This document shows, piece after piece, positions 1-48,297 of a DNA stretch of 48,297 bases. The notes beneath the pieces were generated by a model, which was not told the DNA's origin, ran no database searches, and saw only the letters and a program-made list of their open reading frames with translations. A program made the translations under genes and the position numbers. Each line of letters begins with the position of its first letter. Within the stretch, counting starts at the first letter, position 1. Source of the stretch: a virus; the IMG/VR virus record IMGVR_UViG_3300049825_000606, positions 1-48,297 of that record; one strand, given 5' to 3'.

Positions 1-148
1 TATTTGAATAGTATATAGACCAAGGCTTACAGCCTGGCCCTAATTAAAAATGCCTTTTTGATAAATTTTCTAGTTTTCACGAAACCCCTATTTTTATAGC
101 ACCTTCAATTTTATACGCCATAATATTTGACTGTACAAAAACTCTGAT

Positions 149-170
149 TTAGAAGATAATAATCTTCTAA
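149..170. promoter_or_regulatory. Operator-like palindrome before the first gene
   Basis: Two nine-base arms, TTAGAAGAT and ATCTTCTAA, form a perfect inverted repeat with a four-base AATA spacer. It ends 12 bases before the ATG at 183 and just upstream of that gene's ribosome site (CGGGAG). A TTGACT at 127-132 could be a -35 box, but no well-spaced -10 stands out. The position suggests an operator for one of the HTH proteins encoded just downstream; this is inference. The rest of 1-148 is AT-rich non-coding DNA with a short AGGCT/AGCCT hairpin near 22-35 and a TGGCCC at 35-40. Confidence 0.5.
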
Positions 171-182
171 CGGGAGAAAACT

Positions 183-458
183 ATGCTTATTGACGCAGAG
201 GATTTTGATTTATTGACGACTACTAGCTGCAAATGGCGCGATAATTTTGATGAATCGGTCAAAAACGGTCGATTTGACACACTCAAATTAGATGAGTTAA
301 TCAATTTGACGTATGAAAATGCTTATTGGATCGAAACTGCAGCAGGGCTCGTGCTCTGTAAAGCGTATCTGAAATCAATCGGACGACGGTTCCAGGTCAT
401 TTTAGACGGTACTCAATTCGTCATATTGACTGGCTACTCTGGAGGTGGCGTCGGATGA
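183..458 (+). CDS. Hypothetical protein, 91 aa
   Basis: First gene of the rightward left arm. It starts at an ATG preceded by CGGGAGAAAAC, a good ribosome site. It is a small, mostly acidic soluble protein with no signal peptide or membrane segment, and I do not recognise the family. Its stop overlaps the start of the next gene as ATGA, so the two are likely translationally coupled. The palindrome at 149-170 probably governs it. Function unknown; early regulatory or host-interaction roles are typical of this position but not shown. Confidence 0.65.
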   Translation: MLIDAEDFDLLTTTSCKWRDNFDESVKNGRFDTLKLDELINLTYENAYWIETAAGLVLCKAYLKSIGRRFQVILDGTQFVILTGYSGGGVG

Positions 459-625
459 ATCCTATAAAACGTCTGCGCTTAGATCTAGGGATCACACAAT
501 TGGCCTTCGGGCGACTTCTAGGACTCTCAGAAAGTAAAGTATCGAAGTTAGAGACGGGACGCGTAGAAGCCGATTCTGAGCTCCTGGCGAAGATCGAAGA
601 GTTGAGGTTAAAATGGCAGGGATAG
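455..625 (+). CDS. Small XRE/Cro-type HTH protein, 56 aa
   Basis: An ATG overlapping the previous stop opens a 56-residue frame that reads as a bare helix-turn-helix: GITQLAFGRLLGLSESKVSKLETGR matches the XRE pattern (ITQ-x-AFG-x-LLG-x-S-x-x-x-V-S-x-x-E-x-G). A GGAGG (441-445) lies nine bases before the ATG. At this size it would be just one DNA-binding domain, like Cro, and probably acts as a dimer. The palindrome at 149-170 is an obvious candidate target, but that is inference. The frame overlaps the start of the next gene by 13 bases. Confidence 0.72.
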   Translation: MNPIKRLRLDLGITQLAFGRLLGLSESKVSKLETGRVEADSELLAKIEELRLKWQG

Positions 626-816
626 TCGATGAGCGAAATCTGATCAGACAAAAAATTGTGAGCATGGTCAAAGCAGCGGAGCTGCGAGCGGGATCGAGGT
701 CTGAATTGGCAAGGGTGCTTAATGTCAGGCCGCAAACGGTTCACTCTTGGCTTAACTCGTCAGCTCCGGACGATGCGAATCTTTTAAGACTAGAGGAGTT
801 TTTAGATGATGACTAA
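613..816 (+). CDS. Small HTH DNA-binding protein, 67 aa
   Basis: A 67-residue protein. Residues about 28-50 (SRSELARVLNVRPQTVHSWL) form a helix-turn-helix of the Cro/YdaS kind: S-x-x-E-L-A-x-x-L-x-V-x-x-x-T-V-x-x-W. The N-terminal helix (RQKIVSMVKAAE) and an acidic tail (LEEFLDDD) complete a compact single domain. It overlaps both neighbours and belongs to the left-arm operon. It resembles each half of the two-HTH protein at 3086-3454, so these may be paralogues. Likely a transcription regulator; target unknown. Confidence 0.7.
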   Translation: MAGIVDERNLIRQKIVSMVKAAELRAGSRSELARVLNVRPQTVHSWLNSSAPDDANLLRLEEFLDDD

Positions 817-1303
817 GGAAATTTTACGGCAGTTTTGCAAAAGTCTAGTGTCGCTCGGTTATGAGACGAAATTTAGCAGTTGGCCTGATATATTTAACGA
901 CAATTATCCTCAGGAATATTTGTCAGTAAAGCTAGATTCAGAATTCCATATTAATTTTACGTGCAAAATTTATTACTCAGGGTTGAACGATCTCGACGAA
1001 AAAGTGACTTTATATCGTATTGCTGAGCAGCATCCAATGATGGTTGATGAAACAAGAAGTCAATGGGGAACAGCGAGGACGGTAATTATTAAAAGGTCAC
1101 GATTAGAAATTTCTTTATTAGAAACAGAAAAAGAAATCGTGTGTAATTGGTTAGCTGATAATTTTTTATCGATCAAGGTACTCCCTGAATGGATGCGGCC
1201 AGGTCGTCCTTGGGAGGATAAAATAGGGACTATGCTTGAATACGCTTGGACGAAAGACGCTACGGAACAGATGAGTCAATTGGAGAAAAGGATTAAAAGA
1301 TGA
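806..1303 (+). CDS. Hypothetical protein, 165 aa
   Basis: Starts at ATGATGACTAAG inside the 3' end of the previous gene and ends by overlapping the next start. It is a mixed alpha/beta soluble protein rich in W, Y and charged residues. No motif, signal peptide or membrane segment is recognised. The C-terminal stretch is strongly charged (LEKRIKR). Tight overlaps on both sides support a real gene in the left-arm operon. Function unknown. Confidence 0.6.
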   Translation: MMTKEILRQFCKSLVSLGYETKFSSWPDIFNDNYPQEYLSVKLDSEFHINFTCKIYYSGLNDLDEKVTLYRIAEQHPMMVDETRSQWGTARTVIIKRSRLEISLLETEKEIVCNWLADNFLSIKVLPEWMRPGRPWEDKIGTMLEYAWTKDATEQMSQLEKRIKR

Positions 1304-1557
1304 ATGAGCAGGACAGAAATCGATTGGAACAGATAGCTAAGACAACATGTGAGTATCTTGAGCACGAGGGACATAATCGTTTAAGCGGTTTTTTAAAGAA
1401 AGCCGACTTAGAATTTATAGATGATGAGTGCTTTGGCTACGGCGGTGTATTAGTTCGGTTTCCTTTAGCGGAGACGATTCAGTGGGGGCACTTTATCGGA
1501 AGAGTCAAAAATGGCATTTCATCGCTGCTTAAGGAACGTATGCTACACGTATATTAG
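1300..1557 (+). CDS. Hypothetical protein, 85 aa
   Basis: Start overlaps the previous stop as ATGA, with AAAAGGATTAAAAG upstream. An 85-residue soluble protein with an acidic N-terminal helix and a probable beta C-terminal half (GYGGVLVRFPLAE). No family recognised. It is the last member of the first overlapping run, followed by a 213-base stretch without a convincing gene. Confidence 0.55.
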   Translation: MNEQDRNRLEQIAKTTCEYLEHEGHNRLSGFLKKADLEFIDDECFGYGGVLVRFPLAETIQWGHFIGRVKNGISSLLKERMLHVY

Positions 1558-1706
1558 AACTCAGAACGGGATAGTGCCTTTCGAGAAAATTGAAATAAGT
1601 TTCGCGTTAAAACTGTCTGATCCTACAGAGAATTGGCGATCAACATGATTAAAATTTTAAATCTTCACGGAGTCATTGCTATGACTAGCATGAAACGCTA
1701 CAGGTT
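1558..1706. other. Short gap with only tiny reading frames
   Basis: Between 1558 and 1706 I see only a frame of about 21 codons starting at 1645. Inside it an ATG at 1681, preceded by GGAG (1665-1668), would make a nine-residue peptide ending as ATGA at 1707-1710. That could be a leader peptide coupled to the next frame, or nothing. No terminator or clear promoter is visible. Confidence 0.3.
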
Positions 1707-1805
1707 ATGATTAAAAATCTTACTAAGATTAGAGCCGGAGCAGATCTTTTAGATAAAATAAAAAACTATCATGAACAAGCAAATAGAGAAAAATATGAAA
1801 TATAA
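1707..1805 (+). CDS. Possible small protein, 32 aa
   Basis: An ATG at 1707 overlaps the stop of a tiny upstream frame (ATGA) and opens 32 codons reading MIKNLTKIRAGADLLDKIKN and then a charged helix. The composition is protein-like and helical. The ribosome site is weak unless translation is coupled from the upstream leader. Its end overlaps the start of the next gene by 11 bases if that gene starts at 1795. Low confidence. Confidence 0.33.
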   Translation: MIKNLTKIRAGADLLDKIKNYHEQANREKYEI

Positions 1806-2049
1806 AATCGAAGGCGGTTGTGCTGGCTGGGTTATCGATGTGAGGTTTATACCTGGATTAAAAACAAAAGCTGTCGCGTCGGGGACTGGTTCAGGTAACG
1901 GTTATTTCATAGTTTTCAAGGGCGAACTGCTTGGCGATACATGGCATTTTAAGAGTGAGGCAGATAGTTTTACTTGCGATCGAGAGTTTAACTGTGGAAC
2001 GTATTATGATTCTGCGACGGCGACGACTTTGGAGATTAAATTTAGGTGA
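1795..2049 (+). CDS. Hypothetical protein, 84 aa
   Basis: The frame can start at 1771 or 1795. I prefer 1795 (MKYKIEGG) because AATAGAGAA lies just upstream, while the 1771 ATG has no ribosome site. The protein looks like a small beta-rich domain (FIPGLKTKAVASGTGSGNGY) with two cysteines near its C-terminus. No known family. The stop overlaps the GTG start of the next gene (GTGA). Confidence 0.5.
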   Translation: MKYKIEGGCAGWVIDVRFIPGLKTKAVASGTGSGNGYFIVFKGELLGDTWHFKSEADSFTCDREFNCGTYYDSATATTLEIKFR

Positions 2050-2246
2050 ATAAATTTATCGAGTTTACCGAGTTTTATACCAACACGAAAATGTCTATAG
2101 ATGTTAGTTCTATTATTTCTGTCATGCAGCCAGTAAATAGCGGGACTAGATTGTCTACTGCGTTTTATAAATATGAGGTCATCGAGAGTTATCAAGAGGT
2201 TTTAGACATGATTGATAATCATGTCAAGCGGAACAGGTGGCAATAA
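2046..2246 (+). CDS. Hypothetical protein, 66 aa
   Basis: Starts with GTG overlapping the preceding TGA, so likely coupled. The sequence (FIEFTEFYTNTKMSIDVSSI, then VMQPVNSGTRLS and a helical tail) resembles a small beta-barrel fold followed by a helix, a layout common in short phage proteins that bind regulators, but I cannot assign a family. Probably cytoplasmic. Confidence 0.5.
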   Translation: MNKFIEFTEFYTNTKMSIDVSSIISVMQPVNSGTRLSTAFYKYEVIESYQEVLDMIDNHVKRNRWQ

Positions 2247-2248
2247 AA

Positions 2249-2458
2249 ATGACTGACAGATATATAATCACGTTTGATGACTATCAAGAATTGGTACGAG
2301 CTTCGCTTGAATATGCGATAAACCCAAATTTGAATATGCAGGAAGAAGTTTCAAAACTAGCTCAAAGATTCTTACGCAAAAGAGTGCCTCATAATGCTCG
2401 TGGTTTTTTTGTGATGGATGACAGATTGAATATAAAATGCGTGGAGTTCCCGAAATGA
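2249..2458 (+). CDS. Hypothetical protein, 69 aa
   Basis: I place the start at the ATG at 2249 (MTDRYIITFDDY) rather than the GTG at 2237. The ATG lies just after the previous stop and has AGGTGG eight bases upstream. The protein is mixed helix and strand, with no membrane segment or recognised motif. It ends by overlapping the next start (ATGA). Confidence 0.5.
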   Translation: MTDRYIITFDDYQELVRASLEYAINPNLNMQEEVSKLAQRFLRKRVPHNARGFFVMDDRLNIKCVEFPK

Positions 2459-2622
2459 CTAACAAGCAAATAGACCTGCTTCTTAAAGATTGCATATCGA
2501 CACTGAGCGATTATTCTGAGCACAGTCCATCAGATCACGTAGAAATTCTTACATGCCTTTCTTCAATTACAATTTTCCTGGCTGAAATCGCCAAACGGTT
2601 GCCGGAGGTAAAGAATGACTGA
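2455..2622 (+). CDS. Hypothetical helical protein, 55 aa
   Basis: The ATG at 2455 overlaps the previous TGA and has TGGAG upstream; an earlier in-frame ATG at 2437 is less likely. The 55-residue product is predicted all-helical (NKQIDLLLKDCISTLSDYSE, then a hydrophobic helix LTCLSSITIFLAEIAKRL). The second helix could be amphipathic or membrane-facing. Family unknown. Confidence 0.48.
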   Translation: MTNKQIDLLLKDCISTLSDYSEHSPSDHVEILTCLSSITIFLAEIAKRLPEVKND

Positions 2623-2746
2623 AAGAGAGCTTGTTTTATATTTGTTCTATTTATTTGCTTTCATCATGATAATTTCTGGGAGTTTGAACATATATTTTTT
2701 GGGGCGAATCATATTGGAAGATTGGAAAAGGCGGAAAAATGATTGA
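2615..2746 (+). CDS. Small single-pass membrane protein, 43 aa
   Basis: The ATG at 2615 follows GGAGGTAAAGA, one of the better ribosome sites in the arm. The 43-residue product is one hydrophobic segment (LVLYLFYLFAFIMIISGSLN) followed by a basic tail (DWKRRKND), giving an N-out/C-in prediction by the positive-inside rule. It overlaps both neighbours by eight bases. Role unknown; small early membrane proteins often modify host envelope functions. Confidence 0.6.
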   Translation: MTERELVLYLFYLFAFIMIISGSLNIYFLGRIILEDWKRRKND

Positions 2747-3089
2747 CATAACGAAAAAATATCAGACCAGGGACGGCGTGGCAGTAAGAATACTTTGCAC
2801 CGATGGGCCAGGCGCAGACTATCCTGTCATCGGTTTTGTTGAAGGAAACCGCACGACATTTGAGTGGAATAGAGAGGGAAAATACTACCCAGATAAAGAT
2901 CTTAATTCGGGAAAAGATCTAATAGAAGTAAGAGAAAAGCTGGTCGTCAAGGCTTGGATTAATATAATTAGAGTAAATGATTTTCCTCATATATATGTAC
3001 ATCTCACCGAAATTCTGGCTAAGACTCAGGCTGAGAAATATCGCGACACAGTCTTACTTGAAGCCGAGCCATACGTGAGAGAATTATGA
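2739..3089 (+). CDS. Conserved phage protein, 116 aa
   Basis: A 116-residue soluble protein beginning with a motif I have seen in many phage hypothetical proteins: KYQTRDGVAVRILCTDGP, PVIGFVEG, an aromatic-G turn and a DLIEV motif. This looks like a small beta-barrel N-terminal domain followed by a helix-rich C-terminus. Function not established to my knowledge. It overlaps the next gene as ATGA, inside the same transcription unit. Confidence 0.6.
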   Translation: MIDITKKYQTRDGVAVRILCTDGPGADYPVIGFVEGNRTTFEWNREGKYYPDKDLNSGKDLIEVREKLVVKAWINIIRVNDFPHIYVHLTEILAKTQAEKYRDTVLLEAEPYVREL

Positions 3090-3454
3090 GCCTAGTCGCA
3101 AAGAGGAACGCTGTAAGAGAAAAAATTAGAGCGAATATTTTAGAGTGCATAAAAAAAGAAGGAGGGAAAGCACAGCTTGCTCGGCGACTGCAGACGACTC
3201 CGACGAACATAGCAAGGTGGGCGAAGGGCACGAAGATGACCGAGAGATCCCTCTTACGGTTCTCCCCAGATTTTTCGCGGTTATGCGACGAGATCCATGC
3301 TCTAGTTTTAGAGGCGGTTAAAAGGGCTGGCTCACATATTAAATTATCGAGAGCTCTTGGTGTGAGCGACGAGACGGTTTATTGCTGGGTGGTGAGAATC
3401 GCACAGCCGTCTGATATTAATTTAGATAAATTGGAGTCATATCTTGAATCTTGA
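3086..3454 (+). CDS. Tandem HTH DNA-binding protein, 122 aa
   Basis: Two helix-turn-helix units lie in one chain. Unit one is about residues 28-48 (KAQLARRLQTTPTNIARWAK); unit two is about residues 88-108 (HIKLSRALGVSDETVYCWVV). The units share the spacing L-x-R-x-L-x-x-x-x-x-x-x-x-x-W, pointing to internal duplication or fusion of two genes like the one at 613-816. A two-headed binder could contact adjacent half-sites as a monomer; that is inference. Likely a regulator of phage or host transcription. Confidence 0.7.
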   Translation: MSLVAKRNAVREKIRANILECIKKEGGKAQLARRLQTTPTNIARWAKGTKMTERSLLRFSPDFSRLCDEIHALVLEAVKRAGSHIKLSRALGVSDETVYCWVVRIAQPSDINLDKLESYLES

Positions 3455-3617
3455 CGAAGATCGTGTCATAGCAATTCTGAAGCATGAAGGCGAATATATA
3501 TTTGTGCGTACAGTCTCGATCCCTGAGATGCGGAAAGCACTCAGAAAATATCCTCCTGAAGCTCTCTTAGAGCTCTGGAGAGGTCAACGCTTGAAGCTCA
3601 AGCAACTCCCATCTTAG
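3444..3617 (+). CDS. Hypothetical protein with TTG start, 57 aa
   Basis: A TTG at 3444, seven bases after TTGGAG, opens a 57-codon frame (MNLDEDRVIAILKHEGEYIF and onward). It overlaps the end of the two-HTH gene by 11 bases, in keeping with the packing of this operon. The product is a charged helix-strand protein with no known family. Its last 51 bases overlap the leftward gene ending at 3567, so the two are convergent. Confidence 0.5.
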   Translation: MNLDEDRVIAILKHEGEYIFVRTVSIPEMRKALRKYPPEALLELWRGQRLKLKQLPS

Positions 3618-3797
3618 TTCTCGATTAATTCTTCTTTGCATCAAATACTCTGCAAAATAATGGCGGGATTCATCGAGATCGACCAGCAGACTTAGACTCT
3701 CACCAAGCCGCGCTCGAGCGGCTCTTAAAGCCGAGAGAGCTTCATGATCGTTTTCTGAATCGGTTAACGCTAACAGTCTTCTTAATTTTTCCATTGA
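3567..3797 (-). CDS. Small protein resembling DUF2786, 76 aa
   Basis: Leftward gene. The longest frame opens at 3845, but I take the internal ATG at 3797 (MEKLRRLLALTDSENDHEAL) because AGAGG sits just upstream. The N-terminal pattern (K-x-R-x-L-L-A-L-x-x-S-x-N-x-x-E-A-x-x-A-x-x-x-A) matches the start of the DUF2786 family found in phages. The C-terminal half is helical (LMQRRINRELRWELLELQAL). It diverges from the gene at 3866, with a 68-base gap that must hold both promoters. Function unknown. Confidence 0.6.
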   Translation of the reverse strand, partial: SMEKLRRLLALTDSENDHEALSALRAARARLGESLSLLVDLDESRHYFAEYLMQRRINRELRWELLELQALTSPEL

Positions 3798-3865
3798 TAA
3801 AACCTCTATTAAAATAGCAAAATATATTTTATAATAAATTAACAAATATTTATAGAGGCAAAAAA

Positions 3866-4090
3866 ATGAATGCAGCTAATTTACGCAGAATTTTTGGTTC
3901 TAGGCTGTTTATTTGGCAGCCTAGCGGCTATTTTATCGTTGGGATTTTAGATCGAGATGGGCCAGGTTATACTGTAATTAAAGCTTTTAAGTCAAATCGA
4001 CCTGACAATTTCAGGCCGACGGTTGGGCTCGGAGAATATCAGTATGTCAATGTTGAGCGCAATGAGTTAACTCTTGAGCTCGCAGAATAA
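3866..4090 (+). CDS. Hypothetical protein, 74 aa
   Basis: Rightward gene with AGAGGC upstream of the ATG. A TATAAT at 3830-3835 may be its -10 box, though the -35 is weak. The 74-residue product has a beta-rich centre (FIWQPSGYFIVGILDRDGPG) and a short C-terminal helix. No family recognised. Its last 44 bases overlap the leftward gene at 4047-4181. Confidence 0.55.
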   Translation: MNAANLRRIFGSRLFIWQPSGYFIVGILDRDGPGYTVIKAFKSNRPDNFRPTVGLGEYQYVNVERNELTLELAE

Positions 4091-4181
4091 CTAGCCTCGC
4101 CTCGGCGCATTCCGCGCCGGTCAATGCGGTCATTATTTCATCGGTTTTCTTCAATAAATCCAATAGCATAGCGTCATCCAT
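4047..4181 (-). CDS. Small helical protein, 44 aa
   Basis: On the minus strand, ATG at 4181 with CAGAGGC seven bases upstream opens 44 codons (MDDAMLLDLLKKTDEIMTAL, then GAECAEARLVILRAQEL). The composition is helical and protein-like, and the ribosome site is as good as those of its neighbours. It ends inside the convergent gene 3866-4090. Together with 3567-3797 it is one of two short leftward genes in an otherwise rightward arm. Confidence 0.48.
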   Translation of the reverse strand: MDDAMLLDLLKKTDEIMTALTGAECAEARLVILRAQELTHCAQH

Positions 4182-4270
4182 GATTTGCCTCTGATTTTAG
4201 TTATTATTTTAATCTATTAATACAATAGCTTAAAAAATGGGTAAAATAAAGCAAATAATTATTTAAGTTT

Positions 4271-4299
4271 TTGAGAAAATAGCCGATAAGATCTATTAT
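4271..4299 (+). promoter_or_regulatory. Sigma70-like promoter candidate
   Basis: TTGAGA (4271-4276) and TATTAT (4294-4299) are separated by exactly 17 bases, with AT-rich DNA upstream. The predicted start site falls almost on the AGGAGG ribosome site before the gene at 4311, so the leader would be unusually short or the true start slightly different. The promoter at 40979-41007 has the same short-leader geometry. Confidence 0.5.
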
Positions 4300-4310
4300 A
4301 AGGAGGTTAT

Positions 4311-4469
4311 ATGGACACTTATTTGATCGATAAAAAAGTTTTTATGAGGGAGTTAATGGCGGAATTTACGGCATCTGTGCTCGACTCAATCGAGGAAGGT
4401 CAAGACGCAAATTTTGAAGATCATTTTGACTTCATCAAATCATGTTTAGAAACATTCATCGAAAGGTAA
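4311..4469 (+). CDS. Hypothetical acidic protein, 52 aa
   Basis: ATG four bases after a consensus AGGAGG, behind the promoter candidate at 4271-4299. The 52-residue product is acidic and helical (FMRELMAEFTASVLDSIEEG, then a DANFEDHFDF stretch). No family recognised. The charge and size are reminiscent of DNA-mimic or inhibitor proteins, but nothing specific supports that. Six bases separate it from the next gene. Confidence 0.58.
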   Translation: MDTYLIDKKVFMRELMAEFTASVLDSIEEGQDANFEDHFDFIKSCLETFIER

Positions 4470-4475
4470 TGAACT

Positions 4476-4808
4476 ATGTACACGTTATCGAAAAAAGGCG
4501 CAGAGTGGGAAATCGCAAACGGTTCAGGCTTGAAAGTAGTCGTCGAAAAATTATCGGATATTGATCGAGCTATTTTTCTGCTCGATTTCAAATCTGAGGC
4601 GAAAAAAGAAGGATCTAGGCGAGATGTCGTCAAGTCGATTTTGACTCAGGAACCGATGACGGTTAAGCAAATTATCGAAAAAATTGGCGGCGTGAAAAAA
4701 GAAGAGGAAAAATTCTTCTCTTCTATTTTGAGTATTTTGGCAGGTAAAAAAATCATTAAACGTAAAAAAAATGCTGACGGTATTTTTGAATATACGGCGA
4801 AAAAATGA
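4476..4808 (+). CDS. Probable winged-helix protein, 110 aa
   Basis: The C-terminal half (about residues 48-108) looks like a winged helix: RRDVVKSILTQEPMTVKQI, then a recognition-helix-like FFSSILSILAGKKIIKRKK and a short wing ending FEYTAKK. The N-terminal half is a small alpha/beta region. Very lysine-rich, consistent with nucleic-acid binding. It is the last rightward gene before the leftward methyltransferase/ParB pair, and the two units converge within seven bases. Role inferred as regulatory. Confidence 0.58.
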   Translation: MYTLSKKGAEWEIANGSGLKVVVEKLSDIDRAIFLLDFKSEAKKEGSRRDVVKSILTQEPMTVKQIIEKIGGVKKEEEKFFSSILSILAGKKIIKRKKNADGIFEYTAKK

Positions 4809-4814
4809 GAATGA

Positions 4815-5753
4815 TCAGCATGGACGCTGGTTCCAATATAGTATTTCACTCTTTATCTTCTTTTTATCACCGGAATTATTTAGCCCAGAAGCCTTGTCAA
4901 TTTCGTACACCTGCTTAAACCTTGCGTCGCTAATATTGTATTCTGAAATATAAACCGGAAAATTACGCGACGATGCCCAGTCGAAAAACTCTTTATGATT
5001 GAAACTGTTTTGGTAATCCGCTGTTTCAGCGTAGGGGATATCGCAATACACAACTGAGTTAGGTAGGATCTCGACCTTGCGGTAATCGCCTGAATAAAAC
5101 GACAACCGCTCCAACTGCTCCAACCGCTCCAACCGCTCCAACTGCTCCAACCGCTCCAACTGCTCCAACCGCTTCAACTGCTCCAACTGCTGCAACTGCT
5201 CCAACTGCTGCAACTGCTCCAAGTCTCCTCTCTTCATCCCTTTAGACATAAAGATAACTTTTTGCCGAAAAAATAACCTTTTTTGTTTTATGGTTCTTAC
5301 AAAAGATGGCCATCTGTCAAAACCTAAAATGCTAATAGCGAAAGCGTCAAATTCGCCGAATATCACGGCCTGATGCGCTGATCTTTTTTCCGCTTCTATG
5401 TCCTTGCCAAACAGATAGTTTTTTTGATTATTCCCAAAACTCCATAGGCACCGAATATAAGCATCGCTGTCTTTTTTTAAATTGAATTCATCACGCGATA
5501 CCCACGGCGGCTGAAATACATCGCAATTAAATTCGCCTTTGATAGCACGCTTGACGAGATCGACTACATCGCTTTTGATTTCATTGTAATGAAAATGCGA
5601 ATACTTATGACTAAACCGCTTGAGCACGCAGTGCGTCATCGAAAAGCCGCCGCCGAATAGATCATAAAAGTGCGTGGCCTTCGGTAGCATCATGCAAATG
5701 CTAGGCGCGATCTTAGCCTTGGAGCCCATGTACGGAACGCCAAATTCACTCAT
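4815..5753 (-). CDS. D12-class DNA adenine methyltransferase with internal LEQ repeat
   Basis: 312 residues. PYMGSK (7-12) and DLFGGGF (31-37) are the SAM-binding hallmarks of Dam/D12 N6-adenine methyltransferases. CDIPY (237-241) sits where the catalytic DPPY belongs, with I replacing the first P. Between them, residues about 178-217 are a tandem three-residue repeat, L-E-Q or L-E-R, predicted as an amphipathic helix or coiled coil. This class of repeat-containing methylase occurs in other phages. Possible roles are protecting phage DNA from restriction or marking it for packaging. GATC is frequent in the window rather than avoided, so GATC is a plausible target, but specificity is not shown. 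Coupled to the ParB-like gene by an ATGA overlap. Confidence 0.85.
   Translation of the reverse strand: MSEFGVPYMGSKAKIAPSICMMLPKATHFYDLFGGGFSMTHCVLKRFSHKYSHFHYNEIKSDVVDLVKRAIKGEFNCDVFQPPWVSRDEFNLKKDSDAYIRCLWSFGNNQKNYLFGKDIEAEKRSAHQAVIFGEFDAFAISILGFDRWPSFVRTIKQKRLFFRQKVIFMSKGMKRGDLEQLQQLEQLQQLEQLKRLEQLERLEQLERLERLEQLERLSFYSGDYRKVEILPNSVVYCDIPYAETADYQNSFNHKEFFDWASSRNFPVYISEYNISDARFKQVYEIDKASGLNNSGDKKKIKSEILYWNQRPC
5103..5222 (-). repeat. Nine-base tandem repeat inside the methyltransferase
   Basis: About 13 units of nine bases (coding strand TTGGAGCAG or TTGGAGCGG, with TTGCAGCAG variants near the 5' end). Each unit keeps frame, so copy-number changes would lengthen or shorten the protein without breaking it. 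Third-codon differences (CAG, CGG, AAG) show the array is not freshly expanded but partly diverged. Confidence 0.9.
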
Positions 5754-6274
5754 ATTTTAACCTTATATCCGCGATCGTTCATCTCTTGAAATAGCTCGTC
5801 AAGGTCATCCATGCTCGCGCATTCCACATGCAGAACGAGCTTTTTCTCGGTTTCTGCTTTGTCCTCTTCGTCTGGCAGGTCAGGCTTAAAATCTTTTTCC
5901 TCTGGCAAGAAATCCATAAATTCTAAATCAAATTTCTCATCCATCTCAAATAAATCACCGAGCTCTTCATTCAAAAGAGTTACGTCCCACTCACTTCTAT
6001 TACTCGTGCGGTTGTCCATGATTCTGTATGCACGCACTTGTGCCGGAGTAAGCGTCGATGCGACATGCACTGGAACATTTGCTAGGCCAATTTCCTTGGC
6101 AGCAAGCAATCTTGTATGGCCAACGATCAGGACCATGTTAGAATCAACGACGAGCGGCTGACGGAAGCCGAATTCGCGGAGAGACTTGACGACCTCGGGA
6201 ACGGCTTTCTCGTTCTTTCGTGGGTTCTTCTTATACGGTTTGATATCTCCGATTGGCATGTTAACTATTTCCAC
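5750..6274 (-). CDS. ParB-like nuclease-domain protein
   Basis: I take the GTG at 6274 as start, because TAGGAG lies five bases upstream; the longer frame to 6373 would run into the TerS gene. This gives 174 residues. The ParB/Sulfiredoxin fold shows as MPIGDIKPYKKNPRKNEKAV near the N-terminus, then a FRQPLVVD strand and GHTRLLAAKEIGLANVPVHV, the classic G-H-x-R-x-x-A box. The C-terminal third is acidic. ParB-like proteins next to a methylase and terminase are common in phages and may guide methylation or packaging; they are not partition proteins in that setting. Only 21 bases separate it from the divergent TerS gene. Confidence 0.82.
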   Translation of the reverse strand: MEIVNMPIGDIKPYKKNPRKNEKAVPEVVKSLREFGFRQPLVVDSNMVLIVGHTRLLAAKEIGLANVPVHVASTLTPAQVRAYRIMDNRTSNRSEWDVTLLNEELGDLFEMDEKFDLEFMDFLPEEKDFKPDLPDEEDKAETEKKLVLHVECASMDDLDELFQEMNDRGYKVKI

Positions 6275-6295
6275 AGGGACTCCTAGGTAAAATGT

Positions 6296-6904
6296 ATGGC
6301 CAAAAAAAAGGTAAAGGAAGTCACGCGAGGAAGCAAGGAAGTAAAACGAATTCGAGATCTTGATAAGGTTCAAGAGACAATAAATTCTGATGAAATAAAA
6401 AATGCTGGTGATCTAGTTCCTGAAGGTCGTTATCAAAAAATATTATATGATTGGGATCATGAAGACGTTCGCAAAATAACTCAAATGGCAAAGATAGGCT
6501 TAAAATATGCACAGATCGCAGCGATTATGGACTGCACTCTGTCTATCTTTGATCGAAGAATAGCTGATGACAAAATGAACTTTGAAGCTGGTATTAAAGA
6601 GGAATATAACCTCTATGCCATTCTGGAAAAAGCTAGAGCGAGTGGTGAGGGGGCTATAGCCCGCACCTGCTATGAGGTTGCGCTCGAACAGAAACATCCG
6701 ACGATGTTAATTTGGTTATCGAAAGTTAGACTCGGATGGAGAGAGACTGTCGATGTAGCTGCTAAGGTCGAGCACACCATTGTATATGAAACACAGCTTG
6801 TAAACGGTGTTATCAATCAAGATATGAAGCAATTAAATTCAGATAAAATCATCGATGCAATGATCGAAGAAGTAGTTGAGGAAGCATGTCCGAAACAAGA
6901 GTAA
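6296..6904 (+). CDS. terS: Terminase small subunit
   Basis: 202 residues. A basic N-terminus is followed by a predicted HTH (MAKIGLKYAQIAAIMDCTLS, about residues 63-82), then a helical oligomerisation region and a C-terminal motif typical of TerS proteins (HPTMLIWLSKVRLGW, about 138-152). TerS recognises phage DNA and feeds it to the large subunit. The gene overlaps TerL by 19 bases. The start sits in AAATGTATGGCCAAA, a 15-base sequence repeated exactly before the portal gene. Confidence 0.85.
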   Translation: MAKKKVKEVTRGSKEVKRIRDLDKVQETINSDEIKNAGDLVPEGRYQKILYDWDHEDVRKITQMAKIGLKYAQIAAIMDCTLSIFDRRIADDKMNFEAGIKEEYNLYAILEKARASGEGAIARTCYEVALEQKHPTMLIWLSKVRLGWRETVDVAAKVEHTIVYETQLVNGVINQDMKQLNSDKIIDAMIEEVVEEACPKQE

Positions 6905-9198
6905 GGCTGAAAGTCGCGACTGAACCGCATTCCACGAAGCAAGCCTTGATCATGAATTCATTTTTTATTCCTGGCTTAATGGAGATGTGGGTAGCTTGCG
7001 GGAGCAAGTTCGGGAAGGCGCAGCACATTGATACACCAATACCAACACCAGATGGATGGCGGGTTTTAGACAATATTAAAGAAGGTGATTTTGTATTTAA
7101 TGAACATGGGAAACCAACATTAGTCGAGTATGTTACCGACACGATGTATGATCATAAATGTTATGAAGTTGTTTTTTCTGACGGAAATAAGGTTATTGCA
7201 GACGCAGAGCACCTTTGGGTGACCACGACGCATAACGCTAGAAAAAATATTGCTCGCTGCAAGATAACAAAATATAAGCCTGAAACAGTTACCACTGAGT
7301 ATATTAAAGATACACTATTGCATGACCAAGGTGATGGAAGACTTAGGCCTAATCACTCAATCCCCTGCGTCACTGCACCGCTTCAATTCAAAGAAAAAAA
7401 TCTAACGGTTAATCCTTACGTTCTGGGATTTTGGCTCGGTGACGGCAGCACATCCAGTGGTCGAATGACTTCAGGAGATAAGAGCATGGCGGACTCTATT
7501 AGTGCTGAAGGATATCCAGCCAAGTTTACCGAATGCGGTAAAAAGCAAACCATTAATGTTATCGGTCTTATGAAAGATTTAAGATCAATTGGGGTTTTAA
7601 ATAATAAGCATGTACCAAATAACTATCTGACAGCCTCTCCAGATCAAAGAATGGCTTTATTACAAGGGTTAATGGACTCAGACGGGACGATAGATTCTAG
7701 AGGTCATTGTTGCTTTGATAACACTAATTTAAGTTTAGCCGATGCTGTTGAATCATTAGCAGTATCATTTGGTATAAAGGTAAATAGAGCTTCTAGAATA
7801 GGCAAGCTTTATGGAGTTGAGAAAAAACTCTGCTACAGAGTGTGGTTTACTACTGATCTTCCTGTTTTTAGATTAAAGCGCCAACTCGAAAGGTTGAGGC
7901 CTATAGCAGAAAAAGCAAAGAGGCGTTATATAGTAGAGGTCAATGAAGTAGCAAGCGTTCCTGTTAAATGCATAAGAGTTTCTAATCCAACTCATTTATT
8001 TTTATGTGGAAAAGGCTGCATCCCAACTCACAACACTTTCGCTGCAAGCACGGCGTTAAGTTTGGCATTCCCCATTAGAAAACAAGCCCTATTCAGATGG
8101 ATAGCACCCGTATATTCTCAGAGCAAAATCGGCTTCAAGTATGTAAAGAGAATCTTGCCGCCTGAACCGCATGTAAGGGCGAACGAGTCTCATCTGTCTT
8201 TATATATGCCTTCAAATGATTCGCAGATACAATTTTTCCACGGACAAAACGCCGAAAGTATTGAGGGTGAAGCAACGGCAGGGAACATACTAGACGAAGC
8301 CGCGAAGATGAAAGAAGAGGTTTATAGCTCGGTTAAAACCACGACTACGGTAACGAAAGGCATCATCGTCGGGATCTCGACACCTAAAGGGAAAAATAAT
8401 TGGTTCTATCGAAAGTGCATGGAAGCCAAGGAAGAAATGATCCGTGCTCGATTCGAGAATAGACGGCCAACTAAGATATATATTCACGCTCCATCGTGGA
8501 CTAATCCTTCTGTCTCTATGGATATTATCAACGATGCGAAGCGCACTATGCCTGAGCGATTATGGAAGCAATATTACTGCGCAGACTTCCTTGCTGACGG
8601 CTCTTGCTTCTCGAACCTTGCGGCCTGCTATGATAGCGAGTACCTAGACTTCGATGAGCAGTTTCTATGGACTGCTGAAGGCTCGGAGAAAGAGCCCGCA
8701 GTCATCGGCGTTGACTGGGCACGCACAGTGGATTTCACCGTATTCATAGCGGTTAATCCGAAAACTAGGCGGACGATAGGCATATGGCGCATGAGGGGGA
8801 TCAGTTACGTGAACCAAGTCCAACGCATCAAACGGTTCGCCGAAAAATTCGCCTCTTGCGAAACCGTATGGCATGACAAGACTGGAGTTGGTGTTGCTCT
8901 TGACGACATGCTTCACGGTTGTGAACTGCCCTTTAGAGGGATCACGTTCACTAATGCATCGAAAAATGAAATGATGGTCAAGCTTATGGTGTCCTTCGAG
9001 GAAGGCTCCTTTAAGATTCCTCAGATCAATTCATTGGTCGATGAGCTCAACGACATTGAGGTCAAGACAACTTTGACAGGACTTCCCACCTACTCCGCTC
9101 CCGACGGCTCTCACGACGACATTGTCATGTCATTAGCATTAGCTCACTCAGCAATGTTGCAGCATTCAGAGCGAGACTATGGCATCATAGAATTCTAA
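6886..9198 (+). CDS. terL: Terminase large subunit interrupted by an intein
   Basis: 770 residues encoding packaging ATPase and nuclease. N-extein is residues 1-44, ending in CGSKFGK; the intein is 45-383; the C-extein begins TFAAS, so splicing restores the Walker A motif CGSKFGKT. Downstream are Walker B with catalytic glutamate (ILDEAA), a coupling motif region (GISTPKGKNN), and nuclease acidic clusters GVDWARTVD and SHDDIVMSLALA. The spliced protein would be 431 residues, normal for TerL. The motor docks on the portal, drives DNA into the prohead and cuts concatemers. Without splicing the P-loop is broken, so packaging depends on the intein. Confidence 0.93.
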   Translation: MSETRVRLKVATEPHSTKQALIMNSFFIPGLMEMWVACGSKFGKAQHIDTPIPTPDGWRVLDNIKEGDFVFNEHGKPTLVEYVTDTMYDHKCYEVVFSDGNKVIADAEHLWVTTTHNARKNIARCKITKYKPETVTTEYIKDTLLHDQGDGRLRPNHSIPCVTAPLQFKEKNLTVNPYVLGFWLGDGSTSSGRMTSGDKSMADSISAEGYPAKFTECGKKQTINVIGLMKDLRSIGVLNNKHVPNNYLTASPDQRMALLQGLMDSDGTIDSRGHCCFDNTNLSLADAVESLAVSFGIKVNRASRIGKLYGVEKKLCYRVWFTTDLPVFRLKRQLERLRPIAEKAKRRYIVEVNEVASVPVKCIRVSNPTHLFLCGKGCIPTHNTFAASTALSLAFPIRKQALFRWIAPVYSQSKIGFKYVKRILPPEPHVRANESHLSLYMPSNDSQIQFFHGQNAESIEGEATAGNILDEAAKMKEEVYSSVKTTTTVTKGIIVGISTPKGKNNWFYRKCMEAKEEMIRARFENRRPTKIYIHAPSWTNPSVSMDIINDAKRTMPERLWKQYYCADFLADGSCFSNLAACYDSEYLDFDEQFLWTAEGSEKEPAVIGVDWARTVDFTVFIAVNPKTRRTIGIWRMRGISYVNQVQRIKRFAEKFASCETVWHDKTGVGVALDDMLHGCELPFRGITFTNASKNEMMVKLMVSFEEGSFKIPQINSLVDELNDIEVKTTLTGLPTYSAPDGSHDDIVMSLALAHSAMLQHSERDYGIIEF
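7018..8034 (+). mobile_element. TerL intein with LAGLIDADG homing endonuclease
   Basis: 339 residues. It begins AQHIDTPIPTPDGW: Ala occupies the usual Cys1 position, aligned on the conserved D-T and T-x-D-G of block A, making it an A1-type intein. A typical block B (ADAEHLWVTT) is present. The C-terminal end is THN followed by Thr, the usual His-Asn plus nucleophile. Two LAGLIDADG helices, LGFWLGDGS and LLQGLMDSDGT, mark a homing endonuclease. Removing 7018-8034 keeps the host frame exactly. The element lacks the AACCG/CGGTT excess of its surroundings, which suggests later arrival. Confidence 0.93.
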
Positions 9199-9221
9199 AT
9201 GTATGGCCAAAGGAAAAATGT

Positions 9222-11354
9222 ATGGACGAAAGCATAGACGTGCTTGAGACAAAGAGTTTCGACCGACTGTTCTCAGGCGGCGAAAATGCTGGATATAGCA
9301 ATCTAAGTGCGGTTGTCTCCGCTCGATTGCTAAAATCAATTTATCAGTCGGAGGACTGGGTCTATATCCTAGTCGACAAGATCGCCTCGAAGCTCGCACA
9401 GATCCCCTGGCAAGTGAACCGAGAGACGGTTAAGAACGGCGAGCAAGTGCTCGAACCAGCTTATAATCATCCGGTTCAACGCATGCTCGACGCTCCGAAC
9501 CCGCTGCAGTCTTCCTATGAATTCAAGTATGCGAGCATCACGGATCACTGCGTAACAGGCAATGCGCTCATTTATTTTTCATCGGTTCAGAATTGGCTCG
9601 TACAAGTCCCGACCGAGATCATTCAACTTGACGTGGATGGTCGAGGTAACTTAGCTGGATACTTCATCGTTGGTGTCGATCCGACTGCATTCCCAGTCGG
9701 CATGAAAATGAAGCTGAGGCCGAGCGATGTAATTCATGTCAAGCGACCAAACTCATCTTCGGTCTATTGGGGATTATCGCCTTTAATTCCAGGTGCTAAC
9801 CCTGCCCTATTCAACAAATACTCCAGCGAATATCTGCTTAACTTCTATCGCAAAGGTGCCCAGCCTGGCCTCGTCCTTGAAATGATGGAAGAGACGAACG
9901 AGGTTCAAGCTAAGAAGCTGCTCCAGTCTCTCGAGACTGCCTACACAGGCCGAGCGAATCAGCGGCGTGGAATGGTGCTCCCTAAAGGCGTTAAGGCCAC
10001 GAACATTGCCCACACGCTTGCAGACCAGCAGCTCATTACATATATGCAGAACAACCGCGAGACGCTGATAAATATATTTGGCGTACCTAAGCATGAACTA
10101 AGCATTGCTGACTCAGGTTCACTCGGCAGCGAAGAGTATAAAACCGCACTCAAGAATTTCTGGCAAGGTCCACTCATGGCAATCGGAGCCATGTTTGACA
10201 CCGCACTCACGAACCGATTGAAACCGATATTAGGCAACGGTTATGTGATCAAGCTGAATTACAGCTCGGTTCCAGTTCTGCAGGAAGATCTAAAAGAGAA
10301 AGCCGACATGGCAACGTCTCTTCTCTCGACGATGACCTACAACGAGGTTCGGCAACGCATCTGGAAAATGCCCCCGATCCCTGGCGGGGACATCCTCAAA
10401 GATCTTAAGCCAGTTGCTCCGATGAATTCCTTCTCGCTTCCTCCAACGGTTCCACAGGTCATGACGCTTTCGCTCGAGGAAAATTATAAAGAGCATAACG
10501 TGCAGGCTTTTTCCAATTACATTAAGGCCGAGGGCAACGATTGGATCAGGCAGCAACGCGATCATGTGAATAATGAGTCGGAGAAATCAGCTAAGAAACT
10601 AGAGGAACTATGGCTCTCGATTCTAAGCGATCAGGTCGTTGACGCTGTAAAAATAGCTAAGTCGCAGATGAAAGAGAAGGCGGTCGAGATCCCTAGCAAG
10701 CGCAAGCTGAAGCAAAAGATCGACGAGGCAATGAACGAATACGAGCAGCAATGGTCAGACGGTTACAAAAATATATTAGAACCGCATATTGAATTGGGTT
10801 ACGACACCGTTCTAAAGATTCCATTCAATGAACCGTATCAGGAAGGTATTGAAGCAATTCGTGCTCGTGGTGCTAATAAGCGACGAGAGATCCTCAACGT
10901 AAGATCGATCGATAGCTTTGATCAGATCACTAAGACGACCACCGATAAAATTATGTCGGCGATCGAGCAGGGTATGAAAGACTCATCGAGCATAACCGAG
11001 ATAGCCGCTAAGATCACTGAGCTCGGAGCGAACGAGGCAGGTCGAGCGAACACGATCGCTAGGACTGAAGTTCTTACCGCAAACAGTGTCGGGCAGTATG
11101 CGGCGACTCAGGATGCTGCGGAGGTGATCCCTAATCTAGTTAAGGTCTGGGTGACGATGGGTGACGGCGATCGTGTTCGGGATGCTCATCAAAAACTGGA
11201 GGGCGAAGTAAAGTCTTTCGATGAACCATATACTAACGGTTTAATGTATCCACGTGAACCAGGGCAAAGTGATCCTGGTCAAACGATAAATTGCCGCTGT
11301 ACACAATTGACTATGTCAGAGGATGATCTACCTTCATTTGGCTTTAAACGATAA
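9222..11354 (+). CDS. Portal protein fused to a MuF-like head morphogenesis domain
   Basis: 710 residues, far longer than a usual portal (about 400-500). Residues about 30-390 carry the HK97/lambda-type portal signature (EDWVYILVDKIASKLAQIPW, VIHVKRPN, NNRETLINIFGVPKHELSIA). Residues about 440-550 are charged helix. Residues about 560-705 resemble SPP1 gp7/MuF: IARTEVLTANSVGQYAATQD, a RDAHQKLEGE motif and the C-terminal PGQTINCRCTQ. Portal forms the DNA entry vertex; MuF proteins are internal head components. Usually these are adjacent genes, so this is a fusion. The start follows a second AATGTATGG copy. Confidence 0.88.
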   Translation: MDESIDVLETKSFDRLFSGGENAGYSNLSAVVSARLLKSIYQSEDWVYILVDKIASKLAQIPWQVNRETVKNGEQVLEPAYNHPVQRMLDAPNPLQSSYEFKYASITDHCVTGNALIYFSSVQNWLVQVPTEIIQLDVDGRGNLAGYFIVGVDPTAFPVGMKMKLRPSDVIHVKRPNSSSVYWGLSPLIPGANPALFNKYSSEYLLNFYRKGAQPGLVLEMMEETNEVQAKKLLQSLETAYTGRANQRRGMVLPKGVKATNIAHTLADQQLITYMQNNRETLINIFGVPKHELSIADSGSLGSEEYKTALKNFWQGPLMAIGAMFDTALTNRLKPILGNGYVIKLNYSSVPVLQEDLKEKADMATSLLSTMTYNEVRQRIWKMPPIPGGDILKDLKPVAPMNSFSLPPTVPQVMTLSLEENYKEHNVQAFSNYIKAEGNDWIRQQRDHVNNESEKSAKKLEELWLSILSDQVVDAVKIAKSQMKEKAVEIPSKRKLKQKIDEAMNEYEQQWSDGYKNILEPHIELGYDTVLKIPFNEPYQEGIEAIRARGANKRREILNVRSIDSFDQITKTTTDKIMSAIEQGMKDSSSITEIAAKITELGANEAGRANTIARTEVLTANSVGQYAATQDAAEVIPNLVKVWVTMGDGDRVRDAHQKLEGEVKSFDEPYTNGLMYPREPGQSDPGQTINCRCTQLTMSEDDLPSFGFKR

Positions 11355-11365
11355 GGACGAAATAT

Positions 11366-12667
11366 ATGTTGCGACGCAAAGTAGGGAACCTTGAAGTATT
11401 AGACGAAAGCGGCGGACAGCTTAGGGTTAAAGCCTTAGAGGATGGAAGCGTCTATCTTGAAGGATGGGCGAATAAATCTATCGTCGATCGTGGCAAAGAT
11501 TTGATCGGCAAGAAAGCCTGGAACGTCGAGAACTATAAAAAGAATTCGATCATGCTCTTTAACCATGATCATACCAAGCCTATCGGCAAAATGCTTTCGG
11601 TCGAACCACGCGACGAAGGTCTATATATCAAGGGCAGAATATCGAACAGCAAAGATCCCGAGATCAGCCGGATACGCGACCTCGTCAAGGAAGGGATTCT
11701 CAATTCCCTATCGGTTGGCATCATGGTCAACGACGAAGAGCAGAAAGACGGCGTTAACATGATCAAGTCTGTCGAGCTACACGAAGTCTCGGTGGTTGCC
11801 GTTCCTATGAACCAAGATTCGCAGTTCACGGTTTCAACGAAATCTATGTGCGGTTCCCTCCTGAATACCATGGAGACTTTAACCGGATCAGCCGGATTCA
11901 GTGACGTTGCCAAGGCTTGTCATAAGCTGCATGCTGACGAGGCGGTTTATGAATCTATCGATGCGATTGCCGACAAGATATCGATCGAGTGTAATATCGA
12001 CAAAAATAAAGCCTTGGAGTTTTTGAGGATGAAAACTGAAGAGACGCCTAAAGAAATTAAAGCTTGGCTTGCATCTAAGGGACTGGACAACGGCCTGGAT
12101 GTACAGTCAGTAACCATTCCCAAAGATTCGTTTGCTAGTACAGACGAGCGCGACAAGTGGGCATCGGATAGCGGTTGGAAGATCGATCAAATTTCTGAAA
12201 CCGATACAGACTATGTCCTTGAGCAGATGCCTGCAGATCAATTCGATGGCGAACTACGTTCCGTTGACCTAGGTGACGGCGTCACTGCCATGGTCGGCAC
12301 AATGAAACCAATTGAGAATCCAGCAATCGTTGAACCCGAGGCTGAAGTTGAAATCCCAGTGGAAACCGCCAAGGGACTGCTCGACGATCAAAATCCTCTC
12401 ACTCAGCCTATCACTGGCCGCACAGCTTCCGACATTGAAGTCAATCCTTCTCTGGACCAAGCCAGACAGACTAATGTATTATTAGCGAACGTGGTCATGT
12501 TATTACAGCAAATGATCGAGAAGATGGATACAATAGCCGTTTCTGAACCAACGGCAACAATGGAACAAGTAGCCCCTGTTGTAGCCTCTGCCGATCAAGA
12601 AGTAATGAAGACCATGCAGGATTGGATAGAAAAAACCAGCGAACGAATTAAGAAGCTGGAACTTTAA
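11366..12667 (+). CDS. HK97-type prohead protease with C-terminal scaffold-like extension
   Basis: 433 residues. The first about 160 match the S78 prohead protease: LEGWANKSIVDRGKDLIGKK, then catalytic His in MLFNHDHTKPIGK and catalytic Ser in ILNSLSVGI, and a HEVSVVAVPMNQDSQF segment. Typical enzymes stop near 200. Here another about 270 residues follow: a domain seen in other phage protease fusions, a Pro/Glu/Val-rich linker and a C-terminal coiled coil (LLANVVMLLQQMIEKMD). The extension probably acts as the scaffold for capsid assembly and is removed on maturation, since no separate scaffold gene lies before the capsid gene. Confidence 0.86.
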   Translation: MLRRKVGNLEVLDESGGQLRVKALEDGSVYLEGWANKSIVDRGKDLIGKKAWNVENYKKNSIMLFNHDHTKPIGKMLSVEPRDEGLYIKGRISNSKDPEISRIRDLVKEGILNSLSVGIMVNDEEQKDGVNMIKSVELHEVSVVAVPMNQDSQFTVSTKSMCGSLLNTMETLTGSAGFSDVAKACHKLHADEAVYESIDAIADKISIECNIDKNKALEFLRMKTEETPKEIKAWLASKGLDNGLDVQSVTIPKDSFASTDERDKWASDSGWKIDQISETDTDYVLEQMPADQFDGELRSVDLGDGVTAMVGTMKPIENPAIVEPEAEVEIPVETAKGLLDDQNPLTQPITGRTASDIEVNPSLDQARQTNVLLANVVMLLQQMIEKMDTIAVSEPTATMEQVAPVVASADQEVMKTMQDWIEKTSERIKKLEL

Positions 12668-12724
12668 AAACGGGTCAACGCCTCAGTCGATTGAGGTTCT
12701 AAAAAAACGATAAGGAGTTTTTTA

Positions 12725-14128
12725 ATGGTTTTAGCAGCCAAGACGATTGAGGATCTCGCAAAATCTATGCAATCTGTCGATGACAGACTTGCCACAATGG
12801 AAAAAGGACAAAAGGCAACCGACTCCGATTCACTCGCAGCGATCTTTCGCGGCGGTTATGCTCCAGTAGGCGGAAGCTCCGACGAGCAACGCGCTCTGAA
12901 ATTCTTTGGTGCTTCTAGTCCGGTTCAATTGCTTAGCGTTAATACTTCTTCTCCAAAATATAAGCACGTTCCTGCAGAGCTTAAGCAAGTCGTTCTTGAC
13001 CTTAAATCCTCGGTTAATAACGCTCGCTTCATCTCTCAGATGTTTTATCAAGAGCCTCTTGATAAGATCGGTCACGTTGCTGAGAACGATCGCGTCGCTA
13101 AAGTCAAGGGAATGCTTGACCATAACTACGGTCGCAACGAATTAGCTCCACGCCTTAAGGCTTTCGGTTCAACTGTCGTCGGAGCAGGTGATGAGTGGAC
13201 GCCAACATTATTAGCGGCTCAGTTCATCGAAGAGTACCAATTGCTTCGTGCCATCGAAGACAAGTTTCAAGAAATTCCTATGCAGTCAAATCCATATGAA
13301 TTGCCTGTTCAAAGCGGTGTAACCAAGGCACGCAAGATCGCAGAAAATACTCAGTTGACTGGTGCTAATTTTAACACTGGAAAGATTTCGTTCAACGCGC
13401 AAAAAATCGGCGAGTATTATATCTTGCCTGAAGAATTGAACGAGGACAGTGCTCCTGCTATCTATCAACTAGGAACTCGTGAAGTTGTAGAAGCACAACG
13501 TCGCGCAGTTGAAGCAGCGATCGTAAACGGTGACGATGATGGAACTCACATCGATAGCGATACTCAAGCTCTCGGTGCTGACGTTGCAGAGAAACTCTGG
13601 AAAGGCTTGCGCCGCCAGGCTTTGCTGAACACAGCGAACGGCGGAACTACTGACTTTTCCAATGCGGTTATCTCTGAAGCTAACCTTCGCGTTATGCGTC
13701 AACGCATGAAGAAATTCGGCGTGACTCCAAGCGAACTGTGCTTCTTTGTTGATCCAGTTGGCTTGAACCAAATGATGCTGCTTCCTAACGTTGTTTCGAT
13801 GGAAAAATATGGTCCTCAAGCAACCGTCGTAACTGGTGAGCTAGCTCGTTACCAGGGCATTCCTATCGTCACTTCTGAATACTTGCGAAGCGACTTGAAC
13901 GCGACTGGTGTGTTCGACGGTATCACCATGACTCGTACTGGCCTCTTGCTTGTTAACATGCGTCGGTTCTGGCTAGGTATGCGTCGCCCGATCCGCGTTA
14001 AAATCCAGGAAGATTTGCCAGGACAAGATCGCTGGTTAATGGCGTCCTACCAACGCAAAGACTTCCAAGGTTTCGCACAGAGCGCAGCGGAAGTTTCTGT
14101 CTCTTACGGTTACAATATTTCGGTCTAA
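12725..14128 (+). CDS. Major capsid protein, HK97 fold
   Basis: 467 residues just downstream of the protease. A short coiled-coil N-terminus (about 1-30, MEKGQKA) and linker precede the HK97-fold body, shown by SGVTKARKIAENTQL, the conserved PEELNEDSAPAI spine region, and a C-terminal axial domain (GELARYQGIPIVTSEYLRSD). Third-codon choice differs from the left arm, favouring GTT, CGC and GAA, consistent with high expression. A strong AAGGAG ribosome site precedes the ATG, and a hairpin follows the gene at 14149-14173. Confidence 0.88.
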   Translation: MVLAAKTIEDLAKSMQSVDDRLATMEKGQKATDSDSLAAIFRGGYAPVGGSSDEQRALKFFGASSPVQLLSVNTSSPKYKHVPAELKQVVLDLKSSVNNARFISQMFYQEPLDKIGHVAENDRVAKVKGMLDHNYGRNELAPRLKAFGSTVVGAGDEWTPTLLAAQFIEEYQLLRAIEDKFQEIPMQSNPYELPVQSGVTKARKIAENTQLTGANFNTGKISFNAQKIGEYYILPEELNEDSAPAIYQLGTREVVEAQRRAVEAAIVNGDDDGTHIDSDTQALGADVAEKLWKGLRRQALLNTANGGTTDFSNAVISEANLRVMRQRMKKFGVTPSELCFFVDPVGLNQMMLLPNVVSMEKYGPQATVVTGELARYQGIPIVTSEYLRSDLNATGVFDGITMTRTGLLLVNMRRFWLGMRRPIRVKIQEDLPGQDRWLMASYQRKDFQGFAQSAAEVSVSYGYNISV

Positions 14129-14148
14129 TTTAACTTTCATTGTTATTT

Positions 14149-14173
14149 GCCTAGGCTTGAATAAAGCCTGGGC
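14149..14173 (+). terminator. Hairpin after the capsid gene
   Basis: GCCTAGGCTT and AAGCCTGGGC pair over ten positions (one G-U) around a five-base loop. The following ACTGCCTTTT is only weakly T-rich, so this may be a partial terminator or an mRNA-stabilising stem. Confidence 0.5.
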
Positions 14174-14193
14174 ACTGCCTTTTAAGGTTAATT

Positions 14194-15048
14194 ATGGCCG
14201 ATAATATTCTCAGGCTTGGGCAGTTTGAGTCTAAGGCTATTATTGCCTTAGAGACGAGAAGTCCAGGCATTTACATTCAAAAAATGGCCGTGGCAGGAAA
14301 CTCTATTCTGTCCACGGTTTTCGTCGAATCGCTTGGTCCAGGCGGTTCGGTGCTCGTTGAATATTTTGATTACGGCGTTGGATCAGATGTGGGAGAGGCG
14401 GTAGTTCTTAACGCTCACCTGCCCGTCAGTATCCCTGTCATGTCAGATCGAATTCTAGTCACCAACTTTCATGACAAGCCATACATAAAAGCGACCGTAA
14501 CAGGAGCGTCAGTTCGCTTCGGTGTTTACGCGTCAGTTGTGCTTAGCACCGCTTCAGATATAGATAGTGCCCTGAAAAAAGACGGAGAGGTTGTCGAGAT
14601 CCTTTCCGATAAGGGCATACCGCACATGGTCTACGATACCATTGCAGGCGTGTGGCGATTCGCTACTGGCCTTCTTGGGATTCAAGACGTGCGCGTCGTG
14701 GGCAACGTCTCGCTCGGAGATCCTGGAACCCCGCTCTTCGTTGATTCTAATACGGTTACAACGCCTGGATCCCTTCAAACCGTTCTCTCTTATACGGTTC
14801 CTGCCCTGCAGACTTTGAACCTTCTCTCGATCATTTTCACGTGTCGGCAAGAAACTAGTTTTCAGATTTATGGCGACGGCATCCTGATCGGTTCAGGTCG
14901 AACAGGCGCAGCTAAGCCCAATGTTAATTTTTCATACCGTGTCGCAAGGTCGTTCATTCCTGGTAAGATAGTCGAAGTGAAGGCGACAACAAGGACTGGA
15001 GCTCCAGTCTCAGACGTTGAAGCTTATTTGCAAGGCACACTTAGCTAA
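14194..15048 (+). CDS. Putative head-associated structural protein, 284 aa
   Basis: A beta-rich protein with no signal peptide, directly after the capsid gene. Its last 90 residues (LNLLSIIFTCRQETSFQIYG, then FIPGKIVEVKATTRTG) resemble the C-terminal part of the next protein (GISAIICSRRDSLFQLVQVD) in layout: a buried strand, a C-R motif, an aromatic strand, then a turn and two strands. I read this as a shared beta-sandwich used in head fibres or decoration proteins. Family not known; placement supports a virion role. Confidence 0.6.
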   Translation: MADNILRLGQFESKAIIALETRSPGIYIQKMAVAGNSILSTVFVESLGPGGSVLVEYFDYGVGSDVGEAVVLNAHLPVSIPVMSDRILVTNFHDKPYIKATVTGASVRFGVYASVVLSTASDIDSALKKDGEVVEILSDKGIPHMVYDTIAGVWRFATGLLGIQDVRVVGNVSLGDPGTPLFVDSNTVTTPGSLQTVLSYTVPALQTLNLLSIIFTCRQETSFQIYGDGILIGSGRTGAAKPNVNFSYRVARSFIPGKIVEVKATTRTGAPVSDVEAYLQGTLS

Positions 15049-15059
15049 GAGGTTTTTTA

Positions 15060-15869
15060 ATGGCTGACTTACGAGAAAGTTTTGCAACTCTGCAAGATGC
15101 GACCACCGAAGAAGGCAAGGCATTAATCGCTCGTATCGAAGGCGAAGCTGCAGCCGCACAGAACGGTGCAATCGGTTTTGCTTTCAAGGATTCGTCTGGG
15201 AATGTAGTCCTGCCTGCTCTTAATGCGGCAGGAAACCTTGGCGTCAGCGTTGAGCACGATGACCTCGAAGGTGATGTTGCATCTGGGAAAGATGGCCTAG
15301 TCGCTTTCTCTCATAAAGATTCGGCTGGCAACCTTGTCCTTCCTTCGCTTGACGCGCTGGGAAATAGCAAAGTCGTCATCGATCACAAAGACCTCGCCGG
15401 AGATGCAGCCGCTGGTAAAGAAGGACTCGTTGGATTTTCTTTCAAAGATAGTTCCAACAATCTTGTTCTTCCAACTCTTTTGGCCTCTGGCGCAATCGCT
15501 GTAAGTGCGGCTGTAAGTGCTCTTCGCAAGAAAAGTACAGCCGGTGAGTTGGCTGCTGGTTCTGCTACCTTGGCGAACGTAACAGGCGCTTCTATCTCTT
15601 TGACTGTTAATAAAGTTTATTACGGCATCAGCGCAATTATTTGCTCACGCCGTGATTCTCTCTTTCAATTGGTTCAAGTCGATGACGCTACCTCTACTAT
15701 ACTAGCTGAAGCGATCGTCGGCGCTGGCCAGTATACTTTCGAGATGTTGTTCCCTGACATGCAGATTACTGCAGGAGCCACCGGAACTCAGACTCTAAAG
15801 ATCATGGCTAAGAACTTCGAGGCTCTTTCTTCTCTACGTGCTACTCTTACAGCTAACGAAGTAATCTAA
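15060..15869 (+). CDS. Putative capsid decoration or head-fibre protein with internal repeats, 269 aa
   Basis: After a short helical N-terminus, residues about 35-150 hold two full 43-residue repeats and a partial third, each with an F-x-x-K-D-S-x-x-N-x-V-L-P-x-L core. The remaining C-terminal domain resembles the end of the preceding protein. Repeats plus C-terminal knob suggest a trimeric fibre or surface decoration. A strong terminator follows directly, matching an abundant product. Assigned from context; no named family recognised. Confidence 0.6.
   Translation: MADLRESFATLQDATTEEGKALIARIEGEAAAAQNGAIGFAFKDSSGNVVLPALNAAGNLGVSVEHDDLEGDVASGKDGLVAFSHKDSAGNLVLPSLDALGNSKVVIDHKDLAGDAAAGKEGLVGFSFKDSSNNLVLPTLLASGAIAVSAAVSALRKKSTAGELAAGSATLANVTGASISLTVNKVYYGISAIICSRRDSLFQLVQVDDATSTILAEAIVGAGQYTFEMLFPDMQITAGATGTQTLKIMAKNFEALSSLRATLTANEVI
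15162..15509 (+). repeat. 129-base coding repeat, two full copies and one partial
   Basis: Units at 15162-15290, 15291-15419 and 15420 to about 15509 encode copies of a 43-residue motif starting G-x-x-x-F-x-x-K-D-S and ending D-L-x-G-D-x-A-x-G-K. Protein identity is higher than DNA identity, so the duplication is old and maintained by selection. Confidence 0.8.
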
Positions 15870-15875
15870 GTTTGG

Positions 15876-15898
15876 AGCGGGGGAAACCCCGCTTTTTT
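15876..15898 (+). terminator. Rho-independent terminator
   Basis: AGCGGGG and CCCCGCT form a GC-rich stem around a short GAAA loop and run straight into TTTTTT. One of the clearest terminators in the window; it ends the capsid/decoration transcript. Confidence 0.88.
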
Positions 15899-15907
15899 GA
15901 GGTTTAA

Positions 15908-16741
15908 ATGGTAGATATACCATCCGAATTTTCATCGATTGACTCAGGTATTCCCGCTGCTCTTGGTCAGACGACGATGGCTAATAGTATGCCAGTTGTT
16001 TTTGCGAGTGATCAAAATGCTTTGCAAGTTAATTTAGTTTCTAATGATGTCCCTGATTTTATTATGGGCGACGTAACTCTTGCTGTCATTGCGCAAGCGA
16101 TTGTCAGGAGAACGGTATATACCGAGCAAACTAGTAACGCTCAAAGGTCAATCCTATCTGCTTCTGCTCTTGATACCGCTGCCGGTACAGGCGCAAGAAC
16201 TGTTTTAATCACCTATTTTACGGCTACATTTACAGGACCATTTACCGAGACGATTACGCTTAACGGTGTTAGTGCTGTAAATACCGTGGCCACAAATATT
16301 TGTTACATTGAATCGATCAAGGTTTTAACCGCTGGATCGACTGGTTCTAACGCTGGTATCATCACATTAAAAGCAGCGACAGCGGGCGGTGGAGCTACGA
16401 TAGGCACCATGAATGCTTTGGATAACCAAACATTTTGGGGCCATCATTATGTTGCAACTGGAAAAGTTTGCAATATATCCGGCATATCTGTCTCTCACAA
16501 TGGGACTACGGTAGGATCAGGCGGCGTGTTTGTTATTAAGGCAAAAGATATTTCTTTAGCAAATTCCGTTGATAGACAAGTTTCAGATTTTATCAGACTT
16601 TACGGTCAATCTTCTACATTCGCAAGAGATTATAATTCATCTATAAGAATCACTGGACCTGCAAGATTTATTGTGTATGTAACTCCTGAAACATCATCGT
16701 CAACTATCTATCGAGCAGCGGTTGACTTCTATCAGCCATGA
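15908..16741 (+). CDS. Putative structural protein with ALGQTTMANSMPVV N-terminus, 277 aa
   Basis: Residues about 18-36 (ALGQTTMANSMPVVFASDQ) carry an L-G-Q-x-T-M-A-N-S-x-P-V-V-x-A-S-D-Q motif seen at the N-terminus of many phage virion proteins, probably an attachment segment. The rest is beta-rich with Ser/Thr/Gly-rich loops, typical of surface-exposed head or tail appendages. No transmembrane segment. It begins nine bases after the terminator, so it likely has its own promoter or relies on readthrough. Confidence 0.6.
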   Translation: MVDIPSEFSSIDSGIPAALGQTTMANSMPVVFASDQNALQVNLVSNDVPDFIMGDVTLAVIAQAIVRRTVYTEQTSNAQRSILSASALDTAAGTGARTVLITYFTATFTGPFTETITLNGVSAVNTVATNICYIESIKVLTAGSTGSNAGIITLKAATAGGGATIGTMNALDNQTFWGHHYVATGKVCNISGISVSHNGTTVGSGGVFVIKAKDISLANSVDRQVSDFIRLYGQSSTFARDYNSSIRITGPARFIVYVTPETSSSTIYRAAVDFYQP

Positions 16742-16753
16742 GGAAATTTAGTA

Positions 16754-17170
16754 ATGTGCTTAGAGACTTTGAATAATATATCAGAAATTGGCGAATTTAA
16801 TTTGATAGTAATGGATGATTTGCGCAAAGAATTTCCCGATAAATTCGTTGAATCAGGTGCAATGGAATACAAATGGTTCGAGCATGATATAAGACAAAAC
16901 AATTTTATTTATCTGCGTAAAGATAAAAACAGTCTATCTTTTACTTTGCAGAATGGTCCGATTAAAGAGGTAGGTGTCAATGGTTGTCAGATCGATACCT
17001 TGATTGAGGCTGCTAAGCTTATAGTTGAAGGGTTGAATGCAAAATTTCCTTGTCGTGAAAATGCCATGGCTATTACAAAACTAGACGAGGCTCTCATGTG
17101 GATGAGAGAACGGACTAGACGCAGGAATAAGATCGGCATTGAAGGAACCAGCAAAGAAGCGAGCATTTAA
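16754..17170 (+). CDS. Protein with Acb2/Tad1-like C-terminal hairpin domain, 138 aa
   Basis: The C-terminal about 65 residues (QIDTLIEAAKLIVEGLNAKF, then CRENAMAITKLDEALMWMRE) match a motif I associate with the Acb2/Tad1 hairpin-domain family, with core P-x-R-E-x-x-x-A-x-T-K-L-x-E-A-x-M-W. Acb2 sequesters cyclic nucleotides made by CBASS, and Tad1 those made by Thoeris, so some relatives disarm host immunity. The N-terminal 70 residues are a separate acidic domain I cannot name. The gene overlaps the next start by one base. Family recall is from memory and not checked; most members are uncharacterised. Confidence 0.55.
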   Translation: MCLETLNNISEIGEFNLIVMDDLRKEFPDKFVESGAMEYKWFEHDIRQNNFIYLRKDKNSLSFTLQNGPIKEVGVNGCQIDTLIEAAKLIVEGLNAKFPCRENAMAITKLDEALMWMRERTRRRNKIGIEGTSKEASI

Positions 17171-17802
17171 TGGAAGTTTCATGGACTGATTTTAAAGCTT
17201 TCGTTCAATCCCGCGCGCTCTCTATCCAGTGGGTGGCAGCGGGTGATAACTATTTCCTAAAGGCTTTTGATAGCTATTTTTCGATGGAATGCCTGATCAC
17301 GAAAGATCCTGCATTGTCGAGTGAAACCGTTGATTTTGAAACTAACTTCAAAACACAAGGCAACGTCAAGCCGTCGCAATTCGTTGCGGTTCAGGCTCAG
17401 CCGTCTTTCGGTGCTAAAACTCTCTTGATTAATGGCGTTACTAAAAAGCTTTTCTCTCGCAACACAGGCAAGCAGTTTGCAGTTAACGTGGGTTCCAACG
17501 ATCTTTTATATACGGTTTCCTACCCTTGGCTGAAGATCACAGGCGTGGAATGTATCGGTGCTGAAACCCTTGATACAGCCGAGCTTCGCGTTTACGATAC
17601 AGCGACCGGAACTTATTCCGGTTATCCGAATGCGATGCTCAATCAATTCGGTTTTACGCTCAACATGGCAAAGGACTATTACGCTCGCACCGCTCCTTTT
17701 GATGCTGATATTTACTATGGTATGGTCATTAAAATAACTTACGTTTCCATTTCTATTAAAGTCATTGGCGTTAATTTTATAATGGATGAAGTCAAATCAT
17801 GA
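17170..17802 (+). CDS. Hypothetical structural-region protein, 210 aa
   Basis: Starts one base inside the previous stop and overlaps the following peptidase by four bases. Beta-rich sequence with many aromatics (AAGDNYFLKAFDSYFSMECL; YPWLKITGVECIGAE), no signal peptide or membrane segment. The set of three translationally linked genes (16754, 17170, 17799) sits between decoration proteins and connectors. Probably virion-associated; no family recognised. Confidence 0.5.
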   Translation: MEVSWTDFKAFVQSRALSIQWVAAGDNYFLKAFDSYFSMECLITKDPALSSETVDFETNFKTQGNVKPSQFVAVQAQPSFGAKTLLINGVTKKLFSRNTGKQFAVNVGSNDLLYTVSYPWLKITGVECIGAETLDTAELRVYDTATGTYSGYPNAMLNQFGFTLNMAKDYYARTAPFDADIYYGMVIKITYVSISIKVIGVNFIMDEVKS

Positions 17803-18392
17803 AATTAATGAAGACCATGATCAATGTTCTGCATCCAGTCCTGCAGTGGATTGGTAAGATTCATTCGCCTTGGTCGCATAAATTAGTCACTGGTTATGAC
17901 TATCTTAAGGTTCGAGACTTGATTAAGCCAGGCGATGTCCTTCTCACGAGGACGTATGGAGAGCTCTCCAGCCTTATTATTCCCAGTCATTGGAAGCATG
18001 CTGCTATATATCTAGGCACAGAAATGATTGGTGAGGCCACTCAAAATGGTGTGAGATCCGACTATCTAAGCACGTTCATGCTGCATAAGGATGAAGTAAA
18101 GGTGCTTCGTCCCTTATTTTTAAGCGATATTGAGTGCAAGGAAGCAGCTTTATATGCCTTGAATCAGATCGGTGTCCCTTATGATTTCGCCTACGAGGAA
18201 ACCGTAAAAGCATTCTATTGCTCCGAGCTCGTTCGCAGTGCCTATGAGCACGCGTGGGAATTGAAGCACGCACCTGAACCGTTTCCGTTCGAGCTTCGGA
18301 TTCGGGCAGGAATTAAAACGGTTAGTCCCGACGATTTCGATAAAGCGACCAGCAAGTTTGGCGTCGTATATTGTAGCAGTTCTTTTAACTAG
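17799..18392 (+). CDS. NlpC/P60-like (YiiX-type, permuted) peptidase, 197 aa
   Basis: KPGDVLLTRTYGELSSLI opens the fold and is followed by the likely catalytic His67 in WKHAAIYLG, Glu79 and Cys141 in FYCSELV. The His-before-Cys order is that of the circularly permuted papain-like group (YiiX, poxvirus G6R) rather than classical NlpC/P60. Known or proposed activities are amidase or acyl hydrolase on lipid or peptide substrates. Here, among virion genes, it may be an entry or envelope-modifying enzyme; that is inference. No signal peptide. Confidence 0.75.
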   Translation: MKLMKTMINVLHPVLQWIGKIHSPWSHKLVTGYDYLKVRDLIKPGDVLLTRTYGELSSLIIPSHWKHAAIYLGTEMIGEATQNGVRSDYLSTFMLHKDEVKVLRPLFLSDIECKEAALYALNQIGVPYDFAYEETVKAFYCSELVRSAYEHAWELKHAPEPFPFELRIRAGIKTVSPDDFDKATSKFGVVYCSSSFN

Positions 18393-18447
18393 CAAAATGG
18401 CCTAGACTGACATAAATTTGACAGGACAAAAAATAACCGGAGACACT

Positions 18448-18684
18448 ATGAAGCTTAAGACTATTTTAAATAATACTGACTTCGTTCCTATTCTGAAAAA
18501 GCCTCGCTACTGGGTTTCATCTGAAACCCTTAAATTCGGTTCGATCTTAGATATTGAACCCGAGCTCGGGCATATGCTTATGGCTGTTTATCCTGGAGCA
18601 TTCCAAGTCGTGAGTTATGAAGAGCGTGAAAAACAATCGCGTCGTGTTAAGAAAATGGATGAAGAAACAATCGTCGAGGCATAA
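18448..18684 (+). CDS. Small head-region protein, 78 aa
   Basis: I choose ATG 18448 (CCGGAG six bases upstream) over the TTG at 18418. The 78-residue product (MKLKTILNNTDFVPILKKPR, then ILDIEPELGHMLMAVYPGAF) has the look of small phage proteins placed before the head-tail connector, with a strand-turn-strand fold and a charged C-terminal helix. Function unknown. Confidence 0.6.
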   Translation: MKLKTILNNTDFVPILKKPRYWVSSETLKFGSILDIEPELGHMLMAVYPGAFQVVSYEEREKQSRRVKKMDEETIVEA

Positions 18685-18686
18685 TC

Positions 18687-19280
18687 ATGACATTAGCTAC
18701 TCTTTCCCAACTGAAAACGCAGCTATCGTTCAAGGATTCAGATGTCCAGTACGATACTAAATTAGGACTATTCCTTGCGGCTGGTTCGGCTTGGGTGGAG
18801 AGCTATTGTAACCGAATATTCTCGAGTGCTTCATACACGGAATTGCTGCACGGAAACCGTAGTAATTTGATGAACCCAAGGCAGTGGCCGATCACGGCAG
18901 TGACCGAGGTTCGCATGTCGAGTGACCGCAATTGGTCTGACTCGAGCACGCTGATCGCAGCGGCCAACTATGGTATTTCGACCGACGGAACTGGGATAAC
19001 TTACTATAACGGTTATCTGCCTTCTGGATATGACAACGTGAGAGTCATATACACTGCGGGTTATGCAACGATTCCTCAAGATATTCAGCTCGCCTGTCTT
19101 TGGGCAGCCGAGTGGTTTTATCTGCATAACACTCGAGGCGACTCAGGTCGAACCTCGGTCGGTAAGCAAGGCGAATCGATCGGCGTACTGGCCGATATTC
19201 CGCCTATGATCAAGGCCATTCTTCAGCCTTATAAACGGTTTGAACTACCTTCCTCTGGCTTAGCGGTCGATCATATATGA
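18687..19280 (+). CDS. Head-tail connector (gp6-like adaptor), 197 aa
   Basis: The N-terminus (LATLSQLKTQLSFKDSDVQY, then LGLFLAAGSAWVESYCNRIF) is typical of HK97 gp6/phiE125 gp8 adaptors: a helix, a D-x-x-D loop and a long helix ending Y-C-N-R. Further on are a QWPITAVTEVR strand and LACLWAAEWFYLH helix. Adaptors form a ring under the portal. It overlaps the following gene by four bases. Confidence 0.8.
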   Translation: MTLATLSQLKTQLSFKDSDVQYDTKLGLFLAAGSAWVESYCNRIFSSASYTELLHGNRSNLMNPRQWPITAVTEVRMSSDRNWSDSSTLIAAANYGISTDGTGITYYNGYLPSGYDNVRVIYTAGYATIPQDIQLACLWAAEWFYLHNTRGDSGRTSVGKQGESIGVLADIPPMIKAILQPYKRFELPSSGLAVDHI

Positions 19281-19729
19281 GCGCGGAAACCGTTCTCGAG
19301 AAAATTAGACGCATGAGAGCCGCTGCCGAACCGAGCAGTGAAGCTCTGAAAAAGGCTTTCTATAGAATCGGAACGGTTCTGCAGACCGAGATGAGATTAA
19401 CTGCCCTAAGAAAAGGTGTGAAAGACCAAAGTCATTTAATTGATTCAATCAATTACAGGATAGACGGCGACACTCTCCAGGTCGGTAGTTGGGGCATTAA
19501 ATACGCGACACGAAATGAATTCGGTGGAGCGATGACTCATGCTCAAGTGGCTGGAATGTTTTACTGGATGCGTCAAGCAGGTAAGGCAAAAAGAGCAGGC
19601 AAGGGAGTCGTAACCGTGAATAAGGATGGGACTGGTTACTGGCAGCCTCGTCCCTTCATTCGGGATTCGCTGCAGAAACGCAAGGATTTTATTATTGAAC
19701 GGTTAAGAGAAGCGATGAGTGCAAAATGA
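19277..19729 (+). CDS. HK97 gp10-like tail completion/neck protein, 150 aa
   Basis: ATGA coupling to both neighbours. The pattern LIDSINYRIDGDTLQVGSWG followed by YATRNEFGGAMTH is characteristic of HK97 gp10/phage virion morphogenesis proteins, with the Y-A-x-x-x-E-F-G-G signature. The C-terminus ends RPFIRDSLQKRKD and an amphipathic helix, also typical. It connects the head completion ring to the tail. Confidence 0.8.
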   Translation: MSAETVLEKIRRMRAAAEPSSEALKKAFYRIGTVLQTEMRLTALRKGVKDQSHLIDSINYRIDGDTLQVGSWGIKYATRNEFGGAMTHAQVAGMFYWMRQAGKAKRAGKGVVTVNKDGTGYWQPRPFIRDSLQKRKDFIIERLREAMSAK

Positions 19730-20193
19730 CTTTATTTTCTCAGATTAAATTTAGTCCTCAATCCCTCAAGAGCCGTATCGCGACTGGTCTTAAGGCCACA
19801 CTAGACGAAATGCCAATCTTTAAATATGTGGCGTTCGACAAGGTAAGGCTTTACACCTCTGACTTTCGTGACAACGAACTACCAGCAGCGCAATTCATAG
19901 ATGTATCTGAAGCCGTGGAACACCTTAGAAATAGGGTTATTCGCACATGGTCGATATCTTTAGAGGTGATCCACAAGTCAACCGAGAACGAATATATTTC
20001 TCAAAAAGATATGTGGAACCTTGAGTATCAAATATCGCGGAAAATATGGGAGGTTCCTAATCTAAATATTCCAGGTGTCGTGCATTGTAAGTACATTTCT
20101 AATAGCACCGACCTCCATCTGATGGAGCCTTTCTATCTGTTACGCCTGGACTTTGAGGTCATCTATCATGAGGCGCTGGTTACTGACTGCTAG
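19726..20193 (+). CDS. Tail terminator-like protein, 155 aa
   Basis: Placed between gp10-like and the tail tube gene, the canonical spot of the tail terminator or completion protein. It has an alpha/beta composition (helix, DELPAAQFIDV-like strand region, RVIRTWSISLEVIH strand) and normal length for this role. The call is mainly positional. Overlaps the previous gene by four bases. Confidence 0.7.
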   Translation: MTLFSQIKFSPQSLKSRIATGLKATLDEMPIFKYVAFDKVRLYTSDFRDNELPAAQFIDVSEAVEHLRNRVIRTWSISLEVIHKSTENEYISQKDMWNLEYQISRKIWEVPNLNIPGVVHCKYISNSTDLHLMEPFYLLRLDFEVIYHEALVTDC

Positions 20194-20236
20194 TCGTGTA
20201 GAATAAGCTAGACAAAATAACTAGGGGAACGTCAAT

Positions 20237-21466
20237 ATGGCCAAGAATTACTCATCCATTTATGCTAATGCAACGGACAGTTCTGCACTTGAGCAGGCGT
20301 TCTACCTGAAGCAAGAGTCCGTACCAGGAACCATTATTCCGGTTCTCGGCACTGACTTTCTTTACACGCTTGCTGGTGGAAAGCTTGAATTCGGTCAGCC
20401 GATCGAATCATCACCGCATAGATCAGGTCGTCATAATAATAATACGATCAGGAAAAAGAAGGAATTATCGTGGGGATTCTCCACGTATTTCAACATTAAT
20501 ACCGCATTAGGTTCTGCTTCATCGGCTGAGATCGACACTCCAGTTCGCCTGCTTCACAAGGCAATGTTTGGTTTCGAGAACACCACGTCCGGCGCGGTTT
20601 ATAATACTTCGGCCACTCCTGGAAATACCTTCTCGATTTTTGAGGTTGGCGATAAATGGGCACGTCAGGCCACAGGCTGCTTTGTAGACGGTGCCACGCT
20701 TAACTTTCCTGGCGATGGGGAAGCAACCGTTGAATGGTCTGGTATGGGTGCAGAGTCGATCATGATCGGTATCGGCAAGTCAGTCACAGCGAACATAACC
20801 AATACGGTTACTGTTGATGTAGGCGAGGGCAAGCGTTTCAAGGCAGGCGGCCTTGTCATGGTTATCAAGTCGAACGGAACTTCACGATCGAGCGACACAC
20901 CTTCCGGCTCTCCCCGAACCGTGCTCTCAGTGGCAGGGGACGTCGTAACCCTCTCGGGGGCTTCGCTTACTGACTCCGATGGAACGGTTAACCCTGTTTA
21001 TCTTTGCTATTACGAACCAACTGGAAAGACTGGAATTGATAATCCGGTTACTGGCCTTATTGGTTCTGTAACCATTGCGGGCCTTGCCGAGCAGTGTGTG
21101 CGATCTGCAGTAATTACTTGCACCAACTCGCACGAAAAAGTCGATTACTGCTACGGCAGCGACAAGCTTGACGGAAGCATTTTCGTTCCTGCAAGCCGAT
21201 TCAATGCTGAAGTGGTTATCGAAATGAATCTTAACGCGACTATCGTCGGATTCTTTAACGACCTTTTAAACTTCACCGCTCAGAATATCACGCTGGTTCT
21301 AGGTGAAGCTGCAGGTCGCCGACTAGAAGTGCTGTTGCCAAAAGTTATTTTCGCGGTTCCTACTTTCTCACTCCCCGACACAGGTTCGATTCCTATATCG
21401 TTCACTGGTACGGCCTACCAAACAGGCTTGGATTTAGCCGATGAAATCCAGTTAAGTTACGTCTAA
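20237..21466 (+). CDS. Major tail (tube) protein, 409 aa
   Basis: Long beta-rich protein after the terminator and before the chaperones. It has a LEQAFYLKQESVPGTIIPVL opening as in siphovirus tube proteins with T-x-V-P-G-T start, then GATLNFPGDGEATVEWSGMG. Larger than minimal tube proteins, suggesting an extra surface domain. A strong ribosome site (AGGGGAACGTCAAT) and a downstream hairpin fit high expression. Confidence 0.78.
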   Translation: MAKNYSSIYANATDSSALEQAFYLKQESVPGTIIPVLGTDFLYTLAGGKLEFGQPIESSPHRSGRHNNNTIRKKKELSWGFSTYFNINTALGSASSAEIDTPVRLLHKAMFGFENTTSGAVYNTSATPGNTFSIFEVGDKWARQATGCFVDGATLNFPGDGEATVEWSGMGAESIMIGIGKSVTANITNTVTVDVGEGKRFKAGGLVMVIKSNGTSRSSDTPSGSPRTVLSVAGDVVTLSGASLTDSDGTVNPVYLCYYEPTGKTGIDNPVTGLIGSVTIAGLAEQCVRSAVITCTNSHEKVDYCYGSDKLDGSIFVPASRFNAEVVIEMNLNATIVGFFNDLLNFTAQNITLVLGEAAGRRLEVLLPKVIFAVPTFSLPDTGSIPISFTGTAYQTGLDLADEIQLSYV

Positions 21467-21474
21467 TTCAAGAT

Positions 21475-21505
21475 AGAGGACGCCTTACTAGGCGTCTTCT
21501 ATTTC
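21475..21505 (+). terminator. Hairpin after the tail tube gene
   Basis: AGAGGACGCC pairs with GGCGTCTTCT (one G-U) around a six-base loop, then ATTTCT. Moderate terminator or attenuator; downstream tail genes still need readthrough. Confidence 0.6.
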
Positions 21506-21520
21506 TCATGGAGACACTAT

Positions 21521-21982
21521 ATGGCTATTCTACTCCCAGGAAAATCTGAGACGATCCGCGTCGCTCTTAAGATTGACTCTGCAATTGATCTTGACGATGA
21601 GCTTTATGGAAAATATCTCGACACGCTTGACGAGAGCCTTTTAAATTTGAAGGAAGGCGAGGAACCGACTTGGTTCGTTATGCGTAAGGTGCTGCCGTTT
21701 GCTCTCTCGAAGAAGGTGCAGAACGAGCAGACCGCGATGAAAGACGGTGAGGTTCAAGTTAATATCAGCTTCATCGGCGAAGAGGTGCGGTGCGCACTAG
21801 TCGATATCATTAATCCTGCAAGTGTTCCTGTCGATCAGCATATTATTTATGCGAAGGAAAAAGACGGCGGAACCTCGATAGCTCTAATGGAACAACTTGT
21901 CGCGGCTGGCGTGGTCAATGATTTATATCGTGCCCGCAATGCCAAGTTGAGTCAGACGACCGAGCTCATGAAAAAAAAATAA
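21521..21982 (+). CDS. Tail assembly chaperone, short form (gpG-like), 153 aa
   Basis: Follows the tube gene with GGAGACACTAT upstream. It is an acidic, helical protein with LLNLKEGEEPTWFVMRKVLP, typical of chaperones binding the tape measure. It ends KKK-stop in a run of nine A bases. The next frame (-1) is open through the run and continues 133 codons without an ATG start, the hallmark of the G/GT programmed frameshift. Both forms hold the tape measure during tail assembly. Confidence 0.85.
   Translation: MAILLPGKSETIRVALKIDSAIDLDDELYGKYLDTLDESLLNLKEGEEPTWFVMRKVLPFALSKKVQNEQTAMKDGEVQVNISFIGEEVRCALVDIINPASVPVDQHIIYAKEKDGGTSIALMEQLVAAGVVNDLYRARNAKLSQTTELMKKK
21971..21979 (+). promoter_or_regulatory. 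Programmed -1 frameshift site (A9)
   Basis: Nine consecutive A bases in zero frame ATG AAA AAA AAA TAA. The A-AAA-AAA heptamer permits tandem slippage to the -1 frame, after which the frame reads ATA ATA GCT and is open to 22380. Position and direction match lambda-type tail chaperone slippage. Confidence 0.85.
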
Positions 21983-22380
21983 TAGCTTACATAGAATTGC
22001 AAAATGCCACGCCTGAGCGACGAAAGGATTTTCGTTGCTCTTCATGCCCTGAACGGATTCAAAAGCTTAGGCGCTGCCGTGAGGCACGCATGGACTTCAC
22101 TTCAGACGACGCTTCGCTGTTCCCTATTTACATCGAGAAAGGTGGTCAACTATACGGTTTCTGCCCTGGCAAAGCGACCTGGGACGCATCGATAGCGGGC
22201 TTATATCAAGCATTGGTCATAACGGCTGAGACTGGTATAATGCTCGAGGACGGACCGCTCGTTGAGCAAGCCGATTGGTGGATAGAATTGCTCGCTTGGT
22301 TTCTGCCGTATTACGGTGATCAAAAATTCTGGAGCCGAGCGAAGGCGATATTGGGCAGCGAAAATAAGAAGGGCAAATAA
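21979..22380 (+). CDS. Tail assembly chaperone frameshift extension (T part)
   Basis: In the -1 frame, 133 codons follow the slip site. Only a TTG at 21997 could start it independently, without a ribosome site, so I read it as the extension making a 286-residue fusion. Sequence: a basic cysteine-bearing stretch (FRCSSCPERIQ) then a helical domain (WWIELLAWFLPYYGD). The CSSC pair plus later CPG could bind metal. In lambda the T part contacts the tube protein. It stops exactly before the tape measure GTG. Confidence 0.82.
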   Translation: MIAYIELQNATPERRKDFRCSSCPERIQKLRRCREARMDFTSDDASLFPIYIEKGGQLYGFCPGKATWDASIAGLYQALVITAETGIMLEDGPLVEQADWWIELLAWFLPYYGDQKFWSRAKAILGSENKKGK

Positions 22381-25300
22381 GTGGCAACAACTCAAGATTC
22401 TTTGACGGTTAGTATTGCGATTCAATCCGAGAAAGCTGCAAAGTCTCTTGATGAAATTAGTTCCAAGCTTAAAGACTTTGATAATACCTCAAAGAAAGTA
22501 AGCGAAGGTGTCGGAGGATTCGGTGCTTCGTTTGCTAAGGTGAACGTCGGTATCGGCTTCTTTGTTCAAAATATTCAAATGGCGATGAGTGCATTAGACG
22601 GTCTGACTCAACCGTTTAAAGAATCCTATGATGCCACAGTTAGACTCCAACACGCGCTCGAGTTAACCGGATCAAAGACGGTTCAATCCTCTATCGATGC
22701 CTTTAGTAATTTAGGAAAAGAGCTTGTAAAACTAGGTGTTTCTTCAGATGAGCAGGTTTTAAAGCTTGCAGGATTGGGCACCGCTGCAGGATTTTCATCT
22801 AAGCGTATCGAAGAAATGATTAAGACGTCGGCAGATCTTTCCGTTGCCAGGGACATCCCACTAGAGACAGCGTTTAATGCCCTTGCAAAATCTTTAAAAG
22901 GTTCCTCTGGTGCTATCTCGCAATTCATTCCAGAGCTCGCTGGATTAACTCCAGAAATGAACAAGCAAGGTGTTGCTCTTGATTATCTTTCATCGCAATA
23001 TGGTGGATTCGCGGCTAGAAATTTAGAGACATTTAGCGGAAAAGCGAGAGCACAGAAAGAGGCTCTAGGCGAATTAATGGAAACGGTTGGCAGCGTTATC
23101 AATGAAATAGTTGATCTCGGTGCTGGTATGACTCGAACTGCTAAAATGTTTGAGAGTTGGAACCTAGCTCTTCAGGATAGTAAAGACAATATACTAGCTT
23201 TAGTTAACACTATTAAATCGGTGTTCAACTCGACTCTTGATATGACAGTTGGAAAAATAATGGAACTTGTTGGTTCATTCCAGCAAGGTATTGGTAATAT
23301 CATTTTAGCGGCGGGGAAAGTTAAGTCAGCATTCGACGTCCTGCGAGGCAGTGCAGACGAGGTAGGAAAGTCTTACCAAGAACTAGGTCGAGAAATGATT
23401 GAGAATGGTAAGGTCAATTCTCAAGCTTGGAATGAAGTTAATATAACGGTTGGTGCGACAAACGATGAACTAAAAGTAGTTAATACAACGGTTACAAAGA
23501 CTGCTGAAGAAATGAAAAAGGCGCGAGACGCTGCTAATAAATTAAAGGAAAGCATTCCGTCTGAAGAGTCGGTTAAGTCATTTGACGAGTTAAAAAAGAA
23601 AGTCGAGGAATACTCCAAGGCTTTAGGACTAGCTGGGAAGTCTGACGTTGAATTGGCCAAGGCTAAAGAGGCTGCAGATATAAAAGAACTGCAAAATTTA
23701 GCTGCTAAGATAGTCGGTCATAATAAGCTTGCAGATGCCAAGAGAGCTCTATTGTCTCAGGGCATCGCTGATATAAAAGGTGCTTCAAATGCTACAGCAG
23801 AGGAGTTTAGAAAGAAAACTCTTGAAGAGATAATGAAGCAGAATGCCGAGATAACGGCTAAGACTAATGCGTTTAATACGACACAAAGAGAACAGATCGC
23901 CTATGAATTAGAAGCGGAGTTAAAGAAACTAGATATAGCGAAAGCAAAAATGATTCTCGAAGGCAAGGCGTCTGAAGCATCGTTAAAGGCTATTGAAGAA
24001 CAGCGAGCATTATTAAATGATCAGGCAAGTAAAAAGACTGAGGCGGCACCTAGCTCTCAATTCGAGGGACTGCAGAAGATAGGAACTAAAGTAGCAGGGG
24101 AAATAGCAGGGACTTTTTCAACTGGTGCTCTAGGCATGATAGCTGGAGCGGCTTCAATGGTCGGAGCTGTAACGACCGCTATAAGCGCCTTACTCGATGT
24201 TGTTCCTAATATGCTAAATTCCATTGCTGGCATTTTTAATAAGATCACAGACTTTCCGAACGTTTTATTCCAGGCTTTTCAAGGATTATTTGATTCAGTT
24301 ATTAATTTCGTTACCAACTTTTTACCTAATTTAATCTCTTCAATATTTAAGTCATTCACACAAATAAAAGACTTTATAAATAATTTTGTGAATTCCATTG
24401 TAAGCTTGATCGATAGTTTGCCAGATATGATAGGAAATTTAATCGCTGCTCTCCCAGAAATGTTTATTTCCTTAGTCGAAAATATAATTAAGGGTGCTAT
24501 AAAGCTGTTTATGGCTTTAGCAATAAAATTGCCAGTAGCAATGATCAAGGCGTTATGGAATGGAATATCAAAAATAGCCAACGGCATTAAAAGAATATTC
24601 CAAGGAAAAAGCTTCTCCGTTAAAATACCTGAGATCCCAGATGTCGAAGTTAATACAGACAAGCTGAATAAGGTAGTCAGCAAGATGACTGGAGAGGCGG
24701 GTAAAATATTCGCGTTAGCAGACATGGCTAAGAGCTTTAGAAAGAGTGTCATTGATCCTATGAAAGAAGCGTCAGGCGGTAGTGGAGGAGGATCAGGGCA
24801 TAAGAAAAATAATAGTTTCTGGGCAGATATTGGTCGATTATTTTCCTTTGAAACACTGAAAAATATTATGAAAACGATAGTGATTGCTATAGAGCAGGTC
24901 ATCGATATTTTTGTGAAAATAGTTGAGGGTGTATGGCAAGCCTTAGTAGTTATAGTGCAGGTCGCCTTTGAATTCGTTAAAGCCTTATGGGAAGGCTTAA
25001 AGGCGATCGTGCAGGCTGCATGGGAATTCGTTAAAATATTATGGGATGGATTAAAAAATATAGTATCTGCGGCCTGGCAGTTCGTCAGTGATCTTTGGGA
25101 AGGACTGAAAGGGATTGTTTCATCGGCTTGGCAATTCGTAAGCGATCTATGGGAAGGTCTAAAAGGCATCGTAAGCGGAGCCTTTCAATTCGTTCAGGAT
25201 ATATGGGACGGCTTAAAGGGAATTGTAAGCGGAGCATTCGACACGGTTATAGATTTCTTTAAGGGCATTGGTTCGGTGGGCGAGGCGATTGCTAAACCGA

Positions 25301-25893
25301 TTAAAGAAGCTTTCTCAGGGATCGGGGATTTCTTTAAGAGCATTGGAGGCGCGTTTAAAAGCCTGTTCAAGCTCGATGTTTCGGGCTTCGCTAAACAGCT
25401 AGGCGAGGCATTCAGCAAGGTCTTAGATCCAATCTTTAACGGTTTAAAGACGATTGCTAATGGCGTTATAGACTTTCTAAATAATATAAAACTACCAGGG
25501 GTTCACGTCGGCTTCAAGGTATTAGGAAAAGATATCAGCTTTGGCTGGGACGATATCGATTTACTTCCTGGCAATATCGCTCACCTAGCTAAAGGCGGTA
25601 TGGTTCCCCAAGGCACCGACACGGTTCCTGCAATGTTGACGCCTGGAGAATTCGTTATCAATCGAAGAGCGGTTGACGCGATCGGCTTCAATGCTCTTTC
25701 TCAGATTAACAGCGGGAACATGCCGAGCTCTGGTAACAGCTATCAGATTAATTTCGAGATAAACATCGATGCAAAAATGTCTATGGACGAAGGATATATA
25801 AGGACTACACTCATACCGAAGTTACGTGATAACCTGAAGCGTGCAAGTCTGGATGGGGAATTCGTTCTGAGTAGCAAGGGAGTTCGCGCATGA
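22381..25893 (+). CDS. Tape measure protein, 1,170 aa
   Basis: Starts with GTG immediately after the chaperone stop. Long helical and coiled-coil N-terminal half with Ala/Lys/Glu-rich segments (residues about 1-560). Then comes a hydrophobic region (570-720) that would insert in the host membrane during DNA entry. Six 18-residue repeats follow, then a C-terminal motif common in tape measures (HLAKGGMVPQGTDTVPAMLT, then PGEFVI). At roughly 1.5 angstroms per residue the tail would be about 170-180 nm; this uses the general rule. It overlaps the next gene by four bases. Confidence 0.92.
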   Translation: MATTQDSLTVSIAIQSEKAAKSLDEISSKLKDFDNTSKKVSEGVGGFGASFAKVNVGIGFFVQNIQMAMSALDGLTQPFKESYDATVRLQHALELTGSKTVQSSIDAFSNLGKELVKLGVSSDEQVLKLAGLGTAAGFSSKRIEEMIKTSADLSVARDIPLETAFNALAKSLKGSSGAISQFIPELAGLTPEMNKQGVALDYLSSQYGGFAARNLETFSGKARAQKEALGELMETVGSVINEIVDLGAGMTRTAKMFESWNLALQDSKDNILALVNTIKSVFNSTLDMTVGKIMELVGSFQQGIGNIILAAGKVKSAFDVLRGSADEVGKSYQELGREMIENGKVNSQAWNEVNITVGATNDELKVVNTTVTKTAEEMKKARDAANKLKESIPSEESVKSFDELKKKVEEYSKALGLAGKSDVELAKAKEAADIKELQNLAAKIVGHNKLADAKRALLSQGIADIKGASNATAEEFRKKTLEEIMKQNAEITAKTNAFNTTQREQIAYELEAELKKLDIAKAKMILEGKASEASLKAIEEQRALLNDQASKKTEAAPSSQFEGLQKIGTKVAGEIAGTFSTGALGMIAGAASMVGAVTTAISALLDVVPNMLNSIAGIFNKITDFPNVLFQAFQGLFDSVINFVTNFLPNLISSIFKSFTQIKDFINNFVNSIVSLIDSLPDMIGNLIAALPEMFISLVENIIKGAIKLFMALAIKLPVAMIKALWNGISKIANGIKRIFQGKSFSVKIPEIPDVEVNTDKLNKVVSKMTGEAGKIFALADMAKSFRKSVIDPMKEASGGSGGGSGHKKNNSFWADIGRLFSFETLKNIMKTIVIAIEQVIDIFVKIVEGVWQALVVIVQVAFEFVKALWEGLKAIVQAAWEFVKILWDGLKNIVSAAWQFVSDLWEGLKGIVSSAWQFVSDLWEGLKGIVSGAFQFVQDIWDGLKGIVSGAFDTVIDFFKGIGSVGEAIAKPIKEAFSGIGDFFKSIGGAFKSLFKLDVSGFAKQLGEAFSKVLDPIFNGLKTIANGVIDFLNNIKLPGVHVGFKVLGKDISFGWDDIDLLPGNIAHLAKGGMVPQGTDTVPAMLTPGEFVINRRAVDAIGFNALSQINSGNMPSSGNSYQINFEINIDAKMSMDEGYIRTTLIPKLRDNLKRASLDGEFVLSSKGVRA
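24931..25254 (+). repeat. Six tandem 54-base units in the tape measure gene
   Basis: Each unit encodes 18 residues of form L-W-x-G-L-K-x-I-V-x-x-A-W-x-F-V-x-x. Later units are nearly identical (SAWQFVSDLWEGLKGIVS). Tryptophans recur every nine residues, giving an amphipathic helix of five full turns per unit. Copy number would set tail length in steps of 18 residues. Confidence 0.85.
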
Positions 25894-27452
25894 CCACCGT
25901 CACATATGGTTATTTAGACCTGCCCTATCTCGTCTATCCATATGGGACGTCGATAGTTACTGAAATTAATAATGCTCAGATGACTCTGAAAATTGCTGCA
26001 GCGGCTAATATTAGAGCGCAGCAATTAGGAAAGATTGAAAACTTTCCTGGCGGATTCAAGGCACAGTTCTCCGCAAAAATCAATTCCTCATCGGTTATCC
26101 GTGATCAATTTAATCGGCAAATAGCCTCATCCTCCACGGTGAGATCTCAGCAATTACGCCTTATAACAGGCACTCAGCCTAGTATTAACGAGCAGTTTGA
26201 CCGAAAAATATCCGCTCTGCAGACGATCAAAGAGCAGTTCGACCGCAAGATTGCCGCTTCGAGCACCGTCAAGGGGCAGTTTAACCGTATTAAAAATGCT
26301 GAGACTTCGTTCTTCGGGCAGATCTCTCGCCTGCTCGGCGGTTCGCTTGCAACGAAAATGAACTACGGCAGAGGTCCAGTCCTTCATCAAATATGCGGTG
26401 GCTATCTGATCGATCCTTATTTGATGATGCCTTACCTTGGACCTCAGATTTGCGCTCATGTAAGAACGCAATTCTCTCGAATGCTGAATAAGACTTTAGC
26501 TGTTAAGGCTCAGATACAAGGAAAGATTAATACGACCAGGAGCATTAAGGCTCAATATAATCAGCATATATTTAAAGCTGTTCCAGTAAAGGGGCAGTTT
26601 AACCGTATCGCTTCCTTCAGGATGCACTCTCAGGTATTAGTCGCTCTTTATAATACGACTAATATAAGAATCCTTCACAACTTCCCCTCTCGAGGAACGA
26701 GCGGCACGAACTGGACGGTCGTAAGTGGGGGAACCGCTGCAGGTTCTTTCTCGGTTAACAACTTGAACACAGATATAGTGGAGCAGGTTTATCGAAGCAC
26801 GACAACTTCATTCGTGATCCAATGCGACACGCAAATATCTCAAGGTGTGTTCCTCGATACGCTCGCTATTCTCGGCCATAACTTTACTCGATCCGCTACG
26901 GTTCTCCTGCAGGGATCGAATGATATTACTTTCGCCACAGTGCCTTTCACTGAAACCTTAACCACTGCCGTGGACAATATTTATTACATCGCTCCGACGT
27001 TGCCGGTGGCAAGTTACAGGTATTGGCGTCTTGATGTTAACGACTTTACAAATACTGACGGCTATCTGCAGATAGGAACCTTGATCTTTGGATCGGCTAC
27101 TATCTTTAACGGTGAATGCTTCACCGATGAAGTGGTTCGTCGTAAGGTGCATTTTGCAGATCGCGTTAAGACTGAGGCATTTAGCAACGTATCAAATGAT
27201 AGGGCTCTTAAGTATGCGTTCGGAATTAAATTCCAGCGTCTAAACTTTGCTAAGGCAAACTACACGAATCTAAGCGAAGTCATCGACACGGTGCGAACCT
27301 CGCTCAAGGCTCTTTGGATTCCAACGCCTCAGTATCCTTCACGGTTCGCCGTGTTCGGAAAGCTTTCTGAGATGCCAGTTGAGAACCATAAGGTCATGGG
27401 TAAGGATGCCGACTACATCGATATGGACATAAATGTTGACGAGTCATTATAA
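25890..27452 (+). CDS. Tail-tip protein with QF-x-R repeats and a C-terminal beta domain, 520 aa
   Basis: Residues about 30-250 contain many degenerate units around a Q-F-x-R-x-I core, spaced about 17 residues (RDQFNRQIASSSTVRSQQ; EQFDRKIAASSTVKGQFNR). The second half looks like a discoidin/galactose-binding type beta domain (NFPSRGTSGTNWTVVSGGTA, and DTLAILGHNFTRSATVLLQG). Placed right after the tape measure, it takes the position of the distal tail protein, but the repeat region is not typical of Dit. No family recognised for the repeats. Confidence 0.6.
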   Translation: MTTVTYGYLDLPYLVYPYGTSIVTEINNAQMTLKIAAAANIRAQQLGKIENFPGGFKAQFSAKINSSSVIRDQFNRQIASSSTVRSQQLRLITGTQPSINEQFDRKISALQTIKEQFDRKIAASSTVKGQFNRIKNAETSFFGQISRLLGGSLATKMNYGRGPVLHQICGGYLIDPYLMMPYLGPQICAHVRTQFSRMLNKTLAVKAQIQGKINTTRSIKAQYNQHIFKAVPVKGQFNRIASFRMHSQVLVALYNTTNIRILHNFPSRGTSGTNWTVVSGGTAAGSFSVNNLNTDIVEQVYRSTTTSFVIQCDTQISQGVFLDTLAILGHNFTRSATVLLQGSNDITFATVPFTETLTTAVDNIYYIAPTLPVASYRYWRLDVNDFTNTDGYLQIGTLIFGSATIFNGECFTDEVVRRKVHFADRVKTEAFSNVSNDRALKYAFGIKFQRLNFAKANYTNLSEVIDTVRTSLKALWIPTPQYPSRFAVFGKLSEMPVENHKVMGKDADYIDMDINVDESL

Positions 27453-27461
27453 GAGGTTTTC

Positions 27462-29168
27462 ATGTCGGGAAAGGATCGGCGAAGTTATTTGACAGCAACG
27501 GTTTTAGACCAAACCTTGCTCGATAATTGCGCCGATAATTTTGAAACTAAAATTGAAATGGTTCTCGAGATCGATCGGCCAGACGGTGGGACGATTTACG
27601 CAAGCGACCGTAATAAATATGTCGGTGGAATATTTTACGAGGCACTCCTAGTTTTCCCGCAGGTCACGAGAACCGTGGGCGAGTGGCTTTCCCCGACCTT
27701 GCAATTTAGTACGGTTACTCTTGATTTGAGTAATGCAGATGGAAGGTTCAACAAGTATCTTCCTGGCGGTTTGAATTATAATTCATTCGTTGGCCGCAAC
27801 GTGGTCGTTAAGATCGGGCTTGCCGAGCAGTCTTCGACTTATAAAACGATATTTAAGGGCAAGATAACAGAGGTCGCAGGTTTCTCTCGAAGCACCTTTC
27901 AGATAACTTTTATTGCTCGCGATGACTATGAGAAGTTGAATGTTACCTTTCCAAAGGTAGCAATGACTGCAGATGACTTTCCTTATATCGAGGATTCAAA
28001 CAACGGAAAGCTCCTGCCCCTGATTTATGGCGACTGGACTGTTTCTCTCGGCGACGATCAAGCTCTAATTCCTGCTTATGTTTTAAATGGACTCGATCCA
28101 GACGTTATTGGTGGTACTAGGGATAATATTCAGTTCTTTATTTGTGAGAACGATTTAACTTATTTCGATGACACCAACGTATATCTTTTAAAGAGCGATA
28201 TTTTCTGGAAGGTTCCGACACTTGACGTTGTGAATATCGGCGGCGGAAACAAGATCTTTCAGGTTCAGCAAAACACTATACGGTTATGGGTTGACGGAGC
28301 GGCTTACACCTATTCACAAGGCGACACGTTCTTCGTTCGAGTGAAGGGAAAAGCGTTATCCGGCTATGATGACAACATAGTTTCTCAAGCTAGGGATCTA
28401 ATCGTTTCTCAGGCCGATATTTCTTACACAAGTTTCGACGCCAACTGGAACACCTATAGAGATAAATCATCTCCGTCGCAATCAGATATCGTGAACATAA
28501 AAAGCCGTATATGGGTAAACGAACCTAAGCCAGTTATGGAGTACGTGCTCTCGCTGCTCGAGCAGGTGAGGCTCGAGGCATACATCGACAAAAATTTGAA
28601 CCTGAAGTTGAACAGTCTTCACTTCGAGGACTGGAACCCAACCCCTTCTTTTACGGTTAAGAACTGGGACGTCGTGAGCGGAACGCTCAAGCCGAAGGGC
28701 GACGACAAGAATAATTTTAACCGCACTCAAGCCGTCTATGATTTTCATCCAAGTAGGAATGAAAACGCTAAGCAAACCGCACTATTCAGAAATCAAGCAA
28801 GTATCGATCAGATAGGCCGAGAAATTTCTAAGCGCGTGATCTTTCCCAATTTATATGTCGATGCCGACGCGCAAGGTCAGGTCATTGAAATATTAAAAAT
28901 TGCCTCATCTCTATTCGAGATCGTTGATTGCTCTCTTACCTGGCGCGGACTGCTACTCGATATCGGTGACTTTGTCAGCCTTGATATTAGTATCGGGGGG
29001 ATTATTTATAGTGCGGTTCCTGCAATGATTCGCACGAAGTCTTACGATCCGACGGGCATTCAGATTCCGCTTCAGCTATGGTCTATGCAGCTTTTGCCAT
29101 TTTCCGGTTATGTTCCAGGTTACAATGGGACAGTAGGTGGATATAATGCGACTATTATTCAAGAATAA
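27462..29168 (+). CDS. Tail-tip/hub-like protein, 568 aa
   Basis: Sits in the hub position after the distal tail gene. The first about 170 residues (KIEMVLEIDRPDGGTIYASD, then LQFSTVTLDLSNADGRFNKY) read as a beta-rich tail-tip domain of the kind that begins many hub and adsorption proteins: a slot for a surface patch followed by F-x-G-x-I. Remaining sequence alternates strands and loops. No enzymatic motif seen. Likely caps the tube and links to the fibre. Confidence 0.65.
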   Translation: MSGKDRRSYLTATVLDQTLLDNCADNFETKIEMVLEIDRPDGGTIYASDRNKYVGGIFYEALLVFPQVTRTVGEWLSPTLQFSTVTLDLSNADGRFNKYLPGGLNYNSFVGRNVVVKIGLAEQSSTYKTIFKGKITEVAGFSRSTFQITFIARDDYEKLNVTFPKVAMTADDFPYIEDSNNGKLLPLIYGDWTVSLGDDQALIPAYVLNGLDPDVIGGTRDNIQFFICENDLTYFDDTNVYLLKSDIFWKVPTLDVVNIGGGNKIFQVQQNTIRLWVDGAAYTYSQGDTFFVRVKGKALSGYDDNIVSQARDLIVSQADISYTSFDANWNTYRDKSSPSQSDIVNIKSRIWVNEPKPVMEYVLSLLEQVRLEAYIDKNLNLKLNSLHFEDWNPTPSFTVKNWDVVSGTLKPKGDDKNNFNRTQAVYDFHPSRNENAKQTALFRNQASIDQIGREISKRVIFPNLYVDADAQGQVIEILKIASSLFEIVDCSLTWRGLLLDIGDFVSLDISIGGIIYSAVPAMIRTKSYDPTGIQIPLQLWSMQLLPFSGYVPGYNGTVGGYNATIIQE

Positions 29169-29180
29169 AGAGGTGTCATC

Positions 29181-29852
29181 TTGAGCGTTACACTCGTAGT
29201 TTCTGAAACCGTAACAGGCAGCAACGTATCTGATAGCTTAGCAGGCGGCTCGACTGGTCTTGATTTTGGCCAAGTTACGAACGGAGCTTATTCTCCTCTG
29301 ATTTCTCAAGCCGCGAATACTGGGCATCAAGATATTTATATCAGTCATAATGCAGCAACCGATCCTGTGACTGATGTTAAATTATACATAAGTCAATACA
29401 GCGGAACATACGGCGGAGCGAATACCGCTGCAGGTGACTTCACAACTTTAGGCAACTATGGAGCCGCCGACACTGGAGCGACCAAGGACAACTCAGACGG
29501 CCTCTCTCGTGGCCTTCATATGGATATGGACTGGCAAGTCTCGACCTCGAATCAATTCCTTTATACCCGCGAAGCGAGCGGTCAGAAACGAATCTTTGGA
29601 AAGACTTACACAGGCAAGGACGGCCTTTCTCTTGCTAATGCGTTCGACCTTCATGTTGACGCCTGCTCTTACTGGAACGGTTCGTCTGAAGTTGATGCCT
29701 CTGCACCTGTTACGGGTAAAATTGGCCGCACCGCCGACTCAGTATTAGGAAACCGTGGGCATATAAAAACTCGCGCCTATCTGAATACGTCAGCGACTGA
29801 GGGTGGAGTGCTCCAGTTCGACACCGTAATTTCCTACAGTTACACAAGCTAG
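29181..29852 (+). CDS. Tail-associated protein, 223 aa
   Basis: TTG start with AGAGGTG seven bases upstream. Beta-rich with Gly/Ser/Thr/Asn-rich loops, a composition typical of tail appendage proteins (SDSLAGGSTGLDFGQVTNGA). Position between hub and fibre supports a tail-tip role. No recognised family. Confidence 0.6.
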   Translation: MSVTLVVSETVTGSNVSDSLAGGSTGLDFGQVTNGAYSPLISQAANTGHQDIYISHNAATDPVTDVKLYISQYSGTYGGANTAAGDFTTLGNYGAADTGATKDNSDGLSRGLHMDMDWQVSTSNQFLYTREASGQKRIFGKTYTGKDGLSLANAFDLHVDACSYWNGSSEVDASAPVTGKIGRTADSVLGNRGHIKTRAYLNTSATEGGVLQFDTVISYSYTS

Positions 29853-29858
29853 GTAGTT

Positions 29859-30269
29859 ATGACACATGATCCGATCTTAAATTTAGCTGTTGATCCAGGA
29901 AACCGCTGGCTGTTCCGCTGGGTGATGGAATTCGGGAACCATAAGCCGACAAAAAAAGGCGGTTGGTATCCTGCTTCTCGCTTTGAGGATATGGCTGCCG
30001 CCGTGAACAGAGATCGTTTAGTCACGGTTATGATCGAGGGCAAGCACTTCGCAACGCGAGAAAAGAAAGTTTTTGCCTCAATTGTTGGCGAGGACTTTAT
30101 TAACTTCAAACATATAGCGGTTCAATTTTCTCGCAATGGATTCATGGTTAATCATGTTTACGGTATGACCATAGTTCATCGTTATGGATCGATAACCGCT
30201 TATGAAAATGGGAAGATAGAACTTGGAAGAGAACTCGATACTCTTATGCCTGAATCAACGAGGTATTAA
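29859..30269 (+). CDS. Hypothetical tail-region protein, 136 aa
   Basis: Alpha/beta protein with several Trp and Gly near the N-terminus (DPGNRWLFRWVMEFGNHKPT). Cannot be assigned. It overlaps the start of the next frame by 47 bases, more than is normal here, so the exact ends of the two genes are uncertain; the overlap might hide a frameshift linking them. Confidence 0.5.
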   Translation: MTHDPILNLAVDPGNRWLFRWVMEFGNHKPTKKGGWYPASRFEDMAAAVNRDRLVTVMIEGKHFATREKKVFASIVGEDFINFKHIAVQFSRNGFMVNHVYGMTIVHRYGSITAYENGKIELGRELDTLMPESTRY

Positions 30270-30510
30270 GGTTAATACTGGTGAAGTTGATCAGCCAGGA
30301 TTTTATTATTGTGCAGACAGCATGAGGATCAATCACTGGTCGAAGTTGTGTGCTTTTAATATGAGCATGGCTGATCATTTCTCTAATGAGCAAGGCTTAA
30401 TTAATGACGGCTTCGTCTCGGTGCTTCATTCAGATGACATGGAGCATTTAATAAAGACGATGACCATTTGGAAAAATCATTTAGAAATTAATTTAGAGGA
30501 AACACTATGA
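30223..30510 (+). CDS. Hypothetical protein, 95 aa
   Basis: Only a TTG at 30223 (with GGGAAGA a few bases upstream) or later weak codons can start this frame. It reads EENSILLCLNQRGIKVN then a Trp/Met-rich helical part (HWSKLCAFNMSMADHFSNEQ). Ends by overlapping the fibre start as ATGA. Probably a fibre assembly or tail-tip accessory by position; no family known. Confidence 0.45.
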   Translation: MEENSILLCLNQRGIKVNTGEVDQPGFYYCADSMRINHWSKLCAFNMSMADHFSNEQGLINDGFVSVLHSDDMEHLIKTMTIWKNHLEINLEETL

Positions 30511-33455
30511 CGATCGTTGGCCGTTCTCAATTGGATCATCCGGCGCTGGGATCGGCTGGCGGATCGGCATTGCACGCAAGTATTCAGACTCTCTATACGA
30601 ATATCGGCGACGATATCGGCGCTCGTTTCGATGCATTTTCATCGATCGCCAATAGCGCTGTAACCGTTATCGAGCACAACTTTGGGATTCCGTTTGCGGA
30701 TCTCAAGATTAATCTTTACACGGGCACGCATCCTGCGCTTGTTCGCGTGGCTGATCCCGTCGCATCGGGCTGGACAATCGCAGCAACCGTGAGCTTTTTG
30801 AAGACTAAAATATCGGTTACTGCTCCTGCATCCGGTGGACCGCACACGTTTGCCGTTTTCACGATGCAATCACGAGGTTCCGAGAAGCTCGCAGATCTTG
30901 ACGATATCAATTTTTCAACGGTTCCGATCGACGGTCAATTCTTGATCTATGACACGGCAACAAGTAAATGGCTACCTGCCTATCTGAAATATAAATCTGA
31001 GACAGCTACGATAGTTTCTAATACAGTAGCGCCGAGCACAGGTACTAATATTCAAAGAATTATAGCGGGCGCTGCCGACCTGCAAATGATCTCTAGTCCT
31101 GTTGCTGGCAAGGTTTACGTCTTAGTAAATGAGACAGGATCATCTTTCCTTATTAAGAATGACACTGGCTCGACCGCTGCGAATAGATTTTACACGGGTA
31201 CAGGCGCGGATATCACGTTAAAAAACCAAGCGGCTATAACCGCAATTTATAACTCTGGCCTATCGCGCTGGGTTCTAGCAGGCGGTTCAGGTGGCGGCGG
31301 CGGGCTAACGACTCAAATAGTTTCAGCTGGTTTTACGGCGGTTGATGCTAATCATTATTTAGTCGATAACTCTTCGACGGCTTTCACGGCAACGCTTCCG
31401 GCTGGGGGAACTGGTAAGGTCATTCGTTTTTCTGATACTGCTCGAAATTGGTCAGCTAAGAATTTAACGATAACTCCAGCGACTGGAGAGGCAATTGACG
31501 GCTTAGCGGTTAACACGAGTTTAATTTGCGATAAGAGCGGTGCATTCGTTCAGCTGATGTGGACAGGGACTAAGTGGGCTGTTGATACAAATGATTTTAC
31601 CGCTTCCATTTCAAATGGTGCTTTATCTGGCCGTGAGCCATTAGGCAAAAAGAATTATATCGGGAATCCTAATAACGCGACCAATTGGATAGTAGGCGGT
31701 GCAACGGTTACGGTAACGACCGAATCGACTTCAGCTAACCTGCCCGATCAAATTACGCAGACAACGGCTATAGCAATTACTCGTGTATCAGGCACGACTG
31801 GTTACGCTGCTTACCGATTTGAAATGGATCGATCTGATTACGGCAAGAAATTTGAAATTGGTTTCGATCAGAAATCTGCGTTTACAACGGAAGGCTATCA
31901 GGTTCAAGCCTTTGCTGGTTCAGTGTTTGGAACTTATGGAACTCAGCTAACCGTTTCAACGGCTGCTCTTAGCGCTTTAATAGGATCTTTTATTTCCACG
32001 ATAGACATGCCTGGCTCTGCTACTCCGTTTATTGAGTTTAGAATTGTGGCCACTGGCTCAAGCGGTACGGCTCCGTTTTATGCTAACAATGTTTATTTTG
32101 GGCCAGGGGTTACGACGCAGGGCGCGGCTATTAGTGATTGGGTTACGTTCGCTCCGACCATAAGCAACGGCGGAACTCTCAGTATAAATACTGGTTATTG
32201 GCGTCGTAATGGTTCTAATATGGACATTATCAGTTATCAAAAATTCACTACGGCGGGAGCAGCTGGAGCTCTAAGATTAAGCATGCCGACAGGGTATACA
32301 ATAAACACAACGATCTTACCAGCTGACACGACTTCGATAGCTGGACATGGTGAGTATGCAAATACAACTTCATTTGTTGTTTGCGATATATACCCAATTA
32401 GCACAACGCAATTTAATATCATAACTTCAGGCGGAACGAATGATATTCAGGGCAATGGCTTAGCAAACAATCACCAAATTGGCTGGAAAATAACCGTTCC
32501 AGTAAATGAATTTTCTGGCTCTGGCACGGTGAATTTTCTTAACAGCAACTTATTATCTATGAATGCCAGAACTCGTTACTATCGAAGCGCAGCATATAGT
32601 TACACTTCTAATGCTACTTTCGTCTGGGATGCCGTTGATTCAACGACTTTTCAAACAAACGGAAATTGGGTTAATACTTCAGGTGAGATAACCATACCAG
32701 CTAATGGTACATATGAAATTAATACAGCTATTCAAGCAAGTGCTTTGTTATCTGATGCAAGTCAGTTAGAAATTTGGGTAAGTAGGTCGGGAGGTGCTTT
32801 TGCGCAAGAAAGGATAATAGCAAGAGAAGCTGGTGCAGGATATAAAACAGAGGGTTCAAGTTATATTTATCTCCTTTCAGGGGATAAATTTAGAATACAG
32901 TTTGGTAGTAATGCTACCGTAGTTAATAGTCAATCTAATACATATTTAGAAGTTGTAAGACTTGCTGATGTATCAGCATCCTCCCCCGTAGGCTTCGGCC
33001 TCGCAGGCACAGACGGCTCAAGTGGGCTTGTTAAGTTACCACTTAGTATGATTCGAGTGGATACCGGGAACGGCCATGGCGCGACGAATACTAAGATTCG
33101 CAGATTTACAAATTCCACAACAACTGGCACGGCTATAACTTATACAGATAGTGCTGCTAACGGTGCAACATTTACAGTCAATGAAGCAGGCGTTTATGCA
33201 ATCGCCTATACTGATCGGCACTCGTCAGCCGCATACTTCGGTATATCACTTAATTCAGCTAGCTTAACAACAAGTATCGCGTCCATCTCAACCGCAGAAC
33301 GTTTGGTGTCAGCAACCGCCCCAAGTGATGCTGCCAACTGTTCGGCTACAGTCAAGCTTGCGGCGGGAGATGTGATTAGGCCACACACTGACGGCTCTTT
33401 AACTAGTGTTACGGCTATGGTTCAGCTTGTCATAACGCAAGTATCTAAATACTAA
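30507..33455 (+). CDS. Tail fibre / receptor-binding protein, 982 aa
   Basis: The longest gene of the tail-tip block. The N-terminal region (about 1-270) begins QLDHPALGSAGGSALHASIQ and binds the tail. A Gly-rich linker (GGSGGGGGLTTQI, near 265) precedes a series of beta domains. The last about 300 residues hold two C1q/TNF-like jelly-roll modules separated by a Gly/Ser hinge; the final one (KIRRFTNSTTTGTAITYTDS, then EAGVYAIAYTDR) fits trimeric receptor-binding tips. Base composition becomes more AT-rich around 32,540-32,960, suggesting domain exchange. A terminator follows. Confidence 0.8.
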   Translation: MTIVGRSQLDHPALGSAGGSALHASIQTLYTNIGDDIGARFDAFSSIANSAVTVIEHNFGIPFADLKINLYTGTHPALVRVADPVASGWTIAATVSFLKTKISVTAPASGGPHTFAVFTMQSRGSEKLADLDDINFSTVPIDGQFLIYDTATSKWLPAYLKYKSETATIVSNTVAPSTGTNIQRIIAGAADLQMISSPVAGKVYVLVNETGSSFLIKNDTGSTAANRFYTGTGADITLKNQAAITAIYNSGLSRWVLAGGSGGGGGLTTQIVSAGFTAVDANHYLVDNSSTAFTATLPAGGTGKVIRFSDTARNWSAKNLTITPATGEAIDGLAVNTSLICDKSGAFVQLMWTGTKWAVDTNDFTASISNGALSGREPLGKKNYIGNPNNATNWIVGGATVTVTTESTSANLPDQITQTTAIAITRVSGTTGYAAYRFEMDRSDYGKKFEIGFDQKSAFTTEGYQVQAFAGSVFGTYGTQLTVSTAALSALIGSFISTIDMPGSATPFIEFRIVATGSSGTAPFYANNVYFGPGVTTQGAAISDWVTFAPTISNGGTLSINTGYWRRNGSNMDIISYQKFTTAGAAGALRLSMPTGYTINTTILPADTTSIAGHGEYANTTSFVVCDIYPISTTQFNIITSGGTNDIQGNGLANNHQIGWKITVPVNEFSGSGTVNFLNSNLLSMNARTRYYRSAAYSYTSNATFVWDAVDSTTFQTNGNWVNTSGEITIPANGTYEINTAIQASALLSDASQLEIWVSRSGGAFAQERIIAREAGAGYKTEGSSYIYLLSGDKFRIQFGSNATVVNSQSNTYLEVVRLADVSASSPVGFGLAGTDGSSGLVKLPLSMIRVDTGNGHGATNTKIRRFTNSTTTGTAITYTDSAANGATFTVNEAGVYAIAYTDRHSSAAYFGISLNSASLTTSIASISTAERLVSATAPSDAANCSATVKLAAGDVIRPHTDGSLTSVTAMVQLVITQVSKY

Positions 33456-33466
33456 CCCTCCTGCCC

Positions 33467-33496
33467 AAAGGAGGGCAATCCTCCTTTTTGTTTTTA
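33467..33496 (+). terminator. Terminator after the fibre gene
   Basis: AAAGGAGG and CCTCCTTT pair over eight positions around GCAAT, then a T-rich stretch (TTGTTTTT). An overlapping alternative stem (CCCTCCT/AGGAGGG, 33456-33475) could compete, so the site may fold two ways. Confidence 0.82.
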
Positions 33497-33516
33497 AACT
33501 TTGAACGGAGCATGCT

Positions 33517-33867
33517 ATGAAAATGTTTTTTATGTCCTTAGTTTCCATGTTGTCACTGTCAGCCTTTGCAGCGGAAAAGTGCGAGATAAAACTCGTCACC
33601 AAAGATGCAAAATGGTTCCCGACTCAGTATGAGGCTAATCAGTATTGCGCTCCCTACAAGCTGCTTGGCTGCAACGTGAGCAACCCAAGCGTTGGCCGCT
33701 GGAATACTGACATTAATTTTAACGAGGTATTTAAAGCGGTTAATGATGATTTTAAAACGGCAAGAGTGGAAGCATACCGCAAGTATTTTAATTCGATCGA
33801 AGGCCGAGCATTGTACAAAATGCCTTTGACCTTCTCGCTCTCGTTTGATTGCAAGCCTAGCTACTAA
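33517..33867 (+). CDS. Small secreted protein, 116 aa
   Basis: Starts with a classical Sec signal peptide, MKMFFMSLVSMLSLSAFA, cleaved before AEKCE. The mature protein (about 98 residues) contains four cysteines that could form two disulfides, and charged helices near the C-terminus. It sits alone between two terminators, so it is its own transcription unit, consistent with an independently expressed accessory gene. Periplasmic or extracellular. Family unknown. Confidence 0.65.
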   Translation: MKMFFMSLVSMLSLSAFAAEKCEIKLVTKDAKWFPTQYEANQYCAPYKLLGCNVSNPSVGRWNTDINFNEVFKAVNDDFKTARVEAYRKYFNSIEGRALYKMPLTFSLSFDCKPSY

Positions 33868-33884
33868 TCAAATAGAATAGAAAG

Positions 33885-33917
33885 AAATCTTTGATCTAAG
33901 ATCAAGGATTTTTTTTT
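33885..33917 (+). terminator. Terminator, possibly bidirectional
   Basis: AAATCTTTGATC pairs with GATCAAGGATTT (one G-U) around TAA and ends in nine T bases. The opposite strand also has a pyrimidine-rich run after the stem, so it may serve the convergent gene 33902-34210, whose 3' end overlaps the stem. Confidence 0.8.
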
Positions 33918-34210
33918 AACCGTCTAAATTCGGATAATTCCTCATGCAATTCCGCGATCATGTCAATCATGTCGCGGTTCATTTTCCGCTCTTTCCTTAG
34001 TTCATAGACCAGTTCTGGTGCGACGTTTCTGATGAATGTCAGATATTTAGCGTCGTCGATGCGATCGAAAATAACTTCGAGATCTGGTCGCCGTGACCAG
34101 AATAAAAGTTTACCGTAACCAGGTCGCTTTCTGATCGAGGAAACCCACGGTCTTACGCTAGCCTTGGCCTCAAGCTCGTCGTGTATGGCCAATATTTCTT
34201 CGGTGATCAT
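33902..34210 (-). CDS. Hypothetical protein, 102 aa
   Basis: Leftward gene convergent with the secreted protein. Basic and helical (ITEEILAIHDELEAKASVRP; RIDDAKYLTFIRNVAPELVY), with a coiled-coil C-terminus (RKMNRDMIDMIAELHEELSE). GAGGTTTCTTATG context gives a fair ribosome site. Could be a regulator; no family recognised. The strand switch inside the lysis region suggests an inserted accessory gene. Confidence 0.55.
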   Translation of the reverse strand: MITEEILAIHDELEAKASVRPWVSSIRKRPGYGKLLFWSRRPDLEVIFDRIDDAKYLTFIRNVAPELVYELRKERKMNRDMIDMIAELHEELSEFRRLKKNP

Positions 34211-34224
34211 AAGAAACCTCAGCT

Positions 34225-34494
34225 ATGATAGTGGTTATGGACACTAAGGCTTTAATCGACAAAATAATTTACGGCTTATTAGCCGCTGGCTCTAGCATCA
34301 TGATAAAATATATCAGTGAGATAAACCAACACGTCCAGGACATTTCGATTCAATTGTCAAGACAAAGTTTACAGGTAGAATACCACGACGGGCAAATTAA
34401 ACGGTTAACTGATTCGGTTCCCGTTTTATTTCGAGTCGAAACAGAACTAGGCATGTACGAGAAGCGGCTTAATAAACTTGAAAAAGGGGAATGA
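34225..34494 (+). CDS. Small membrane/coiled-coil protein, possible holin partner, 89 aa
   Basis: May start at 34225 or at 34237 (MDTKALIDKIIYG); neither has a strong ribosome site. A short hydrophobic segment (IIYGLLAAGSSIMIKYI, about 15-31) is followed by a long heptad-like helix ending KRLNKLEKGE. A single membrane segment plus coiled coil directly before the endolysin pair fits a holin, anti-holin or spanin-type protein. Topology alone cannot decide. Confidence 0.5.
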   Translation: MIVVMDTKALIDKIIYGLLAAGSSIMIKYISEINQHVQDISIQLSRQSLQVEYHDGQIKRLTDSVPVLFRVETELGMYEKRLNKLEKGE

Positions 34495-34495
34495 C

Positions 34496-34756
34496 ATGAC
34501 TGGTATTGACGAAACAATGGACTTGATTAATTTCGTTGAGGACATGGCGAAGGTTATCCGTGAAGCGAAAGCTGACGGCAAGCTTGATATGTTCGACGCG
34601 ATCAAGGTTCTTAAGCTTGCTCCTTCGTTCACTGCGGCGATGCGTGGATCAGACAAGATCAAGGAAGAACTAGCCGACCTAACCGGAGAGGAACGCGACA
34701 TGCTTTTAGCGAAACTTAAGGAGGCTATGTTTCTCTTGATTGAGGCGGTAACATGA
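34496..34756 (+). CDS. Helical lysis-region protein, 86 aa
   Basis: ATG at 34496 has GGGG six bases upstream; an in-frame TTG at 34478 is less likely. All-helical (DLINFVEDMAKVIREAKADG, then LADLTGEERDMLLAKLKEAM). I recall similar small helical proteins near phage endolysins, with unknown function. No membrane segment. Overlaps the endolysin by four bases. Confidence 0.55.
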   Translation: MTGIDETMDLINFVEDMAKVIREAKADGKLDMFDAIKVLKLAPSFTAAMRGSDKIKEELADLTGEERDMLLAKLKEAMFLLIEAVT

Positions 34757-35310
34757 AGTCAATCTGGGAAACTGCGGATAAGTTTTGGGAGTTAGACAGG
34801 CTGGGAGTTAATCCCTGGCCTGTTGGTCCTTGCGGGATAACCGTTCACTATACGGCTGACTCCGACCTTGCTCGAGTCAAGCGAGAGATGGACGCGAAAA
34901 AGATCGGTTATCACTTCATCATTGACCGCGACGGTTCGCTGCATCAAACTGCCAGCCTTTCTCATTCGGTTAATCATGCCGGAAAGGCCATGTGGAATGG
35001 TCAATCGCCGAACCGCACTCATCTTGCCATTGCCTTTATTTCGTGGGGATTTTTGACAGATGAATCTAAAGCCTGGAACGGCACTCAGGTTGCTGGAGTT
35101 AAGCGAAGAGGCAAACTATGGGACCCAGCAAGCGAAGCTCAAGAGAACCGTCTTAATAAACTCCTGGGAGAGCTTATTCGCTTCTACGGGATCAGCCCGC
35201 TTAATATCTGTGGACATGACGAGTGTGCCATACCTCAAGGACGCAAGGCTGATCCTGGAGGATCACTCCTAAAGACTATGGGCGATATAAGAAAAAGTTT
35301 TGCATCATGA
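34753..35310 (+). CDS. Endolysin: N-acetylmuramoyl-L-alanine amidase (Amidase_2)
   Basis: 185 residues, one domain. Zinc ligands His32 (VHYT), His155 (CGHDEC) and Asp167 (KADPGG) match the Amidase_2/PGRP family; IGYHFIIDRDGSLHQ and HAGKAMWNG are also typical. It would cut the bond between N-acetylmuramic acid and L-alanine in peptidoglycan. No signal peptide, so it needs a holin to reach the wall. Confidence 0.88.
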   Translation: MKSIWETADKFWELDRLGVNPWPVGPCGITVHYTADSDLARVKREMDAKKIGYHFIIDRDGSLHQTASLSHSVNHAGKAMWNGQSPNRTHLAIAFISWGFLTDESKAWNGTQVAGVKRRGKLWDPASEAQENRLNKLLGELIRFYGISPLNICGHDECAIPQGRKADPGGSLLKTMGDIRKSFAS

Positions 35311-35456
35311 TAGGCGTTGTATGGCTCTTTGTAAAAGTGGTATACCAAAAAGTAGGTACAGAACTTTTAATTGAGGGCGCCAGTTATGCCTGGGACTATG
35401 TCTATCGAAAAACCAGAAAAAAAACGAAACGAAAAAATGTTCGTTCGGATGAATGA
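35307..35456 (+). CDS. Small basic protein, 49 aa
   Basis: ATGA overlap with the endolysin stop. A hydrophobic N-terminus (IGVVWLFVKVV) and very basic C-terminus (RKTRKKTKRKNVR). Placement after the endolysin fits a small lysis accessory such as a spanin component, but there is no lipobox or clear membrane span. It overlaps the next gene in another frame by 71 bases. Confidence 0.4.
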   Translation: MIGVVWLFVKVVYQKVGTELLIEGASYAWDYVYRKTRKKTKRKNVRSDE

Positions 35457-35592
35457 AGCTGAGTTATGCCAAGTAAAGATGCAGGCTGAGAAATATATGG
35501 GTGGAAACATAAGCAAGTGGATGAGGGATAGGGCTTCCAAGCCTATGCTTGATATATCAATACGTATGCAGGATGAAATCGATGAAAAATAA
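35386..35592 (+). CDS. Possible ribbon-helix-helix protein, 68 aa
   Basis: I choose ATG 35386 (GAGGG eight bases upstream) over the TTG at 35371. After a charged start, NEKMFVRMNEAELCQVKMQA followed by SKWMRDRA reads as a ribbon-helix-helix: strand, then two helices, as in MobC/Arc-type proteins. Likely a small DNA-binding regulator, perhaps of the envelope genes that follow. Its stop overlaps the YceI-like start. Confidence 0.5.
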   Translation: MPGTMSIEKPEKKRNEKMFVRMNEAELCQVKMQAEKYMGGNISKWMRDRASKPMLDISIRMQDEIDEK

Positions 35593-36088
35593 TTTGATCG
35601 CTCTCTTAATGTTTCTAGTTTCGCAAGTTGGTCTGGCTGAAAATTCGGTGACGTTCGAGGGAGTCGGGAACCCAGGTTTTTTGACGATTGACGGCAAGGG
35701 TGGGAAAGTAGTTGGAGAATTAAATATTAAGGGAGGAAAGTCAAGCGGTACGTTCGAGGTCGATCTTAAAAAGTTCGACACAGGGATCGAGCTCCGCAAT
35801 AAACATATGCTCGAGAAATATCTTGAGGTCGATAAATTCCCTTCTGCTAAACTGATTCTCGATCCGGTTATCATGCCGAAAGGCGGCTATTTTAACTGGA
35901 AAGGCAATCTAAGCATGCACGGTGTAATCAAGCCAGTGAACGGCGTTGCGTTCCTCGAAGGGAAGCAGATTGAAGCTAAATTTAATATTACGACGACCGA
36001 CTTTAAGATTAAGAAGGCCATTTATTTGGGAGTCGGGCTTGATGAAAAAATTTCTATTGTTGTTCATATCGATATGCCTCCAACCTAG
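35582..36088 (+). CDS. Secreted YceI-like lipocalin-fold protein, 168 aa
   Basis: I take the ATG at 35582 (AGGA eight bases upstream), giving MKNNLIALLMFLVSQVGLA as a Sec signal before ENS. The mature protein matches YceI: FEVDLKKFDTGIELRNKHML, then EKYLEVDKFPSAKL, with the R-x-x-H-M-x-x-K-Y-L-E-V signature. YceI proteins are periplasmic beta-barrels that bind isoprenoids such as quinones, and often sit by cytochrome genes. I do not recall YceI as usual phage cargo. It overlaps the next gene by 47 bases. Confidence 0.78.
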   Translation: MKNNLIALLMFLVSQVGLAENSVTFEGVGNPGFLTIDGKGGKVVGELNIKGGKSSGTFEVDLKKFDTGIELRNKHMLEKYLEVDKFPSAKLILDPVIMPKGGYFNWKGNLSMHGVIKPVNGVAFLEGKQIEAKFNITTTDFKIKKAIYLGVGLDEKISIVVHIDMPPT

Positions 36089-37025
36089 TATCGCTGCAGC
36101 CTTTCCCTCCAATATCCGCCTTGGTTATAATTCTTGCGCCTCATGTCATGTCGATGTAACCGGAGGAAGTCTCTTGACTCCCTACGGTCGCATGGCCTCT
36201 GGTGAGATCATGTCAACGTGGGAAGCACCAGGGGAAACTGGCTTACTTCATGGTTTGATGAGTACGAACGACGCGCTTGATATAGGCGGAGATTTTCAGC
36301 ATGTCTCTCTTGCTGACCGAGAATTCGCGATGCAGCGAGAGGTGCAAGTTGGGCTGAATCTTTGGAGGCAGTTTTTTATAACGGTTAATTCCGGCCTTTA
36401 CGGACCTTACCCGCCTGGACCGGAGATGCGAAAGGCTTACCTGCAAGGAACCGTGTTCGATAATTGGACTTTTAAACTCGGACGGTTTTTCCCTGCTTTC
36501 GGGATTATGAGCAATGAGCACCTGTATGCATACAGGTCAAGGAATTTTAATCAAGGCCGAGAGACTTATAATGCTGAATTAATTTATAGGTCGAAATACT
36601 TCGAGCTTACGGCGGCCAAGATCTTTGGTCATCCTGAAGATTTTCATCAAGGTATCTTAGTTGGCAAAGAGGCTTTTTCCACGCGTCTTAGCATTACACC
36701 AACTAATTCCCTTAACTTCGGTCTTTCTGATTACTTGACCATTGATCCTGAAGGTGTCGTTGAGAATTTCGGAGCGGCGCATCTGCTTTGGGGAATTGAC
36801 AAGAATTTTTGGATCGAGACGCAAGCCGGACTTAAGGACGTTTACTTTCGGCTGGGTGTCGCGCCTGCAAAGGGTTTCCTCGTTCGGCCAACCGTTGAAT
36901 ATATTTACGGTTCGCCCGACGTTCGTAAAGAGCTCAATATTCAATGGCTGCCTAGACCTCATTTTGATTTTCAGTTGACTTGTTCCAAAACGACCTGGAT
37001 TTTCTTATCACATTACTATCTGTGA
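36042..37025 (+). CDS. Exported beta-barrel-like protein with one CxxCH haem motif, 327 aa
   Basis: The true start is the ATG at 36042 (GGGAG upstream), giving signal peptide MKKFLLLFISICLQPSIAAA. Right after cleavage comes YNSCASCHVDVTGG then LLTPYGR, a CxxCH c-type haem motif within a conserved G-Y-x-S-C-x-x-C-H-x-x-x-x-G-G-x-L-x-x-Y-G-R pattern. The rest, about 270 residues, alternates aromatic strands (NLWRQFFITVNSGLYGP; NAELIYRSKYFELTAAKIFG) like an outer-membrane barrel. It probably belongs to host-derived porin-cytochrome-like proteins. Location: outer membrane, inferred. Confidence 0.7.
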   Translation: MKKFLLLFISICLQPSIAAAFPSNIRLGYNSCASCHVDVTGGSLLTPYGRMASGEIMSTWEAPGETGLLHGLMSTNDALDIGGDFQHVSLADREFAMQREVQVGLNLWRQFFITVNSGLYGPYPPGPEMRKAYLQGTVFDNWTFKLGRFFPAFGIMSNEHLYAYRSRNFNQGRETYNAELIYRSKYFELTAAKIFGHPEDFHQGILVGKEAFSTRLSITPTNSLNFGLSDYLTIDPEGVVENFGAAHLLWGIDKNFWIETQAGLKDVYFRLGVAPAKGFLVRPTVEYIYGSPDVRKELNIQWLPRPHFDFQLTCSKTTWIFLSHYYL

Positions 37026-37290
37026 CCAATCTGATCGGCTCTTCACCGTTAAGAATTCTTATATGAGCCTCTAATTCGTTATGATCGATTCGGTGGGTGA
37101 TCCATGGTAAAATAGTGAGCGGGTAGATCAAGGAACCTTTCCATAAACGGTGGCTCTTAATCAAAGAGCTTCCATTTATTTTTATGCTTCTAAAGAAGAA
37201 AAATTCTGTAAAAACAATTTCATACGTTTCCATTTCGATATTGTATGGCGTGAAATCATGATGCACGATTAAGCTGTTAATTATCTTCAT
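36952..37290 (-). CDS. Hypothetical protein, 112 aa, convergent
   Basis: ATG at 37290 has GGAG five bases upstream (ATGGAGCCTTATG context). A small alpha/beta protein rich in I, F, H and basic residues (YEIVFTEFFFFRSIKINGSS; THRIDHNELEAHIRILNGEE). Its 3' end overlaps the barrel gene by 74 bases, which weakens the case slightly, but the ribosome site is good. Family unknown. Confidence 0.5.
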   Translation of the reverse strand: MKIINSLIVHHDFTPYNIEMETYEIVFTEFFFFRSIKINGSSLIKSHRLWKGSLIYPLTILPWITHRIDHNELEAHIRILNGEEPIRLVTDSNVIRKSRSFWNKSTENQNEV

Positions 37291-37308
37291 AAGGCTCCAT
37301 TAGTAAAT

Positions 37309-37331
37309 GAGAGGTTCAAGTCGAACCTCTC
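37309..37331. other. Perfect nine-base inverted repeat
   Basis: GAGAGGTTC and GAACCTCTC around a five-base AAGTC loop. No T-tract on either side, so not a usual terminator. It lies between the leftward gene start and the extended -10 promoter at 37380-37388, where it could be an operator controlling one or both directions. Confidence 0.5.
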
Positions 37332-37379
37332 GTTAAAACAGGAGTACACTATTGGAGTATCCTAATCATAACCGTTTCA

Positions 37380-37388
37380 TGCTATAAT
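37380..37388 (+). promoter_or_regulatory. Extended -10 promoter for the lipoprotein pair
   Basis: TGCTATAAT is an ideal extended -10 element, 25 bases before the ATG at 37414. The -35 region is poor, which extended -10 promoters tolerate. With the inverted repeat at 37309-37331 just upstream it suggests regulated, independent expression of the two haem-motif lipoproteins. Confidence 0.6.
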
Positions 37389-37413
37389 TCACATTGCAAA
37401 TAAGGGGACACTA

Positions 37414-38880
37414 ATGCACTTTCTTTTTATTTTACTTTTTATTTTGTCGGCTTGCACCAACGGAAAAAATATCACGACTAATAAGCGTGAACCGCCTCCT
37501 GGAATTCCGAACGAACTGCCCAAGGAAACCGCGCCACCTGTCAAGCAGGGCGTGCCTGGGTTCATTCGTTTCGACCAGCAAGAAGAGGCCATGAACCTAG
37601 CGGTCAACAGTCTTTCCGAATTCGACCGCTTGCAGACACGGTTCATTATTTGCTCGGATCAATATAATGCCGATGGGATCGAGGCGACGCGCGTTTGTAA
37701 GGACGGCGTAACGAAGGCTTTAAATTCTATTTCGCAAGAAATAAGCCTTGACGAACCGAAAGCAATTGGTCCTGCGAATTCGATCATGCAAGTCAACCTG
37801 AAAGATTTTGGCCTCACGCCTGCTAAGTGGAGACTGATCGAGCAGGCTGACCCGTTCAAGTTTACCTCTCAAACCGTTCGAGGTCGCACGCTGCAGTTTT
37901 TAACTCAGACTCAACGACCTTTTATTAACGGTTCAGTCTTTGCGGAAACCGCACTGGTCAAGGCTTACTACGGCCTCGAAGAAGTGCCGAACAGCCTTTT
38001 CGCGTTGCAGATCAAGCTTGGAATTAATATTCAGGACGACTTTGATAACCGCGATTCGGACTTGATCTTGTTCGGAATGAACGAATCGGTGATCGCCGCT
38101 AATCGTCAATTCCGTTTGATCACTCGAGCGAAAGGAACCTTCGGTGCTCTATGGTGTACGTCTGATACGAATGATCAGCAAATTGCACCGATCAACGTCA
38201 ACGGCCAATTGATCAATCAGAAAAACTTGCTCGAAGCGCCGTTTCCACGGGAAACAAGATCTTTGAAAGCGGCTATAGGCGATGCAGGAGAATGTATTTA
38301 TGTTCGGCCTAATGGAATGCTCGGTTATGCGTTGTTTAATGCTGCAGGTGTTCGTCAAGATTTCGCTCCAACGAATATCGTTCAGGACACTGCCTCGGCT
38401 TCCCGTGGTTTATCGAGCACGATCACCAATGCTCGATCATGCTTTCGATGCCACGCGACTGGCTTTATACCGATCAAGGATAGCCTCGGTCAGCATATAG
38501 CAACGAACACCAGCTTTAATGCGGCGGATAAACAACTAGGCCGAATATTCTTTAAGTCTGCAGGTGTTGGTAGTGCTTTCTTTAAGAAGGATAATCAAGA
38601 TTATTCTGATGCTCTCGACAAGCTAAAGGTAAGCGATCCAACCGAAGATGCAGTCAACGGCTTAACCGATAAGATTCGCCTCGAGCAAGACGCTCGGCAG
38701 GTCGCGGGACTTCTCGGGATAACCGAGGAAGAATTAAAGGTCGGGCTTCGCTCGAGCACCAATGCCTCGGCGATCCTCGGAGCTCTCCTGCAACCAAGCG
38801 GCAAGGTCAACTCACAGGCTTTAATTGACGGTTTGCCGATCTTAATTCAGGAGATGAACCTTTTTAAGGATGACATATGA
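37414..38880 (+). CDS. Lipoprotein with CxxCH haem motif, 488 aa
   Basis: Signal II: MHFLFILLFILSAC, with lipobox LSAC making Cys14 the lipidated residue. The Pro-rich stretch that follows is a tether. Near residues 340-350, NARSCFRCHATGF gives a CxxCH haem-attachment motif, preceded by YALFNAAGVRQDFAPTNIV, a context I associate with single-haem cytochrome domains in several bacterial groups. N- and C-terminal portions are helical. It should face the periplasm or the cell surface. Coupled to the next gene by ATGA. Electron carrier or haem-binding role inferred, not shown. Confidence 0.65.
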   Translation: MHFLFILLFILSACTNGKNITTNKREPPPGIPNELPKETAPPVKQGVPGFIRFDQQEEAMNLAVNSLSEFDRLQTRFIICSDQYNADGIEATRVCKDGVTKALNSISQEISLDEPKAIGPANSIMQVNLKDFGLTPAKWRLIEQADPFKFTSQTVRGRTLQFLTQTQRPFINGSVFAETALVKAYYGLEEVPNSLFALQIKLGINIQDDFDNRDSDLILFGMNESVIAANRQFRLITRAKGTFGALWCTSDTNDQQIAPINVNGQLINQKNLLEAPFPRETRSLKAAIGDAGECIYVRPNGMLGYALFNAAGVRQDFAPTNIVQDTASASRGLSSTITNARSCFRCHATGFIPIKDSLGQHIATNTSFNAADKQLGRIFFKSAGVGSAFFKKDNQDYSDALDKLKVSDPTEDAVNGLTDKIRLEQDARQVAGLLGITEEELKVGLRSSTNASAILGALLQPSGKVNSQALIDGLPILIQEMNLFKDDI

Positions 38881-39197
38881 AAAAATTAACGGTTCTTCTT
38901 TTTTTGTTTGCTTGTGGCCGCGCTCCCAGCAATGATCCTACTCCGGTTCCTGTTCCTAAAAAAACAGGCGGTGGAGAGCTGACTTTTAACTCTGATGTGA
39001 AACCCTTGCTGACGTCGTATTGTGCTGAATGCCACTCAGATGCGACTTTTATTTCTAATGAGAATTCGTTCTTGAATTCTAAGGCACCGACTCGGATTGC
39101 GAATAAGTCGATGCCTCAGCGTCAGAGTAAAAATTTTGCTAAATGGTCTGATGCACAGCGGGCGATTGTTGCTGCATTTGTTGAGGAAAGCCGATAG
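38877..39197 (+). CDS. Cytochrome c-like lipoprotein, 106 aa
   Basis: Signal MKKLTVLLFLFAC with lipobox LFAC, then a Pro/Val linker. The domain FNSDVKPLLTSYCAECHSDA has the V-x-P-L-L-x-x-x-C-x-x-C-H pattern of small cytochrome c domains, with C-x-x-C-H as C-A-E-C-H. Met residues downstream (KSMPQRQSKNF) could supply the sixth haem ligand: SMP is a common ligand context. C-terminus DAQRAIVAAFVEES is the expected final helix. Its last 59 bases overlap the convergent exonuclease gene. Confidence 0.78.
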   Translation: MKKLTVLLFLFACGRAPSNDPTPVPVPKKTGGGELTFNSDVKPLLTSYCAECHSDATFISNENSFLNSKAPTRIANKSMPQRQSKNFAKWSDAQRAIVAAFVEESR

Positions 39198-39936
39198 TAA
39201 TAGATCGTGAAATCCCATTTACGAGGAAACCGCTGCATCTGATGCGGCGGTTTTCTAATTCATGAACCGCTATCATTTGATTTAAAAGATATTCCGCGTG
39301 CTCATCATTCACTAAGCTTGCCGAATGCCAAGCCTCAAGATCTAATCGAAGCTGCTTACTGCGAATCGACGTCCAGTCGCGCAGGACTAATTCAGGCGGC
39401 GTATCGGTTTGTACCATTTCCCAGAAAGCCATGGCCTTTAGAAAATAATCCTTGAACCACTCGCCGTTTAATTTAACCTGAATGCAAATACCTCGCTCGC
39501 CGTCAAAGCTATAATAGTCAGCTCTTTCGGCGTTCGCGACGAAGATTTGGTGCTGAAGCTGCGGATAATATTTCTCGGGCACTTTCCCTTCGAGAGCTAG
39601 TTCATGGTCGACCTTGCCAGGACATTTAATTTCTAAGACCACTCGCTCGGCAGCGTTCCAACCGTCAAGCGATGCTCTCATCCAGGGGAACTGGGGATGA
39701 ACCGCTAAGGTAGCAGGCATCTCTCGCTCGCTCATGAGCTCGTAGTTCGCTCGTGCCTTGGGTTCTAGTTCATGCCCGCGACGTGTAGCGAAGTTCCCAC
39801 CGAATCCTGTCGATCGCCCAGTCTTTACTTGCCATAATTTATATGGGGTAGAATAAGGTGAGTCACCATTGATCACTGGAGCGTCACTTGAGCCTAGTCC
39901 GTTTTTTCTGAATTCCTTCCAATCTGTCTCTTGCAC
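39139..39936 (-). CDS. YqaJ/lambda-type alkaline exonuclease
   Basis: 265 residues, GTG start at 39936 with AAAGGA upstream. The PD-(D/E)XK core shows as GLGSSDAPVINGDSPYSTPY, GHELEPKAR, catalytic RASLDGW (Asp91), VLEIKCPG (Glu102, Lys104) and YYPQLQHQ. This family resects double-strand ends during phage recombination. It is the last gene of the leftward operon and pairs functionally with the Sak4-like ATPase and SSB-like protein across the divergent promoter. Confidence 0.85.
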   Translation of the reverse strand: MQETDWKEFRKNGLGSSDAPVINGDSPYSTPYKLWQVKTGRSTGFGGNFATRRGHELEPKARANYELMSEREMPATLAVHPQFPWMRASLDGWNAAERVVLEIKCPGKVDHELALEGKVPEKYYPQLQHQIFVANAERADYYSFDGERGICIQVKLNGEWFKDYFLKAMAFWEMVQTDTPPELVLRDWTSIRSKQLRLDLEAWHSASLVNDEHAEYLLNQMIAVHELENRRIRCSGFLVNGISRSITIGFPQQMQQQSPAVHQTI

Positions 39937-39937
39937 T

Positions 39938-40009
39938 TCATTTCCTTTGAATCAATATGACCACGCTTAGCGCGTAACATATTAAAAATAAAATTATCGC
40001 TTTGGACAT
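39938..40009 (-). CDS. Possible micro-protein with one membrane span, 23 aa
   Basis: ATG at 40009 opens MSKAIILFLICYALSVVILI plus QRK, a single hydrophobic helix with basic end. It begins within the previous gene's 3' end and stops two bases before the exonuclease GTG, so it could couple translation. Too short for certainty, but the all-hydrophobic composition is unlikely in random sequence. Confidence 0.38.
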   Translation of the reverse strand: MSKAIILFLICYALSVVILIQRK

Positions 40010-40167
40010 TGTTGCCCTTTCGCAAAACCTTTCTTGTAAGCTAGTTCGATCGTAAGTTGGGCTGTATCATACGTTGAAGTTTGCGAGTAAAATGCACGGA
40101 GCAGATCTTGTATCCATTTTCTCTCGGCCTCTTCAATCTGCACAGACCAATGATCGATTAGCTCCAT
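39994..40167 (-). CDS. Hypothetical helical protein, 57 aa
   Basis: ATG at 40167 with GAGGAAG eight bases upstream. The product (MELIDHWSVQIEEAERKWIQ, then a helix ending KKGFAKGQQ) is helical and charged, with no motif recognised. It overlaps the preceding 65-residue gene by ten bases and the following micro-protein by sixteen, in line with the operon style. Confidence 0.5.
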   Translation of the reverse strand: MELIDHWSVQIEEAERKWIQDLLRAFYSQTSTYDTAQLTIELAYKKGFAKGQQCPKR

Positions 40168-40355
40168 ACCAGGACTTCCTCTCTGACAATTGAACCGCTG
40201 CCCAATTGCTTATTGGCCGCAGCCAGCCAAGCTTTAAAGCCCTCGACTAGCTCACGATCATTAGTGATAATTTGCGCTTTAACGAAAATATCACCATTTG
40301 AACAAAGACGCAGCATTTCATAACCGCTGCAGTTAAAGACTAGGCTCTCCTTCAT
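40158..40355 (-). CDS. Hypothetical protein, 65 aa
   Basis: Start overlaps the stop of the zinc-motif gene as ATGA. Mixed strand-helix protein (LVFNCSGYEMLRLCSNGDIF, then EGFKAWLAAANKQLG). It resembles small phage proteins with a beta hairpin plus helix, but I cannot assign it. Cytoplasmic. Confidence 0.5.
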   Translation of the reverse strand: MKESLVFNCSGYEMLRLCSNGDIFVKAQIITNDRELVEGFKAWLAAANKQLGSGSIVREEVLVWS

Positions 40356-40456
40356 CGTCGCCCCTTGCCTTTACACGCCGAACATATGCTGCCGTCATAC
40401 ATTCCCTCTCCTGATCCGTTACAGATATTGCATAGTAATTTATATTTTGTGTTCAA
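40352..40456 (-). CDS. Miniature DnaJ-type zinc-finger protein, 34 aa
   Basis: TTG at 40456, seven bases after GGGGAG, opens 34 codons. They read CNICNGSGEG, then CSACKGKG: two C-x-x-C-x-G-x-G halves as in the DnaJ cysteine-rich domain, which together bind one zinc. Nothing else is encoded, so this is a stand-alone zinc knuckle. It overlaps the previous gene by 17 bases and the next as ATGA. Too small for gene finders. Confidence 0.58.
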   Translation of the reverse strand: MNTKYKLLCNICNGSGEGMYDGSICSACKGKGRR

Positions 40457-40634
40457 CTCGGAGCTCCCCACGGTTAAATGAAATTGATTGAACGCTCTCA
40501 GGTATCTCTATTCGTTTGCTATCGAGCAATATATCGTCAAGAAACCGACGATTTTTCATCGTTTGAAACGCTGCAGGCTTAGCTAATTTCTCGATCATTT
40601 TAAGCTGTTCTTCGCTTACTAGATAATATTTCAT
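40440..40634 (-). CDS. Hypothetical protein, 64 aa
   Basis: Coupled to the receiver gene by an ATGA overlap at 40631-40634. The chain (MKYYLVSEEQLKMIEKLAKP, then SKRIEIPESVQSISFNRGEL) looks like a helix followed by a strand pair. Not recognised. It could partner the receiver, since the two must be made together, but that is inference. Confidence 0.5.
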   Translation of the reverse strand: MKYYLVSEEQLKMIEKLAKPAAFQTMKNRRFLDDILLDSKRIEIPESVQSISFNRGELRVEHKI

Positions 40635-40966
40635 AGACCTATTGCCTTTAGTTTAAGATCAAGAGAAGCTTCATTTAACGGTTTTTTTAGCACCGTGGGA
40701 TCGTTTAACCGATTAAGAGACATCAGGATAAAGGGCACGTGCTTAAATTGTGAACCCTTTAGCCACTCGCGCAACTCGTCGCCGTCCATATCAGGCATAT
40801 GCAGATCGCTCACTATGAGCGAAAGACTAGTCGGATCGACTAAGCTTAATGCTATAGTGGCCTCTTTTCCATTCATGCAAGGGATGACCTCAAACCCACG
40901 CTTGACAAGCATTCCACGCAAAATAGTGCGGTTAATCATACAGTCTTCAGCGATTAATGCTTTCAT
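40631..40966 (-). CDS. Stand-alone CheY-like response regulator receiver
   Basis: 111 residues, one receiver domain and nothing else. Key residues are present: acidic pair Glu7-Asp8, phosphoacceptor Asp54 in VSDLHMPDMDG, Ser83 in place of Thr/Ser, and Lys94/95 before Pro96 in the KKP motif. So it should be phosphorylatable. With no output domain it may act by protein-protein contact, like CheY, or titrate host phosphoryl groups. It is the first gene of the leftward operon and has a strong promoter. Phage-borne receivers are rare in my knowledge. Confidence 0.82.
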   Translation of the reverse strand: MKALIAEDCMINRTILRGMLVKRGFEVIPCMNGKEATIALSLVDPTSLSLIVSDLHMPDMDGDELREWLKGSQFKHVPFILMSLNRLNDPTVLKKPLNEASLDLKLKAIGL

Positions 40967-40978
40967 GACACTCCAAAT

Positions 40979-41007
40979 ATTTTAAAGAAATTATTTACTA
41001 ATTTCAA
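40979..41007 (-). promoter_or_regulatory. Promoter of the receiver operon
   Basis: On the minus strand TTGAAA (41007-41002) and TAAAAT (40984-40979) are exactly 17 bases apart, followed by TTGGAG and the receiver ATG. The leader is very short. The 87-base gap (40967-41053) also has to hold the promoter of the rightward gene at 41054, which I could not identify. Confidence 0.6.
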
Positions 41008-41053
41008 CTTATAGATTAATCTGGCGAAAGTAAACAACGGAGAATAAAAAATT

Positions 41054-41233
41054 ATGAAGTATAAGCCTGAGGTCAAAGACCTAGTCCAATGGTTAGAGAC
41101 GCACAGCAAAGCAGAACTAGCCGTACTGCTCGATTATAAGACTACTAATACAATTGTTAAATGGATCGAGAATAATGAAATCCCAAGGCGCATGCGTTCT
41201 GCAGTCGCTCAAATTATAGCAGGTGAGAAATGA
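41054..41233 (+). CDS. Small HTH-like DNA-binding protein, 59 aa
   Basis: First gene of the rightward replication block, divergent from the receiver operon. Residues about 18-42 (KAELAVLLDYKTTNTIVKWI) look like an HTH with A-x-L-L-x-x-x-x-x-x-T-I-x-x-W spacing. Likely a Cro-type regulator of the divergent promoters. GGAG lies eleven bases before the ATG; the end overlaps the next start (ATGA). Confidence 0.58.
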   Translation: MKYKPEVKDLVQWLETHSKAELAVLLDYKTTNTIVKWIENNEIPRRMRSAVAQIIAGEK

Positions 41234-42126
41234 GCTTATTGAATCAAGTTACTACAGGGAAAATTGCGAGATCTATCTGTATATTAGTATATGGTCCTGA
41301 TGGCCTGGGCAAAACGACGCTAGGAAGTCAAGCACCTGCCTCGATCTTTCTAGGACCGGAACTAGGCACGGCTAATATGGACGTTGCACGGTTTCCCTCG
41401 CCTAAGAAGTGGGCAGACGTTCAGGCAGCGGTTAACGTGCTGATCACTGAACCGCACAATTATAAAACACTAGTTATTGACTCGCTCGATTGGCTGGAAC
41501 CACTGCTATTTAAGCAGATCTGTGAAGACTATAACGTCAAGTCCATCGAACTAGCTGCAGGGGGTTACGGCAAGGGTTACGTCGAAGCGACCACCCGTTG
41601 GGGTTTACTTAAAGATCAACTTGAACAATTGAGAAGCGCGAGAGGAATGAATATCGTTCTGATCGCTCACAGTGAGGTCGTAAGCTTCCTTGATCCAGCA
41701 ACGCAGCTTTCCTACCAACGCTACGAGTTAAAGCTCCAGAAACGAGCCTCGGCACTCTGGAGGGAATACGTTGATGCAGTTCTATTTGCGAACTATGAGA
41801 CGTTCGCAAGGAAGGAAGGGAACGCCGTTCAAGCCTTTAGTGACGGAGCTCGCGTTATGCATACCGAGCGTCGGCCAGGATGGGACGCAAAGAACCGTTT
41901 CGGTTTGCCTCTGAAACTGGACCTCTCGTGGGACGCACTCTTCGATGCGATCCAGAATGCCCAGCCCGAGTCCATGGAAGCGGTTAAGGCCAAGATCGAA
42001 GGACTGCTCACGCTGGTTACTGATCCAGAATTAAAAGAAAAAGTCATCGACACCTTTTATAAAGCTGGTGACGATCTGCCTCGCTTGAATGCAATTGCTA
42101 ATCGCCTCGCACTTCGCGTTGGTTAA
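41230..42126 (+). CDS. Sak4-like RecA-fold ATPase
   Basis: 298 residues. Walker A is GPDGLGKTT (about residues 24-32); Walker B is YKTLVIDSLDWLEP; a further MNIVLIAHSEVV strand and R-rich region follow. This layout is that of the AAA_24/Sak4 group of phage ATPases, which promote single-strand annealing with an SSB partner. It is followed by an SSB-like gene, as in other phages. C-terminus helical. Confidence 0.78.
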   Translation: MSLLNQVTTGKIARSICILVYGPDGLGKTTLGSQAPASIFLGPELGTANMDVARFPSPKKWADVQAAVNVLITEPHNYKTLVIDSLDWLEPLLFKQICEDYNVKSIELAAGGYGKGYVEATTRWGLLKDQLEQLRSARGMNIVLIAHSEVVSFLDPATQLSYQRYELKLQKRASALWREYVDAVLFANYETFARKEGNAVQAFSDGARVMHTERRPGWDAKNRFGLPLKLDLSWDALFDAIQNAQPESMEAVKAKIEGLLTLVTDPELKEKVIDTFYKAGDDLPRLNAIANRLALRVG

Positions 42127-42143
42127 TTTTAAAGGAGTTTTTC

Positions 42144-42632
42144 ATGTTAGAAGCAGGAAATTACAAAGGCACTATTCTTGATTACGGTGTTAAGAGAACT
42201 AAAAAAGGCGACGCTGCCCCCACGATAGCTTTTGATATCAACGGCAACAAAGTCTACTGGCAGGGCAGTTGGAACGGTGGAGGTATGGATATATGCATGA
42301 AAGCATTACTAACATGCGGTTTACAGAATCCATCTAAGCTGCTTCATCTTGCCGAGGGCAAGGATAGCGGAGTGTTAGACACCGCGACCATGCTCAATTT
42401 AGTTGTTGAGATCCAAGTCGATGAAAACGATCCGACAAAGAAGTGGAACCGTGTGCAATGGATCAATGCAGACGGAGCTGGGAAATTCAAGGACGCGATA
42501 ACCGTACAAGAATTCGCTTCCGATCTTCAATCCAAGAATCTTGTCGCAGAGCTCATGCGTGTTGCCGAGGAAAACGGGTTCAAGCTTTCTAATTCGGTTG
42601 CTCGCAAGATCGAAAATGAGTTACCATTCTGA
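42144..42632 (+). CDS. Probable single-strand DNA-binding protein, 162 aa
   Basis: Beta-rich N-terminus (EAGNYKGTILDYGVKRTKKG, APTIAFDINGNKVYWQGSWN), then a helical tail ending in an acidic-hydrophobic tip ENELPF, recalling the DDDIPF tip of bacterial SSB that recruits partners. Placed between a Sak4-like ATPase and helicase. The OB-fold call is from composition and tail, not a matched motif. A terminator follows. Confidence 0.62.
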   Translation: MLEAGNYKGTILDYGVKRTKKGDAAPTIAFDINGNKVYWQGSWNGGGMDICMKALLTCGLQNPSKLLHLAEGKDSGVLDTATMLNLVVEIQVDENDPTKKWNRVQWINADGAGKFKDAITVQEFASDLQSKNLVAELMRVAEENGFKLSNSVARKIENELPF

Positions 42633-42656
42633 TTAACTTCTCACGATAATTTTCAC

Positions 42657-42685
42657 AGCCCTATCTTCACGGATAGGGCTTTTTA
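42657..42685 (+). terminator. Rho-independent terminator
   Basis: AGCCCTATC and GATAGGGCT pair perfectly (nine bases) around six loop bases and run into TTTTT. It separates the Sak4/SSB pair from the helicase transcript. Confidence 0.85.
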
Positions 42686-42697
42686 CTAGGATGAAAT

Positions 42698-42883
42698 ATG
42701 CCCTATCTATTGCTATCGCTTTGGATGATCGCCTATCTAATTTTCATGCTAGGAAAATATATGGGTGAGCGTCATATGATTAAACATGTAATCGCGTATT
42801 CATGTGAGCAGATGGAAGATAGAAAATCATATGAGATGTGCGTGTTGACCGTTGAGCAGAATTTTAAAAAAGAGAAGAAATGA
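42698..42883 (+). CDS. Small membrane protein, 61 aa
   Basis: ATG at 42698 with AGGATG upstream. N-terminal membrane helix (LLLSLWMIAYLIFMLGKYMG) then a charged helical tail with two cysteines (SCEQMEDRKSYEMC). N-out, C-in orientation by charge. The end overlaps the helicase start. Role unknown. Confidence 0.55.
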   Translation: MPYLLLSLWMIAYLIFMLGKYMGERHMIKHVIAYSCEQMEDRKSYEMCVLTVEQNFKKEKK

Positions 42884-44001
42884 AACTTCGTCCTTACCAA
42901 GAAAAAGCACTAGATGAAATAAGAGCTCATTACGGGAACGGTGTAAAGAAGGTCTTATTAAAATTGGCTACCGGAGGTGGTAAGACACTCTGTTTCTGCA
43001 CCATATTGAAATCGGTTCACGCCAAGGGCTTGAAGGGTATTATGGTCGTCAGAGGCAAGGCTTTAGTTGACCAAGCCTCAGATCGTCTTAGCCGTGAGAA
43101 TGTCCCTCATGGCGTACATATGGCGAATCATTGGCGCAGGATGCCCGATGAACCGATTCAAGTTTGTTCGGTCGATACTCTCTTTCGTCGCAAGATCGTT
43201 CCTAAAGCGCATCTGGTGGTGGTTGATGAGTGCTTCCCACCTGATGTAGAAATTTTGACAAATAAAGGTTTTAAAAGATTCGATGCATTAGATAAGTCTG
43301 AATTAATAGCTCAAGTAAACCAGAATAATATGAAAATGGATTTCGCAAAACCTACACGCTGGATTGCTAATGAAGTTGAAGATATAAATATGTTGAATCT
43401 TAGTAGTAATAAGAAAATAGATATATCTATGACTGAAAATCATGAAATCCTATATGAAGACCAAGGAATTACAAAAAAGCAAACAGCTAAAAATTTTATA
43501 TTTGGAACCAAAAATATTTGGTCATCTGTGATGGCTACAGGAGAAGATACGGAATTAACAAATTATGAAAAACTGATGATCATGTATCAGGCCGACGGTA
43601 ATAATCATTGTATTGGTAAAATGTATTTTACTTTTTCTAAAGAAAGAAAAATTAAAGATTTTGAGATACTCATGAAAAACGGGAAATTTCAATATAAAGA
43701 AATCTCAGGTAAAGAAGCAAATAGAAATAGAAATAAGAAAAGAAGGTTTTCTGTTTGTCATATAGGCAATAAGTCTAAATTCATAGGAGACCATATAAAG
43801 CTAGATAATTTGTCTGAAAATAAATGCAAAAAAATTATCGACTATATGGTGAAGTGGGATGGGTCTATAATTTCGGAAAATGTTTTTTATTACTCTTCAG
43901 TTATTAAGGAGAATACAGATTTTTATGCTGCTATTGCAGTAATGGCTGGATATCATACTAATCAAGTTGTTCAAATAGACGGAAGAAAAGATTCATTTTA
44001 A
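42880..44001 (+). CDS. DEAH-type helicase, N-part plus intein (frame ends early)
   Basis: Residues 1-117 are the helicase start: Walker A ATGGGKT (30-36), motif Ia MVVRGKALVDQASDRL, and VVVDE, the first half of the DECH box. At Cys118 an intein begins (CFPPDVEILT) and runs to the stop at 43999-44001. The frame breaks in TTTTAA: removing one T, or a +1 slip, would continue into the rest of the intein and the second helicase half. As written it would give an inactive fragment. Sequence error, decay or programmed slippage are all possible. Confidence 0.75.
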   Translation: MKLRPYQEKALDEIRAHYGNGVKKVLLKLATGGGKTLCFCTILKSVHAKGLKGIMVVRGKALVDQASDRLSRENVPHGVHMANHWRRMPDEPIQVCSVDTLFRRKIVPKAHLVVVDECFPPDVEILTNKGFKRFDALDKSELIAQVNQNNMKMDFAKPTRWIANEVEDINMLNLSSNKKIDISMTENHEILYEDQGITKKQTAKNFIFGTKNIWSSVMATGEDTELTNYEKLMIMYQADGNNHCIGKMYFTFSKERKIKDFEILMKNGKFQYKEISGKEANRNRNKKRRFSVCHIGNKSKFIGDHIKLDNLSENKCKKIIDYMVKWDGSIISENVFYYSSVIKENTDFYAAIAVMAGYHTNQVVQIDGRKDSF

Positions 44002-44161
44002 TAATGTTCATAGAATTTTTATTACTAAAAATAAGAAAAAAATAACACTCCAAGGAGTAACTAAAGAATGGAGTAAATATAGTGGCAAAGTTTATTGCGT
44101 CACTGTTCCTCAAGGTAATATTGTAGTACGAAGAAATGGAAAGGCAATAGTCATTGGTAAT
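43231..44161 (+). mobile_element. Helicase intein, frameshifted
   Basis: Begins with Cys1 (CFPPDVEILTNKGFKRF), ends VIGN before Cys+1 in CHMANS. Length 931 bases is 3x310+1, so there is one extra base relative to an in-frame intein. LAGLIDADG-like helices (LMIMYQADG, IIDYMVKWDGS) are degenerate, suggesting a damaged endonuclease. Very AT-rich, with no AACCG/CGGTT pentamer, unlike the flanking gene. Excising 43231-44161 restores a perfect helicase frame. Confidence 0.82.
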
Positions 44162-45244
44162 TGTCACATGGCCAACTCTCCAAGCTTTCGTTGGCTGATT
44201 GAGCAGTATCCAGACGCTTATATTTTAGCGGTTACAGCAACGCCTTATCCGAAAGGAGGCATGAGGCATCTTGCCGATGAGATCGTCTCGCCGATCACGA
44301 TGACAGAATTAATCGAGCAAGGTTTCTTGGTTCCTGCAAGATATTTTATTCCCTCGGCAATCGATCTAAGCGGAGTTGCGATCGACCGAAAAACTCAGGA
44401 CTATGTAGCAGGCCAGTTATCCGATCGAATGAATACGGCTAAACTCTTCGGAGATATGATCGCCTCATATAAAACGATGGGGGAGAATCGGCCAGCTCTT
44501 TGCTTCGCTGTCTCGATCGAGCATTCACGGCGGATCGTTGAAAGCTTTAACGCTGCAGGAATTCCATCGGCTCACATCGAAGCGGATACTCCACTTGAGG
44601 AACGACAAAAAATAATAAGGGGTCTCGAAGAGAACCGTATTAAGATTATCTCGAACGTGGGTTGCCTCACGACCGGAGTCGATATCCCTGCAGTTTCGTG
44701 CATTATCATGGCGCGTCCTACGAAGTCTTATATGTTGCATATTCAGTGCCTAGGCAGAGCCACAAGGATTCATCCAGGCAAAGAGGATTTCATCGTTCTC
44801 GATCACGCTGCGAATATTCAAGAGCACGGCTTCATTGAACATGAGCGTGAGGTGGATCTGGACGGCAAAGAGGTCAAGAAAAAAGATATTCAGTTATCAA
44901 TGTGCTCAATTTGTTATCGGGCATTCGTGGGCACTATCTGCCCATCGTGCGGTAAAAATAAAAAAGGCAACGTCAATGAAGAACGTAATACGGACACTGA
45001 CACAAGCGTTCAACTCGTCGAAATTAGATCCGCTGAAGACCTTGAAAAAACCAGAATTCAAACTTTCACGGACAGCTGCATCAAAAAAGCCGAAAGAAAC
45101 GGCTATAAGCCAGGCTGGATCTATCATCAAATCAAAAAGCGATTCGGTGAAAAGCACGCCAAGGGACAGTGGTCAAAGCTCAAGGCGATCGTACCGAGAA
45201 GCACACGACAAGCTGGTGACACAGATAATCCTTTCGATGAGTGA
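44162..45244 (+). CDS. DEAH-type helicase, C-part
   Basis: Continues the helicase from Cys+1: CHMANSPSF completes motif II (DECH), then VTATP motif III, LSDRMNTAKLFGDMI, motif V region (GLEENRIKIISNVGCLTTGV) and motif VI LGRATR. A C-terminal zinc ribbon is shown by CSICYRAFVGTICPSCG. Resembles T4 UvsW/type III restriction-like SF2 helicases. An ATG at 44168 could start this piece alone but would lack the ATP-binding half. Joined with residues 1-117 it makes 477 residues. Confidence 0.8.
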   Translation, partial: CHMANSPSFRWLIEQYPDAYILAVTATPYPKGGMRHLADEIVSPITMTELIEQGFLVPARYFIPSAIDLSGVAIDRKTQDYVAGQLSDRMNTAKLFGDMIASYKTMGENRPALCFAVSIEHSRRIVESFNAAGIPSAHIEADTPLEERQKIIRGLEENRIKIISNVGCLTTGVDIPAVSCIIMARPTKSYMLHIQCLGRATRIHPGKEDFIVLDHAANIQEHGFIEHEREVDLDGKEVKKKDIQLSMCSICYRAFVGTICPSCGKNKKGNVNEERNTDTDTSVQLVEIRSAEDLEKTRIQTFTDSCIKKAERNGYKPGWIYHQIKKRFGEKHAKGQWSKLKAIVPRSTRQAGDTDNPFDE

Positions 45245-45524
45245 AACCGATCTATGCCGTTGCTGGAAGCAGGAGACGGGTGCAGCGTATCGAGACGGAG
45301 AAATGATTCATTACGGTTTAAAGGGATCAGCCGATATATCGGGCATTATGATCGACGGTCGACGATTAGAGGTAGAAGTTAAAACAGGTAAGGCAGTTCA
45401 GCAGGATAACCAGAAAGCCTTTGAGGCCATGATATTGAAGCACAACGGAATTTATTTCGTTGCAAGAAGCGTAGAAGATGCTTTAAATAGACTTAAAGCA
45501 GCGGCAGCATTTTGCAAGATGTGA
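45237..45524 (+). CDS. VRR-NUC domain nuclease, 95 aa
   Basis: Starts at ATG 45237, overlapping the helicase stop. The fold shows GSADISGIMIDGRRLEVEVK, then KAVQQDNQKAFEAMI and GIYFVARSVEDALNRL: catalytic D, E-x-K and Q matching phage VRR-NUC nucleases. Often a Holliday junction or flap cutter in replication modules. A longer frame to 44835 is only overlap with the helicase. Confidence 0.78.
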   Translation: MSETDLCRCWKQETGAAYRDGEMIHYGLKGSADISGIMIDGRRLEVEVKTGKAVQQDNQKAFEAMILKHNGIYFVARSVEDALNRLKAAAAFCKM

Positions 45525-45588
45525 ACGAGGGTGGTATCTCGATCAGCCGCTGTTTCTATTTTACCACCTAATACCAGGGAGTTGTTTT

Positions 45589-48060
45589 GTGGAAGAGTTG
45601 CGTTCTTTTTTAGAGGGACTAGGATTTAGCATTCCCTCTGACAAATTTGTCTTAGACAGCAAGCCTCATAGATTCCCCCGAGGAAAATCTAAAGACTCCG
45701 CTTGGTTTATCGGTCATCTGTATAATTATACAAGAAGAGATGGACAATATTGCGTTGCGACGTTCGGTGATTGGACCACAGGAGAAGAGCACCAATACAA
45801 ACCTGGAAACTTAACACCAGGCGACAAAAAATCATTTGAAGAGCAAATAAAAAAAGACCGTAAAATAATAGAAGAACAACGCACGTCCTTAAATATTGAA
45901 GCTGCAAAGAAAGCTAAAGAGGCATATGAAAAAGCCTTAACCGTAGGAAGGCATTCTTATCTCGATCGGAAAAAGATCGACGCCTTGTACGGTGCACGCC
46001 TTTCAGGCGATATTCTTTTAATACCAATGCAAACCATTAAGGGAGAAATCGTAGGAGGCCAAAGAATAACACCAACCGGTGATAAATTCTTTTTTAAAGG
46101 CCAAAAAACAGACGGTTGCTTTTTCGTCATCGGCGACTTGAGCGATGACATTTTTATTTGCGAAGGTTATGCGACCGGCTGCTCAATTCATATGGCGACC
46201 AAGAAGAATGTGGTTGTCGCTTTTAATGCAGGAAATCTGCATAAAGTAGCAGGCGCGATCAGATTGGCTAGGCCAGATATAAAGATAACTATTGCGGGCG
46301 ACGACGATAAGTCTAAGACGCCCAACATAGGGCGTGAGAAGGCTGAGAAGGCCGGAACAGCCGCTATGGCCTCGGTTATTTTTCCTGAGTGCGAAGGCAC
46401 GGACTTTAACGATATGCACTGCGAGGCTGGTCTTGAGGCGGTTATGAAGCGTCTTGCCACCGAAGTCGAAATGAAGACAGGCTTCAAAGCTCTCGGTTAT
46501 GATGACATTGGTTATCATTTTTTCTGTCTTGACACGATGGACATGAAACGAATTACGACATTTTCTCCAACGACGTTATTTCACCTTGCTCCCGAGCAAT
46601 ATTGGAATGAGCAATACAGAATAGGCGGGGAGACTAAGACTAGTTATCTGCGTGCAGCAAATGATTTAATTCAAGCGTGTAAGGCTAAAGGTCCATTTGA
46701 TGCAAATCTCATAAGAGGCTTAGGCGTTTGGCTGGATCGAGGCCGAACAGTAGTCAATACTGGTTCGTCGCTTATAGTTAACAGTAAAGATAGAGGACTT
46801 TATTGGCCAGACGGTGATTATATTTATGTTCAGTCATCAAAAAAAATGGCGAAAATAAATGAGATAGCCACAATTGATGAATGCAAGATATTACTCGACG
46901 CTTGCAGCGTATTAAATTGGGCAAACGACAACTCGGCGCATTATGTTGCTGGGTGGATTGCAGTTGCCCGCGTGGCGGGTGCTCTTCCTATCAGGCCTCA
47001 TCTTTGGTTAACAGGTAGTCAGCAGGCTGGAAAGTCAACCGTATTAAATGGAATTATTAAGAAAGGACTAGGAGGCGCTAAGGCTTGTTTGTCCGTACAA
47101 GGGGCGTCAACTGAAGCGGGGATCAGGCAGACATTTAAAAATATAAGTCTGCCGCTAGTTTTTGATGAATTTGAAATTAATAGCACCGCGTCTCAAAGCA
47201 GGAGCGATCTTATACTTGAATTATGCCGAAGCACCTGGTCGACGACGGATGGAGTCATTTTAAAAGGATCAGCAGGAGGGCAGAGCTTGTCCTTTAATGT
47301 TTCTTTTTCTGCACTTGTAACCGGTATCAATGTAGGTTTTCCGTCTGAAGCCGATCAATCTCGGTTTACTGTGGTAGAACTAAAGCCGCACGGGGATTGC
47401 AATGAGCAAAAACGCAGAGCTTTAACCGCCATTAAAAAAATAACGGTAGAACTCGGGAATAAAATCTTTGCCCGCACAATTTCAATGCTGCCAATCCTTC
47501 TTGAAAGTTATGAAATCCTACACGAAGAGATCGCCGCCCAGAGCAGTCAAAGGGCAGGACAGCAATTAGGGATGATCATGGCTGGCTGGTGGATTCTACA
47601 GTCAGATGAAGTGATCACAAGAGAACAGGCTGAAGCAGTAGCGAGCGAGCTCGGTGTTAAGCAAGAGAACAGGAGTCATTTAAATGAAAACCAATCTTGC
47701 TTAGATCACCTTCTTGAGATCGTTGTCACTCTAAACGAATCGGGTATAGGCTCAATGACTAGGTCAATTAAGTCGATAGTTTTAGGTGACAACCATTTTC
47801 ATAAGGACGAAATCCAGAAATATGGTATTATCGTGAAGTCGGACGCTATCCTAGTCGGGACGGCACACTCTTTTTTAAAAGAGAAGTTTAAATCGACGCC
47901 TTGGATAAAGTACGGTGCGCTACTAAGTCGATATATAAGAGACGCGCACAACGTCAAAATTGACAACAGAGATAATGACCGTGTAGTTTTTAAGAATGAA
48001 TCAGATAAGCCAAGTCAGCGACAAAGAACCGTCAGAATCCCACTACAACTAATCAAATAA
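45589..48060 (+). CDS. TOPRIM primase fused to DUF927-type helicase
   Basis: 823 residues, GTG start with AGGGAG upstream. N-terminal region (about 1-110) is zinc-free and charged. The TOPRIM domain follows: DDIFICEGYATGCSIHMATK (acidic E) and KITIAGDDDKSK (D-x-D). A DUF927-like helicase then has LWLTGSQQAGKSTVLNGI as Walker A and PLVFDEFEI as Walker B. Primes and unwinds DNA in phage replication. The C-terminal 150 residues are unassigned. A terminator follows. Confidence 0.85.
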   Translation: MEELRSFLEGLGFSIPSDKFVLDSKPHRFPRGKSKDSAWFIGHLYNYTRRDGQYCVATFGDWTTGEEHQYKPGNLTPGDKKSFEEQIKKDRKIIEEQRTSLNIEAAKKAKEAYEKALTVGRHSYLDRKKIDALYGARLSGDILLIPMQTIKGEIVGGQRITPTGDKFFFKGQKTDGCFFVIGDLSDDIFICEGYATGCSIHMATKKNVVVAFNAGNLHKVAGAIRLARPDIKITIAGDDDKSKTPNIGREKAEKAGTAAMASVIFPECEGTDFNDMHCEAGLEAVMKRLATEVEMKTGFKALGYDDIGYHFFCLDTMDMKRITTFSPTTLFHLAPEQYWNEQYRIGGETKTSYLRAANDLIQACKAKGPFDANLIRGLGVWLDRGRTVVNTGSSLIVNSKDRGLYWPDGDYIYVQSSKKMAKINEIATIDECKILLDACSVLNWANDNSAHYVAGWIAVARVAGALPIRPHLWLTGSQQAGKSTVLNGIIKKGLGGAKACLSVQGASTEAGIRQTFKNISLPLVFDEFEINSTASQSRSDLILELCRSTWSTTDGVILKGSAGGQSLSFNVSFSALVTGINVGFPSEADQSRFTVVELKPHGDCNEQKRRALTAIKKITVELGNKIFARTISMLPILLESYEILHEEIAAQSSQRAGQQLGMIMAGWWILQSDEVITREQAEAVASELGVKQENRSHLNENQSCLDHLLEIVVTLNESGIGSMTRSIKSIVLGDNHFHKDEIQKYGIIVKSDAILVGTAHSFLKEKFKSTPWIKYGALLSRYIRDAHNVKIDNRDNDRVVFKNESDKPSQRQRTVRIPLQLIK

Positions 48061-48079
48061 TACTATCTCTTCTCAAGAG

Positions 48080-48105
48080 TGGCCCAAATATTGGGCCATT
48101 TTTTT
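48080..48105 (+). terminator. Terminator after the primase
   Basis: TGGCCCAA and TTGGGCCA pair perfectly around ATA, then seven T bases. The stem is built from the same GGCC-centred element that repeats through the right end. Confidence 0.85.
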
Positions 48106-48293
48106 CGTTTTGGCCACGAGTGGGCCACGATTAACCAACTGACATAATTAAAGAAAACGACGTTTTGGCCCAATGGCCCAGTTTTTTTGAAAATAGAGAC
48201 TTATATAAATAAATAAATATATATGTCTAAATGACTATATAAAAAAATATTTCTTTATGTATCTCTCTCTATATTTTTGGGCCAATTGGGCCA
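48081..48293. repeat. GGCC-centred repeat cluster at the right end
   Basis: In 237 non-coding, very AT-rich bases GGCC occurs eight times (starting near 48081, 48094, 48112, 48122, 48167, 48175, 48280 and 48289), mostly as TGGGCCA or TGGCCCA. Two closely spaced pairs stand out: TTGGCCCAATGGCCCA (48165-48180) and TTGGGCCAATTGGGCCA (48277-48293). Another TGGCCC lies at 35-40, so the cluster may continue across the joined ends. Candidate origin iterons or protein-binding array. Confidence 0.65.
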
Positions 48294-48297
48294 TTAT

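Follow-up and report, generated by a model that had tools for sequence, protein, structure and literature searches.

Host-derived genes near the lysis region are found in phages as auxiliary metabolic genes and as lambdoid morons, the auxiliary genes known to us being mostly cytoplasmic or photosynthetic. Among bacterial envelope systems, Cyc2 is a fused cytochrome-porin that functions as an Fe(II) oxidase, joins one N-terminal CxxCH to a barrel of about 16 strands and has the diagnostic motif AXPXFAR[Q/K][T/Y] upstream of its CxxCH (PMC8406198). A YceI lipocalin and a cytochrome b561 (BcnA/LcoA) quench lipid peroxyl radicals in the envelope, and relatives of YceI hold an isoprenoid or quinone in the tunnel of the lipocalin (PMC9113575). 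The phage locus described here lies, like auxiliary genes and morons, near the lysis region; it encodes a probable envelope haem set that includes a predicted outer-membrane barrel. The sequence-only reading knew of no such phage module, and we found none described in the open-access literature searched.

Four exported proteins at one phage locus

The window, i.e. the whole 48,297-nucleotide stretch of viral DNA analysed, holds four consecutive genes for exported proteins at 35582-39197. They encode a YceI lipocalin, a barrel with a CxxCH motif, a large lipoprotein (BIG) and a small CxxCH lipoprotein, and they were found where the sequence-only reading had placed them, between the lysis genes and the recombination operon. 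The Sec leaders, lipoboxes and three CxxCH motifs named there could all be seen in the sequences. A hydrophobic Sec-type leader, identified by eye, begins each protein; the lipoboxes read LSAC with T at +2 in BIG and LFAC with G at +2 in the small lipoprotein. Neither has Asp at +2, which by the known sorting rule would fit a location of both in the outer membrane. CxxCH occurs only three times in the window (142 open reading frames of at least 60 residues scanned), each time inside the cassette, where composition would lead to an expected number of 0.002 in the four proteins. The motif is conserved in 35 of 35 barrel homologues and in all 67 bacterial reading frames that match BIG. The four products thus form a set of exported, probably haem-bearing envelope proteins. 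No inner-membrane quinol-oxidising partner was found among the cassette genes, and a Pfam search of the four proteins revealed no transporter or haem-uptake family. Promoter and terminator scans gave signals near chance level and were not used.

The first gene (35582-36088, plus strand) encodes a YceI-family periplasmic lipocalin that scored 67.7 bits against PF04264 (Pfam cut-off 23.7) and matches YceI structures in the PDB, which bears out the earlier assignment; the copies in contigs L118 and L119 scored 61.5 and 68.8 bits. YceI was present in every phage contig found with the barrel. A YceI gene that adjoins a cytochrome gene, both for envelope proteins, is also the arrangement of BcnA/LcoA (PMC9113575). 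There, however, the partner is a membrane cytochrome b561, of which none is found among the four cassette genes; in the cassette YceI is accompanied by putative c-type proteins, either soluble or anchored by lipid, and by a barrel of the outer membrane.

The barrel gene (36042-37025, plus strand) starts at an in-frame ATG at 36042, from which the CxxCH is at residues 32-36. Foldseek of the model, itself of low confidence (pLDDT 42.5), returned porin/VDAC-type barrels including 16-strand porins, so that the resemblance to a porin is put forward with low confidence. As in Cyc2, there is a single N-terminal CxxCH; the barrel joined to it, if porin-like as modelled, would make the protein one of the fused cytochrome-porin type. 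An A-x-P-x-x-x-R sequence starts 12 residues ahead of the CxxCH in 23 of 35 barrels. AXPXFAR[Q/K][T/Y] and PXL, in contrast, were each found in 0 of 35, and the cassette barrel sits with YceI. Membership of Cyc2 was rejected because the diagnostic motif is in none of the barrels.

Between the barrel and BIG genes lies a conserved small open reading frame on the minus strand (36952-37290), whose 3' end overlaps that of the barrel gene and which was missing from the sequence-only reading. It gave no NCBIfam match and no copy was seen in L118 or L119; it is conserved in L003 and L002, with a pN/pS of about 0.5.

Recurrence and phage context

The full four-gene set was found in five phage contigs. 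Gene order is identical in the window, L002, L003 and L118, while L119 carries the genes as two nearby pairs. A closely related block is present in L002 and L003, and identity across the relatives of the cassette falls to 27-36%. The cassettes are flanked by tail or lysis genes on one side and recombination genes on the other, L002 being cut off on the left. In the window the upstream neighbour is an N-acetylmuramoyl-L-alanine amidase, an endolysin (34753-35310, plus strand; PF01510, E=6.5e-18; phrog_1794 amidase). Its homologues stand beside the cassette in L003 (69%) and L118 (46%), directly upstream in L003 as in the window and directly downstream, overlapping, in L118. Downstream and convergent is a YqaJ/RecE-like exonuclease (39139-39936, minus strand; PF09588, E=4.8e-27; phrog_434, E=5.4e-39), and a Sak4-like annealing protein lies on the same side. 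The pN/pS values of the cassette genes (0.24-0.48) are similar to those of the amidase and the exonuclease and indicate that the cassette is under purifying selection.

The sequence-only reading had held that host chromosomal contamination, or a lack of the same gene order in related phages, would count against it. The synteny contradicts the latter. Contamination or mis-assembly of the contig might be suspected from the fact that the closest relatives of the cassette parts outside these phages are bacterial. The cassette nevertheless has phage genes on its flanks in each of five contigs, L002 and L003 share a closely related block, and the barrel tree places the phage copies together. The presence of the cassette in divergent phages, the phage flanks and the purifying selection thus argue against a host contaminant, and this explanation, which we consider barely credible, was rejected on the synteny across five contigs. 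Searches of named phages with YceI and the barrel gave no match, and those with portal and capsid gave distant matches only, with no host indicated. A search for the major capsid in 358 Bdellovibrionota genomes, made as a prophage check, returned nothing; it had no positive control and is uninformative.

A related operon in Bdellovibrionota

Three of the four cassette genes have counterparts in a compact chromosomal operon of Bdellovibrionota, relatives of predatory bacteria; it consists of a cytochrome lipoprotein, YceI and a CxxCH barrel. A close barrel alignment gave no match in the first genome scan and broader profiles were required; the barrel family was then found in 221 of 369 Bdellovibrionota genomes. 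In the neighbourhood of 20 barrel genes (within 6 kb), wide sharing was seen only for the barrel itself (20/20), YceI (17/20) and the cytochrome lipoprotein (14/20). YceI lies directly upstream of the chromosomal barrel in 26 of 32 cases, with a median overlap of 4 bp, just as it immediately precedes the barrel in the phages. The last cassette gene (38877-39197, plus strand) encodes a small, putative monohaem, class-I-like cytochrome c lipoprotein. Its matches to PccH (19.3 bits, cut-off 24.4) and CBB3 were weak and below threshold, as was that of the L118 copy to CBB3 (23.7 bits, cut-off 27), and its profile matched that of the operon cytochrome with 97% probability over 72 columns.

The two arrangements differ in that the chromosomal cytochrome precedes YceI, whereas the phage cytochrome follows the barrel; no BIG is found within 6 kb at the 20 loci, and the barrel encoded on the chromosome exceeds that of the phages by about 30-50 residues. 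In the barrel tree the phage group is placed with Bdellovibrionota, apart from Myxococcota. From these comparisons the phage cassette appears to have been taken from the Bdellovibrionota three-gene operon, and such a likely capture suggests that viruses rewire redox chemistry in the envelope of the host cell. No published name was found for this operon, a widespread and unstudied set that the phage cassette brings to light.

The BIG lipoprotein

BIG (37414-38880, plus strand; 488 residues) was modelled by AF2 with a pLDDT of 90 and a pTM of 0.88 as a helical N-terminal domain, a five-stranded domain ending in CxxCH (343-347) and a helical C-terminal domain. The window protein has no Pfam match, and the model gave no significant match in Foldseek or in a structural library of viral proteins. 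Its top ten structural matches all belong to the P460/c'-beta superfamily (Z 4.1-5.6; next 3.1); these neighbours are gas-binding haem proteins. In the model, residues 189-361 weakly resemble the fold of cytochrome P460 and c'-beta, with five strands and then a C-terminal CxxCH (PMC11928373), whereas no sequence relationship is detectable beyond the CxxCH and BIG is a lipoprotein with two extra helical domains. A promising HHalign score against P460 (PF16694; 30.5) was reached by 9 of 60 shuffles that keep the CxxCH; homology in sequence was therefore dropped and only a weak resemblance in the modelled fold retained. A CxxCH buried away from any haem site, raised earlier as an objection, is not what the model suggests for BIG, where the motif closes the cytochrome-like domain. 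A fatty-acid cis/trans isomerase match in two members (E=0.012) was too weak to be kept.

Full-length homologues occur in phages and bacteria, and BIG is a widespread bacterial family separate from the three-gene operon. It is fused to a class-I cytochrome in many bacteria and adjacent to one in phages, including jumbo phages. Profile A12 matched in 260 of 358 Bdellovibrionota genomes, mostly through its cytochrome domain, and the BIG module proper is present in about a dozen Bdellovibrionota genomes among the matches listed. BIG would represent a large unnamed haem-protein family common to bacteria and jumbo phages.

Proposed role of the cassette

We give a probability of roughly one half to the reading that the cassette is an envelope redox operon which phages captured and then enlarged, and which would pass electrons from carriers of the quinol type on to outer-membrane haem proteins. 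The core, i.e. the small cytochrome, YceI and the barrel with its periplasmic haem site, would stem from a Bdellovibrionota-type chromosomal operon, to which the phages would have added BIG from a separate bacterial haem-protein family. For the scheme that follows we infer haem attachment, quinone binding, electron direction, substrate, timing, host and benefit. The proteins would be made together with the lysis products or shortly ahead of them, would be exported through Sec and would receive haem from the cytochrome c maturation system of the host. YceI may carry an isoprenoid quinol-type carrier through the periplasm. At the outer membrane there would be two haem sites, one in the BIG domain and the other in the plug of the barrel, and the small cytochrome may move electrons between these and the carrier. 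Most probably the cassette would serve the redox balance of the infected cell's envelope until lysis, whether it removes lipid radicals, peroxides or nitric oxide or offers an outlet for surplus electrons. The quenching of lipid peroxyl radicals by BcnA/LcoA is a precedent (PMC9113575).

A bolder version, which we regard as possible but doubtful, is that the phage genes build a conduit for electrons through the envelope of the host, with a quinone-carrying lipocalin, a monohaem shuttle, a gas-reactive haem lipoprotein and a haem-plugged outer-membrane porin as its parts, and that different phage lineages, jumbo phages among them, keep the two-cytochrome core since envelope redox control during infection raises yield. 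If phages do carry exported haem proteins and an outer-membrane barrel as a set that recurs and is under selection, their control would extend to the redox chemistry of the envelope. To our knowledge, viruses of predatory or related bacteria are hardly known, and the cassette would point to phages of such hosts.

The sequence-only reading had proposed electron transfer or haem handling across the envelope, or a change of surface receptors. Electron transfer gains support because the chromosomal operon has the same three components; haem transport and receptor change found no specific support. With its barrel of the outer membrane and its lipoproteins close to genes for lysis and tail, the cassette recalls lom and bor of lambda, and its placement, with tail or lysis genes to one side and recombination genes to the other, is conserved, as would be expected if it were a moron whose barrel and lipoproteins block superinfection or mask receptors, the haem being incidental. 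We hold this to be unlikely: a pure mask requires neither haem nor lipocalin, yet every barrel and BIG homologue examined keeps its CxxCH, and chromosomes carry the same proteins in an operon together with YceI and a cytochrome.

Still less probable is a function in lysis, in which the set would weaken or fuse the outer membrane late in infection and replace spanins. The adjoining amidase and the two lipoproteins would fit, as would a weak Rz-like spanin match of BIG (E=0.034), but this match is confined to residues 3-41, i.e. the lipoprotein leader. Three of the four genes moreover also occur widely on chromosomes, and no recognised endolysin adjoins the BIG pair in the jumbo phages or in the terminase-linked ones. 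We would give equally little weight to the CxxCH proteins and YceI transporting haem, copper or iron across the envelope. In its favour, 3 of the 20 chromosomal loci have a CsoR-like regulator nearby and one locus adjoins a multicopper-oxidase-like gene, both recognised by eye. These metal-related neighbours are sporadic, however, and the Pfam search of the cassette revealed no transporter or haem-uptake family.

Recurrence of the cassette in phages

In the window, a 48,297-base IMG/VR virus record, four plus-strand genes are flanked by an amidase endolysin and a YqaJ-type exonuclease. They encode a YceI lipocalin (35582-36088, +), a barrel protein with CxxCH at its N-terminus (36042-37025, +), BIG, a lipoprotein of 488 residues with CxxCH at residues 343-347 (37414-38880, +), and a small CxxCH lipoprotein of 106 residues (38877-39197, +), referred to below as the small cytochrome. 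Gene positions and domain matches thus bear out the sequence-only reading, which had noted a four-gene set with three CxxCH proteins at 35582-39197 between lysis and recombination genes. Among the 142 ORFs of the window the CxxCH motif occurs in cassette proteins only, with 0.002 expected in the four cassette proteins. The YceI lipocalin is a firm Pfam assignment; in Pfam-type family searches the barrel, BIG and the small cytochrome fell below every curated family cut-off. A conserved small ORF on the minus strand (36952-37290) has its last ~20 codons antisense to the part of the barrel gene that encodes the conserved C-terminus, and is also present in the phage contigs L003 and L002.

The cassette belongs to phages. 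The four-gene order, which the earlier reading had proposed to look for in other phages, recurs in L003, L002 and L118. L003 and L002 (~47-74% identity to the window) carry the four genes together with the same exonuclease; the amidase is also found in L003, and L002, whose contig starts at YceI, has an annealing protein. A wider barrel profile added two phage contigs that are far more divergent, L118 and L119. In L118 (91.6 kb) the order YceI-barrel-BIG-small cytochrome is followed directly by an amidase 46% identical to that of the window, with RecT and exonuclease VIII genes further on, on the opposite strand. In L119 (42 kb) BIG and the small cytochrome come first and YceI-barrel ~2.5 kb on, both pairs between tail genes and RecT/exonuclease genes. 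Since an independent scan for phage YceI returned the same contigs only, YceI and the barrel were always found together in phages. Searches of one collection of named phages with YceI and the barrel found neither. With synonymous sites near saturation, the pN/pS ratios of the four genes (0.24-0.48, like those of amidase and exonuclease) indicate that the genes are being maintained. Ahead of its amidase, L003 encodes one more cytochrome lipoprotein with CxxCH (6679-7074) and therefore has four CxxCH proteins.

BIG and the small cytochrome form a pair with a wider spread among phages. A single scan that used the haem region of BIG matched 13 virus loci. In L011-L014, the terminase and portal genes are immediately preceded by BIG together with one or two of the small cytochrome lipoproteins (the portals of L014 and the window share 43% identity), and in the jumbo and large phage contigs LR756511 (595 kb), L015 (254 kb), L016, L018 and L021 a full-length BIG relative is followed by a small CxxCH protein. 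The pair therefore spans clearly different phage groups. In L007, L015, L016, L018 and L021 it lies within a conserved block of large phages, several of which have a papain-like peptidase (weak match) and a small helical protein upstream. L013 encodes a 200-residue lipoprotein with two CxxCH motifs (2181-2783) beside a single-haem lipoprotein.

Chromosomal counterparts and origin

In a genome scan, relatives of BIG turned up in Planctomycetota, Poribacteria, Acidobacteria, Myxococcota, Oligoflexia and further groups. In many of the bacterial proteins a class-I cytochrome domain precedes BIG in a single fused chain, which explains the phage pair of BIG and small cytochrome as components of a single functional unit. 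BIG of L118 (9086-10972) has a cytochrome-like N-terminal stretch with CxxxCH in place of CxxCH, an arrangement between the fused bacterial and the split phage forms.

The barrel profile matched 221 of 369 genomes of the phylum of the Oligoflexia genome, taken as Bdellovibrionota, several of them metagenome bins. Of the 32 best barrel loci, 26 have YceI as the immediate upstream neighbour in the same orientation (median overlap four bases), and three more have it nearby. When 20 loci were read out to 6 kb on either side, three families alone were widely shared, the barrel (20), YceI (17) and a CxxCH lipoprotein (14); BIG was found at none. Profile comparison matched the phage small cytochrome to a domain of this lipoprotein over 72 columns with 97% probability. 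In Myxococcota the barrel is present in 32 of 113 genomes, sometimes adjoining YceI; in Planctomycetota one genome of 119 gave a weak match. A maximum-likelihood tree, midpoint-rooted and with long inner branches, gathers the five phage barrels into one group (support 89/88), which falls on the side of Bdellovibrionota; Myxococcota are separate (100/100). The simplest history is a single ancient capture from a Bdellovibrionota-like host, after which the genes spread among phages.

Predicted structures and possible function

The BIG model was good (pLDDT 90, pTM 0.88), and Foldseek gave no significant relative. A second look by structural alignment returned cytochrome P460 or c'-beta for all ten best chains, at Z 4.1-5.6 over 104-117 residues (next row 3.1), values in the range below 8 that, as the tool warns, may reflect a common arrangement. 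The five main strands followed by a CxxCH helix that are described for the P460/c'-beta superfamily (PMC11928373) are also present in the BIG model. A sequence profile score of 30.5 between BIG and P460 was equalled by 9 of 60 motif-keeping shuffles and was gone once the motif was masked. The P460-likeness of BIG is taken as a lead. For the barrel, all listed Foldseek matches were transmembrane beta-barrels, mostly 16-strand porins and VDAC, for a poor model built from only three sequences (pLDDT 42.5). An N-terminal CxxCH followed by a porin barrel is also the layout of Cyc2 (PMC8406198), but the Cyc2 diagnostic motif was found in 0 of 35 barrel sequences. The barrel may thus work like a fused cytochrome-porin, though it is not assigned to Cyc2.

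Isoprenoids such as ubiquinone-8 are ligands of YceI proteins, and a YceI lipocalin of Burkholderia, together with a cytochrome b561, guards the envelope against lipid peroxyl radicals (PMC9113575). With b561 replaced by c-type proteins at the outer membrane, these known parts suggest a possible electron route through the envelope, in which an isoprenoid carrier would be held in YceI, the small cytochrome would act as electron shuttle, and BIG and the barrel plug would provide putative haem sites. NO, peroxides, lipid radicals and a surface acceptor are all candidate substrates or acceptors. Against this electron route stand three rival explanations, in which the cassette would serve surface masking, lysis or metal handling.

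Other features of the window

The terminase large subunit (6886-9198), read by eye, has an apparent intein. At 42880-44001, a helicase fragment has a match to a ribonucleotide reductase profile (residues 114-369), a sign of a second possible intein. The recombination region contains a stand-alone response-regulator receiver domain (PF00072; 40631-40966, -). Finally, a DNA adenine methyltransferase-like protein (4815-5753, -; by eye) contains a tandem insert of the LEQLERLEQL type, perhaps a repeat that can expand.
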